From Desulfobulbaceae bacterium (GTDB lineage: Bacteria > Desulfobacterota > Desulfobulbia > Desulfobulbales > SURF-16): 44,436 bases of DNA. Location: NCBI GenBank assembly GCA_020444175.1, contig JAHLLM010000045.1:1-44436 (forward strand), in the 5' to 3' direction. Shown here in pieces: positions 1-44,436 of this stretch (positions are counted from its first letter, which is position 1; each line of letters begins with the position of its first letter). The notes under the pieces are model-generated. The model did not search any database, was not told the DNA's origin, and saw only the letters and a list, made by a program, of their open reading frames with translations. Position numbers and translations under genes: made by a program.

Positions 1-237
1 TTTCCTGTCATTATTTCGTTGCACGCAAGTGTCGAGGTCAGGAGTTCTGAACATAGAATGCGACATGAAGGAAGGTACAGAAAAACCATAATTTGCCAGG
101 TCAGCACACTGCCTGCGACTTCCTAAAAGCATACACGTCACGATATTTGCCTTGCCGTCCGGTTAACACTTCCTCCTATCGGGGGCGGAGATGAGTTGCA
201 CCATAAAATAAGTGCGCCCCACCGAGAGCACAAGAAA

Positions 238-270
238 AATGCCCCCGTGGCCGAAACCACGAGGGCATTA
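238..270 (-). terminator. Rho-independent terminator of the 966-aa surface protein gene
   Basis: Read on the minus strand, an 11-bp GC-rich stem (TGCCCTCGTGG paired with CCACGGGGGCA, one wobble/mismatch) closes a TTTCGG loop and is followed by a T-run. It lies about 55 bases past the stop codon of the large surface protein. Bases 1-235, beyond it, show no gene I can support. Confidence 0.85.
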
Positions 271-322
271 AATTACACCCTGCCCCTCTACGGGAGAGGC
301 GAAGTATTGTTAACAGTAAATA

Positions 323-3223
323 TTAGGCAATGATGTCGGTATATGCAATGTTCGCACCCAGAGCGCCAGTCAACTCAATACCAGCATCCGCGGTACCATC
401 AGCATCAAAGTCAATAAACAACATTGCATTAGCAGTGCCGTCCCAGCCAGTACCAGTGTCAAGAGAGTTTTCAATGACAGCATAGATCACAGTACCGTCA
501 AGTGCAGTATTAGCTGCACCTAAAGCGTCAGCATAATCAGAAGCTGCAGCTGCACTCATATCGACTTCCGCGTAGTTTGTTGCACTACCAGCGACACCTA
601 ACTTAAATGTATCCGCACCGCTTGTGAAGGCTGACACAAAGTCGATTGTGGTTGAAGTTGTACCAGCATCACCACTTGCAACTATAACAGTATCATCACC
701 GGCACCCAATGTAATATCATCAGAACCGTTACCACCAGTGATAGTATCATCACCACCACCAGTAGCGGCAATGACGTCGGCATAGTCAGTCAATACAATA
801 GTATCGTTGCCTGCACTACCAGTCACTTCAAGACCAGCCAAACCTTTTGTTATAGTTTGATCGATTGTGATGTTAGAAAAATCTACTGAGGCAGCGGCAT
901 CCATCTGAACGAGTAAAGTGTCTGTAGCTGTACCTGCTGCAGTGACACTGTAAGATTTTCCTGTGAGAAGGGTTGAATTTACAACAGCTGTAGCAGCAGC
1001 AGAACCAACGGCAATTACCTCAAGTCCACTTACAGTGAAAGTACCTGCTGTAATGTCTTCACTGATTTCAAGTGTATCAGTACCTGATCCAAAGGTCAGA
1101 TTAAATGTATCCGCACCAGCACCATCATCAATTGTCAAGGTATCAGCACCAGAACCTGTAACGAGAGTCATATTGATACCAGCGAAAGTACCATCAAGTG
1201 TTACGTCATTTGCACCATCTCCAAGCTCTAATGTTACGTTACCTGTTGTTAAAGCGGTTGCACTAACTACATCGTCACCACTACCGGCTACTACAACCAA
1301 ATCACCGGTGGTTACAGTATTTGCAGTTATAGTGTTATCACCTGCACCGACAACTGCTGTAGCAGAACCAGTGGTAGTAGCAAAGGTAACAGTATCGTCA
1401 CCAGACTGTCCGACATAATTATTATCGTGGGTAGTACCTTTAAATACAACTGTGTTATCAATGGTTCCACCTGTGATATCCATGTCAGCAGCAGCATCCT
1501 GGGTGACAATCAAGTCATTTGTTAATGCAGTTGCATCAAGATCACCAGCTTCACATAATGTAATCGTTACATCATTTGCACCTGTCAAAACAACATCATT
1601 AGTACCTGCATTGATTTCAGCAATTGTTAAATCAACGGCTGACGCGGAAACAGTTGCACTTGCAGCAATAGTTGTTGTTTCAATACCAGAGAAAGTTATA
1701 ATTGAAGACTGATCATCTTCGAGAGTCAATGTTGCAGTATCAGTTGTACCAGTTCCAGCAACTGTTAAACCATAGGCACTTGCCAGATCCGCTGAAATTG
1801 TTACAGAACTTCCAGTCGCAACAGTCAATGCTCCACCGGCAGTTGCAGCTGCAACTGTAATCGTGTCAGCCTCAACTTCATCAAGGTCGGCCGCACCATC
1901 AATATCATCAATAGTCAGCGCAAGAGTTCCAGTGCTTGAATTGGTTACAGTCTCAGCGTCCAGATCTGTTGCATCGTCCACATTGAGAGTCACACTGTTT
2001 GTACCTGCAAAATCAAGGGATGCATCAACTGTATCAACTGTCAATGTCAGGCCAGCCGCAGAGGCTGTAACGGTCAGATCATCAACATTGTTTGTCAGTG
2101 TTGCATCAGCACCAAATGTCAAGGCTACAGTGTCGCCATCGTCAGCAGCAGCATCATCATCAGTTAATGAAATTGTTGTTGCGGTGCCAGCGTCAACTGT
2201 AGCAGAATCGAAGTCAGCTACTGTTACAGAAGTTGTATTGGTACCTGCAGTTAATGTCAAAGTATCATCTGCAGACGCGGTACCAGCTGCTGCAACTGAA
2301 ATAGCAGTAGCTTCACCACCGGTAACAGTTGAAGTTGTAGCTCCTGTAACAGTCAAAGTTCCGTCTGCGCCAGAACCGGCTACAATAGTATTTGCTCCAG
2401 CATTACTTACGGTTGCGCTACCAAGAAATCCTAGCTTGCTTGAAGTAACAGTGATAGTTGCTCCGGTAATACTAGCAGCATCAACACCAGCTGTACCAAA
2501 TGCATCCCAATCAAAATTTACTTTTTCAATACCAGAAACAGTGGCGACAGCATTGGTAGTGGTCAGGGTTACATTCATTGTATCATTGTCAGTGCTGGAC
2601 TGATCAATAACAACATCATTAGTACCGAAGGTTGAAGAAGTACCGGTTACCAGATCATTATCAGATGTGCCAATGATCGTGTCAGCTGCAGTAGTCAAAG
2701 TAAAGGTGGTACCGGAGACAGGAACATCGGCATCAATAGTAGTCTGAGCTGCAGTCACTGTCGATGAGTCATAGGTAACGCTTGAGATATAGGCGGTAAA
2801 TGTGGCGCTGTCAGTAAACGTTGCAATGTTATCGGCGCAGTAGTCGGAAACTGCTACTTTGTTATTGAACTGATCCTGGGCATTACCGGCATTCTCCGTA
2901 GCCTGGGCAGCTGTGATCAGGGCTGCGACCATCTCACCTCTGCTCTTACCGGCTGCAAGTTCGGCAACCCAGTAATCTTGTCCATCCGGATCATCGGCAT
3001 AGGCTTTTCCAAGGGTATTGGTGTAGATGTGAGCAACAAATGCAGCGTCTGTATCCAGGCTTGAGCCAAAATACGTGGATGCAGCATCGGTGGCCAGCAT
3101 TACGTTAGCAGTAGAGACGATGTCAGCCTGATCGGTTTGCCAGTAAGTATTCCCATCGCCTTCTGACGCCCTTCCGAAAATAGATACATAGAGTTGGGAA
3201 ACCTGAGTTTGTGTTAATGCCAT
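323..3223 (-). CDS. DUF4214-containing RTX/S-layer-like surface protein, 966 aa
   Basis: Probable S-layer or large surface adhesin exported by a type I secretion system. Residues about 10-110 form a DUF4214-like region (FGRASEGDGNTYW and DPDGQDYW...GKSRGEMVAAL). The rest is a long, low-complexity Thr/Ala/Asp/Val beta-rich repeat region. Near residues 820-850 are RTX-like glycine/aspartate repeats (GGGDDTITGGNGSDDITLG), expected to bind calcium. There is no Sec signal peptide. The acidic tail ending in TDIIA fits an uncleaved C-terminal type I signal. The overall plan recalls Caulobacter RsaA, by architecture only. The start is supported by AAGGAG eight bases upstream. The gene stands alone, with its own promoter and a strong terminator, as expected for an abundant protein. 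No type I ABC transporter or TolC is visible in the window. Long opposite-strand ORFs here are shadows of the biased composition. Confidence 0.85.
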   Translation of the reverse strand: MALTQTQVSQLYVSIFGRASEGDGNTYWQTDQADIVSTANVMLATDAASTYFGSSLDTDAAFVAHIYTNTLGKAYADDPDGQDYWVAELAAGKSRGEMVAALITAAQATENAGNAQDQFNNKVAVSDYCADNIATFTDSATFTAYISSVTYDSSTVTAAQTTIDADVPVSGTTFTLTTAADTIIGTSDNDLVTGTSSTFGTNDVVIDQSSTDNDTMNVTLTTTNAVATVSGIEKVNFDWDAFGTAGVDAASITGATITVTSSKLGFLGSATVSNAGANTIVAGSGADGTLTVTGATTSTVTGGEATAISVAAAGTASADDTLTLTAGTNTTSVTVADFDSATVDAGTATTISLTDDDAAADDGDTVALTFGADATLTNNVDDLTVTASAAGLTLTVDTVDASLDFAGTNSVTLNVDDATDLDAETVTNSSTGTLALTIDDIDGAADLDEVEADTITVAAATAGGALTVATGSSVTISADLASAYGLTVAGTGTTDTATLTLEDDQSSIITFSGIETTTIAASATVSASAVDLTIAEINAGTNDVVLTGANDVTITLCEAGDLDATALTNDLIVTQDAAADMDITGGTIDNTVVFKGTTHDNNYVGQSGDDTVTFATTTGSATAVVGAGDNTITANTVTTGDLVVVAGSGDDVVSATALTTGNVTLELGDGANDVTLDGTFAGINMTLVTGSGADTLTIDDGAGADTFNLTFGSGTDTLEISEDITAGTFTVSGLEVIAVGSAAATAVVNSTLLTGKSYSVTAAGTATDTLLVQMDAAASVDFSNITIDQTITKGLAGLEVTGSAGNDTIVLTDYADVIAATGGGDDTITGGNGSDDITLGAGDDTVIVASGDAGTTSTTIDFVSAFTSGADTFKLGVAGSATNYAEVDMSAAAASDYADALGAANTALDGTVIYAVIENSLDTGTGWDGTANAMLFIDFDADGTADAGIELTGALGANIAYTDIIA

Positions 3224-3308
3224 TCTTCTTTCTCCTTAAGGATGTTTTAATAATTCTGGTGATCTGCTCCGAACCATTCGTTGCATGTCCCCATCAAACA
3301 GGTGCACC

Positions 3309-3337
3309 TATCTAAAGTTAACACTTATTGCAAGCAA
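3309..3337 (-). promoter_or_regulatory. Candidate sigma-70 promoter for the 966-aa protein
   Basis: On the minus strand TTGCTT (3332-3337) and TAGATA (3309-3314) are separated by exactly 17 bases. The predicted transcript start near 3302 gives a leader of about 80 nt before the ATG at 3223. The sequence upstream of the -35 (about 3350-3500) is very A/T-rich and could act as an UP element. Apart from this promoter, the 330-base gap to the next gene contains nothing I can name. Confidence 0.5.
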
Positions 3338-3554
3338 TTAACCCGATTCAGTCACCGACTAACAAAATATAATTATGTTTTACTTAACATACTTTTTTTG
3401 AAATTCATTAACTAAATACTGTAAGTTATATCACATTAAAAAAAATAGTGTAAATAATTATTTCATTTCTGTTTTGTTTTTTTAATGAATTATTCAGGGT
3501 AATTAAAAGCTATTCACTCTCATCAATCCTGCTGACGGCACAGGGCTTGCCGAG

Positions 3555-4475
3555 CTACTTTACTTCACAGTCAAAATACCAGGCGTCATAATCAAGACTT
3601 ATTGCTCCGCTGGTTGCCGCCCTGGCTTCCACATCTTCACTGAACTGAATGTCATACCACTGGCAGATCCTGATAACCCTCAGGCTCTCAGGAGTTGACA
3701 GACAATAGACACCTTCTTTCCCTGTTATGACCGGGTAATTCCCTGAAGGAAAATAAATTTGCATCACTTCCCCACTTAATCCCTCGCCATAATCATACGT
3801 ATCATTGCCATTCAAATCTGAATAGAGATGACCGCATTGAATGAATTCACTATCAACATTAATTGCATCTACGGGTCGAGCAACGACAATTGTCAGGGCA
3901 TATATATTATACTGAAAGCCATTGATAGCGATTGTTCCGCTTTCCATGGCAATTCCTGCTTCTTCAACTTTCGTATCCAGCAGGGACGTGACGCTTTCAG
4001 ATGCTTGATTAAATGCCTTTAAAAGAAGGGTGTCCAGCATTTCACTGCCGGCCTGATCCGCCTGGATGAAAAACTCAAAGGCCATGGCGCCGATTTCCTC
4101 TCTGACCAAATCGGCCTGGTAACCGGTGGCAGCCACTCGATCTACGGACGTTTCACCATCAGGACTTGTAGATGTAAAATAATTGAGGTCGATCATATCG
4201 CGGCAATGCTCAACAGCCGCTTCATTAAGTTGATCATTGGGAGATAACGGAGCCAGGGACCTGTCCCAGGCCACGGCCGTTTCAACAGGAAGTGATTGCC
4301 GGAGTGAGTTAGAATTAAGCCCCAGACGCTCCGCTTCAGTCCATGGATTGTAGCGGGCAACATTGATTCTCTCCAATATTGCCTGCTCCAGACTCAAGGA
4401 ATCCTGGTCTGAAGCCGCAGAGATTGTCGGCACGAAGAGAAGAATTAAAAAAAATATCCGGCTGATTTTTTTCAT
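3555..4475 (-). CDS. Secreted CAP (SCP/PR-1-like) domain protein, 306 aa
   Basis: The frame is open further upstream, but the ATG at 4475 is chosen because it starts a clean signal peptide (MKKISRIFFLILLFVPTISA, cut near residue 20-21). The mature N-terminal half resembles the CAP domain: an opening helix ILERINVARYNPWTEAERLGL, then LNEAAVEHCRDMIDLNYF and SPDGETSVDRVAATGY, in the usual order. The C-terminal part (about 200-306) contains GHLYSDLNGNDTYDYGEGL, an EF-hand-like D-x-N-x-N-D segment typical of SdrD_B or dockerin-like calcium sites, followed by a small beta domain. It is probably periplasmic or cell-surface. CAP proteins have varied roles, so no specific reaction is assigned. Its neighbour is the large surface protein on the same strand, about 330 bases downstream. 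Confidence 0.8.
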   Translation of the reverse strand: MKKISRIFFLILLFVPTISAASDQDSLSLEQAILERINVARYNPWTEAERLGLNSNSLRQSLPVETAVAWDRSLAPLSPNDQLNEAAVEHCRDMIDLNYFTSTSPDGETSVDRVAATGYQADLVREEIGAMAFEFFIQADQAGSEMLDTLLLKAFNQASESVTSLLDTKVEEAGIAMESGTIAINGFQYNIYALTIVVARPVDAINVDSEFIQCGHLYSDLNGNDTYDYGEGLSGEVMQIYFPSGNYPVITGKEGVYCLSTPESLRVIRICQWYDIQFSEDVEARAATSGAISLDYDAWYFDCEVK

Positions 4476-4680
4476 TGATTTTCCAAGTACTGGTCTATGA
4501 ACCACGAAAAAAGGTTTTGGTAAACAAATCGCTTTCAAACAAAGCAATGAATATGCCATTGAAGTGTTCATTGGCAGATTACGAGATGCATCTTTCGAAT
4601 TATGATTACCTCTGACGTCAAGCCAGCCTTGCACGGACATGGGAACTTACTGACAATTGCAAAAAATACAAGCTGTTACA

Positions 4681-4754
4681 AGTCATTCCCGCCTGCGCAG
4701 GAATCCAGGCGACTTTGCAAATGCCTCTGGTTTCCCACCTGCGCGGGAATGACT
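4681..4754. repeat. REP-like inverted pair AGTCATTCCCGC / GCGGGAATGACT
   Basis: A 12-bp perfect inverted pair sits at 4681-4692 and 4743-4754, and each half also contains its own smaller palindrome. The same ATTCCCGC...GCGGGAAT motif recurs at 6697-6762 and 18646-18718, always between genes. A REP-type dispersed repeat is the likely reading. Confidence 0.7.
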
Positions 4755-4810
4755 TTCGGACTGGATGGGGTTCTGGCCGGACTCTTATTGTGACAGTATA
4801 TAGGGCGCCA

Positions 4811-4858
4811 TGGTCAGATTTAACCATTTGCCAAAGACAGAGTGGCTAAATATGACCA
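4811..4858. repeat. 16-bp-arm hairpin of unknown role
   Basis: TGGTCAGATTTAACCA (4811-4826) and TGGCTAAATATGACCA (4843-4858) are inverted repeats matching at 14 of 16 positions around a 16-base loop. No gene lies nearby on either side, and there is no T-run to suggest a terminator. Confidence 0.45.
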
Positions 4859-4885
4859 ATCCCGATCCAATACCTACTGGAAAAG

Positions 4886-5107
4886 TGATTACCAACGTAT
4901 TTCAGCCGGCACAAAGAGAGTTCTTAGTTTTTCCTGTCATCTCGGTGTCTCACAAGCTCGCTTACCGGAACGGATGTGAGAAATCTTAATATCTGTGGTG
5001 ACAGATTTCTCCCGTTGGTCGAAATGACACCATTTGCATTTTATGTCTACAAATCAACCTGTTAATGAGCCAATAATATATCATTAGCTGAAATTCGTTG
5101 GTAATCA
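4886..5107. mobile_element. MITE-like element, TGATTACCA-terminus family, copy 1
   Basis: The left terminus TGATTACCAACGTATTTCAG and the right terminus CTGAAATTCGTTGGTAATCA are inverted repeats with one mismatch, about 222 bp apart. No ORF lies inside. The right 55 bases (5053-5108) are repeated in inverse orientation at the very end of the window (44381-44436) with two differences. A related copy lies at 18565-18748. Confidence 0.6.
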
Positions 5108-5112
5108 TATTT

Positions 5113-5215
5113 TGACGGTTTCGTAAAAACCCCCTCAACCGCCGCCGACAAGTATGTAACTTGTTGATATTGCGTTGGCGGATGGTCAGCTTGAGAGCTT
5201 TTTGCGAGACCATCA
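5113..5215 (+). mobile_element. 103-bp MITE-like repeat A, copy 1
   Basis: The termini TGACGGTTTCGTAAAAA and (reverse complement) TGATGGTCTCGCAAAAA form imperfect 17-bp inverted repeats. The whole 103 bp is identical to the copy at 33370-33472 and close to the one at 9828-9930. The 12-base string ATCATATTTTGA flanks it on both sides (5104-5115 and 5212-5223, overlapping the element ends), as a target-site duplication would. Confidence 0.75.
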
Positions 5216-5220
5216 TATTT

Positions 5221-5279
5221 TGAATTATTAATGCATTACAGTACCTGCTGCAAGACTGGCTGAGTTTCAGTGGTAATCA
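5221..5279 (+). repeat. 59-bp repeat, TGATTACCA family right end
   Basis: These 59 bases match 18565-18623 perfectly in inverse orientation and end in CAGTGGTAATCA, the right terminus of the TGATTACCA family. Repeat A (5113-5215) is inserted directly to its left. The remaining bases to 5374 hold no recognisable feature. Confidence 0.75.
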
Positions 5280-5374
5280 CATTTTGTTTTCCTCCCCTCC
5301 CCTGAATCTTCCTGGAGTCTCCCTCTACGGACGCTCACATTTCAAAATAAAAATCATGATACTTTTTTTTCCAT

Positions 5375-6505
5375 TTACACTTTCAAAATATCCGTCACAA
5401 ACCTCCCAAAAGGCAGGACACGGGCCTTAGCCTCTTTCTGCATATAGTCTTTTTTCCCCCTATGAACTTGAAAAAACATGGGAATATCCGTCCGGGAGGA
5501 AAAGTAGCGTACATGCTTACTCACATCACTATCCCCGGTTTTACATTCAACGGCAAAAAGAGGCTTTCTGTTTTTTAAAACCACAAAATCAACTTCCCGC
5601 TTGTCTTTGTCCCGTAAATAACATAACTGCATTTCATCTCCGGCCGTGTCTTCATGGTAATGACAAAACTTAAGCAAATTTGAAGCGACCAGATTCTCGA
5701 ACCGAGCACCCTCGGTAAGACACATTGACCAATCCCATAAGTAGAGTTTTTTGTCCTTTTTCAATGCCTTTATTTTTTTGTGACCATAGGGCGCAAGAGT
5801 AAAGCAATAATATAAATTTTCGAAAATCCGCACCCACCGATTCACAGCCTCATGTGACGCGGAGAGATCTTCCCGCAAAGAGTTAATCGACAATAATGAG
5901 CCCACCTTTTCCTGCAATAATACGGCAAGCAGGTCCAGCTGGCTGATTTCCTTCACCTGCTCAAGGCTGATAATATCTTCTTTAATTACCCTGCTGACCC
6001 GCTCACGCTGCCAACGCTTCCACTCTTTATCGGATTGATCGAGAAATGGTTCCGGAAAACCGCCAAATCGCAGAAGAGAGTCAAGATCGTCTCCTGATGG
6101 ATTATTAGAAATTTCGTAGAGCGACAATGGGTGCAGCCGATAGTAATGATATCTTCCTTGCAAAGAGTCTCCACCCTTGCGGTAATAATCGAGCCTTGCC
6201 GAACCGGTTACAATAAATTTAATTGATGACCGGTGTTTATCATAAAAGCCCTTAATCAGGTTGCGCCATTCCTTAAATTTATGAATTTCGTCAAGAATGA
6301 GCAGTGGACACCCGGAAGGGATTTTACCGCTTTTCAGGGCCAGTTTATCATCAAGATAATCCCAATTCAGGTATCCCGGATTATTTTCATCACCTTGCAG
6401 AATATCCAAGGCCAATGTTGTTTTGCCGACTTGTCTTGGTCCGCCGATGAAGACCATTTTTTTTTCCAAGTCACTCACTATCGACTGCCGCAGATAACGC
6501 TTCAT
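5375..6505 (-). CDS. AAA ATPase with DUF4143 C-terminal domain, 376 aa
   Basis: Member of the widespread AAA_14/DUF4143 ATPase family, whose cellular role is poorly defined. The Walker A motif is GGPRQVGKTT (residues 21-30) and Walker B is LLILDEIHK (about 68-76). A sensor-like VTGSARLDYYRKGGDSLQGR follows. The C-terminal DUF4143 region has a nuclease-fold look (EVDFVVLKNRKPLFAVECKTG, with D, E and K in the PD-(D/E)xK order). Length is normal for the family. It is probably cytoplasmic. It stands alone between repeat-rich gaps and has no evident link to the glycan genes upstream. Such genes are commonly scattered and horizontally acquired, which fits the repeats on both sides. Confidence 0.85.
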   Translation of the reverse strand: MKRYLRQSIVSDLEKKMVFIGGPRQVGKTTLALDILQGDENNPGYLNWDYLDDKLALKSGKIPSGCPLLILDEIHKFKEWRNLIKGFYDKHRSSIKFIVTGSARLDYYRKGGDSLQGRYHYYRLHPLSLYEISNNPSGDDLDSLLRFGGFPEPFLDQSDKEWKRWQRERVSRVIKEDIISLEQVKEISQLDLLAVLLQEKVGSLLSINSLREDLSASHEAVNRWVRIFENLYYCFTLAPYGHKKIKALKKDKKLYLWDWSMCLTEGARFENLVASNLLKFCHYHEDTAGDEMQLCYLRDKDKREVDFVVLKNRKPLFAVECKTGDSDVSKHVRYFSSRTDIPMFFQVHRGKKDYMQKEAKARVLPFGRFVTDILKV

Positions 6506-6640
6506 TGCCCAAACTCCTTCAAAATCAAGATAATTTTACATTCAACCCAATTCTATCACCTCTTTTTTTCAGGTCAACCAGAAAATTATCCCACTCCTTC
6601 TTTCATAAAGAACATCAATTGGATTAAAATTTAATCTGGT

Positions 6641-6786
6641 TATAATCAATTCTCAGTTAGAAATTGCCACTTTCCTGTCGTCAAGTTTTCAATACTGGAT
6701 TCCCGCCTTCGCGGGAATGGCACACAAACTGTACCGTCACTCCCGCGGAGGCGGGAGTCTAGTGGTTGGCTACTGAGAATTGTATA
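6641..6786. repeat. Composite element with CAATTCTCAGT ends and REP hairpins inside
   Basis: CAATTCTCAGT (6647-6657) and its inverse ACTGAGAATTG (6772-6782) bracket two GC-rich palindromes, TTCCCGCCTTCGCGGGAA at 6700-6717 and CTCCCGCGGAGGCGGGAG at 6740-6757. The bases just outside the arms are also similar (TATAAT and TATAG in inverse). It fills much of the 400-base gap between the ATPase and acyltransferase genes and has no coding capacity. Confidence 0.55.
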
Positions 6787-6907
6787 GAGGCAAAAAATTT
6801 AATGCTCGAGAATATTAAAGTTGGGTAAGGAACAACGTCTTATTAACAAAGGGGAACTCATCTTTGGCGGCAAAGGTTTGCCACAGGACTGGCGTCAAAA
6901 ATTTCAA

Positions 6908-7918
6908 TCAGGTAGACAGTTTTTTCCCATTCCGCAAACGGAAAGCATCTACTTTTTTTTCTATAACTACAACACCAATATAGGCAATACAGGTTGATAT
7001 GCTCGCAATCATAAATATATGCCATACACTGTTCCTGCTCACTGAAAAGAAATATTCAACAATCCATATCGCCAGGAAATGACTGAGGAAAACGCCGTAA
7101 GACAGTGAACCGAGCAGCCTGTTTAAAGGCAGCTTGATGGAGCTTTTTGTTACAAAAAATACAACCGGAATACCAATCAGGAGCCCCAGCAATGTCTCTT
7201 TGGTGTAGGCCGGGCTGAATGACTGTGTCACATAAAAATAAATTCCACTGATCAGAATGGCAGTCCAGAGAGTAATCGGCATCCATGTATCACAACGATC
7301 CACCTTGCCCGATTTTACAGAATTTATTTGTTGCAGAGTACTGCCCACGGCAAACATGAAAAAAATACCGGGAATCAACCTATAGCCGAAATAATCGGGT
7401 TGAACGAAAGAAAGATTGGCCAGCATATAGATACAAAATGAAATCAGGACAAATCCCATCCTCACCCTTTTAAAGACAATGGTCAGAGGCAGCAGCATAT
7501 AGGCCTGCAATTCAGCTCCAAGAGACCAGGCTTGCGGAATAAGGCACCACTCAGGGTCGCTCAGAATAGTACTGTCAAAGTACATATAGTAATTGAGCGG
7601 AATAATCAGCAGATTGTTAATCACCTTTATGCAGCTGACATGGGGAGCGCCAAAGGATGTAAAAAAGAGAAACAGAGCTGTCAGGAAGGCCACATAAAAA
7701 TATAATGGAAAGATCCTCAGGAACCTGTCCTTACAAAATTTCAGGTATTGGCCTTTTGCCGCTGGAATAATGTCACGGAGAAGATGAGAGACGACATAGC
7801 CGGCCAGTATATAAAAAACAACCACGGCTATGACCCCGGGGTTCAGCCCATGAAAACCAATACCCATGTGGGAAATGAGAACTAAAAAAGCCAGGAAGAA
7901 TCTAAGGTAGCCAGTCAT
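6908..7918 (-). CDS. Acyltransferase family 3 membrane protein, 336 aa
   Basis: Integral membrane O-acyltransferase (Acyl_transf_3, OafA/NodX-like) that would transfer acetyl or other acyl groups to surface sugars. The N-terminus MTGYLRFFLAFLVLISHMGIGFHGLNPG carries the family's R-x(10)-H signature. GVIAVVVFYILAGYVVSHLL is the usual second segment, and about ten hydrophobic segments follow. PQAWSLGAELQAYMLLPL corresponds to the family's W-S-L-x-x-E motif. Length is typical. The gene starts 48 bases downstream of the DUF4214 protease and is probably co-transcribed with it and with the upstream glycan genes, so O-acylation of the exported glycan is the likely role. The acceptor sugar cannot be read from sequence. 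Confidence 0.88.
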   Translation of the reverse strand: MTGYLRFFLAFLVLISHMGIGFHGLNPGVIAVVVFYILAGYVVSHLLRDIIPAAKGQYLKFCKDRFLRIFPLYFYVAFLTALFLFFTSFGAPHVSCIKVINNLLIIPLNYYMYFDSTILSDPEWCLIPQAWSLGAELQAYMLLPLTIVFKRVRMGFVLISFCIYMLANLSFVQPDYFGYRLIPGIFFMFAVGSTLQQINSVKSGKVDRCDTWMPITLWTAILISGIYFYVTQSFSPAYTKETLLGLLIGIPVVFFVTKSSIKLPLNRLLGSLSYGVFLSHFLAIWIVEYFFSVSRNSVWHIFMIASISTCIAYIGVVVIEKKVDAFRLRNGKKLST

Positions 7919-7966
7919 GGTTAAAAAAAGGAATACAAAATAGAGTAAGAGAAAAGAGGAAGCAGC

Positions 7967-9358
7967 TTATTCATCAACAATAATTTGAGATGAAAATCCC
8001 GTTAACTGAATAGATTGATTGATAGTATCAATGGCAAAAGGGTCATTTTGCAGCGAGTCAAGGTAGTTGAGTGTTTCCTGTGTTGCTGCGTCATCGTTTG
8101 TTACCGCCGAAAGTATGTTTACAGAAGCAAGGTAGGCCGGATCATTCTGGATATCCTGTGTATTTATGATATTTGTCTGTATTGAAAGGTTATCAAGGTA
8201 AGCCTTGCTCACCTCTATCTTGTTAATAAATGTATCCTGTCTTTTTTGTCCTTCAACATACTCAGCGTAAGACAGATCTGCGAAAGCCTCACCTTGCAGG
8301 TTTACACTGAGGGTTGCATCCACGAACCGGGCAACCAGTTCCGCCCTGCTTACTCCTTTGTCAAGAAGACTTTTCCAATTGGCGACCCCTGCGGCATCAC
8401 CTTGGCTGCCCAAAACATTTGTATAAAGTTTCTCTACGAAACTTTGGTTATCCGTGTTGGCATAAAGCGAGGTAAAGACAAAGTGCTGGGCAAAATTTTC
8501 AGCAATTTCCCTCGAGATATCGGACTGTTGAGACAACTCATCTGCTTTATCCTGCCAATACGTCAATCCCTGCAGATCAGGAGCTCTATCAAAAAAGGCT
8601 ATATAGAGACCTATGATCTTTTCCGTGATAGTCGGAGGAGTCGGCGGGGGGGCAGGGAGAGAACTATTATTCAAGGAAATCCACTCTGAGATATTGTCGG
8701 TTATCTGCCCAGTCAAGGCAAGCACTCCATTGCTGTCAGGGAAGTAACTATGAAATGAAACAACACCAACGACCTCGTCATCACCGCTGTCAGGGTCCGA
8801 ATAAAGAACAGGGCTGCCGCTTTGACCGAAATAGGTGTCAAGATCATCCATAAAGAGCAAAACATTATCATAAATGATTGCATCCGGTGTGCCCGTAACT
8901 CCGTAAAGCCAGTTACCGTAATCCTTGTCGCCGGGATAACCAAAGGATGTCACGGTCTGGCCGCTTACAATATCCTCCAACGGAGAATACGCCCCAAAAG
9001 GCAACCAGCCTGACTCAAAGCCGATCGGTTCATTTAAAGATATGACTCCATAATCATAAGCAAAGCGCTCGGCAACGGTCCAACCGGTGGTGGTATAGAT
9101 ATTGTCGGCATAAACTGAAGAAAACGGTTCATATAAACCAAACTTTGCCGGTGTCACTTTGACGCTTTCAGCAAAACCCAGGTGCTCATGGCTATAAAAT
9201 ACATGGGCAGCAGTAAGCACATCGTTTGAGCCGATCATGACACCGCTTCCCTGAAGCCTTGCACCATCAGCAAAAGAAGAAATAATGTGCACGAAATTTC
9301 CGGAAAATGCTGTGGAATCAGAAGATATGCGTACTCTGTCGTCTATACCAAAAATCAT
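7967..9358 (-). CDS. Trypsin-like serine protease with C-terminal DUF4214, 463 aa
   Basis: Residues about 10-230 form a chymotrypsin/trypsin-fold protease. The catalytic triad is visible as His in VLTAAHVF, Asp in FAYDYGVISL and Ser in YFGQSGSPVL. A proline linker (LPAPPPTPPTITEK) leads to a DUF4214 region (about 245-400): LYIAFFDRAPDLQGLTYWQD, then LYTNVLGSQGDAAGVANWKS...GVSRAELVARF. There is no Sec signal peptide although the domains are extracellular in type. The acidic tail ending in QIIVDE would fit type I secretion, like the 966-aa protein. It may process or anchor surface proteins, but the substrate is unknown. The gene is close to the acyltransferase downstream. It is separated from the triple glycosyltransferase upstream by 569 bases of repeats, so it may have its own promoter. 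Confidence 0.85.
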   Translation of the reverse strand: MIFGIDDRVRISSDSTAFSGNFVHIISSFADGARLQGSGVMIGSNDVLTAAHVFYSHEHLGFAESVKVTPAKFGLYEPFSSVYADNIYTTTGWTVAERFAYDYGVISLNEPIGFESGWLPFGAYSPLEDIVSGQTVTSFGYPGDKDYGNWLYGVTGTPDAIIYDNVLLFMDDLDTYFGQSGSPVLYSDPDSGDDEVVGVVSFHSYFPDSNGVLALTGQITDNISEWISLNNSSLPAPPPTPPTITEKIIGLYIAFFDRAPDLQGLTYWQDKADELSQQSDISREIAENFAQHFVFTSLYANTDNQSFVEKLYTNVLGSQGDAAGVANWKSLLDKGVSRAELVARFVDATLSVNLQGEAFADLSYAEYVEGQKRQDTFINKIEVSKAYLDNLSIQTNIINTQDIQNDPAYLASVNILSAVTNDDAATQETLNYLDSLQNDPFAIDTINQSIQLTGFSSQIIVDE

Positions 9359-9401
9359 TTATCACCATGAAGAACATTTATCACAACCAATAAAATTTAT
9401 T

Positions 9402-9478
9402 TTACCACAAAAACACAAAGTCACGAAGAACTTCACAAGAACAATATGTTACTTTGTGTCTTTGTGTCTTTGTGGTAA
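9402..9478. repeat. 77-bp palindromic repeat, TTACCACAAA termini
   Basis: TTACCACAAAAACACAAAG (9402-9420) and the inverse of CTTTGTGTCTTTGTGGTAA (9460-9478) match at 18 of 19 positions. No ORF lies inside. It sits 44 bases upstream of the DUF4214 protease start, so it lies in the region where that gene's promoter would be. Confidence 0.65.
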
Positions 9479-9540
9479 TGAAACTATTCAGCAAGAGCAA
9501 AGAATTCCCCTTGCCTCCAGAGTTTAACTGTTCAGCGGTT

Positions 9541-9760
9541 GGCTTCTGTGTCATCTCGACCGCTTCATCCGTGTCCACTCAACCGCTTCATCCGTGTCAT
9601 CTCGACCGCAGGGAGAGATCTTGAAGCCTCCATATTAAAGATTCCTCACATCCGTTCGGAATGACAGGGGAGTGTGTTCGGAATGACAGGAGGATACCTT
9701 CGGAACGACAGGAATGAACGTTCGGAATGACAAGAGGATACCTTCGGAATGGCAGGAAAG
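9541..9760. repeat. Irregular direct repeats of TTCGGAATGACAG
   Basis: Variants of TTCGGAATGACAG occur five times between about 9654 and 9755, spaced by 20-30 bases. They are preceded by two copies of CAACCGCTTCATCCGTGTC-like text. Similar wording (ACGGATGTGAGAAATCTT and a CGAAATGACA end) occurs near 4970-5030. It looks like a degenerate dispersed repeat with no coding capacity. Confidence 0.5.
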
Positions 9761-9827
9761 AGTGGGCGAATGACGCTTAATGCAATTCTGCAAGAGGCTC
9801 TTTTTTATCAACATATCCTGTTAAATT

Positions 9828-9930
9828 TGACGGTTTCGTAAAAACCCTCTCAACCGCCGCCGGAACGTGTGTAACTTGTTGATATTGCGTTGGCGGATGG
9901 TCAGCTTCAGGACTTTTTGCGAGATTGTCA
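9828..9930 (+). mobile_element. 103-bp MITE-like repeat A, copy 2
   Basis: Same length and termini as copies 1 and 3, with about a dozen base differences. The string AAATTTGA lies at both edges. Its right edge (TCA at 9928-9930) supplies the stop codon of the triple glycosyltransferase on the other strand. Confidence 0.72.
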
Positions 9931-12900
9931 AATTTGAGACATTAATCCATTATCCATATCCGCCTTTAACATATTGTTGAGTTGGCTGCCCAATATCTGC
10001 CAGTCATGCCTTTCAAGCCAGGTTTGCTGTCGCGCCTTGATTTCCTTGAGCTGTACCTTATCGCGCAACATATTCCTGATTCCTTCCGCTATATCTTCAG
10101 GGGTGGTTCCAGGCAGTGTATAAACTACGTCGGCAACATCCTCGAAGATGGCAAGCGGCGTGGTTGCAACCGGGCGTCCTGTTGCCAGACCATTCCTGAC
10201 CGAGGCACTGCTGGATTCCTGGGTGTCCTGACATGGAAATACAATCACCTCTGCCTGAGAAAGCTTTTGGTGAATTTTTTCCTCGGCAAGATAGTCGTTG
10301 ACCATCGTAATATCACTGTTATATGGGCTTTGCTCAATTTCCTGCATGCACAGACAGCGCTCATTTTCGGAAATTCCGGCTGGATAGAGGGCATTTAAAA
10401 GAAGCAGTCTCAATTCCGGATCATTTGAACGTAAAATTTCAAATGCCTTAATCAACTCCCTTATCCCTTTATGGGGAAGCATGAATCCATATGTGGCGAT
10501 GAGCTTTTCTTGTCGCGGTGTCTTCTCTAGCGGAGGTTTAACGCTCACGCCATGGGGGAAAATGCCTACATTGTCAACAAGACCCAATTCCTTCAGAAAG
10601 TTGAGGTCGTGAATAGAATGGACAAAGAGCCGTTCTACACCTTGTAATGCATAATTTATAGTTGCAAGTGACTTTGGCTCATGCGGCGGTTTGACATCAG
10701 CAGTAGAGTGAAGAAAAAGGTAACAATGTACATCAAGGGAATGAAGTTCAAGCAGTAACTCCGCCAGAGCCTGAAGCTTAAAAAAACTGAAATTAAATTG
10801 AATGACAATTGACGTCAATTTCTGGTTAATGATTACCTGGCGAAGCATATGCAGGTTTTCATCCTCTCCTCCGGCATGCCAGCACCGCAGTACATTGGGG
10901 TGATCAGGTTTTGTGCGTTGTTGGCTGTGACCGGCAAGAATCAAAAACTCTGCAGATGGAAGCGCGTTAATCAGGTTTTCCGAGTAAGAAGCTATGCCGC
11001 ACCGGCAGTTCCATGTCGTCACCCAGCCAATGCGCGGACAGGATTCCGGACAAACCTGTTGATCAAGCTTGCTTACTGCACGACGCAACCTCTTTGCCAC
11101 CTGGAGCCAGGTGAAATGTCGACTTATATTTTCTGCGGCCCGATCCGTTTTTTTCTTTATTTCCAGAGGAGTAAGAGTTGGCAACAGTTCCATCTTCATC
11201 ACAAGATCATCAAGATCAGGTTCAGCCCAGACGGAATCAGAAAGCTGCATATGGGTTTGGGCCCGTTTAAATTTATAGTCAAGCAACCATGCTGTTTCCG
11301 AAGTACAGAAATCGATCTGCCCCCCATAACCTGTGGTAACAACCGGCAAATGAAACAACATAGCTTCTGCCATCGGCAATCCAAACCCCTCTCCACGACT
11401 CGGAGCAACAAGAAGATCACTTTGCTGATACAGAGAAACCATCTGACCGGGAGTAAATTCCTCGTCAACCAGTATAATTTTCTTATTTCCACCTCCCAGC
11501 TGAGGACTGAATGTATATGACGAACTTTTTTTCCAGCCAAGTTCGTTAAGTTGCCGGCAAATTGTGTTATGCGGGTTTGGAAATGTCTTTATTATGAGGG
11601 TAACTTGAGCAGCGTCATCATAGGCTGACATGAATGCCCGCAGAAGAAGACCAATCCCCTTGCGAGGAAAACAGGAAGATATATGGAGCAGAGTGTACCC
11701 TTGCGGGACTGTAAAAGGCAGGGGTTCCGCTTTGACATCCAGCAGATGATCAACGCCAATCCCGACAGACGCGAGAGGCACTGTAACACCGTTATCCTTC
11801 AAGGTCTTCGTTACATACTCAGACATGGTTGCGATCAGGTGCAGGTGACGATTAAACGACGCAACCCACGATTGCGGGAATCGTGACTCTTCCCATCCAT
11901 AAGGGCCTAGTACTTTTCTCTCTCCGGTCATTCCCGTCACCCTGGGAGGGTAAAGGTTACGAATTGCCACATTTGCTTTCGACAAGCGGAGTCCGACGTC
12001 CCAAAACTCTTTAATTTCAGGATAGACTTTAAGAAATTGCCGATCCGGCTGATAATCGCCTCCTCCCTCTGTTGAAAAAAGTTCTACCTGCATTCCTGTT
12101 TTTTTGAATGCTGTTGCCAGCTCCCGATTCACCAAAGCAAGGCTGTAATTGCTGTCAAACGGTCCTTCTATTCTTACCCGGCTGGGATGTTTTCCATTTT
12201 CATGAACTGTTTTTCCCTGTAATGGCCGATGTTGTATGGAGCCAGGAGTTAATCCTTCAAGAAAGTCCTGCAGTTGCCTCGTCAATACCTCCAGGTTAAA
12301 ACGCCTCAGATTCTGTCGACCACTCATGGCCAGCCGGTAACGCCATTCCGGCTGCTCGATTAAGCGCCGCCATACGGCAGCGACATCTCCGGCATTTTTG
12401 TGAGATATCAGCAGACCACTGCCGGCTAGAGTATGCCGAATATTACTGCTGTCGTAGGCCACAACAGGCAGTCCCGCACTTGAAGCCTCGATGAGAGGAA
12501 TACCAAAACCTTCATGGTCACTGAGGCACACAAAGAGATCAGCTGCTCGATAATAGCCCCAGAGTTCCTGATCGCTGACCCGTCCTGTGAGATACACCTT
12601 TTCCTGCAATTGATAATAGGCAATCAGTTCCTGCAGGTATTTATGGTAGTCAGAACTGCTGATTCCTCCAACGCAAAAAAGCCGGGCATTGTTATCATTC
12701 AGTTCATAAAATGCATGAATAAGATCATGCTGACATTTATTTTCCGCGATCCTGCCGACAAAGAGCAGATTGAATGTTTTTTCATGCTGCTTTTGTATTT
12801 TTGGATCCGCTATGGTTTCAACTTTATAATCATAATCCGCCAAAAGCGGGATGGTATGAATATTCTTGAACCCAAATCCCTTCAGCTCCTCTCTGTTGTA

Positions 12901-13293
12901 CTCAGAGATCGCGACTATGGCTGAAAACGCATCACGCCAACCTTCTAATTGTTGTCGTCCAAGTTCAGTGGCATTTTTATGCGGGGTGCCCTCATTGAAA
13001 TAATGGGACGGGGTGATGTTGTGGTAAATCATGACAAGACGGTCGCGCAGGCCAAGAAACCACTCTGGATGAGGCTGGGCAACAGCATGATGAATGAAGA
13101 GAATGTTTTCCCCATGATCGAGGTAGGCTTCCCGGGGATGAACCTGTTCCTTCAAATCAGGATGAATATTATCAGAGTAAATTTCCGATTTATAACCGAG
13201 ACTCGCCAGAATTTTTTTTATAAAAAAAAGGCTGCCGCTGACGCCATCACCCAGAGTTATAGAAGGGGTATATTGATGGATGGCGGGTATCAT
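9928..13293 (-). CDS. Three-domain GT-B (GT4-like) glycosyltransferase, 1121 aa
   Basis: A fusion of three GT-B glycosyltransferase modules, probably polymerising a surface glycan at the inner face of the membrane. Module 1 (about 1-345) has the GT4 signature LLFVGRIAENKCQHDLI and an EX7E motif in DHEGFGIPLIEASSAGLP. Module 2 (about 370-710) has ISSCFPRKGIGLLLRAF and SRGEGFGLPMAEAMLFHLP. Module 3 (about 745-1110) begins RIGWVTTWNCRCGIASYSENL and has the equivalent loop DTQESSSASVRNGLATGRP, where the second glutamate of EX7E is replaced. It may be inactive or use another mechanism. The start lies 3 bases after the stop of the upstream methyltransferase, so the two are translated from one message. 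Multi-domain GTs of this kind (for example WbdA of E. coli O9a) build repeat units exported by Wzm/Wzt. The C-terminus ends exactly in repeat A copy 2. Confidence 0.88.
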   Translation of the reverse strand: MIPAIHQYTPSITLGDGVSGSLFFIKKILASLGYKSEIYSDNIHPDLKEQVHPREAYLDHGENILFIHHAVAQPHPEWFLGLRDRLVMIYHNITPSHYFNEGTPHKNATELGRQQLEGWRDAFSAIVAISEYNREELKGFGFKNIHTIPLLADYDYKVETIADPKIQKQHEKTFNLLFVGRIAENKCQHDLIHAFYELNDNNARLFCVGGISSSDYHKYLQELIAYYQLQEKVYLTGRVSDQELWGYYRAADLFVCLSDHEGFGIPLIEASSAGLPVVAYDSSNIRHTLAGSGLLISHKNAGDVAAVWRRLIEQPEWRYRLAMSGRQNLRRFNLEVLTRQLQDFLEGLTPGSIQHRPLQGKTVHENGKHPSRVRIEGPFDSNYSLALVNRELATAFKKTGMQVELFSTEGGGDYQPDRQFLKVYPEIKEFWDVGLRLSKANVAIRNLYPPRVTGMTGERKVLGPYGWEESRFPQSWVASFNRHLHLIATMSEYVTKTLKDNGVTVPLASVGIGVDHLLDVKAEPLPFTVPQGYTLLHISSCFPRKGIGLLLRAFMSAYDDAAQVTLIIKTFPNPHNTICRQLNELGWKKSSSYTFSPQLGGGNKKIILVDEEFTPGQMVSLYQQSDLLVAPSRGEGFGLPMAEAMLFHLPVVTTGYGGQIDFCTSETAWLLDYKFKRAQTHMQLSDSVWAEPDLDDLVMKMELLPTLTPLEIKKKTDRAAENISRHFTWLQVAKRLRRAVSKLDQQVCPESCPRIGWVTTWNCRCGIASYSENLINALPSAEFLILAGHSQQRTKPDHPNVLRCWHAGGEDENLHMLRQVIINQKLTSIVIQFNFSFFKLQALAELLLELHSLDVHCYLFLHSTADVKPPHEPKSLATINYALQGVERLFVHSIHDLNFLKELGLVDNVGIFPHGVSVKPPLEKTPRQEKLIATYGFMLPHKGIRELIKAFEILRSNDPELRLLLLNALYPAGISENERCLCMQEIEQSPYNSDITMVNDYLAEEKIHQKLSQAEVIVFPCQDTQESSSASVRNGLATGRPVATTPLAIFEDVADVVYTLPGTTPEDIAEGIRNMLRDKVQLKEIKARQQTWLERHDWQILGSQLNNMLKADMDNGLMSQI

Positions 13294-13296
13294 TTT

Positions 13297-14583
13297 TTAG
13301 ACGGTTATTTTTTTGCCAATAATCACATAATCCTGGGCGCCGTAGATTAAATGATTAAAGCGGCGTGTCAAATCGCTGTCTTCAGGAAGACGCATCTCCT
13401 TTGGAAAAGGATGCATAGGATGCACCTCAATTTCAGCAAAACCATGATATTTGAGAAGGTGCTCTGTGAGTTCTTTGGGAATTGGTTTTTTATGGGTTGG
13501 ATCCCGATAAAACATATTAGTGGCCACGATGAGATTGTCCGGGTTCGGCGTCTCCAGGACAACTATTCCGCCGTGATTCAATGTTCGAAAAATTTCCGCC
13601 ATGAATACACTCAACTGCTCAAAAGGCAGGTGTTCAATGACATGATAGGCAGTAACCAAATCAAGGCTTTGGTCCGGTTGTTTTTGCAACCACTCTATTA
13701 CGTTTCCCTGTTCCGCATTCAACCCGTGGGCCCGGCATTCGGCGACCATTGAAGAGTTGAAGTCAATTCCCCTCGTGTCGAAACAACATTGAGACAATAA
13801 CTGTAACCACTCCCCCCTGCCGCAGCCTAAATCCACGGCTTTCAATTCTTTGGTTTTCGCAAGAAGTGGCTTTACAAAATCAATATACGCTTCATAGCGA
13901 GTCAGTATAGCGTCACGGCTTCCCCGGTAACTCTCCTCAAGGGCAAGATAATACTGATCAATGCCATGGGTGGAAAGAGACTCCAACTTATCAGTGACAC
14001 TCTCTTTATTTTCAGCTAAACGCAGCTCCTGGCGGGCATCAAAGAAAAACTGATCAAGTCGGCGTTGCTGGGCCTGGGCCTCCATGTGCTGAAAATGAAT
14101 TACCTCGGACTTGATCTGTTCAGCGTACTGCGGCAGGATCTGCAACTGCCTTTGCAGATCGGAGAGCTGATGATTGTGGGAAGACAGTTTATTTTGTAAA
14201 TCAAAAATGAGATCATCAAACAAAAACGGATTTTGTAACATGGTGGAACGAGACAAATTACGCATTGACCTCAGCCACGATCGAATATCATGCCGTTTCT
14301 TCCACATGTAGGTTTTAATTTTTTCCAGCCGCGTCAGTTGAACCTCTTTGGACTTGCTTTGGGCCGCTTCCGCAGAAAGCAAAAAATCAACAACGACAGC
14401 TTCTCGTGAAGTACCCATTTTCAACCTGGCCAGAGAAGATTTCAACCCAGCAGGGTCAGGCAGTCTTCCCAGAATCAGACGGTAGGCTTCTTCTATAAAA
14501 AGATCATCAGCTTCAAGCTGCAGAAGGTGAGCAAGTAATTCTTTTTTATTCATGAACATTACATGACCGACAACCAGTGTCAT
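13297..14583 (-). CDS. DUF4214 / coiled-coil / SAM methyltransferase, about 428 aa
   Basis: Three parts are visible. First is a short DUF4214-like domain (FIEEAYRLILGRLPDPAGL...MGTSREAVVVDFLLSAEA). Next is a charged Gln/Glu-rich helical stretch likely to form a coiled coil (DLQNKLSSHNHQLSDLQRQL). Last is a class I SAM methyltransferase with motif I AVDLGCGRGEWL, then DLVTAYHVIEHLPFEQL and IVVLETPNPDNL. It probably methylates the growing surface glycan. Coiled coil plus methyltransferase beside a Wzt with a C-terminal domain recalls the WbdD chain-terminator plan of E. coli O8/O9a; this is inference, and no kinase domain is present. The frame is open to 14691, but that part is made of REP palindromes. 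ATG 14583 is preferred for its upstream AAAAGG; ATG 14553 (MNKKELL) is the alternative. It is 3 bases from the next gene. Confidence 0.83.
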   Translation of the reverse strand: MTLVVGHVMFMNKKELLAHLLQLEADDLFIEEAYRLILGRLPDPAGLKSSLARLKMGTSREAVVVDFLLSAEAAQSKSKEVQLTRLEKIKTYMWKKRHDIRSWLRSMRNLSRSTMLQNPFLFDDLIFDLQNKLSSHNHQLSDLQRQLQILPQYAEQIKSEVIHFQHMEAQAQQRRLDQFFFDARQELRLAENKESVTDKLESLSTHGIDQYYLALEESYRGSRDAILTRYEAYIDFVKPLLAKTKELKAVDLGCGRGEWLQLLSQCCFDTRGIDFNSSMVAECRAHGLNAEQGNVIEWLQKQPDQSLDLVTAYHVIEHLPFEQLSVFMAEIFRTLNHGGIVVLETPNPDNLIVATNMFYRDPTHKKPIPKELTEHLLKYHGFAEIEVHPMHPFPKEMRLPEDSDLTRRFNHLIYGAQDYVIIGKKITV

Positions 14584-14608
14584 GTCAAATGCCTTTTGAC
14601 GCATGCTG

Positions 14609-14661
14609 TAGGTCGGGAAACCCTTCCCGACACTGAATAGTCGCCATGGGTATGGCGACCA
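14609..14661. repeat. Paired REP palindromes upstream of the methyltransferase
   Basis: Two perfect 8-bp-stem hairpins lie side by side: GTCGGGAA-ACCC-TTCCCGAC at 14612-14631 and GTCGCCAT-GGGT-ATGGCGAC at 14640-14659. The loop and flanking GTAGG/CCAAC text match the REP pairs around the RAYT gene near 34 kb, with altered stem bases. They fall in the apparent N-terminal extension of the methyltransferase frame, a reason to place its start downstream. Confidence 0.7.
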
Positions 14662-14690
14662 ACACAACAATTGAGGCTTGACTTGACACA

Positions 14691-14833
14691 AGGAGGTTGT
14701 CCGAGAATGACCTTTTTCCCCAACTCTTCGTTATTTTGAAAAAATAATGCTCGTAATATCAAATATATGACTGCGCTTATTTTTTCAAAATGCCTCGATT
14801 TGAGAAAAAATTTCTATTCTCGGACAACCTCCT
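14691..14833. mobile_element. 143-bp long-hairpin MITE with 18-bp perfect inverted ends
   Basis: AGGAGGTTGTCCGAGAAT (14691-14708) and its exact inverse (14816-14833) bound the element. Inside, ATTTTGAAAAAATAA near 14731 and its inverse near 14777 extend the pairing, so the whole can fold into one long imperfect hairpin. There is no ORF. It ends seven bases before the stop codon of the glycosyltransferase at 14841. No clear target duplication is visible. Confidence 0.8.
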
Positions 14834-14840
14834 AGTCGGT

Positions 14841-16208
14841 TTATCCCATTTTTCTTATTTTTTCATAAAGCATGTCACTGCTTTCCGCCCAACTAAGCCA
14901 TCTGTATTGTTCATCAACCATTGGCACGTTGCCAAAACCGTTTTCCTCAATATCTTCTATTATATTCATCAAATCTTCGGGGTTGGAGATGTCACAATAG
15001 CCTATATTGTCGCCTCCTATTTCTCTGTGAATCGGTGTGTCGCCGGCGATAACAGGAAGCTTTTTCTCCAGACTTTCTATGATCGGCAAACCGAACCCTT
15101 CCACAAAGGAAGGGAAGAGAAGGGCCTTGGCATGGCTGTAACAATATTCCAGCTCATTATCGTTAATGTTCTGCCAGTGAAAAAGCCTTTTATTGTACTG
15201 TTTATGTTTTTGCATTCTTGCCATAAAGGAATCGACTTTCCACCCAATACGCCCGACAAAAAACAGGTTAACATCAACACCCTTTTCCCACAGCTTGTCA
15301 AATGCGTCCAGAAGATAGGCGTGATTTTTCCTTGGCTCTATTGTTGACACAATGAAATATGTCGGCCGTTTTTGATATTCATTTTTCAGGTCAACACGAA
15401 TATCCTGCCCTTCAATGTCTCTATGTTTAAAATCAGCGCCTAAGTAAAAGTAGTCAAATTTATCTCTGTCTATCTTGTTCGGCAGGCAGTCATCCATAAA
15501 TTTTTTCAGGTCATCTCGAACTGTTTTGGAAATAGCTATGTATCCATCAACGTAGCCTTCCGACGCCATAAACCACTTTTTAAAAACTTCTGCGAGATAA
15601 TCATCGCAAAATTGCGGATGCGTTATAGGGATAAGGTCATATATAACAGCAACAACCTTGTTCCCATGCTCTTTGAATTTCTTGACGCTGGGCCATATAT
15701 CCGAGTACCAGGTTGAATCCAGCAACAAAAGAATATCATCCTGATTAATCATAGAAAAGGGATCGCTTTCTTCCGATATGGATTTTTTTTTTCTTTTACG
15801 ACCAGTTATGAAACGTAGAGGATCTAAAATAATCTTGTCAACTATGAATCCCAATCCGAATGTACTTCTTGGAGCAAATAAAAACTTACTTATACGTTCA
15901 TTGTTACCGAAAAGAGCATCCAGAAAAACTCTTCCGGTACGGTACACATTTTCAAAATAAATATGTAACCGCAGCTTTATACTTGGCTTCGTAACTGAAG
16001 GGGAATCTTGAGGACCTTTATCGTAAAGATCGGCGGTATCAAGCACATCGAATGCGCCATGGGAAATACTGACCGGAATGACCTTTATTCCATGTTTCGT
16101 TTCAAGGAATTCCGTTTGTTCCAAAAAGCTGCGCACTACACGTTGAATCCCGGTATTGAGATAGGCGTGGTCCCGCAGATAAGAGCAGTCTACAAAAAGA
16201 GTTGTCAT
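14841..16208 (-). CDS. GT4-family glycosyltransferase, 455 aa
   Basis: GT-B fold glycosyltransferase (GT4-like) for the surface glycan. The N-terminal region begins TTLFVDCSYLRDHAYLNTGIQRVVRSFL, a pattern seen in RfaB/WcaI-type mannosyl- or rhamnosyltransferases. The C-terminal nucleotide-sugar domain shows FIVSTIEPRKNHAYLLDAFDKL and the EX7E loop SFVEGFGLPIIESLEKKLP, followed by AGDTPIHREIGGD. Length (455) is slightly above the GT4 average because of an internal insert around residues 75-130 that I do not recognise. No clear ribosome-binding site precedes the ATG. The preceding gene (FG-GAP/DUF4214) ends 47 bases upstream, which suggests one transcript. Donor and acceptor cannot be read from sequence; dTDP-rhamnose made by rfbACDB is one candidate donor. 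Confidence 0.87.
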   Translation of the reverse strand: MTTLFVDCSYLRDHAYLNTGIQRVVRSFLEQTEFLETKHGIKVIPVSISHGAFDVLDTADLYDKGPQDSPSVTKPSIKLRLHIYFENVYRTGRVFLDALFGNNERISKFLFAPRSTFGLGFIVDKIILDPLRFITGRKRKKKSISEESDPFSMINQDDILLLLDSTWYSDIWPSVKKFKEHGNKVVAVIYDLIPITHPQFCDDYLAEVFKKWFMASEGYVDGYIAISKTVRDDLKKFMDDCLPNKIDRDKFDYFYLGADFKHRDIEGQDIRVDLKNEYQKRPTYFIVSTIEPRKNHAYLLDAFDKLWEKGVDVNLFFVGRIGWKVDSFMARMQKHKQYNKRLFHWQNINDNELEYCYSHAKALLFPSFVEGFGLPIIESLEKKLPVIAGDTPIHREIGGDNIGYCDISNPEDLMNIIEDIEENGFGNVPMVDEQYRWLSWAESSDMLYEKIRKMG

Positions 16209-16255
16209 TTATAAATTTCTTGTTTTCAGTGGTAATTATGCCGGGCCGTGCAAAC

Positions 16256-18478
16256 TTATTTGACCGCCAGAATAGAATACGCCAGACAGAGATTTTTGAA
16301 TTCCTGAGAATAAATAAATCCATCCAACACTGTATCTCTGCCGGTCCCGCTATCCAGCTGAATCAGCCAACTGTTGTATCCGCTCTGGTCCGGCTCCCTG
16401 TTGAAAAAGGCGGAATAAAGTACCTGAAGATATGACTCATTATCAAGTTGCTGATTTGTAAATTCTTCACTGAAGATAAAGCCCACGGCAACATCCGCTC
16501 CGGCACGCGTACCTGAATATAAGCTGTCTGTCCAATAATTAAGTCCCAAGGCATCGGCACTGCGGCCTAAAACTACCTGATAAAAACGGCTGACAAAATC
16601 TGAGATATTGGTCAATGACTGATGAAATTGATAACGCCCATAACTGAGGGCGCTTAATGTTACATCATCCGGTGCAGTCCATCTGGATACAACAGCTTGG
16701 TCCTTTGATGAAGTGTTGCCTCCGCTAATCAGATCAATTTTATAATCACCATCAATATCTTTTGCGGCTGCTGCCCCCTTGAACATTTCAAAGATATATT
16801 CAGTTGAATCAGACTGAGTAATTTGCGTGCCTTCACTATCAACAATCACCAGTTGGGCTCCCTGTGAAACAATAATTTCAAGCTTGCCGTCATCGTCAAG
16901 GTCTACTGCTATCGGCGCGCCGAAGATAGGATTTCCTGTAACGGCCGGAATTGTTCTGGTCTGGGTCGCGAATATTTGGCTGCCGGTATTGTCCCATCCG
17001 TACAGATAGCCTTCAAGTGTAGCCGCTACAATTTCCATATTCCCGTCGTTATCAATATCTGCGACAAGTGGTGTGGCAAATGTCCGACCGATTGTAGTTA
17101 ACAAAAATTTAGATTCGCCGTTATGTTCCCAAACTCGAATATATGACCCTCTACTATCATGAAAATAATTGCCCGTGCCGTAAACAATTTCCAGCATACC
17201 ATCGCCATCAAGGTCGGCGGTGACAGGACTACTCCATAATGCCTGTTCCTCATATTTTCCCCGGAGCATCGTATAGGAAGGGTTCCCCACAGGTTGATCA
17301 AAACCGGAAATATTCTGCGTGCCGTTTGCAGAAACAACATGAAAAATTCCCCCCGTAGAGGTGCCGGCATCTGAGTTTTCTGTTATGTCTGCAGAAACCA
17401 GGATCTCAAATTGTCCATCGCCATTGAGATCTGCAATTTTGGGGGTAGCCCATATGGTATCAGCTAGATTAACCTGTACTTTCGCAATGCCTGTTTCAGC
17501 ATCCAGAATCCAAAGTTGTCGGTCCCACCCTCCATATATAACTTCTCTTTTACCATCTCTATCAATATCAAAAACGACTGGTGAACCATAAACCCCATCG
17601 GGACGATTATCACCTGTGTTCAAAGTTCCACCAATTTGATCAAGGCTTTGGTGGAACCAAAGAATTTCTCCATTGGCGTCTAGTGCATAAACACCTCCCA
17701 TGTCACCAGGCTGTCCGGAGACATCTGCTCCGACTTCTCCCTGGGTGTCCCCACCAACACCGACAATAATATCAATGCTGTTATCATTGTTTATATCGGC
17801 GAATACGGGTGAAGTAGTGACCGAGGTTGTTTGGTAAATTATCCCTGTCTGGCTGTCAGCCCCGCTGATAGCGGGGAAAGACTTGCTCCACTTAATGTCT
17901 CCGTTTGCTTCAAGACAAACCAGAGCCGCCGGCCTTATTTCGTTATATGAACTGTCCAACCCCTTACTGGTACCTACAAAAATTTCATCCTCTCCATCAG
18001 AATCAATATCATAGAGAGAAACCGAGGCATTTCTGATCGGACCGAAATTAAGTGTTTTTGACCAAGTAGAAGATGGAACGCTAATCGTTAGCGAATAGCT
18101 CGTAGTGGAATATGACACGGTTGAATATATTTCAAGATAATAAGTAGTGCTGGTCGATGTTTGATAGGTAAAACTCTCAGTTCCACTTTCGAAATCAGCA
18201 GCGACTATTTGGAAATTCCCATTGTACAACACCATATTAACATCAGTGCCATTCGCAGGAGTCATTGAAAATTCCAACAATCCAGGATTAACCTCAATAG
18301 CAAACCAGTCATTGCCGTTTCCGCTAATTTGATAAGTTCCGGAAGTTAAAGTTTGGGCTTGATCTGAAGTATCATTAGGCTCATAATCAGCCGCCCATGT
18401 TTGTGCGTTCCAATTAATGGAAATGACAGCTAAAGCTAATCCCACTACTATTTGATTAATAATTTTCCTGTAACTCAT
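16256..18478 (-). CDS. Exported PPC / FG-GAP repeat / DUF4214 protein, 740 aa
   Basis: A secreted or surface-bound protein. A Sec signal peptide (about residues 1-29, ending in QTWA) leads into a PPC-like beta domain (YEPNDTSDQAQTL...YYLEIYS). Then come at least six FG-GAP/VCBS-type repeats with calcium-binding D-x-D-x-D-G loops (DIDSDGEDEIFVG, DINNDNSIDIIVG, DIDRDGKREVIYG, DLNGDGQFEILVS, DLDGDGMLEIVYG, DIDNDGNMEIVAA), forming a probable beta-propeller. The C-terminal 110 residues are a DUF4214 pair: FYQVVLGRSADALGLNYWTD and FFNREPDQSGYNSWLIQL, ending SQEFKNLCLAYSILAVK. The start has AAGGAG upstream. It sits inside the glycan gene block, downstream of a repeat-filled gap. Binding or presenting the exported glycan at the surface is a reasonable guess, not a demonstrated role. 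Confidence 0.88.
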   Translation of the reverse strand: MSYRKIINQIVVGLALAVISINWNAQTWAADYEPNDTSDQAQTLTSGTYQISGNGNDWFAIEVNPGLLEFSMTPANGTDVNMVLYNGNFQIVAADFESGTESFTYQTSTSTTYYLEIYSTVSYSTTSYSLTISVPSSTWSKTLNFGPIRNASVSLYDIDSDGEDEIFVGTSKGLDSSYNEIRPAALVCLEANGDIKWSKSFPAISGADSQTGIIYQTTSVTTSPVFADINNDNSIDIIVGVGGDTQGEVGADVSGQPGDMGGVYALDANGEILWFHQSLDQIGGTLNTGDNRPDGVYGSPVVFDIDRDGKREVIYGGWDRQLWILDAETGIAKVQVNLADTIWATPKIADLNGDGQFEILVSADITENSDAGTSTGGIFHVVSANGTQNISGFDQPVGNPSYTMLRGKYEEQALWSSPVTADLDGDGMLEIVYGTGNYFHDSRGSYIRVWEHNGESKFLLTTIGRTFATPLVADIDNDGNMEIVAATLEGYLYGWDNTGSQIFATQTRTIPAVTGNPIFGAPIAVDLDDDGKLEIIVSQGAQLVIVDSEGTQITQSDSTEYIFEMFKGAAAAKDIDGDYKIDLISGGNTSSKDQAVVSRWTAPDDVTLSALSYGRYQFHQSLTNISDFVSRFYQVVLGRSADALGLNYWTDSLYSGTRAGADVAVGFIFSEEFTNQQLDNESYLQVLYSAFFNREPDQSGYNSWLIQLDSGTGRDTVLDGFIYSQEFKNLCLAYSILAVK

Positions 18479-18564
18479 AAAGCTTACTCCTTCAAAATGT
18501 CTGGGTCCTTAGAAAAAAAGACCCCTAACGGAAGCTATCAAAAGGTTGGCAACTTAATAATTTC

Positions 18565-18748
18565 TGATTACCACTGAAACTCAGCCAGTCTTGCAGCAGG
18601 TACTGTAATGCATTAATAATTCAAAAAAATACTGTCTACGCTAAAGTCGTTCCCGCGAAAGCGGGAACCCAGAGTAGTTGGCCAGTCCGCCTAGATTCCC
18701 GCTTTCGCGGGAATGACGTATAAAAAGGCTGACGATGAGTGGTAATCA
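18565..18748. mobile_element. MITE-like element, TGATTACCA family, with 9-bp flanking duplication
   Basis: The left end TGATTACCACTGAAACTCAG and the right end, read inversely, match over about 22 bases with four differences. The 9-base string TAATAATTT flanks it at 18555-18563 and 18751-18759, which suggests insertion with target duplication. Inside are two REP-type hairpins, GTTCCCGCGAAAGCGGGAAC and ATTCCCGCTTTCGCGGGAAT (18646-18718). Its first 59 bases equal 5221-5279 in inverse. It occupies most of the gap between the methyltransferase and FG-GAP genes. Confidence 0.75.
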
Positions 18749-18763
18749 TATAATAATTTAAGT

Positions 18764-19684
18764 TCACTGTGGTTTTCTGCAACGATACGCCAAAATATAA
18801 CTTTTCCGTATATCACTGTAAATGCCACTATTTTTACTAGGTTCCTCCATTGTGAATTTTTTTGTCTTATGAGCGTTCGGCATATAATTCATTCCAAAAG
18901 ATTGAATTTCGACAAACCCGGCTTTTAGTATTTTCGAAAAGAGAACATCATGAGTGTACTCAACCTTATGATCGGGATCGATAAATTCACTTTGTTGCAG
19001 CCTGGTACTTTCCCCATTAGGAGTGTCGATGCAGAGATATCCTCCTGGTCGCAGAATGCGCATGCACTCGGACAAAACAATGTCCGCATTTTCCTGGCTA
19101 ATATGTTCAATTGATTGGCCGGAATTTACAAAATCTATAGAATTATCATCAAAACATGACAAATCCGTCATTGACGAATAAACGTATTCAACCGGCCCTT
19201 TATCGGTTAGACATTTTTCATAGATCTCGTATCCGTCTGAATAAAGTTTAATACGATCATCAAGAGGAAGATCAATGATATATAGTTTCTTAAATGTATA
19301 AGGGTATCCCATCAGAACGATAGCACCCCGAGGATCCCCTTTTGCACTTCCTCCTAAGTCGACTATGACATCGGCCTTTGGAAAGGACTTTACCCATTGT
19401 ATGCGACTATGGTGTATAGACCCTCCTAACCCGGCTGGATGTCTGTTTAAGAATTCAGCGCTTCCCGCCAAAGTATCCAGGAACTGGTCTCTGCTCATTT
19501 CTCCACTTGCTAATTTATTCAGATAGAATTCTTTTCCTTCTTTATCAGGATCTCGTCTCATGATGAGCTGATAAGCCATATCAACAAAAGCAGAATTACT
19601 CATTGCTGTGAATCTATGCCGATCCCTAATATTTCGGATTTTATTCTGGATTTTAATGAGAATGTGGCGATGTTTATTTAACAT
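18764..19684 (-). CDS. DUF4214-SAM methyltransferase, about 306 aa
   Basis: A short DUF4214-like domain at the N-terminus (FVDMAYQLIMRRDPDKEGKEFYLNKL...EMSRDQFLDTLAGSAEF) is followed by a class I SAM methyltransferase. Motif I is VIVDLGGSAKGDPRG, a variant of the usual DxGxGxG. Then come NSIDFVNSGQSIEHIS and MRILRPGGYLCIDTPNGE. It probably modifies a sugar on the lipid-linked glycan at the cytoplasmic membrane. A GTG at 19723 would add 13 residues, but ATG 19684 gives a normal start for the charged N-terminal helix; neither has a strong ribosome-binding site. It lies 135 bases downstream of wzt on the same strand. It shares the DUF4214-plus-methyltransferase plan with the 428-aa protein but lacks the coiled coil. 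Confidence 0.82.
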   Translation of the reverse strand: MLNKHRHILIKIQNKIRNIRDRHRFTAMSNSAFVDMAYQLIMRRDPDKEGKEFYLNKLASGEMSRDQFLDTLAGSAEFLNRHPAGLGGSIHHSRIQWVKSFPKADVIVDLGGSAKGDPRGAIVLMGYPYTFKKLYIIDLPLDDRIKLYSDGYEIYEKCLTDKGPVEYVYSSMTDLSCFDDNSIDFVNSGQSIEHISQENADIVLSECMRILRPGGYLCIDTPNGESTRLQQSEFIDPDHKVEYTHDVLFSKILKAGFVEIQSFGMNYMPNAHKTKKFTMEEPSKNSGIYSDIRKSYILAYRCRKPQ

Positions 19685-19819
19685 AATAACTTTTATTGCC
19701 CCATTTTGGGAGGGTTCCCCCACCGTTAGACGGCAGCTTTTGCCTGGTTGATGTAATTATTCATAGACTGCTTATTCTGTAGGGGTGATTCGAATAACTC
19801 ATACAGAAATTTTTCCCGG

Positions 19820-21046
19820 TCATTGCTTTTCAATGGAAATTCTCGGCTCCAACCAGTTACAACCTACAAATTCACTCCTGGAACCATTGACAACATCAAA
19901 GATCAAAGCCAAATCTCTCCATTGATAATTGGTCTGAATATGAGCATGACCTTTATGAGCGGCAACAGTGATCGAGTAGCTTCCGGTGCCGAGATTGGCT
20001 GGAAAAGTAAAGTCATAGACAATCTTCTGATCTGCCTCTACATCAACAAGCACTTGTTCACTATGGTGGGTGTTGGTACCGAACATAGTCTGCCCCAAGC
20101 GATCTTTAATCATGTAGCCAAGGACAAGTTCGGGCACGGCTTTAAGGGAATGAGCCACAAGTCGAAGAGTAACTTCTTCACCAACCTCGACAGAATCGAT
20201 GGAGCGCCTACTTCGATCGAGCAGAACAATGTCTTCAAAAACAACCTCACCGGTACCGGAAACAGTTTGAGTATGGTGATCATCAAGCGGTGTCTGGCTG
20301 ATGGTTGACTGTTCCGACTCGGCAATAAGGGCGTTATATAAATCCATTACCTCTTCCGGAGCGCCGTCCTTGATAATGCTTCCATTATCAATAAGAAGAA
20401 CACGGTTACACAGAGCAATAATAGCACCTCTGTCATGGGAGACAAAAAGTAATGTTGTGCCCTGATTTTGGAACTGACGGATACGATCAAAACTTTTGTG
20501 TTGAAAATACGCGTCCCCTACAGACAAAGCTTCGTCAATAATTATCACATCGGGACGGAAAGAAGTGGCGACACTGAAGGCCAGTCGCATCTGCATGCCA
20601 CTTGAATATGACCTGATCGGCTTGTCAAAATAATCACCTATTTCAGCAAAGGCCTCAATTTCAGGCATGGCTGCCAATATTTCATCTAAATGATACCCCA
20701 TGAGCCCACAGGCATACATCACATTCTGCCTCCCGCTGAGTTCGGGATTGAATCCCATGCCAAGTTCCAGGATAGCATTAATTCTACCACTTTTAACAAC
20801 TATTCCTTCAGACGCTGCGAGAGTTCCAGTAATGATTTTCAACAATGTGCTCTTGCCGGCCCCATTTCGACCGATTATGCCGATTGATTCTCCCCTTTGA
20901 ACATCGAAGGTTACATTTCTAATTATCCAGTTCTCCTCAAAGGAATGTGACCCCATTCCAAACCAACCGGCAAAACGTCGAAATTCTGAAGAATAAGTGC
21001 GATAGGATTTACCGACTCCATCTATACTTAGCATGGGAGAACTCAT
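19820..21046 (-). CDS. wzt: Wzt-type polysaccharide ABC transporter ATPase with C-terminal glycan-binding domain, 408 aa
   Basis: ATPase subunit of the ABC exporter for O-antigen or other surface polysaccharide. The ABC domain (about 1-245) has Walker A GRNGAGKST, signature YSSGMQMRLAFS, Walker B VIIIDEALSVGD and the switch histidine in LLFVSHDRGA. The SIGIIGRNGAGKSTLLKIITG and INAILELGMGFNPELSGRQN regions are typical of the Wzt/TagH branch. A further 150 residues (about 260-405) form the extra beta-sandwich of the Wzt C-terminal family (Wzt_C). In E. coli O9a-type systems that domain recognises the modified non-reducing end of the finished glycan. The start overlaps the end of wzm by 4 bases. 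Its presence predicts a terminal modification, and the nearby methyltransferases are candidates. Confidence 0.93.
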   Translation of the reverse strand: MSSPMLSIDGVGKSYRTYSSEFRRFAGWFGMGSHSFEENWIIRNVTFDVQRGESIGIIGRNGAGKSTLLKIITGTLAASEGIVVKSGRINAILELGMGFNPELSGRQNVMYACGLMGYHLDEILAAMPEIEAFAEIGDYFDKPIRSYSSGMQMRLAFSVATSFRPDVIIIDEALSVGDAYFQHKSFDRIRQFQNQGTTLLFVSHDRGAIIALCNRVLLIDNGSIIKDGAPEEVMDLYNALIAESEQSTISQTPLDDHHTQTVSGTGEVVFEDIVLLDRSRRSIDSVEVGEEVTLRLVAHSLKAVPELVLGYMIKDRLGQTMFGTNTHHSEQVLVDVEADQKIVYDFTFPANLGTGSYSITVAAHKGHAHIQTNYQWRDLALIFDVVNGSRSEFVGCNWLEPRISIEKQ

Positions 21047-21837
21047 AGGACATCCATCATGTCGGCATTGGATTTACGAAACAACACCATGGCAAAAGCA
21101 AGAATTGCCAGAGCAAAACCAAAGACAAGCAGGAGATTACTCAAGTCCGGCGCCCTTCCATAAGCGAGCACCTGCTGATAGCCTGTCACAATAGGATAAA
21201 TCGGACTAAACACCATTAGTTTACGCAGCGGCTCCGGAATGATTGTAATAAAATAAACAATTGGGGTAAACCAGAAAAGAATCTGAAGAACAATGGCCAC
21301 TACCTGGGCAACGTCACGAAGAAAGACGTTGAGCACCCCCAGCACTAAGCCTATCCCCAACGCCAAGCTAAGAGAAACGACAATAAGTACGGGAAGCCAG
21401 AACAGGACAAGACCGGGAATATGGCCCAACACCGAAAAAACAACGAGTGTGACCAGCAGTAAAAGACCATGATTTATCAGTGCTGAACCAACCATGATCA
21501 ATGGCAGGGTAATTTTTGGGAAGGAAATTTTTTTAATCAAATGCGCATTATCAATAAAGATTGTCATGCTACGCGTGACAATCTCAACAAAGAGCCCCCA
21601 AGCGGCAACACCTGCACAGAGATAAATAGCATAGGCGAAACGATTGTCTATCCCAGGTATTTTAGCAGCCATGAGACGAGAAAGAATCAGGGCATAGATC
21701 AAGACTTGGGACAGAGGATGAATTACGCACCAGAGCCCCCCCATACGGCTACGAATAAATCGATTTTTAAAATCAGCGCGAATGGAAATTAAAATGAAAT
21801 GCCTATATCCCCAGGCGGCGCGAAGTAGGTTTAACAT
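21043..21837 (-). CDS. wzm: Wzm-type polysaccharide ABC transporter permease, 264 aa
   Basis: Membrane subunit of the Wzm/Wzt exporter that moves undecaprenyl-linked glycan across the inner membrane. Six hydrophobic segments are visible. The N-terminal amphipathic start with the family pattern FKNRFIRSRMGGLWCVIHPLSQVLIYAL is typical of ABC-2 permeases, as is the C-terminal SPIYPIVTGYQQVLAYG. Length is normal (about 260). It is the first gene of the minus-strand glycan block, with wzt overlapping by 4 bases. The 600-base divergent gap upstream should hold the promoter, though I could not pick one out with confidence. Confidence 0.93.
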   Translation of the reverse strand: MLNLLRAAWGYRHFILISIRADFKNRFIRSRMGGLWCVIHPLSQVLIYALILSRLMAAKIPGIDNRFAYAIYLCAGVAAWGLFVEIVTRSMTIFIDNAHLIKKISFPKITLPLIMVGSALINHGLLLLVTLVVFSVLGHIPGLVLFWLPVLIVVSLSLALGIGLVLGVLNVFLRDVAQVVAIVLQILFWFTPIVYFITIIPEPLRKLMVFSPIYPIVTGYQQVLAYGRAPDLSNLLLVFGFALAILAFAMVLFRKSNADMMDVL

Positions 21838-21990
21838 ACTTTAATCATACTCAATGACACATGATGCTGACTCTCCGTTCCATTCCCGGTTACTTAATGC
21901 GTCAACAGCGGTTTTATTATCATGTTAATAAATGGTTTCAGCAATGTCCGGTTAGAATTTTGCATCAGTATCTCAGGAGTTTAAACTTCT

Positions 21991-22075
21991 GGTTCCCATG
22001 GTCTCCGTGGGAACCTATACATAAATCTCCAGGGGTAAATTGATATGCATTCCCACGGTGGACCGTGGGAACGAG
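21991..22075. repeat. Two TTCCCA(C/T)G...CGTGGGAA palindromes in the divergent gap
   Basis: GGTTCCCATGGTCTCCGTGGGAACC (shown in two parts: arms GGTTCCCA and its inverse) lies at 21991-22015. A second hairpin with arms TTCCCACGGT and ACCGTGGGAA lies at 22050-22070. The same family occurs at 42759-42790 by the zwf gene. The rest of the 611-base gap between wzm and the binding-protein gene (21838-22448) is A/T-rich and contains no gene I can support. Confidence 0.6.
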
Positions 22076-22448
22076 GTACAATATACCACAGGAAGGTCAC
22101 ATTTCTTACTGCAATTTCTTAACCGGACACGAGTGAAATGGTTTGTTTTAATACCGCTTACCCTGATTTTTTTCAACCCTTATTCCAAAATAAGTTGCCG
22201 AGATAACAGGGAACTGCATTATCACTTATTGTATGATCAAACCAGTGAATTTGGACTGCAAGTTATTCTTGATACAAATTTTTATTGCGATTATGGTAAA
22301 AACATTTTGCATTCAAAAAAAGGTTACTCTACGGCAAATATCACTGGAGGACGGTTTCTCTACTTTTATAGATAATTCTGTATAGATAATTAGGCAAAAG
22401 CTTTTTCATTGGACTTCTTGCATCGGAAAGGCAGTTAATTTAAATTCA

Positions 22449-23333
22449 ATGGCAAAACTCTTTTCACTTATACAGGTGCTTTTTCCGGCCTGTCTCTTTA
22501 GTTTATTTTTTCTGCCCCCCCTTTCATCTGCAGATCAAAGTGAAATAAGTGTTGTTGTCTCCTCTCACTCCAGACCTTTTGTTGAGGCCCTGGATGGCTT
22601 TCGTTCCCATTTTAATCAGCCTGTTTCTATAAATTATGTTGATTCCAACCCCGAACTTGCCAAACACAGGGTAAGTCACGGAACATTCAATCTTATTGTC
22701 GCCATTGGTCCTGCTGCAGCAGAAATTGTCTGGTCGAACGCCGATCCAGCAACACCAAAATTAGTTCTTATGGTTCTTGATCCCGGAGAACTCTTAAAAA
22801 CACAAGCCCCACTGTGTGGCGTGCACCTCAGAATACCTTTTGAAGACCAATTCCATCAGATAAATAAACGCCTGGGACCGGGAAGACGCGTCGGCGTGCT
22901 GTACACCCCGGAAGAAAATGGAACTCGAATACTTCAGGCCCGCGAGTCTGCTGCCGAGTCCGATATTATTTTCGTGCCGATGGAAGTCCATAAGAGAGGA
23001 GATGTTGTCTCTGCTCTTACCAAGGCAAAAGGTTTTATTGACACTCTTCTCTTTATTCCCGATTCAACTGTAATTTCAGAAACAATGGTTGCCTACCTCA
23101 TAAAAAAAACCCTGCTTGACGGCATAGCCCCTGTGGGCTACAACCACTTTTTCATCGAAGTTGGAGGTGTTTTATCACTTAATATTAATTATGAAAAGGT
23201 AGGCTATGAAGGCGCCGAACTAGCATCCGAACGACTGGCGGGTTCAGAGTGTAAACTTTTATCGCCTCCCTTTGAAGTAGAATGGAACCAAAAGGCGTGG
23301 GATTTTGTAAATAAAGAGGCCAAAACACCATGA
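22449..23333 (+). CDS. Periplasmic substrate-binding protein (ABC_sub_bind-like), 294 aa
   Basis: A secreted binding protein of the type I periplasmic fold (ABC transporter substrate-binding/DUF534-like). The N-terminus is a Sec signal peptide (about 1-28, hydrophobic core LFPACLFSLFFLPPLSS). FNLIVAIGPAAAEIVWS, TPKLVLMVLDPGE and GRRVGVLYTPEENGTRILQA fit the two-lobe family, and VGYNHFFIEVGGVLSLNINYEKVGYEGAELA is the usual C-terminal pattern. No permease or ATPase gene follows. Instead a histidine kinase starts at the stop codon (ATGA overlap). This suggests that the protein binds a small molecule in the periplasm and presents it to the kinase, or marks it for the TonB receptor at the end of the same cluster. 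The ligand is unknown. Confidence 0.82.
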   Translation: MAKLFSLIQVLFPACLFSLFFLPPLSSADQSEISVVVSSHSRPFVEALDGFRSHFNQPVSINYVDSNPELAKHRVSHGTFNLIVAIGPAAAEIVWSNADPATPKLVLMVLDPGELLKTQAPLCGVHLRIPFEDQFHQINKRLGPGRRVGVLYTPEENGTRILQARESAAESDIIFVPMEVHKRGDVVSALTKAKGFIDTLLFIPDSTVISETMVAYLIKKTLLDGIAPVGYNHFFIEVGGVLSLNINYEKVGYEGAELASERLAGSECKLLSPPFEVEWNQKAWDFVNKEAKTP

Positions 23334-24724
23334 CCGGGCTCAGTTTCCAAAAAAGGCTGCTTTTAGGTGTTTTGCTGCTTGTGCTAACCACTACTGCGAC
23401 CCTTGCCTTTGTAGGAATCTTTTTTGGATCTGATTTTCTGCGTATTCGCTTTGAAGACAGAATGAATTTTCTATCCAGGTATCTTGCTCTCAACGCTGAA
23501 CTTGGGATTCTTCTTGGGGACCAGACAATGCTTGAACAGCTTGCCGAAAACCTTCTTTCTGAAAGTGATGTAACAATGGTCTGGATTGAAGATGCAAGAG
23601 GAGATGTTTTGGTCAAAACCGGCTCAGACACAAAAAAACTTCGTGGGGAATCTGTTTCTCCAGTATGGCTGAATGAACAGAAAGATGATCTTGTTTTTGG
23701 ACGTCATTTGTCACAGAAACAGCTTCTTGGCAAGGTGCATGTGATTTATACTACAGCCGGGATTAACACACTGCTGACTGACCTACGGAATCTTTATCTT
23801 TTTGCCGGCCTTGGTTTAGGGGGAGCCGGACTACTTATCTTCTTTTTCTTTTCACGGTCTCTAGTTGCTCCGCTTAAAGAACTCGCTGCAGCAGCAAGAG
23901 AAGTAGCTTCAGGGAACCTCGACATCAGGGTAAACGAGGGCTCAATACCTGAGACAAAACAGCTCGCAGGAGCCTTTAACAATATGCTGGCATCTCTTGC
24001 TGAGAGTAGAGTCAAACTTGAAGAAACATACCGCCAGATCACGCAACAAAAAGCACTTGCAGAAGTAGGCCATTTCGCTCTCACGGTTGCCCATGAGATA
24101 AAAAATCCGCTTGGTATAATGCGGGGAGCCCTTGATGTATTAAAAAAAAACGAGATAGACGGTGAGACCAAATCAACGATGATTTCCTATATGGAGGAGG
24201 AGATCTACCGTTTAAACAGACTCATACAGGACTTTTTAAAATTTTCTCGGCCACAGAAACCTAATTTCAGAAATGTTGACTTAAACGCCCTGCTGAAAAA
24301 CCTTGTTGAGAGAAGCAAACTGGAATGGCAACAAAAAGGTGTTGCTATTAATGATAAAGTCCCTGGAGAAAAATGCGAAAGTCAGGCAGATGAAGATTTG
24401 ATATCTCAGGCTATACTTAATGTGCTGAAAAACGGTTGCGAGGCATGTGATGGCAATGGGACAGTGACCATCTCAGCAAATTGTGTTGAAAAAAACTGGA
24501 CACTCATACTTTCCGACACAGGAAAAGGAGTTCCTCAGGAAGCAAGGGAAAAGGCTTTCGATCCTTTCTTTACCACCAAAAGCCAAGGATCAGGACTGGG
24601 TCTGGCTTTTGTGGACCAAGTGGTCAAGGCACATGGAGGAGAAGTAACCCTTGGCGACAATAAGAACGGCGGAGCTCTTGTTAGTCTCAAAATACCGCTT
24701 ACTCAAATTGCGAACAAAAACTAA
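23330..24724 (+). CDS. Membrane sensor histidine kinase, 464 aa
   Basis: Inner-membrane two-component kinase. A first transmembrane helix (about 10-32), a periplasmic sensor of about 120 residues, and a second helix (about 155-180, LFAGLGLGGAGLLIFFFF) are followed by a HAMP domain (SRSLVAPLKELAAAAREVASGNLDIRV). A HisKA domain carries the phospho-acceptor His255 in TVAHEIKNPLGIM. The ATPase domain has the N box QAILNVLKNGCEA, G1 DTGKGVP, F box DPFFTTKSQGSGLGLAF and a C-terminal G box. The start overlaps the binding-protein stop by 4 bases, so translation is coupled and the two probably act together. The partner is the NtrC-like regulator 81 bases downstream. Confidence 0.94.
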   Translation: MTGLSFQKRLLLGVLLLVLTTTATLAFVGIFFGSDFLRIRFEDRMNFLSRYLALNAELGILLGDQTMLEQLAENLLSESDVTMVWIEDARGDVLVKTGSDTKKLRGESVSPVWLNEQKDDLVFGRHLSQKQLLGKVHVIYTTAGINTLLTDLRNLYLFAGLGLGGAGLLIFFFFSRSLVAPLKELAAAAREVASGNLDIRVNEGSIPETKQLAGAFNNMLASLAESRVKLEETYRQITQQKALAEVGHFALTVAHEIKNPLGIMRGALDVLKKNEIDGETKSTMISYMEEEIYRLNRLIQDFLKFSRPQKPNFRNVDLNALLKNLVERSKLEWQQKGVAINDKVPGEKCESQADEDLISQAILNVLKNGCEACDGNGTVTISANCVEKNWTLILSDTGKGVPQEAREKAFDPFFTTKSQGSGLGLAFVDQVVKAHGGEVTLGDNKNGGALVSLKIPLTQIANKN

Positions 24725-24805
24725 CCAGAGGAACACACAGTAAAAAAAGAATGTTAAACTTAGTATTTAGCAATTTAGATTCCTTAATTTCCGATTAAAA
24801 AAAAT

Positions 24806-26200
24806 ATGGCTTATATACTCATAGTAGACGATGAACCTAAAATGAGGCACATCCTTAAAATCATGCTTGATCTTAAAGGACATACTACTGATCAGGCCCA
24901 GAATGGGATTGAAGCGCTGGAAATGTTAGAGGACAGGGCTTTCGACCTTGTTATTTCCGACATAAAAATGCCGGAAATGGATGGACTTTCTCTACTTGAC
25001 AGAATTCAGCATATGGAATCTCCCTGCCCGGTTATAATAATTACGGCTTTTGCCACCGTTGACTCGGCGGTCAACGCTATGAAAAGAGGAGCCGTTGATT
25101 ATATAACCAAACCATTTGATGAAGAAAAAATTATCATCACTGTGGAAAAAGCCATTGGCATTTCGCGAATTCTAGCAGAAAACAGAATGCTCAAAAATGA
25201 GCTTAAAAACCAGGATGAACAAAAAGAACTTGTATGTGCATCGGAACCAATGAAAAAATTGCTGACTACGGCGGTCAAGGTAGCCAGACAACCTGATACC
25301 ACAGTACTTATTACAGGCGAATCAGGCACAGGAAAGGAAGTAATCGCCAGATTTGTTCACAAAAAGAGCCCCAGAGCTGCAAAAAGATTTGTTGCGATTA
25401 ACTGTGCTGCCATTTCTCCAAACCTTGTAGAAAGCACTCTTTTCGGCCATGAAAAAGGAGCCTTTACTGGTGCCGACAAAAGAAAAGAAGGCGTTTTCGA
25501 ATATGCCGAAGGAGGGACCCTTTTTCTCGACGAAGTTGGAGATTTACCGCTGGAAGCCCAAGCAAAGCTCTTACGTGCCATGCAGGAAAAATCCATTCAG
25601 AGAGTGGGGGGAAACCAACAGATAAATATTGATCTACGGGTCATATGTGCCACGAACAGACAACTCATGCCATTGGTTGACGAGGGAAAATTCAGGCTGG
25701 ACCTTTATTACAGGATAAATGTTTTTCCCATCCACATCCCACCTCTTCGCGAAAGAAACGAAGCCATAATTCCTCTGGCCGAGCATTTTGTCAGGAAATT
25801 CATGGATAAAACCGGTGAAAACACCCTCCTAAGTTCCGGCGCCACAAGAATACTTCTCGCACACACTTGGCCGGGCAATGTCAGAGAACTTGCCAATGCT
25901 GTGGAAAGAGCTTGTATTCTTGCCGGTGATCCACCTGTAGTGGCTGAAGATCTAACTTTTCTTGAAACCGGGTTGAAAATTTCAGAAAAAGAATCGCAAT
26001 GGAAGCTGCCGAAAAATGGAATTTCACTTGAAGCCCTTGAAAGTGACTTGATTCGGCAAGCGGTTGAAATGACAGGAAACAACCAGAGTGCAGCAGCAAA
26101 ACTATTAGGTCTTTCGCGATCAAAATTCAGAACGAGGGTAAAGTCGATTACGAATTACGAATTACAACATACAAATCATGAACAGAAATCAATTAAATAG
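24806..26200 (+). CDS. NtrC-family sigma-54-dependent response regulator, 464 aa
   Basis: Response regulator that activates sigma-54 promoters when phosphorylated. The receiver domain (1-120) has the acidic pair DDE, phospho-acceptor Asp52 in [11 protein letters not shown], and a conserved TAF...K ([18 protein letters not shown]). The AAA+ domain (about 145-375) has Walker A GESGTGKE, the sigma-54 contact loop GAFTGA (218-223), Walker [12 protein letters not shown] and the arginine fingers of the family. A Fis-type helix-turn-helix ends the normal protein ([21 protein letters not shown]). The last residues, [17 protein letters not shown], come from a heptamer array that has run into the 3' end. 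Likely targets are the adjacent TonB receptor and perhaps its own operon. I did not find a convincing GG-N10-GC promoter nearby. Confidence 0.95.
26147..26167 (+). repeat. Heptamer array ATTACGA x3 inside the regulator's 3' end
   Basis: Three adjoining 7-base units, ATTACGA, ATTACGA and ATTACAA, lie in the last codons of the response regulator. They encode part of a tail that other NtrC proteins lack. Period 7 is shared with the GTGAGGN arrays of the rfb region, but the unit differs. Confidence 0.55.
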
Positions 26201-26221
26201 GCCAGAGCATTATTGGAGATT

Positions 26222-26263
26222 ATAAATTGACATATGCAAATCAGTGAAGAGAAGTCAATTTAT
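26222..26263 (+). promoter_or_regulatory. 10-bp inverted repeat upstream of the TonB receptor
   Basis: ATAAATTGAC (26222-26231) and GTCAATTTAT (26254-26263) are a perfect inverted repeat with a 22-base spacer. It ends 39 bases before the chosen start of the receptor. It could be a binding site for a dimeric regulator, such as the NtrC-type protein just upstream, or a leader hairpin. Confidence 0.4.
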
Positions 26264-26302
26264 GCACCTTTAATTCGTAATTTCCGGTTCGAAAAAAATA
26301 TT

Positions 26303-28321
26303 ATGCGCATTTTCTACTTACATATCTCCACCTTGCTGGCATTTTTGCTTTGGCCTGTCACCGCTTTTGCGACCGACACGTCTTTGCTTTTTGTCGGTGA
26401 AGATATCTCCCTTCTTACTATTGCGTCCAGACGTGCAGAAAGTCCTGAAAGCGCTCCGGCCATTGCCCAGGTTGTTACCAGAGAAGAGATTGAAAGAAAT
26501 GGCGTCATGACACTCAGTGAAACCTTATCTCGATTACCCGGCTTCCATATGTCACCCAGCAATCCCGGCACAACCCCATACTTAAGAGGATTACCAAATA
26601 GTATACTCTTTCTCTATGACTCAGTGCATCTCACTTCAGATGCAGCAAAATCAGTTAATCCTCTCGACCTTGATCTTTCTCTGGACCATATACAGCGAAT
26701 TGAAGTAATCAGAGGCCCGGGCTCAGTACTTTGGGGACCGGATGCCTTTGCTGGAATTGTTAATATTGTCCCAAGGCGGGGAAGAGATATCGATGGTTTT
26801 GAATTCAAAGCATTTGGAGGTTCTACTGACAACGAAAAAAGAGGATCCTTGAGCTGGGGGAAAAATGCCGGTCTCTGGGAGGCATTTGTATCTATAAGTG
26901 CAAGCAACCTTGAGGCGCGTAATTCCAAATATAATGTTGTCAAGTTAACAGGATCTGACGGCAGACCCGTGCCTCCTGATGAACGAATGGGCTCAGATTC
27001 AGTTGATCACTCAAAATACATGGAAGCTGTTTTCAATTTCGCATGGCAAGACTATCTTCGCTTTTCAGGTCGCTGGTCGGATACCCAAAAAGAATATATC
27101 CTTGAAGACAGGGACAAGAATCTCACATGGCCGGCTTACACAGATAAACCTATGTGGTATTTACGACTTGAAGCTGAAAAAAAATTTGAATCATCAGCTC
27201 TCAGATTAAACGGCTATTACAACCAGCTCGATGAAAAAACAAGAGAGCTTGATCTTCCGCCTCTAGATAGGGAAAGTCATGTAAGCTACACAGAATTACT
27301 CTATGACAGAGAACTTTGGGGAGCAAACGGCATGCTCACCCTAGGCACCTCTTATCGGCATAATCAGATTAACGGTGCGGAAATAACCAAAGCCTATCCC
27401 CCAGACTTCTTTGAAGCAAACAACATACTTTTCCTGCCTAATGCTCAACAAAAAGACTTCAGTACATCAATGTTCTCTGCCTTCGGACAGCTGAAACGCC
27501 ATTGGAATCACTTTGATACATGGTGTGGTTTGCGTTTAACCGACCACGACGAATATGATGTTGAACTAAGTCCCAATGTCGGTTTGATCTGGTCTCCATC
27601 ACTTAGCTGGAACCTTAAAATGTTGTATGGCACTTCATATCGAACACCATATGCAAGGCAACTTGTCGGCAGAGATGATCTTGAGCCGGAGGAAATTCAG
27701 AATCTGAGCGCAAGCCTTATATGGAGAGCAACGCCTGCTGTCAGATTTACAACAACAACGTTCTGGGACCAGATAAAACATCAAACCACGCAGGATCCGT
27801 ATTATGGCGGCCTCTCCGACCCAACCACTCAAGATCTATATGGGTTAGAGTTTGAAGTATTATGGAAAATTGCTTCAAATGTAAGATTCCAGGCCAATGC
27901 CACAGTATTTACCCATACTGGTGATGAGGAAACGTATACTTATTATGCCTACACTCTTGATGATGGAGAATGGATACTAAAACCTTGGATTTCCTGGGAC
28001 ATCCCTTTTGAGACAGGACCCAAAAGCATGATGAATGCCAGTTTAAACTGGTCACCTACCATAAATACTAAGATTTCCATTAACATGAAATATGAATCAT
28101 CATGGGACTATACATATGACAAGGGGAGTCAAAAGAGAAACGTCCCATCAAATCTCTTAATCGATGCAACCCTGACAGTCAGTGACTTATGGCAACCAGG
28201 AATCGACCTGCAGCTATCCATTAAAAACATACTGGATAACAGATTCGACGCAAGAGGAACTTACGGCCCCATAGATTCTACTCCTCTTAATGCCTATTTG
28301 GGAATTAAGTGGCGATTTTAA
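26303..28321 (+). CDS. TonB-dependent outer-membrane receptor, 672 aa
   Basis: Outer-membrane 22-strand barrel with plug, for high-affinity uptake of a scarce ligand (for example siderophore, cobalamin or metal complex). The ATG at 26303 is chosen because it starts a Sec signal peptide (MRIFYLHISTLLAFLLWPVT, then AFAT). Starting at 26234 would put a hydrophilic 23-residue extension in front of it and begin inside an inverted repeat. The plug domain is clear: IAQVVTREEIERNGVMTLSE, RLPGF, IQRIEVIRGPGSVLWGPDAF, AGIVNIVPR. The barrel ends LGIKWRF with the terminal Phe needed for BAM assembly. A typical TonB box is not obvious. It closes a four-gene cluster with a binding protein, kinase and regulator, which suggests ligand-induced expression. 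The ligand is not evident. Confidence 0.92.
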   Translation: MRIFYLHISTLLAFLLWPVTAFATDTSLLFVGEDISLLTIASRRAESPESAPAIAQVVTREEIERNGVMTLSETLSRLPGFHMSPSNPGTTPYLRGLPNSILFLYDSVHLTSDAAKSVNPLDLDLSLDHIQRIEVIRGPGSVLWGPDAFAGIVNIVPRRGRDIDGFEFKAFGGSTDNEKRGSLSWGKNAGLWEAFVSISASNLEARNSKYNVVKLTGSDGRPVPPDERMGSDSVDHSKYMEAVFNFAWQDYLRFSGRWSDTQKEYILEDRDKNLTWPAYTDKPMWYLRLEAEKKFESSALRLNGYYNQLDEKTRELDLPPLDRESHVSYTELLYDRELWGANGMLTLGTSYRHNQINGAEITKAYPPDFFEANNILFLPNAQQKDFSTSMFSAFGQLKRHWNHFDTWCGLRLTDHDEYDVELSPNVGLIWSPSLSWNLKMLYGTSYRTPYARQLVGRDDLEPEEIQNLSASLIWRATPAVRFTTTTFWDQIKHQTTQDPYYGGLSDPTTQDLYGLEFEVLWKIASNVRFQANATVFTHTGDEETYTYYAYTLDDGEWILKPWISWDIPFETGPKSMMNASLNWSPTINTKISINMKYESSWDYTYDKGSQKRNVPSNLLIDATLTVSDLWQPGIDLQLSIKNILDNRFDARGTYGPIDSTPLNAYLGIKWRF

Positions 28322-28375
28322 CACTAACCCAACAAAAAAAACCAATGCATTACAACCTTTTGTTATTGTCTAAAA

Positions 28376-29980
28376 ATGACTATATCGGTATTGAACAGTA
28401 GACTTCAGAATGCGCAACAGCTTGCTCAATCAGCCCAAAACACCGAATTCCTCTTCTCTTGCCGTCAAATAATTACTGACTTTGGCAAAGACAAGGATGC
28501 ACTGTTAAAAGTAGGAGCTCTGTTGTTTAATTTTGGCTTCCACTCCGATGCAGCTATATGTTTTAAGCATATTTGCAACATTTCTCCAAATGATCTACGC
28601 CCTCTTGTAAATCTTGCCAATATTGCACGTGAGACAGGAGATCATTCTGAATCTCGGCGTCTTTACTCATTTCTCCTCGAAAAATTACCTGACAACAAAA
28701 TTATCCGACGCAATGTTCTTGTTTCTCTTGAATATGACCCTAATGCATCTGATCTGCTTCGCAAAGAAAGAGCTGGATTGTGGGGCGAATGGGCTGTTGC
28801 TCAGGCAGGTGGGCCAATGGAGCGACCATCAATTATCCCAACAAATGGTCGCCCACTAAAAGTAGGCTATCTTTCTGCAGATTTTTGTCAACATACAGTA
28901 GGACTTTTTGTAAAAGATGTTATTGCCTCCCATGACCGTGAGCGGTTTATCCCGTATTCATACAGTGCCGGAACTATCCATGACTGGGTAACCAAGAGTA
29001 TTAAAGAAAACTCTCAATTTCGTGACATTGCCCAATTCAACGATACCAAGACAGCAAATATTATCAGAGGGGATAAGATTGACATCCTTATAGATCTTTC
29101 CGGCCACACTGCCGGATCCCGCCTGACCGTTTTTGCGCTCAGACCGGCTCCTTTACAGGTGAGCTGGCTTGGCTACTTTTCCACAACAGGCTTACCTGTT
29201 ATGGATGCGGTACTGCTTGATAAGTGGCATGCCCCTGAATGGATGGATAAACAGTTCATCGAACCAATTGTACGCATACCTGCAGGGCGTTTTTGCTACA
29301 CCCCAGTTCCTTTCGCACCGGAAGTCGCACCACTGCCTTACATAACCAATAAGTATATTACCTTTGGTTCATTCAATAATACTGCAAAATATAATGACAG
29401 CGTTTTTAAGGTCTGGGCGAAAATTTTACGCAAAGTGAAAAACAGTCGACTCATTCTTAAATGGAAAAGTTTTAATGATGAAGGACTACAAAAGACAACC
29501 CTCAAAAAATTTGCGAGATTAGGCATTGCTTCGGAAAGGATTGAATTAAGGCCAGCTTCCTTCCATGTCAAACTATTAGAAGAATACGGAGATATTGACA
29601 TAGCTCTTGACCCTTTCCCTTTCACTGGAGGATTAACAAGCTGTGAAGCACTCTATATGGGAGTTCCAATTATTACATTACCCCAAAGCCGTGTGGTGAG
29701 TCGACAGACATATGCTTTTCTTTCAACAATTGGTATTCCTGAACTGGCAGCCAATGATGAGGATAGTTATACCTTTAAAGCCGTAGATCTTGCATTTGAT
29801 ATTGACCGCCTATGCAAATACAGGTCAGGTCTTCGTAAAAGAATGAAAGATTCACCACTCTGCAACACAATTAATTTTACAAAGTCTTTTGAAAAAACTC
29901 TTTTGAAGATAACAAGAAATAGATTCAAAGATTGTATATGTCGCCAAAAGAAGACAAAAACAACTCGACATAGTCAATAA
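28376..29980 (+). CDS. SPINDLY-family O-GlcNAc transferase-like glycosyltransferase, 534 aa
   Basis: Glycosyltransferase family 41 protein. The N-terminal 120 residues contain TPR-like helices (ALLFNFGFHSDAAICFKHI, LVNLANIARETGDHSESRRL). The catalytic part shows the GT41 landmarks in order: LKVGYLSADFCQHTVGLFV (with the conserved His), DILIDLSGHTAGSRLTVFALRPAPLQVSWLGY (quoted in pieces: DLSGHTAG, RPAPLQVSWLGY), YITFGSFNNTAKYNDSVFKV and DPFPFTGGLTSCEALYMGVP. Bacterial members are thought to attach sugars to proteins in the cytoplasm, and some modify surface or flagellar proteins. TPRs usually choose the protein substrate. It lies 500 bases upstream of the riboswitch-controlled fibronectin/DUF4214 protein on the same strand, which makes that protein a candidate substrate. 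The Arg/Lys-rich last residues look extra. Confidence 0.9.
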   Translation: MTISVLNSRLQNAQQLAQSAQNTEFLFSCRQIITDFGKDKDALLKVGALLFNFGFHSDAAICFKHICNISPNDLRPLVNLANIARETGDHSESRRLYSFLLEKLPDNKIIRRNVLVSLEYDPNASDLLRKERAGLWGEWAVAQAGGPMERPSIIPTNGRPLKVGYLSADFCQHTVGLFVKDVIASHDRERFIPYSYSAGTIHDWVTKSIKENSQFRDIAQFNDTKTANIIRGDKIDILIDLSGHTAGSRLTVFALRPAPLQVSWLGYFSTTGLPVMDAVLLDKWHAPEWMDKQFIEPIVRIPAGRFCYTPVPFAPEVAPLPYITNKYITFGSFNNTAKYNDSVFKVWAKILRKVKNSRLILKWKSFNDEGLQKTTLKKFARLGIASERIELRPASFHVKLLEEYGDIDIALDPFPFTGGLTSCEALYMGVPIITLPQSRVVSRQTYAFLSTIGIPELAANDEDSYTFKAVDLAFDIDRLCKYRSGLRKRMKDSPLCNTINFTKSFEKTLLKITRNRFKDCICRQKKTKTTRHSQ

Positions 29981-30251
29981 AAACAAAAAACAGAAAAAAT
30001 TTGCAAAATCTTTTTATATTAACGATACTTAGAGAATTTTTAAGTCAAATCATTCAGACATTCTGTCTCTTAAAATAGACACAAGCAGAAATTACGAACC
30101 AAATAAATATAAATGGAAAGGACAATGCTGCAAATACTTTAACATTTTAAGTATTCTACTTAATTTTTTATAAAAAATATTCCACTCAAAAAGATAGACA
30201 TTCTTCTCAAAAGAAAATTGACATGTTTTTTTTGCAACAAAAACAGAATGT

Positions 30252-30257
30252 TATAAT
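30252..30257 (+). promoter_or_regulatory. Candidate -10 box of the riboswitch transcript
   Basis: A perfect TATAAT lies about 80 bases upstream of the riboswitch in very A/T-rich DNA. No good -35 is found at the usual distance: TTGACA at 30218-30223 is 28 bases away. The transcript probably starts near 30264. Confidence 0.35.
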
Positions 30258-30335
30258 AAAAACTAAAAAAATTCCCAAAAAAAAGCAAGACAGGAACAAA
30301 CTTTGCTTAATAAGTTAGTTATAAAAAAACTTGTA

Positions 30336-30424
30336 AAAAGGCAAATCGTTCGAAAGATCGAGACGCAAAACCATCGGCCTACGTTTCTTAAACCCAGAAA
30401 TAAGGTAGCGAGGTTGCCGGGTAG
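30336..30424 (+). promoter_or_regulatory. GEMM-I cyclic-dinucleotide (c-di-GMP) riboswitch
   Basis: The conserved GEMM-I blocks occur in order and spacing: GGCAAA (30340-30345), a hairpin closed by the GAAA tetraloop (CGAAAG, 30351-30356), GACGCAAA (30362-30369), GGCCTA (30377-30382), then the tetraloop-receptor arm GGTAGCGAGGTTGCC (30404-30418). The 51-base remainder to the ATG holds competing short stems (ATCAG/CTGAT and CAGCA/TGCTG) and the ribosome-binding site AAAAGGTG at 30463-30470. It lacks a T-run, so control is more likely at translation. GEMM-I RNAs bind c-di-GMP; a subset in Geobacter-like bacteria prefers cGAMP, and I cannot decide between these by eye. Confidence 0.92.
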
Positions 30425-30475
30425 GATCAGCACTATACAACTGATGCTGCTAGGCATAAGCTAAAAGGTGCAAAA

Positions 30476-31780
30476 ATGATCCGAAACAAACTTACTCATA
30501 CCAAAGTCCTCATCATCATTCTCTCAATTTTCTGTATCAATACCGAATCTATTTACGCCTCCTGTGAAGCTAACTTTAGTTGGCTCCCTAACTCAGAACC
30601 CGATATTGATGGTTACAGAATTTATTATGGTACAGAAGCTGGGGTATATATTGATTATAAAGATATTGAAACACCTGTCATAGTAGATGGCAGAGTAACT
30701 GGACGTATTTCAAATTTAAATCCAGGTGAATCATATTTTTTTAGCGCAACAGCCTATAATACTGATAACCTTGAAAGTGATTTTTCCGATGAAATATCTT
30801 GGACTTGTCCCAGCGAAGTTGTAGAGGAGCCTGTTGTAGAGGAACCTGTTGTAGAGGAGCCTGTTGTAGAGGAGCCTGTTGTAGAGGAACCTGTTGTAGA
30901 GGAACCTGTTGTAGAGGAACCTGTTGTAGAGGAACCTGTTGTTGCAGCACCAGTTGTTATACCCAATGTTGTTGTTGAAGAAACTGTAGTTGAAGAGCCT
31001 GTTGGTGAGGATATTGTTGTCGAATATCTTGCTGAAGATGTTGTTGAGGAAGAAGACAATGTGGTTCAGGTTGAAAACTTTATAACGCGATTTTATGAAG
31101 AATGTCTGTATCGTTCCCCTGATATAGATGGGTTGGACACTTGGACAGAAGCATTATTAACCGGCACCTTAAGTGCAACTGTGGTAGCGGAACGTTTTAT
31201 TTTTAGTAATGAATTTACAAATCTTAATACTACAAATGAAGAATTTGTGACAACATTATATAAAACTTTCTTTAATCGTGATCCGGATACTTCAGGATAT
31301 GACGCTTGGGTAAATTCCTTAAACAGTGGCGAAAAAAGTCGTGAAGATGCTTTAAATGGTTTTACATCATCAACAGAGTTTAAAGCTTTATGCAATTCTT
31401 TTGGGATAACACAACAACCCCAAGGATCTCTTATAGAACAATTCGTAACCCGATTTTACGAAGAATGCCTTGGAAGACAACCAGATCAAGAAGGGTTTAC
31501 AAACTGGGTTAATTCATTAGTAAACGGTTATTATACAGGCGCAGATTTAGCCGAAAAGTTCATTTTCAGTAACGAATTCGAAAATTTCAACACATCAAAT
31601 GAAGAATATATTACGATTTTATACACAGCTTTTTTTAATCGTACAGCTGACACAAAAGAACTTCAAGCATGGATAAATGTATTAAATAATGGTTCTAGCC
31701 GAGAAGAAGTCCTTAATGGCTTTGTTGCTTCCAGCGAATTTATAGCTCTTTGTGATTCTTTTGGAATCCAGAATAAATAG
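30476..31780 (+). CDS. Secreted fibronectin-III / EPVVE-repeat / double-DUF4214 protein, 434 aa
   Basis: Probable surface adhesin or matrix protein. A Sec signal peptide (about 1-27, ending IYAS) leads into a fibronectin type III domain (NSEPDIDGYRIYYGTEAG... ISNLNPGESYFFSATAYN) of about 85 residues. A stalk of eight exact VVEEP repeats and further acidic VVEE-type residues follows. The C-terminal half holds two DUF4214 tandems, each with two subunits: FYEECLYRSPDIDGLDTW with FFNRDPDTSGYDAW, and FYEECLGRQPDQEGFTNW with FFNRTADTKELQAW. Each tandem has one Cys in FYEEC and one in F(K/I)ALC, a possible disulfide pair. It ends SFGIQNK. Translation is probably controlled by the GEMM-I riboswitch in its leader, so it should respond to the motile-to-sessile signal. 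A strong terminator follows. Confidence 0.9.
   Translation: MIRNKLTHTKVLIIILSIFCINTESIYASCEANFSWLPNSEPDIDGYRIYYGTEAGVYIDYKDIETPVIVDGRVTGRISNLNPGESYFFSATAYNTDNLESDFSDEISWTCPSEVVEEPVVEEPVVEEPVVEEPVVEEPVVEEPVVEEPVVEEPVVAAPVVIPNVVVEETVVEEPVGEDIVVEYLAEDVVEEEDNVVQVENFITRFYEECLYRSPDIDGLDTWTEALLTGTLSATVVAERFIFSNEFTNLNTTNEEFVTTLYKTFFNRDPDTSGYDAWVNSLNSGEKSREDALNGFTSSTEFKALCNSFGITQQPQGSLIEQFVTRFYEECLGRQPDQEGFTNWVNSLVNGYYTGADLAEKFIFSNEFENFNTSNEEYITILYTAFFNRTADTKELQAWINVLNNGSSREEVLNGFVASSEFIALCDSFGIQNK
30818..30937 (+). repeat. Eight tandem 15-bp repeats encoding VVEEP
   Basis: Eight in-frame units of GTTGTAGAGGARCCT (R = A or G) lie head to tail. Only the one A/G position varies, so the array is young or kept homogeneous. 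Copy-number change would lengthen or shorten the protein stalk by five residues without a frameshift. Confidence 0.9.
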
Positions 31781-31802
31781 CAAGAAAAAAAGAATTCAAT
31801 AC

Positions 31803-31838
31803 TAAAAAGCCGGTCTCGATAGAGACCGGCTTTTTAGT
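31803..31838. terminator. Bidirectional terminator between convergent genes
   Basis: A perfect stem AAAAAGCCGGTCTC / GAGACCGGCTTTTT with a short loop has an A-run on one side and a T-run on the other, so it can stop transcription from both the DUF4214 gene (plus) and the oxidoreductase (minus). Confidence 0.93.
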
Positions 31839-31873
31839 ATTTTTATACATAACTTTTCATTCAGATCAAAAAA

Positions 31874-33352
31874 TTACGTATCGGGAGCAGAAATATCTGA
31901 ACAAGGATCACAGGCGGAACCTTTCAGTTGGAAAAACAACTTTAAACCCTTTTTCACCGTACTGGAAAATATCTTTGGCGAAAAATAACTTCCCGCCACC
32001 CTCTTGTTGATTTCAGCCAAAGTTGGATAGGGATGAATTGCCCCTGCCAGTGTGCTCAACTTTGTTTTGCCGTTTAAAATTGCCACCCACTCACTGATGA
32101 GTTCGCCGGCATGGGGACCGCAGATCTGTACACCAATGGGTTTTTCCTTTTCATCCAGGATCATTTTTATTCTACCGACCTTTTCGCCTTCAGCAAGGCT
32201 GCGGTCATTGCCATTGAACTCCTCGCTCCAGATCTGGTAATCAATACCAGCCTTCTTTGCAGCCTTTTCATTCAGACCGATACTGGCAAGCTCAGGATCG
32301 GAATAGGTGCACCAAGGCATCCAGGTATAATCCGCCTTGCGGGGCAGATGAAAAATTGCATTGCTGACAACGATGCCTCCTTCGTACCCTGCGGCATGGG
32401 TAAACTGAAAACTGCCGTTGATATCGCCGGGCGCATAGATATGTTTATGGTTGGTGCGCAGTCTGTTGTCAACGGCAATGCCTCGCTTATCATGGATGAG
32501 ATCAATGTCATCAAGACCAAAACCTTCCGTGTTGGGAGAGCGGCCCAGGGCGACAAGCAGGGTATCGACCTGCAGATTTACCTCTCGCCCTTCGGCATCC
32601 GTAATATGAACCTCACGTTTTCCATTCAGGTTCCGCGTGGCATTCACCTTGGCATTGAGATAAAAGGTAACCCCTTCCTCAGCCATAACCTGCATGACAA
32701 GGTCTGCCATATCCTTATCCTCCTTACTGAGGATCTGACCGCTTCTCTGGATAACAAAAACCCTCGTTCCCAGACGATTAAAGGCCTGGGCCATTTCGAT
32801 GGCAATGGGACCCGCTCCAAAAATGACCATGGCCCGGGGCAGTGAATCCAGATAGAAAATCTCCTTATTGGTGATATAAGGCGTTGTATCCAGTCCGTGA
32901 ATGGGTGGGGGTGCAGGAGATGACCCTGTGGCAATAACCCAGGATTTAGCTGAGACATGTTTGCCGTTTAAGGCAACCGAATGTTCATCAATAAAACGAG
33001 GGGAACCGAATTCAACTTTGGCCCCAAGTTTACAGAAGCGCTCAACAGAATCATGTTTCTGGATGGTTGCAATGACCGACTTGATCCTTTCCCTCACCTT
33101 GGAGAAATCAACAGGTGGCACATCCAGCTCAGGCAGACCGTAACGCGTTGCCATTTTCATGGATTGATAAACCTTCGCAGATTTTATCAACGTTTTACTG
33201 GGCACACATCCAAAATGAAGACAGTCTCCTCCAAGTTCAGGCTCTTTTTCAATCAAGAGTGTTTTGGCTCCAAGTTGTGCCGCACCGGACGTAGCGGTGA
33301 GTCCGGCAGCGCCGCCACCAATTACACCAAGATCAAAATCAAATTTTGTCAT
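31874..33352 (-). CDS. FAD-dependent pyridine nucleotide-disulfide oxidoreductase (MerA/Lpd-like), 492 aa
   Basis: Class I flavoprotein disulfide reductase. It has an FAD-binding GGGAAGLTATSGAAQLG, the redox pair in GGDCLHFGCVPSKTL, an NAD(P)-binding motif VIFGAGPIAIEMAQAFNRLG, a second FAD motif TNHKHIYAPGDINGSFQFTHAA, and a dimer-interface HPYPTLAEINK with the catalytic His. The family includes dihydrolipoamide dehydrogenase and mercuric reductase. There is no N-terminal HMA domain and no MerA C-terminal Cys pair of the usual kind; the tail CDPCSDISAPDT has CxxC near its end. The substrate is unknown. GGAG lies at a good distance from the ATG. Repeat A copy 3 begins only 18 bases upstream, so the element must supply or displace the promoter. 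Genes of this kind often adjoin a TVP38-type membrane protein, which here lies 1.4 kb upstream, beyond the RAYT insertion. Confidence 0.87.
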   Translation of the reverse strand: MTKFDFDLGVIGGGAAGLTATSGAAQLGAKTLLIEKEPELGGDCLHFGCVPSKTLIKSAKVYQSMKMATRYGLPELDVPPVDFSKVRERIKSVIATIQKHDSVERFCKLGAKVEFGSPRFIDEHSVALNGKHVSAKSWVIATGSSPAPPPIHGLDTTPYITNKEIFYLDSLPRAMVIFGAGPIAIEMAQAFNRLGTRVFVIQRSGQILSKEDKDMADLVMQVMAEEGVTFYLNAKVNATRNLNGKREVHITDAEGREVNLQVDTLLVALGRSPNTEGFGLDDIDLIHDKRGIAVDNRLRTNHKHIYAPGDINGSFQFTHAAGYEGGIVVSNAIFHLPRKADYTWMPWCTYSDPELASIGLNEKAAKKAGIDYQIWSEEFNGNDRSLAEGEKVGRIKMILDEKEKPIGVQICGPHAGELISEWVAILNGKTKLSTLAGAIHPYPTLAEINKRVAGSYFSPKIFSSTVKKGLKLFFQLKGSACDPCSDISAPDT

Positions 33353-33369
33353 TTCTCATCTCCGACTTT

Positions 33370-33472
33370 TGACGGTTTCGTAAAAACCCCCTCAACCGCC
33401 GCCGACAAGTATGTAACTTGTTGATATTGCGTTGGCGGATGGTCAGCTTGAGAGCTTTTTGCGAGACCATCA
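33370..33472 (+). mobile_element. 103-bp MITE-like repeat A, copy 3
   Basis: Identical over 103 bp to copy 1 at 5113-5215. ACTTTTGAC lies at both edges (33365-33373 and 33472-33480, overlapping the ends), unlike the flanks of the other copies, as expected of target duplications. It lies in the 5' region of the oxidoreductase gene. Confidence 0.77.
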
Positions 33473-33539
33473 CTTTTGACTGTATTGGTAAATAAACTTT
33501 TATTAGCGGCATCACTGCTGCCATATCAATCTTGATCCT

Positions 33540-33994
33540 GTCGGCATGGGGATGCCGACCTACGGTTTTTCCCTGCCCTTGATTAACTTGATAGCAACAT
33601 GCAATATGCATCGTGTAGGGCGGCAAACCCTTGCCGCCTTTTCAATCTTGGGCACGTCGGCATAGGGATGCCGACCTACAATTTTTCCCTGCCCTTGATT
33701 AACTTGATAGCAACATGCGATATGCATCGTGTAGGGCGGCAAACCCTTGCTGCCTTTTCAATCTTGGGCACGTCGGCATGGGGATGCCGACCTACAATTT
33801 TTCCCTGCCCTTGATTAACTTTATGGCAACATGCAATATGCATCGTGTAGGGCGGCAAACCCTTGCCGCCTTTTCAATCTTGATCCTGTCGGCATGGGGA
33901 TGCCGACCTACGGTTTTTTTCCCTGCCCTCTATTAACTTGATAGCAACATGCGATATGTATCGTGTAGGGCGGCAAACCCTTGCCGCCGTTTCC
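33540..33994 (+). repeat. Four tandem 116-bp units, each with two REP palindromes
   Basis: Units begin at 33540, 33656, 33772 and 33888 (period exactly 116). Each holds one hairpin with arms GTCGGCAT/ATGCCGAC and one with arms GGCGGCAA/TTGCCGCC, joined by a conserved spacer (CCCTGCCCTTGATTAACTT then CAACATGC). The array ends next to the stop codon of the RAYT gene, and a fifth, single unit lies on that gene's other side. This is the typical setting of REP/BIME arrays with their transposase. Confidence 0.9.
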
Positions 33995-33999
33995 TTTGC

Positions 34000-34548
34000 C
34001 TATTCATAATCCAGTTTTTTGATAATTTCCGGTTCTACGGTTCCCCAATCACGGGTATACACCCCGCGTTTCGTCCACTCACTAAAAGATGAATGAGGAT
34101 AATCAGCAACACACTTCACAATCTCATGTTTCACAGGATTAAAATGTATATAATCAAGATGCCTTGCAAAATCGCATTCATCTCGAATTACATGATCAAA
34201 GAATCGTTTCTGCCAGAGAGGAAACGTGGGCATAAAATAATTTTTGTCGGCAAAGGTTTGCCGACCTACGCCGACATGTTCCTTCATTCTCCATGTAACC
34301 TCCCGCTTGACCGCACTTACCACTTTGGAAAAATTGTTATTCTCCAAACATTCAAACATCCAATGAATATGGTCCGGCATTATTACATGACCATAATGTA
34401 GATATGCATGCTTCTTTTTTATGTGCCGCATTGCTTCAAGAAGGAGGTTTACTCTCGCGTCATCTACAAAAAGTTTTTGTCTTTTGTTGGTGACTATAGT
34501 TACAAAAACAGGATGATGAGCCAGATAGAACCGTCTATAATTCGGCAT
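34000..34548 (-). CDS. REP-associated tyrosine transposase (RAYT), Y1/HUH family, 182 aa
   Basis: Single-strand nuclease/transposase related to IS200/IS605 TnpA, thought to mobilise REP palindromes. The HUH motif is in VIMPDHIHWMFE, and the catalytic Tyr is in HLDYIHFNPVKHEIV, followed by PHSSF near the end. AVKREVTWRMKEH and PLWQKRFFDHVIRDE are family landmarks. Between these two, the residues VGRQTFADKNYFMPTF are extra and are encoded by a REP palindrome inserted in frame. All catalytic residues look intact. It is flanked by REP units on both sides (33540-33994 and 34576-34723) whose text resembles the internal palindrome. It sits between the oxidoreductase and TVP38 genes. Confidence 0.92.
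   Translation of the reverse strand: MPNYRRFYLAHHPVFVTIVTNKRQKLFVDDARVNLLLEAMRHIKKKHAYLHYGHVIMPDHIHWMFECLENNNFSKVVSAVKREVTWRMKEHVGVGRQTFADKNYFMPTFPLWQKRFFDHVIRDECDFARHLDYIHFNPVKHEIVKCVADYPHSSFSEWTKRGVYTRDWGTVEPEIIKKLDYE
34246..34265. repeat. REP palindrome inside the RAYT coding sequence
   Basis: A perfect 8-bp-stem hairpin, arms GTCGGCAA and TTGCCGAC around AGGT, followed by CTACG. The same 20 bases recur at 35597-35616 outside any gene. It is translated as GRQTFAD within the transposase and keeps the frame. Confidence 0.88.
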
Positions 34549-34575
34549 AAAATGCCTTTCCGGTTGTTTTTATGA

Positions 34576-34723
34576 TTGTGTAGGGTGGTAATATATCTTT
34601 GCCGCCATATCAACCTTGGTCACGTCGGCATAGGGATGCCGACCTACGGTTCTTCCCTGCCCTTGATTAACTTTATGACAACATGCAATATGCATCGTGT
34701 AGGGCGGCAAACCCTTGCCGCCG
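34576..34723 (+). repeat. REP unit upstream of the RAYT start
   Basis: One 116-bp-type unit: hairpin GTCGGCAT/ATGCCGAC at 34624-34643 and hairpin GGCGGCAA/TTGCCGCC at 34703-34722, with the same spacer as the main array. A degenerate palindrome (TAGGGTGGTAA...TTTGCCGCC) precedes it. Confidence 0.85.
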
Positions 34724-34734
34724 TTTCCTTTGTC

Positions 34735-35424
34735 TTACCCTTTTTTCATTTTCACCCGGGCCATTATCTTCTTGACGGTAATCGGGAAAATTCCGAGTAT
34801 GGCAAAGGAAATCAGCAGGCTCGGTGACAATATCCCTGAAAGTGAGTCAATTTTTGCAAGCTCCTTTCCTGCGTTCACATAAACGATGGTGCCGGGCAGC
34901 ATACCGAGCTGGGAGACCCAGTAATATTGCAGCAGAGGAAGCTTTGTCACACCCATGGCAAGGTTAATGAGAAAAAAAGGAAATGCAGGAACCAGACGCA
35001 TGGTAAAAAGGTAGAAGCCGCCCTCATTCTCGATGCCCCTGTTGATCGTCTCAAGTTTTTCCCCAAACTTGTTCTGCACCCAGTCTCGCAACAGAAAACG
35101 CGAAACAAAACATGCCAGTGTTGCACCGATTGTGCTGGCAAAGGAAACGATTATTGTCCCCGGAATGAGCCCGAAAAGCCCTCCTCCGGCCAGGGTCATA
35201 ATGGCCGCCCCAGGCAGGGAAAGGGCTGTTACAAGAATATAAATAGCCATATAGGAGGAAATAACGAGCATCGGCTTTGCGCTGTAAAGATCCGCAAAAC
35301 GATATTGGGATTGCTTGAGGTAATCCAGCGTAAGATAGTCGCCAAAACCAAACAATTTAAAGGCTGCAACAAGGACAATTATTGCAAGAACAATTGCAAG
35401 TTTCTTGGTTACATTTTTATTCAT
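34735..35424 (-). CDS. TVP38/TMEM64 (DedA-like) membrane protein, 229 aa
   Basis: Integral inner-membrane protein of the SNARE-associated/VTT fold. One N-terminal helix (KKLAIVLAIIVLVAAFKLFGF) is followed by the core with ALSLPGAAIMTLAGGGLFGLIPGTIIV and ASTIGATLACFVSRFLLRDWV, then FTMRLVPAFPFFLINLAMGVTKLPLLQYYWVSQLGMLPGTIVYVNAG (quoted in pieces: RLVPAFPFFLINLAMG, GMLPGTIVYVNAG). It ends KKIMARVKMKKG. Related proteins are lipid or undecaprenyl-phosphate scramblases, but the role of this subgroup is not settled. ATG 35424 is preferred to 35451 because the protein then begins with a basic MNKNVTKK. It is on the same strand as the MerA-like oxidoreductase, a common partner, with the RAYT gene and REPs now between them. 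Confidence 0.88.
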   Translation of the reverse strand: MNKNVTKKLAIVLAIIVLVAAFKLFGFGDYLTLDYLKQSQYRFADLYSAKPMLVISSYMAIYILVTALSLPGAAIMTLAGGGLFGLIPGTIIVSFASTIGATLACFVSRFLLRDWVQNKFGEKLETINRGIENEGGFYLFTMRLVPAFPFFLINLAMGVTKLPLLQYYWVSQLGMLPGTIVYVNAGKELAKIDSLSGILSPSLLISFAILGIFPITVKKIMARVKMKKG

Positions 35425-35492
35425 CAGTGTGAAACACCGGGCAAAGTACATTACATAGGAAATGGAAGGATTGTCGTCGTTACCATCATTGT

Positions 35493-35625
35493 TCCGGCGG
35501 CATGGGGATGCATACCTACGATTATTTCATATTTTGTCGTAAGCAACATGCTCGTGTAGGGCGGGAATCCCTTCCCACCATTTCCATCCTGGTCATGTCG
35601 GCAAAGGTTTGCCGACCTACGGCTT
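35493..35625 (+). repeat. Further REP palindromes between TVP38 and glucokinase genes
   Basis: Three partly decayed or variant units: GGCGGCATGGGGATGCATACC near 35497 (given as arms GGCAT/ATGC), GGCGGGAATCCCTTCCCACC near 35559, and the perfect GTCGGCAA...TTGCCGAC at 35597-35616, which matches the copy inside the RAYT gene. They mark the right edge of the REP region. Confidence 0.8.
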
Positions 35626-35638
35626 TCCGCCCTTTCAC

Positions 35639-36640
35639 TCAGTCTTCAGTCCTCAATTTTGATTCTATGTAAACCGCAGCTCCGGTCAATGCCGCCTTGG
35701 GATTCATGATCACGGCAACAGGGATATTCCGGACAAGTCCGCTCATTTTTCCCCTTGCTTCAAAACGGCTGACAAATGCTTCCTCCTGGAGAAAAGCCAG
35801 AATGCGGGGAGCAATTCCTCCCCCCAGATAAATGCCGCCTCTTGCAAGAACCGTCACGGCAAGATTTGAGCAGGCTTCTGCTAATATTTTTACAAACAAA
35901 CGAACTGTTTCCTGGCAAAGAGCACACTCTTTCTCTGAATCAAGAGCTCCTTGAACAATAACAGGAGAAGGATCACTCCTTCGAGACAAAGCATCCGCCA
36001 GCCAGACTTGTTCGGAGAAATGCTTTTCGGTTACCAAAAATCGATAAATATTCGGCAATCCCATGCCCGAGCAGAGAGATTCAAAGCTGACATGCTGGTC
36101 TGTGAAGAGAAACCCGAGGAGTTCCAGTTCAATCTGATTTCTTGGAGAAAAACCAGCATGTCCTCCCTCTGAGGCACAGGGCTGGTATCCTTCTCCAGTC
36201 CAGACGGAATAGGAAACACCAAGGCCAGTTCCTGGAGCAACTATGCCAAGTGTTCCCTGCTGGACAGCCCTGCCCTGCTTAAGCACAACGAGATCTGAAG
36301 CAGTGAGAGAAGGAATTGCACTTGCAATGGCGACAAGGTCATTTATGATAATAACCTTTTTAATCATAAACTCAGTTTCTATCTCAAGGCCGTCGATCTC
36401 CCAGGCTAAATTTGTGAGTTGCACCTTGTTGGCCAGGACAGGTCCCGCCACACCAAAACAGGCATATTGAATCGTAATTCTCTTATCATCAAGAAACTGA
36501 TGGAGCAGCTCAGAAAAGGAAGCGTATTGTCTGCTTGGCAGAGTAGCTTCATACAGGGGACGAGCGTATCCTGATTTCGTATCAAAAACAGCAAGATCCG
36601 TTTTGGTACCACCCACGTCTGCGGCTAAATAATAGGACAT
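35639..36640 (-). CDS. glk: Glucokinase, 333 aa
   Basis: ATP-dependent glucokinase of the proteobacterial Glk family, which phosphorylates glucose to glucose-6-phosphate. The phosphate-binding motif is AADVGGTKTDLAVFD (residues 6-20). FGVAGPVLANKVQLTNLAWEIDG, ndlVAIASAI (IINDLVAIASAIPSL), IVAPGTGLGVSYSVW and ASEGGHAGFSPRNQIE are family landmarks. TVLARGGIYLGGGIAPRIL is the C-terminal nucleotide-site motif. Length is normal (about 320-335). Glucose released by the GH15 enzyme at 40.7 kb could be its substrate, and glucose-6-phosphate feeds both glucose-6-phosphate dehydrogenase at 43 kb and, via glucose-1-phosphate, RfbA next door. It is divergent from rfbA. Confidence 0.93.
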   Translation of the reverse strand: MSYYLAADVGGTKTDLAVFDTKSGYARPLYEATLPSRQYASFSELLHQFLDDKRITIQYACFGVAGPVLANKVQLTNLAWEIDGLEIETEFMIKKVIIINDLVAIASAIPSLTASDLVVLKQGRAVQQGTLGIVAPGTGLGVSYSVWTGEGYQPCASEGGHAGFSPRNQIELELLGFLFTDQHVSFESLCSGMGLPNIYRFLVTEKHFSEQVWLADALSRRSDPSPVIVQGALDSEKECALCQETVRLFVKILAEACSNLAVTVLARGGIYLGGGIAPRILAFLQEEAFVSRFEARGKMSGLVRNIPVAVIMNPKAALTGAAVYIESKLRTED

Positions 36641-36790
36641 TTTGAGTTCTGGTTCCGAATGTTAATTTTATGTTATAATCTCAGGGGAACTTGCTTTAAA
36701 TCTTTTGATTTTTTAAGATAGCGATTCTGTAATGTAAGGCATGCTGTTATTTAACAATTGTTTGAGGTGAATGTCCATCATCTTTCCCCT

Positions 36791-36796
36791 TATAAT
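36791..36796 (+). promoter_or_regulatory. Candidate -10 box of the rfb operon
   Basis: A perfect TATAAT lies 35 bases upstream of the rfbA start, with AAGAGG (36818-36823) as the ribosome-binding site in between. No good -35 sequence is seen at 16-18 bases upstream, so this remains a weak call. Confidence 0.35.
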
Positions 36797-36831
36797 AAAA
36801 TGGGAATTCGCTTTCCAAAGAGGTTCACGCA

Positions 36832-37707
36832 ATGAAAGGAATTATTCTGGCAGGTGGTTCGGGAACACGCCTGTTTCCCCTGACCATGTCGGTAAGCAAG
36901 CAGCTCATGCCTGTCTACGACAAGCCGATGATATATTATCCACTTTCCATGTTGATGCTGTCGGGCATTCGTGAAATACTCATCATCACGACTCCTGAAG
37001 ATCAGGGACAGTTCATGCAGCTTCTGGGCGACGGCAGCCAGTGGGGCATTTCCCTGCAATATGAGGTTCAGCCCCGACCGGAGGGCCTGGCCCAGGCCTT
37101 TGTTATCGGCGAAGAATTTATCGGCTCAAGCTCAGTCTGTCTCATTCTCGGGGATAATATTTTTTACGGCCATGGACTTGCTGAAAAGCTGCAGCGCTGT
37201 GCCGCCCTTGAAAAGGGGGGCATTGTTTTCGGGTACTATGTTCGCGATCCTGAGCGTTACGGCGTGGTCTGTTTTGATGATGACGGCAGCGTTACCAGCA
37301 TTGAAGAAAAGCCTAAAAAGCCCCTCTCAAACTATGCTGTCACTGGTCTCTATTTTTATGACAACGAGGTTGTCTCCATTGCCAAACAGATCACTCCTTC
37401 CAAAAGGGGTGAACTGGAAATCACTGACGTCAACAATGCCTACCTGAAACGGGGCGATCTGCATGTTGAGGTCCTGGGACGCGGTACGGCATGGCTTGAT
37501 ACCGGCACCCACGATTCCCTGTTCGACGCGGCAAACTTTATCAAAATTGTCGAGGAACGCCAGGGACTCAAAGTGGCTTGTCTTGAAGAAATCGCCTTTC
37601 GCATGAACTACATCACGGTCAAACAACTTGAGAAACTTGCCCGACCTCTGAAAAAGAACGGCTACGGGGAGTACCTCATGCATATTATCGAGAAACATAA
37701 AAAATGA
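36832..37707 (+). CDS. rfbA: Glucose-1-phosphate thymidylyltransferase, 291 aa
   Basis: First enzyme of dTDP-L-rhamnose synthesis: glucose-1-phosphate plus dTTP gives dTDP-glucose. The signature [20 protein letters not shown] is at the N-terminus, followed by [31 protein letters not shown] holds the metal-binding Asp, and [21 protein letters not shown] and [14 protein letters not shown] are standard. Length matches RmlA (about 290). The ribosome-binding site is AAGAGG. The stop overlaps the rfbC start (ATGA). It begins an operon in the order A-C-D-(inserted gene)-B. Confidence 0.97.
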
Positions 37708-38252
37708 AATTCATCCCGACCCGCATACCTGACGTTGTGCTTGTCCAACCAGATGTTTTCGGCGACACCCGCGGTTTCTTCATGGAAACCTGGGAAGCGA
37801 AAAAATTCAAGGCCGGCGGCATTGACCAGAATTTTGTCCAGGATAATCACAGCAGATCCGCGCAAGGTATTCTCAGGGGTCTGCATTACCAGATAGAACA
37901 ACCCCAGGGAAAACTTGCCCGCGTCGTTGTCGGCGAGGTCTTTGATGTGGCTGTTGACCTGCGAAAAAACTCGAAAACATTCGGCCAGTGGGTTGGTGTG
38001 CATCTTTCTGCAGAAAACAAAAATATGCTCTGGGTTCCTGCCGGATTTGCCCATGGTTTCTATGTGCTCAGTGAATGGGCTGAATTTCTCTACAAGTGCA
38101 CGGAATTCTATGCACCTCAGCATGAGCGGTGCATACGCTGGGATGATAAGGAACTGGCCATTGACTGGCCGCTTGTCCAAGGAAAATCTCCTATTCTTTC
38201 ACCCAAGGATGAAACCGGTTCCGCCTTTAAAGATGCCGAGGTCTATCCATGA
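37704..38252 (+). CDS. rfbC: dTDP-4-dehydrorhamnose 3,5-epimerase, 182 aa
   Basis: Third step of dTDP-L-rhamnose synthesis, a cupin-fold double epimerase. [19 protein letters not shown] and [20 protein letters not shown] carry the substrate-binding Arg and catalytic His. [23 protein letters not shown] is the central strand set, and [29 protein letters not shown] (quoted in pieces: [24 protein letters not shown]) includes the catalytic Tyr. Length is normal (about 180-185). Both ends overlap neighbours by 4 bases, so the operon is translationally coupled. Confidence 0.97.
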
Positions 38253-39121
38253 AAGTGCTTATCGCCGGAGGCAACGGGCAGCTTGGCTGGGAACTGCAGA
38301 GATCTGCGCCTTCCTGCTGGCAGGTGACGGCCCTGAAGAGGGATGTCTTTGACATATGCAATATCCAGTCGTTAGAGAAGGCGATTAAGGAGTATCAGCC
38401 GAATCTGCTTATCAATGCCGCGGCCTATACCGCAGTCGATAAGGCTGAGGAACAAAGCGAACAGGCCTTTGCCGTCAATGCCGAGGGAGCTGCAAATCTG
38501 GCCAGGATAGCCCTTGAGCACCACGTGCGTCTTTTTCATATTTCGACGGATTTCATCTTTGACGGACGCAAATCACGGCCCTATCTGCCAACAGACAAAC
38601 CATCACCCCTAGGTGTTTACGGAACAAGTAAACTTGAGGGCGAACAACAGGTTCAAAAGATCCTTGGCAACAAAAGTGTCATCATCCGCACGTCCTGGGT
38701 TTATTCTTCCCATGGCAATAATTTTGTTAAAACCATGCTTCGCCTCATGCAGGAGCGTGATCAGCTTTCCATAATTTGTGATCAGATCGGCACTCCCACC
38801 TGGGCCGGCAGTCTGACTGATGCACTCTGGGCTTTTGCCGTTGATCCTTTACTGAGCGGCATTTACCACTGGACTGATGCCGGAGTGGCAAGTTGGTATG
38901 ATTTTGGCGTGGCCATCTATGAAGAGGCACGTCGCATCGGTTTACTTGACAAAGTAGTCACCATTCTGCCAATCCGCACCGAGGACTACCCCCTCCCGGC
39001 CAAGCGCCCTCCATACAGTGTCCTTGACAAGACCAGCACCTGGCAAGCACTCAATCTCGCTTCATCCCACTGGCGTGTCAATTTGAGACAAATGCTTTTG
39101 GAAGTGAAGCGTGAGGGGTGA
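38249..39121 (+). CDS. rfbD: dTDP-4-dehydrorhamnose reductase, 290 aa
   Basis: Last step of dTDP-L-rhamnose synthesis, an NAD(P)H-dependent short-chain reductase. The Rossmann motif is VLIAGGNGQLGWELQ. NAAAYTAVDKAEEQ, FHISTDFIFDGR and the catalytic YxxxK in GVYGTSKLEGEQQV follow, then RTSWVYSSHGNNFVKTMLRL and DQIGTPTWAGSL. Length is normal. The final codons (EVKREG and the stop) are made of the heptamer array GTGAAGC-GTGAGGG that begins at 39104, so the original 3' end has been replaced. In other genomes rfbB usually adjoins these genes directly; here a four-helix-bundle gene intervenes. Confidence 0.96.
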   Translation: MKVLIAGGNGQLGWELQRSAPSCWQVTALKRDVFDICNIQSLEKAIKEYQPNLLINAAAYTAVDKAEEQSEQAFAVNAEGAANLARIALEHHVRLFHISTDFIFDGRKSRPYLPTDKPSPLGVYGTSKLEGEQQVQKILGNKSVIIRTSWVYSSHGNNFVKTMLRLMQERDQLSIICDQIGTPTWAGSLTDALWAFAVDPLLSGIYHWTDAGVASWYDFGVAIYEEARRIGLLDKVVTILPIRTEDYPLPAKRPPYSVLDKTSTWQALNLASSHWRVNLRQMLLEVKREG

Positions 39122-39131
39122 AGAGTGAGGT
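39104..39131 (+). repeat. GTGARGN heptamer array, 4 units
   Basis: GTGAAGC, GTGAGGG, GTGAAGA and GTGAGGT lie head to tail. They cover the end of rfbD, its stop codon and the ribosome-binding region (GAGG) of the four-helix-bundle gene. Confidence 0.85.
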
Positions 39132-39135
39132 GAAA

Positions 39136-39495
39136 ATGCGAAAGCATCAAAATTTGCTTGTATGGCAGAAGTCTATATCCTTGGTCAAGCTTATCTATAA
39201 GCTTACAGCTACTTTTCCTGACAACGAAAAATATGGTTTAACCGGTCAAATGCGGCGATCTGCGGTTTCAGTTCCAAGTAATATCGCAGAAGGCGCAGCA
39301 AGAAATAGCGACAAGGAATTTCTTCAGTTCCTGTATATTGCAAGAGGCTCACTCAGTGAACTTGACACCCAACTTATAATCGCTCAAGAAATTAATTACC
39401 TCAATGATTGCGTTGAGATAACTACTTTGATTAACAAAGTTTTTGGCTTGCTTGGAGGCCTTATTAATAGTCGCAAGAACAGGAAAGTATCATGA
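39136..39495 (+). CDS. Four-helix-bundle protein (S23/IVP-like), 119 aa
   Basis: Small cytoplasmic protein of the 23S-rRNA-intervening-sequence (S23, bAvd-like) four-helix-bundle family, whose function is unknown. The family pattern is complete: LLVWQKSISLVKLIYKLTATFP, EKYGLTGQMRRSAVSVPSNIAEG, EFLQFLYIARGSLSELDTQL (quoted in pieces no longer than the family motifs QMRRSAVSVPSNIAEG and ARGSLSELDTQL). ATG 39136 is preceded by GAGG at good distance; a GTG at 39118 is possible but lies in the heptamer array. It interrupts the rfb operon between rfbD and rfbB, overlaps the rfbB start by 4 bases, and is flanked by heptamer arrays in opposite orientation (39104-39131 and 39506-39540). It has no known role in rhamnose synthesis, so insertion is the likely explanation. 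Confidence 0.92.
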   Translation: MRKHQNLLVWQKSISLVKLIYKLTATFPDNEKYGLTGQMRRSAVSVPSNIAEGAARNSDKEFLQFLYIARGSLSELDTQLIIAQEINYLNDCVEITTLINKVFGLLGGLINSRKNRKVS

Positions 39496-40655
39496 CAACA
39501 GCAAACCCCTCACTCCTCACCCCTCACCCCTCACTCCTCATTACCGGAGGCGCCGGTTTTATCGGGGCTAATTTTGTTTATTACTGGTTGAAAAACCATC
39601 CCCAGGACAGGGTAGTGGTGCTTGATGCCTTGACCTATGCAGGAAACCTTGCCAGTTTGCATGGGGCTCAGGCAAATGAGCAATTTCGTTTTGTGCACGG
39701 CAGTATCACTGATCAGGATTTGGTTGAAGAAGTAATGCAGACGGAAAAAATTGACACCATTGTCCACTTTGCCGCCGAATCCCACGTCGACCGTTCCATC
39801 CACGGCCCTGATCCGTTCATAGACACCAACATCGTCGGCACCCACACCCTGCTCAAAGTGGCAAAAAAACTCTGGCTCGACTCTCCCCTCACACCTCACG
39901 CCTCACACCTCACGCACCAAAGGTTTCACCACGTGTCAACCGACGAGGTCTACGGATCACTTGAGCCCGGCGACCCGGCCTTCACGGAAACAACACCCTA
40001 TGCGCCAAGTTCTCCCTATTCTGCCAGCAAGGCTGCTTCCGATCATCTGGTGCAGGCATATCATCATACCTACGGTCTGAATACGACCATCACCAACTGT
40101 TCAAATAATTACGGACCATACCAGTTCCCGGAAAAGCTTATTCCTTTGGTTATCACCAATATTCTGGAAAGTAAGGATTTGCCTATCTATGGCGACGGAC
40201 TCAATGTTCGCGACTGGCTCTATGTTGATGATCATTGTCGCGGAATTGATCTTGCCATCCATGAAGGCACGCCGGGTGAAGTATATAACATTGGAGGCAA
40301 CAACGAGTGGACAAATATTGACATTGTCAAACTGGTCTGCAGTCTTGTTGATGAAAATTTTGCATCTGACAGCGGGCTGCAGCAGCGTTTTCCCAATGCG
40401 CCGTTTATTAGAGGGGAAAAATCTGAGTCGCTCATAACCTATGTAAAGGATCGGCCCGGACATGACCGCAGGTACGCCATAGATGCAACAAAAACGCGAA
40501 ATGAACTTGGTTACGTTCCCCAGGAAACCTTTGAAACAGGGATCAGGAAGACGATCAAGTGGTACCTGGACAATGAAGAGTGGTGGCGTCAGATCATGGA
40601 TGGGAGCTATCAGGACTGGCTGGATACACAGTATGGCGATGCGTGTGAGGCGTGA
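39492..40655 (+). CDS. rfbB: dTDP-glucose 4,6-dehydratase, 387 aa, with heptamer insertions
   Basis: Second step of dTDP-L-rhamnose synthesis: dTDP-glucose to dTDP-4-keto-6-deoxyglucose. The NAD-binding motif LLITGGAGFIGANFVYYW starts at about residue 15. VVLDALTYAGNLASL, HFAAESHVDRSIHGP, FHHVSTDEVYGSL and the catalytic YxxxK in YSASKAASDHL are intact, as is NCSNNYGPYQFPEKLIPL. Three oddities come from heptamer arrays. The N-terminal extension NPSLLTPHPSLL is encoded by five CYCCTCA units. SPLTPHASHLTH, inserted just before the RFHH motif, is encoded by four more. The last codons and stop fall in a fifth array. The insert before the STDEVYG strand is in a variable loop of the family, so the enzyme may still work. 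Confidence 0.96.
   Translation: MTTANPSLLTPHPSLLITGGAGFIGANFVYYWLKNHPQDRVVVLDALTYAGNLASLHGAQANEQFRFVHGSITDQDLVEEVMQTEKIDTIVHFAAESHVDRSIHGPDPFIDTNIVGTHTLLKVAKKLWLDSPLTPHASHLTHQRFHHVSTDEVYGSLEPGDPAFTETTPYAPSSPYSASKAASDHLVQAYHHTYGLNTTITNCSNNYGPYQFPEKLIPLVITNILESKDLPIYGDGLNVRDWLYVDDHCRGIDLAIHEGTPGEVYNIGGNNEWTNIDIVKLVCSLVDENFASDSGLQQRFPNAPFIRGEKSESLITYVKDRPGHDRRYAIDATKTRNELGYVPQETFETGIRKTIKWYLDNEEWWRQIMDGSYQDWLDTQYGDACEA
39506..39540 (-). repeat. Heptamer array, 5 units, in the rfbB N-terminus
   Basis: Five 7-base units (CCCCTCA, CTCCTCA, CCCCTCA, CCCCTCA, CTCCTCA on the plus strand) are the inverse of the GTGAGGN type. They are translated in frame as the extra N-terminal residues of RfbB. Confidence 0.88.
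39885..39912 (-). repeat. Heptamer array, 4 units, inside rfbB
   Basis: CCCCTCA, CACCTCA, CGCCTCA and CACCTCA lie head to tail in the middle of the rfbB gene, in inverse orientation to the arrays at 39104 and 40645. They encode an insert of about 10 residues that is not part of the usual family sequence, and the frame is kept. Confidence 0.85.
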
Positions 40656-40679
40656 GGGGTGAGGAGTGAAGAGTGAAGA
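40645..40679 (+). repeat. GTGARGN heptamer array, 5 units, at the rfbB stop
   Basis: GTGAGGC, GTGAGGG, GTGAGGA, GTGAAGA and GTGAAGA lie head to tail across the last codons and stop of rfbB and fill most of the 41-base gap to the convergent GH15 gene. Confidence 0.88.
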
Positions 40680-40696
40680 GAAGTGATGAGTACAGA

Positions 40697-42688
40697 TCAG
40701 AGCTTCTGCTGTAAAGTCATTTTATGTTTTGGCAGATATTCGAGCACTGTCTGCACAAAGGTGGCGTGACTCCAGGTAAGCGGACTCACGGAGAGCGGGT
40801 CGTTGTTGAAAGGATGTACCTGTTCCGCCATTACTCCGCTTTTAAGCGTCCTTTGACATACCCAGTTTATGATATTAAAGGCCTTTTGTAATTCCGTCGA
40901 GTTTCGGGCAAGAGCGACATACCACTGAGCCAGCCAGAGGGTGGAGATAAACCAGGGATTACCAGGCACCTTTTTTATATCATCAGTAATCTGATGATAA
41001 GGATCATCTTCATAGCGGGCCAGGCCGCCGACATTGGTTTTGATCCATAAACGTTTTCGCATGGCCTCCATTGTGGCAACAATCTTGGGGTGGTCAGGTG
41101 AGAACATGCCAAAATACCAGAGTCCCATGAGCGAGGCATCCAAGGTCATGTCCGCCTGCCGATTTTTCCTGCCCTGCCCAGTCAGAGTTCTGGCAAACCG
41201 ACCTTTTTTCTCATCCCACAAGTATTTTCCCGTGGCTTCTTTCACCTCATGAGCCGCATTCCGATATTTCTTCGCAAGATCAACCTGACCAAAGGCCTGG
41301 GCAAATTTCGATGCAGCCTCAAGCCCCGCCCAGACAGCACCCACTGTCCAGCCATGCACACCTCGTCGCTCTTCCCATAAATCCCAGGAAGGAAGAGGCA
41401 AGCCGCTATCTTCATCGCGGTAATCATGCATCCAGTTGGCAGCCCGGATGATCAGCCCCCGATAATGGAGCTTGATAAATTCAATATCCCGAAAACGGTC
41501 AAAATGCTTCCACAAGGCCCAGATGACAAGCGCTGTTTCATCCTCCTGCACCGGCAGCAGCCTTTCACCATTTCTGTACCAGCCGTGCCAGGATGAAGCA
41601 AGCGACCCGTCGGGATTATATTTGTGCAGCAGATAGCCTTCATCGGTAATGGCCTGATGGCAGAAACGGAAAAAACGCCGGGTTATTTCCGGGTAGCCTG
41701 CATCTATCAGGGCCGAGGCAACCAATGCACCATCCCTTGGCCACATGTAGGAATATGTGTCGTTATTAAACCCGGCAATATCAAAATCATTGGCAGCCAG
41801 TATTGCGCCGTTGTTATCGATCTGACTTCGAAGGATAAGCAGGCTGCGGCGATACTGTTTTTCGATATCATCTGGAAGCATGTTCATGTTGTCATGCTCC
41901 TTGTTTGACCAGAGCCGCCAGTAATCATCCGTCCTGATCAGGTAGGAATCGGCCCCCCTTTTACAGAGATTTCGCTTGATACACATGACCTGTTCATAAT
42001 CTTCGCCAACGGCAAGCCAGTACCACCCTTCCTCCTTCCCGCGGGCCGGAACCTGAAGGTGCAGGGCGATGACGGAATCAACACTGCCCTGGGCCACCGG
42101 ATTGCCTGAAAGGACTCCGTCTTCAGCATCAATCCAGGTTCCGACCTTATCATCTCCTCCCTTAAGCCCCACTGCCCACTGATCGAGTCTGGCGTAGCTG
42201 CACTCCTGCGGGTTGCCGCTCGCTGTGCCGACCATGAACCAACGCTTTCCCTTATAGTGAAAAAGAGACGTTTTCTCAGGCTCATAATAGGCTGAATCAC
42301 CAACCGCATGACCGCCTATACGAAAATCCTGCCCGAAAAAAAGACGGACTTCGCGCTTTTGGGAGGCCGGATTATGAACAATGATTTTTTTGAGATACAA
42401 ATTGATATGAAAATCAACAACGTCATGGCAGACGATTTCAAGGTTGAGCTCAGGGTGAAAAAGCCGCACATCGGTGACAAGGGTATTGTCAAGATAGGAA
42501 AGCGAACGCTGCCAGCCAGGATCATCGAGCCAGAAAAATTTCCCATCCACCCACACTCCGAAACGGCAAGGCTTGCCGGCGGTATGATTTTCCTGGCCCA
42601 CATAGGGCCAATACAAATCACGCAATTGATAATTTGCGTCAAAATTGATTAACAGTGATCCGTTCCCAACCGGGATATCTCGAGGCAT
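40697..42688 (-). CDS. GH15 glucoamylase-like glycoside hydrolase, 663 aa
   Basis: Glycoside hydrolase family 15 enzyme, probably releasing glucose from alpha-glucans or trehalose. The N-terminal 270 residues form the beta-sandwich of prokaryotic GH15 (IPVGNGSLLINFDANYQLRDLYWP). The (alpha/alpha)6 barrel follows with YMWPRDGALVASALIDAGY, LPLPSWDLWEERRGVHGWTVGAVWAGLEAA (quoted in pieces: SWDLWEERRGVHGW carries the likely catalytic acid), and EQVHPFNNDPLSVSPLTWSHATF near the C-terminus with the likely catalytic base. There is no signal peptide, so it is cytoplasmic. Length matches the family (about 600-670). It is flanked by heptamer arrays on both sides. Together with glucokinase and glucose-6-phosphate dehydrogenase it suggests use of stored glucan through the pentose phosphate pathway. 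Confidence 0.9.
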   Translation of the reverse strand: MPRDIPVGNGSLLINFDANYQLRDLYWPYVGQENHTAGKPCRFGVWVDGKFFWLDDPGWQRSLSYLDNTLVTDVRLFHPELNLEIVCHDVVDFHINLYLKKIIVHNPASQKREVRLFFGQDFRIGGHAVGDSAYYEPEKTSLFHYKGKRWFMVGTASGNPQECSYARLDQWAVGLKGGDDKVGTWIDAEDGVLSGNPVAQGSVDSVIALHLQVPARGKEEGWYWLAVGEDYEQVMCIKRNLCKRGADSYLIRTDDYWRLWSNKEHDNMNMLPDDIEKQYRRSLLILRSQIDNNGAILAANDFDIAGFNNDTYSYMWPRDGALVASALIDAGYPEITRRFFRFCHQAITDEGYLLHKYNPDGSLASSWHGWYRNGERLLPVQEDETALVIWALWKHFDRFRDIEFIKLHYRGLIIRAANWMHDYRDEDSGLPLPSWDLWEERRGVHGWTVGAVWAGLEAASKFAQAFGQVDLAKKYRNAAHEVKEATGKYLWDEKKGRFARTLTGQGRKNRQADMTLDASLMGLWYFGMFSPDHPKIVATMEAMRKRLWIKTNVGGLARYEDDPYHQITDDIKKVPGNPWFISTLWLAQWYVALARNSTELQKAFNIINWVCQRTLKSGVMAEQVHPFNNDPLSVSPLTWSHATFVQTVLEYLPKHKMTLQQKL

Positions 42689-42704
42689 GATAATTTAGTC
42701 CCAA

Positions 42705-42790
42705 GGTCTGAGTTATAAGTTCTTAGGTCTGAGGTCTAAGGTCTGAGTTTTAAGTTTTCTCGTTCCCACGCTCTGCGTGGGAATGCATAT
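42705..42790. repeat. Second heptamer type (8 units) plus a TTCCCACG palindrome
   Basis: From 42705 to 42760, eight 7-base units share the pattern GKTYTRA (GGTCTGA, GTTATAA, GTTCTTA, GGTCTGA, GGTCTAA, GGTCTGA, GTTTTAA, GTTTTCT). Directly after, arms TTCCCACGC and GCGTGGGAA (about 42763-42783) form a hairpin of the family also seen at 21991-22075. The 150-base gap between GH15 and zwf holds nothing else. Confidence 0.72.
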
Positions 42791-42840
42791 CTCGCCTCAT
42801 ACTCCCATTGTGTACACACATCCCAAACGCCCTTCTTCCC

Positions 42841-44370
42841 TCAAACTATTTTATCAACCCACTCTCTGGCCTCATCCGGCCCCCAGGTTCCGGCTGGGTA
42901 TTGATGCAGTTTCTGTTCGCGGCCCTGGCAATGTTCGCATTCATTGAGCACCGGGGTGAGCACTTTCCAGGCAGCCTCAACGCCATCCTGCCGCCAGAAG
43001 AGGAGGTGGTCACCGAGTATGCAGTCAAGCAGCACCTTTTCATAGGCATCCAGAACAGGTCCTTTTTCGTACCTGAAATCCATGGTCATTGAACGAAGGC
43101 ATACCCTGGTCCCCGGACTTTTCGTCTGGAAGGTAAGGCTGATTTTCTCTTCCGGATAAATCCCGAAAACAAGGCGGTTGGCAATTATATTCTTGCCCAA
43201 CACATCACGGAACATGGAGTGGGGAACCTGTTTAAACTGGACGACGATACTGGTTTCCTTGCGGGCCATTCGTTTGCCTGAAATCAGATAAAAAGGAACC
43301 CCCTGCCAGCGCCAGTTTTCAACATAAAAACGCATCATGGCAAAGGTTGGGATAAGCGACCCTATAGCGACCTTGGGTTCCTGCAGGTAGCCTGCAACCT
43401 TTTGGCCATCGATCTCCCCTGGACCGTATTGGCCGAGAATGACCTCATCATTTTTTCTTTGAAATGGACGTATTGCCCCGAAAAGCTTGACTTTTTCATC
43501 GCGAACGCGTTCCGACTCAAAATGCGACGGCGGCTCCATGGCAATAAGAGACATGAGCTGCAGCATATGGTTCTGGAACATATCCCGGATGACTCCGGCC
43601 TGTTCATAATAGCCGGCCCGGTTCTCGACCCCGAGTTTTTCTGAGGCCATTATGCCAACGTAATCGATAAATCCCCTATTCCAGATTGGTTCAAATATGG
43701 CGTTGGCAAACCGAAACATCAAAATATTCTGCACTGTTTCCTTGGCTAGATAATGATCTATGCGGAATATCTGCTCTTCCTGAAAATGGTTGCGCAGTGT
43801 CTGATCAAGGGCAAGGGCGGAAGCAAGATCACTCCCAAAAGGTTTCTCCACAACAATGCGGGACCAGCCTTTTCCATCAATAAACTGATTTGACAGACCG
43901 GCCTTGCCTAAATTTTCCGCCACAACCTCATAAAGAGTCGGAGGCAAGGCCATATCAAATATGTAGTTCCCCTTTGTTCCATGTTCCAAATCAAGCTTTT
44001 GCAGAAATGAAGCAAGGTCCTGAAAAGCTTGTTCGGAATCGTATTGAATCTGCTGATAAAACAGGTTGGAGGCAAAAGAACTCCAGCGGCCGATATCACT
44101 TTTCCCCTGACATCGACACGCCTCCTTCAGCATGTCTCGAAAAGAATCATGGCTAAACGAAGTGCGGGCGCAACCGACAATTGTCACAGGATCAGGAAGA
44201 CTGTTATTTGAAAACATCTGAAACAGCGAAGGAATCAGTTTACGCACCGTCAAATCTCCCGATGCCCCGAAAATCACGATGACACAGGGATCAAGATCGC
44301 TCTTTACGGGCAAACTTTCACATTGCTTTCCGGTACTTATTATTTCTTTTTCTATAATTTCAGATGCCAT
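42841..44370 (-). CDS. zwf: Glucose-6-phosphate 1-dehydrogenase, 509 aa
   Basis: First enzyme of the oxidative pentose phosphate pathway: glucose-6-phosphate plus NADP+ to 6-phosphogluconolactone. The nucleotide-binding motif VIFGASGDLTVRKLIPSLF is near residue 30, RIVVEKPFGSDL binds cofactor, and the active site RIDHYLAKETVQNIL holds the catalytic His. GSLIPTFAMMRFYVENWRWQGVPFYLISGKRM (quoted in pieces: VENWRWQGVPFYLISGKRM) is a C-terminal landmark. Length is normal. ATG 44370 (MASEIIEKEI) is chosen over an upstream TTG, which would fall in a repeat. There is no good ribosome-binding site, because an A-run and a TGATTACCA-family repeat end lie just upstream. It supplies NADPH and pentoses; its neighbour GH15 supplies glucose. 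Confidence 0.95.
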   Translation of the reverse strand: MASEIIEKEIISTGKQCESLPVKSDLDPCVIVIFGASGDLTVRKLIPSLFQMFSNNSLPDPVTIVGCARTSFSHDSFRDMLKEACRCQGKSDIGRWSSFASNLFYQQIQYDSEQAFQDLASFLQKLDLEHGTKGNYIFDMALPPTLYEVVAENLGKAGLSNQFIDGKGWSRIVVEKPFGSDLASALALDQTLRNHFQEEQIFRIDHYLAKETVQNILMFRFANAIFEPIWNRGFIDYVGIMASEKLGVENRAGYYEQAGVIRDMFQNHMLQLMSLIAMEPPSHFESERVRDEKVKLFGAIRPFQRKNDEVILGQYGPGEIDGQKVAGYLQEPKVAIGSLIPTFAMMRFYVENWRWQGVPFYLISGKRMARKETSIVVQFKQVPHSMFRDVLGKNIIANRLVFGIYPEEKISLTFQTKSPGTRVCLRSMTMDFRYEKGPVLDAYEKVLLDCILGDHLLFWRQDGVEAAWKVLTPVLNECEHCQGREQKLHQYPAGTWGPDEAREWVDKIV

Positions 44371-44380
44371 ATTTTTTTTT

Positions 44381-44436
44381 ATGATTACCAACGAATTTCA
44401 ACCAATGATATATTATTGGCTCATTAACAGGTTGAT
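44381..44436 (-). repeat. TGATTACCA-family element end, cut by the window edge
   Basis: Fifty-six bases that match 5053-5108 in inverse orientation with two differences. It begins with TGATTACCAACGAATTTC at 44382 and continues past the end of the window. It lies 11 bases upstream of the zwf start, so it must affect that gene's promoter region. Confidence 0.75.

Follow-up and report, generated by a model that had tools for sequence, protein, structure and literature searches.

The window, that is, the whole stretch of 44,436 nucleotides from a Desulfobulbaceae bacterium that was analysed here, is one contig of a 5.4-Mb genome. A cluster on its minus strand comprises genes for glucokinase, a VTT-domain protein, a REP-associated tyrosine transposase (RAYT) and an FAD-dependent oxidoreductase. 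The features of the locus are as follows, with the basis of the assignment in brackets.

31874..33352, minus strand: FAD-dependent pyridine nucleotide oxidoreductase, downstream neighbour of the RAYT gene (Pfam and profile match)
33526..33993, no strand assigned: four-unit 116-bp tandem array with two inverted REPs per unit (TRF, REP positions)
34000..34548, minus strand: RAYT, group-2-type, 182 aa (ORF, profile and fold match)
34150..34152, minus strand: presumed catalytic tyrosine Y133 of YIHFNP (Y133-IHF-N137-P138; invariant column)
34210..34215, minus strand: W112-Q113, start of the motif after the loop, aligning with W94/Q95 of E. coli TnpAREP
34216..34275, minus strand: alphaC-beta4 loop with the REP-encoded peptide, residues 92-111 (limits set here), predicted to be disordered (AlphaFold2)
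34246..34269, minus strand: perfect REP in the RAYT gene, GTAG on the coding strand, translated as VGRQTFAD (residues 94-101)
34363..34371, minus strand: HUH motif H60-I-H62 (invariant columns)
34624..34722, no strand assigned: single REP pair immediately ahead of the start of the RAYT gene
34735..35451, minus strand: VTT-domain membrane protein, upstream neighbour of the RAYT gene here and in the orthologue of genome G005 (Pfam)
35495..35520, minus strand: decayed REP, 69% to the family reference
35556..35620, no strand assigned: REP pair past the VTT gene, whose copy at 35597-35620 is identical to the internal REP
35639..36640, minus strand: glucokinase gene of the conserved cluster (Pfam and profile match)

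The initial annotation described the span from 33540 to 35625 as a complete REP/RAYT locus, and this description holds: the RAYT gene lies among 116-bp REP repeats in the arrangement of a REPtron, although the span also takes in a separate gene, that of the VTT-domain protein at 34735-35451. The four-unit array is likewise confirmed, TRF giving 4.0 copies of the 116-bp unit at 33526-33993 with 91% matches, as are the single units on the other side of the gene (the pairs at 34624-34722 and 35556-35620, plus the decayed copy at 35495-35520). Each 116-bp unit consists of two hairpins in opposite orientation, and the hairpins of the locus belong to one REP family, GTAGG[T/G]CGG.... Of the 14 REPs in the window, 13 lie within 33540-35620. 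A single REP variant at 14608-14631, far from the RAYT gene, precedes an in-frame ATG in an ORF whose product has DUF4214 and methyltransferase domains. Elsewhere in the window, a 434-aa ORF at 30476-31780 on the plus strand contains a 15-bp tandem repeat (30818-30942, 8.3 copies, 97%) coding for repeated VVEEP, after which come repeated FVTRFYEECL-like modules; it is perhaps a secreted repeat protein.

The 182-aa product matches NF047646 (the REP_Tyr_transpos model) at 136.5 bits, where the cut-off is 80, its Pfam domain is Y1_Tnp, and the catalytic-motif residues are invariant, H60, H62, W112, Y133 and N137 being constant throughout a 65-row alignment; the intact HUH/Tyr transposase of the initial annotation is therefore well founded. 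The protein has the HUH motif and the single tyrosine with Y---NP that mark RAYTs, and inverted GTAG-tagged palindromes flank its gene and recur elsewhere in the genome. Specifically, DHIH, WQ, YIHFNP, S153-S154 and a loop at residues 92-111 between alphaC and beta4 correspond to the features tabulated for subclass 2.2, or RAYT group 2 (D-H-u-H, a W motif, YIHxNP, SS in the tail and an alphaC:beta4 insertion; Table 1 of Quentin 2018, PMC6006769), a placement made by comparison of motifs and not with that paper's own HMMs. The table prints WE for subclass 2.2, whereas both this RAYT and that of E. coli have WQ. The NH[IFV]H and YIxNNP motifs of subclass 2.4 (RAYT group 4) are absent, DHIH and YIHFNP standing in their place, and so is the beta3-alphaC insertion, as the REP codons 94-101 come after helix 73-91. 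An in-frame REP within the gene is a subclass 2.4 feature that this RAYT does share, but at a different site, so that on its own it does not confer membership. The genome has a second RAYT, 33% identical (G000 contig 27, 20809-21318), beside which a simple pattern scan found no member of the window's REP family.

The central feature is the REP inside the gene, and the reported in-frame hairpin is indeed present: the 24 nt at 34246-34269 form codons 94-101 (GTA GGT CGG CAA ACC TTT GCC GAC) and are translated as VGRQTFAD. As single-stranded DNA they fold into an 8-bp stem with a 4-nt loop at -8.9 kcal/mol (z -4.75, equalled by 1 of 200 shuffles). Within three mismatches of this sequence there are 27 sites in the 5.4-Mb genome and none for a reversed control pattern, so that the internal REP is no chance resemblance; the count is an underestimate, since other variants, such as the copy at 33540-33563, differ by more than three mismatches. 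When the open frames at these 27 sites were judged, with Pfam searches for eight of them, the RAYT site was the sole one in the middle of a credible gene. At the majority of the other sites, the open frame is at most about 105 codons long. Among nine longer or otherwise notable frames at eight sites, seven had no Pfam match, and in the Pfam-matched frames (L013 and L025) the REP precedes both the first domain and an in-frame ATG. It should be noted that a REP hit in the RAYT gene is less surprising than one elsewhere, because the REPs cluster around it.

Could these residues be ordinary protein sequence that resembles a REP by accident? The loop that holds them is no longer than in many RAYTs, but 24 of 24 nucleotides are identical to two other genomic REPs, the copy at 35597-35620 and one on another contig, the control pattern has no sites, and the G005 orthologue has REPs at the same place. 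We regard this reading as refuted. The initial annotation had further expected that alignment with RAYT homologues would reveal an insert. By length it does not, and we rejected that description: the spacing from HxH to W is 52 residues in the window RAYT, and 98 of the 140 RAYTs measured fall between 48 and 52. The loop is thus of normal length, and the REP either lies within it or has taken the place of part of it. Longer spacings occur in some genes with a REP in this loop (84 in G005, 69 in L197, 56 in L236) and also in genes in which no in-loop REP was found (L191, 62; L228, 57; L270, 56; L094, 55); in L050, with 57, the REPs are elsewhere.

The AlphaFold2 model of the window RAYT (mean pLDDT 87.2, pTM 0.82) places the REP-encoded peptide between helix 73-91 and strand 117-120 in a loop of low confidence, where residues 91-110 have block means of 69 and 54; in the G005 model (mean 78.8, pTM 0.74) residues 105-139 fall below 50. 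The nearest solved structure is that of E. coli TnpAREP with a REP hairpin, 4ER8 (fold E 4.5e-13, TMt 0.81; by sequence, E 8.9e-19). By alignment, the loop sits between the helix bearing K82 and the W94/Q95 motif of the E. coli protein, in which K82 and Q95 are among the REP contacts (PMC8266576), and the alphaC:beta4 insertions of subclass 2.2 have been described as close to the REP-recognition region (Quentin 2018, PMC6006769). It is therefore conceivable that the REP-encoded peptide forms part of the surface that recognizes REPs, so that insertion of a REP would alter substrate choice, and it fits this idea that a set of group-2-like genes described below has REPs in this loop and in none of the other mid-gene segments. 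Yet the loop is predicted to be disordered, it differs by 32 residues between two orthologues with related REPs, and it is much shorter in E. coli TnpAREP, and we consider a recognition role quite unlikely.

A family search of 22 genomes gave some match in 12, among which the only orthologue is that of G005, from another genus. The search for orthologues was extended beyond G005 to the order and the class, each with 257 genomes; all other matches in the order, with E-values up to 1e-25, are 32-38% identical, and shorter matches of 44-59% identity exist in the family and in wider genome contigs. The G005 RAYT is 65% and 63% identical over its two halves (63% in the alignment) and is syntenic, lying between the VTT gene and the oxidoreductase gene as in the window. 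The VTT gene was found in 18 of the 22 family genomes, and in a motif scan of these 18 loci only two, the window and G005, showed a RAYT motif beside the VTT gene together with a REP array; the scan did not label every neighbour at each locus and gave isolated pattern matches in a few. In G010, which belongs to the window's genus, the VTT gene is followed by the oxidoreductase gene, with no REP-like site. Elsewhere in G005, at L132, the open frame of a nucleotide-sugar epimerase-like gene (named by eye) has a REP at its 3' end, which would encode some of the last residues.

The two RAYTs have 182 and 214 aa, and the 32-residue difference lies in the loop. The longer loop of G005 holds three in-frame REPs: a perfect antisense copy, a decayed sense copy and a sense copy with a weakened stem. 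The aligned sense copy is partly palindromic, with a stability of -3.7 kcal/mol versus -8.9 in the window. Outside the loop, the two genes have a dN of 0.25 and a dS of 2.99 (NG86; dN/dS about 0.08) and agree at 7 of 38 fourfold sites; synonymous sites are saturated, and the RAYT protein is under purifying selection. The REP common to both genes is identical at 22 of 24 nt and at all eight third codon positions, whereas none of 158 other eight-codon stretches matches at all eight third positions and eight reach 21 of 24 nt. Such a pattern is hardly that of a passive relic. Given the saturation of synonymous sites, inheritance without renewal or selection is insufficient to account for the identical third positions, which could have come from exchange with other REPs, from re-insertion or from selection on the DNA. 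The initial annotation held that homologues with the same residues but no palindrome would mark the segment as ordinary protein sequence. G005 comes close to such a homologue in one respect, in that it reads VGRQSFPD over a weakened stem, but its DNA here is 22/24 identical and lies among REPs, so that the objection carries little weight.

To see how widely the arrangement occurs, we drew on the order, the phylum and wider genome contigs for RAYT ORFs, taken by E-value rank rather than at random and partly selected by similarity to the window protein, and screened the interior of each for sequence matching its own flanks, requiring a stem of at least 6. Such matches were found in 17 of 166 non-redundant ORFs; flanks taken from other loci gave 2, 4 and 2 of 166, three of these being REP-like sequences common between loci. 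In seven of the 166, namely the window, G005, G083 (L197), G081 (L227), G357 (L280), G423 (L272) and G173 (L236), a REP of the gene's own flanks lies in the same loop, and in all seven a stretch of 9 to 15 codons separates the end of the nearest copy from the W motif that follows. These genes hold ten in-loop copies, five sense and five scored as antisense, that of L236 scored so only because it has no 5' GTAGG. L236, at 94.7 bits, is a more distant RAYT whose REP is without the GTAGG head; it is counted among the seven and stands outside the tree described below. In the G081 RAYT (L227, 1057-1770), the stretch with the HUH motif, present in its relative L197, is missing, while the frame is open and two in-loop REPs are kept; this RAYT is probably inactive.

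The other ten matches comprise one in frame elsewhere in the gene, four N-terminal, three through duplicated RAYT sequence and two through other repeats. The first is in L050 (338-1138), a RAYT-like ORF below the NF047646 cut-off (70 bits) with YIANNP and two oppositely oriented in-frame REPs before the HUH motif, which recalls subclass 2.4. The N-terminal matches (L039, L040, L056 and L216) were not counted as in-gene REPs, as they precede the conserved domain, in a stretch for which the start codon is not certain. Further N-terminal matches occur in L041, L081, L091, L205, L207 and L233; a possible start precedes the REP in L041, L207 and L216, and it is possible that N-terminal REPs are translated in some RAYTs. 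The matches in L060 (twice) and L266 arise from duplicated RAYT sequence and not from a REP, and the repeats matched in L080 and L230 have no GTAG head.

The preference for this loop was also apparent when 103 group-2-like genes were divided into 75-nt segments and each was scored against the flanks. Scores of at least 15 were reached by four loops, compared with 0/102, 0/103, 0/103 and 0/103 for the other mid-gene segments. Three genes had such a score outside the loop, in each case in the 5' part: L072, and L033 and L095, whose matches are not palindromic. Each of the other mid-gene segments had one weak match at 14-14.5 (L064, L265, L255 and L167). The counts exclude genes with matches of at least 45 (L097, L266, L238 and the carrier G005, L032), G005 falling to this long-match filter because its long REP loop runs over into the neighbouring segment; L227, with no HUH stretch, and L236 lie outside the group-2-like motif filter.

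A quick tree built without the loop (108 rows, six carriers) addresses whether these REPs descend from one ancestral insertion in group-2 RAYTs, preserved in certain lineages through selection on the DNA and degraded in all others. At least four changes are required to place the six group-2-like carriers, which are interspersed with non-carriers; shuffled labels gave a mean of 5.9, and 1 of 500 shuffles was as low. The carriers are thus clustered more than shuffled labels, partly because they include two pairs of close relatives. The strongly supported branches are compatible with a single origin and do not force more than one gain, and in L272 and L280, of different families, the REP has the same distance from W, the same orientation and the same frame (AHPT). 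An order search with L280 matched 3 of 11 genomes, its own included. The loops of L270 and L275 faintly resemble, by eye, decayed copies of a carrier REP. Scored for decayed REPs, the loops as a class are only slightly more similar to their own flanks than to swapped ones: the loop was the top segment for its own flanks in 33 of 103 genes, and for swapped flanks in 26, 19, 24 and 18 of 103, an excess so slight that we make no claim of general decayed copies. A single ancestral insertion strikes us as improbable.

The initial annotation had proposed that the RAYT either tolerates a copy of its own substrate or is regulated by it. Tolerance of a copy of the putative substrate within the coding sequence is upheld, since the same is found in the G005 orthologue and in other lineages. 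Regulation, in which the RAYT would limit its own expression or copying by binding the internal REP, either in the single-stranded DNA of its gene or in its mRNA, is not supported. It has in its favour that the internal hairpin is perfect and stable, that both orthologues keep a perfect in-gene REP, and that the shared copy is conserved in DNA beyond the protein. The mixed orientation of the in-loop copies stands against it, five being sense and five scored antisense: TnpAREP has been reported to bind the REP and not its complement (PMC8266576), so that a consistent role in mRNA would need the sense strand. The flanking REPs already provide such sites, the length of the loop is unconstrained, as the 32-residue difference illustrates, and the aligned stem of G005 is weakened, although G005 nonetheless keeps a second, perfect antisense REP in the same loop. 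We think autoregulation unlikely.

The explanation that we favour, and hold to be probably right, is the insertion of a REP into a tolerant loop with subsequent refreshment of the copy. The locus is a REPtron, in which a group-2-type RAYT lies inside a cluster of REP hairpins presumed to be mobilised by it, and we propose that REPs insert at high density in the neighbourhood of their own transposase. A REP landing in the transposase gene would mostly destroy it. The alphaC-beta4 loop, predicted to be disordered, may however accept extra or replaced residues, and a REP of 24 nt (or 21 nt) preserves the frame and is readable without a stop in some frames, so that hits in the loop would survive. 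The same outcome is seen in several RAYT lineages whose REP sequences differ. The internal copy would then be held to the REP sequence through exchange with REPs nearby or through further insertions. The explanation is built on the position and frame of the REP, the orthologue, the purifying selection, the recurrence in one loop and the predicted disorder; what we infer is a RAYT that mobilises these REPs, a neutral loop, and a copy renewed by exchange or re-insertion. The internal REP is probably a recurrent, tolerated accident of a known kind, and a control switch is not demonstrated. The preference for one loop could reflect function as well as tolerance. A bolder idea, which we rate as a long shot, is that the alphaC-beta4 loop of group-2 RAYTs is self-writing, insertions of a RAYT's own REP tuning which REPs it accepts, so that enzyme and substrate change together.

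The window RAYT shares with the group-2 E. coli TnpAREP and its REPtron (4ER8) the fold, the HUH-Y1 residues, WQ and the GTAG-tagged flanking REPs, and differs in that the E. coli alphaC-beta4 loop is short. To our knowledge, the E. coli TnpAREP gene has no internal REP. The E. coli REPs have a bulge (PMC8266576), whereas those of the window are perfect stems. In-frame REPs inside tnpAREP genes have been published as unique to subclass 2.4, in which the variable insertion is beta3:alphaC and the motifs are NH[IFV]H and YIxNNP (Quentin 2018, PMC6006769), in contrast to alphaC:beta4, DHIH and YIHFNP in the window. What we describe is a group-2-type RAYT with a REP in a different loop, the general phenomenon being already known from subclass 2.4. 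In the literature searched we found no report of REPs inside group-2 RAYTs, but such cases could be shown in Figure S10 of PMC6006769. GTAG/CGTC REPs are also translated in frame inside protein genes, as in recB of X. campestris and X. oryzae, where they lie at about the same site; the hosts named are DNA-repair and other genes, and the main-text intragenic sections name no RAYT with an internal REP (Di Nocera 2013, PMC3733652). Rickettsia palindromic elements resemble the window REP in being palindromic repeats, in frame, in likely functional genes (via PMC3733652). The window differs from them in that the host gene is that of the repeat's presumed transposase. We know of no cognate transposase linked to the Rickettsia elements.

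With the survey, a feature that had been called unique to subclass 2.4 is now known from another RAYT group as well, and from another site in the protein. For the questions of how REPs spread and what RAYTs do, transposase genes with a REP of their own inside are natural insertion experiments, in that they show where the surface of the protein can be altered. Pairs like that of the window and G005, together with REP-less relatives, permit a direct test of the effect of the loop and its hairpin on binding, cleavage and expression.
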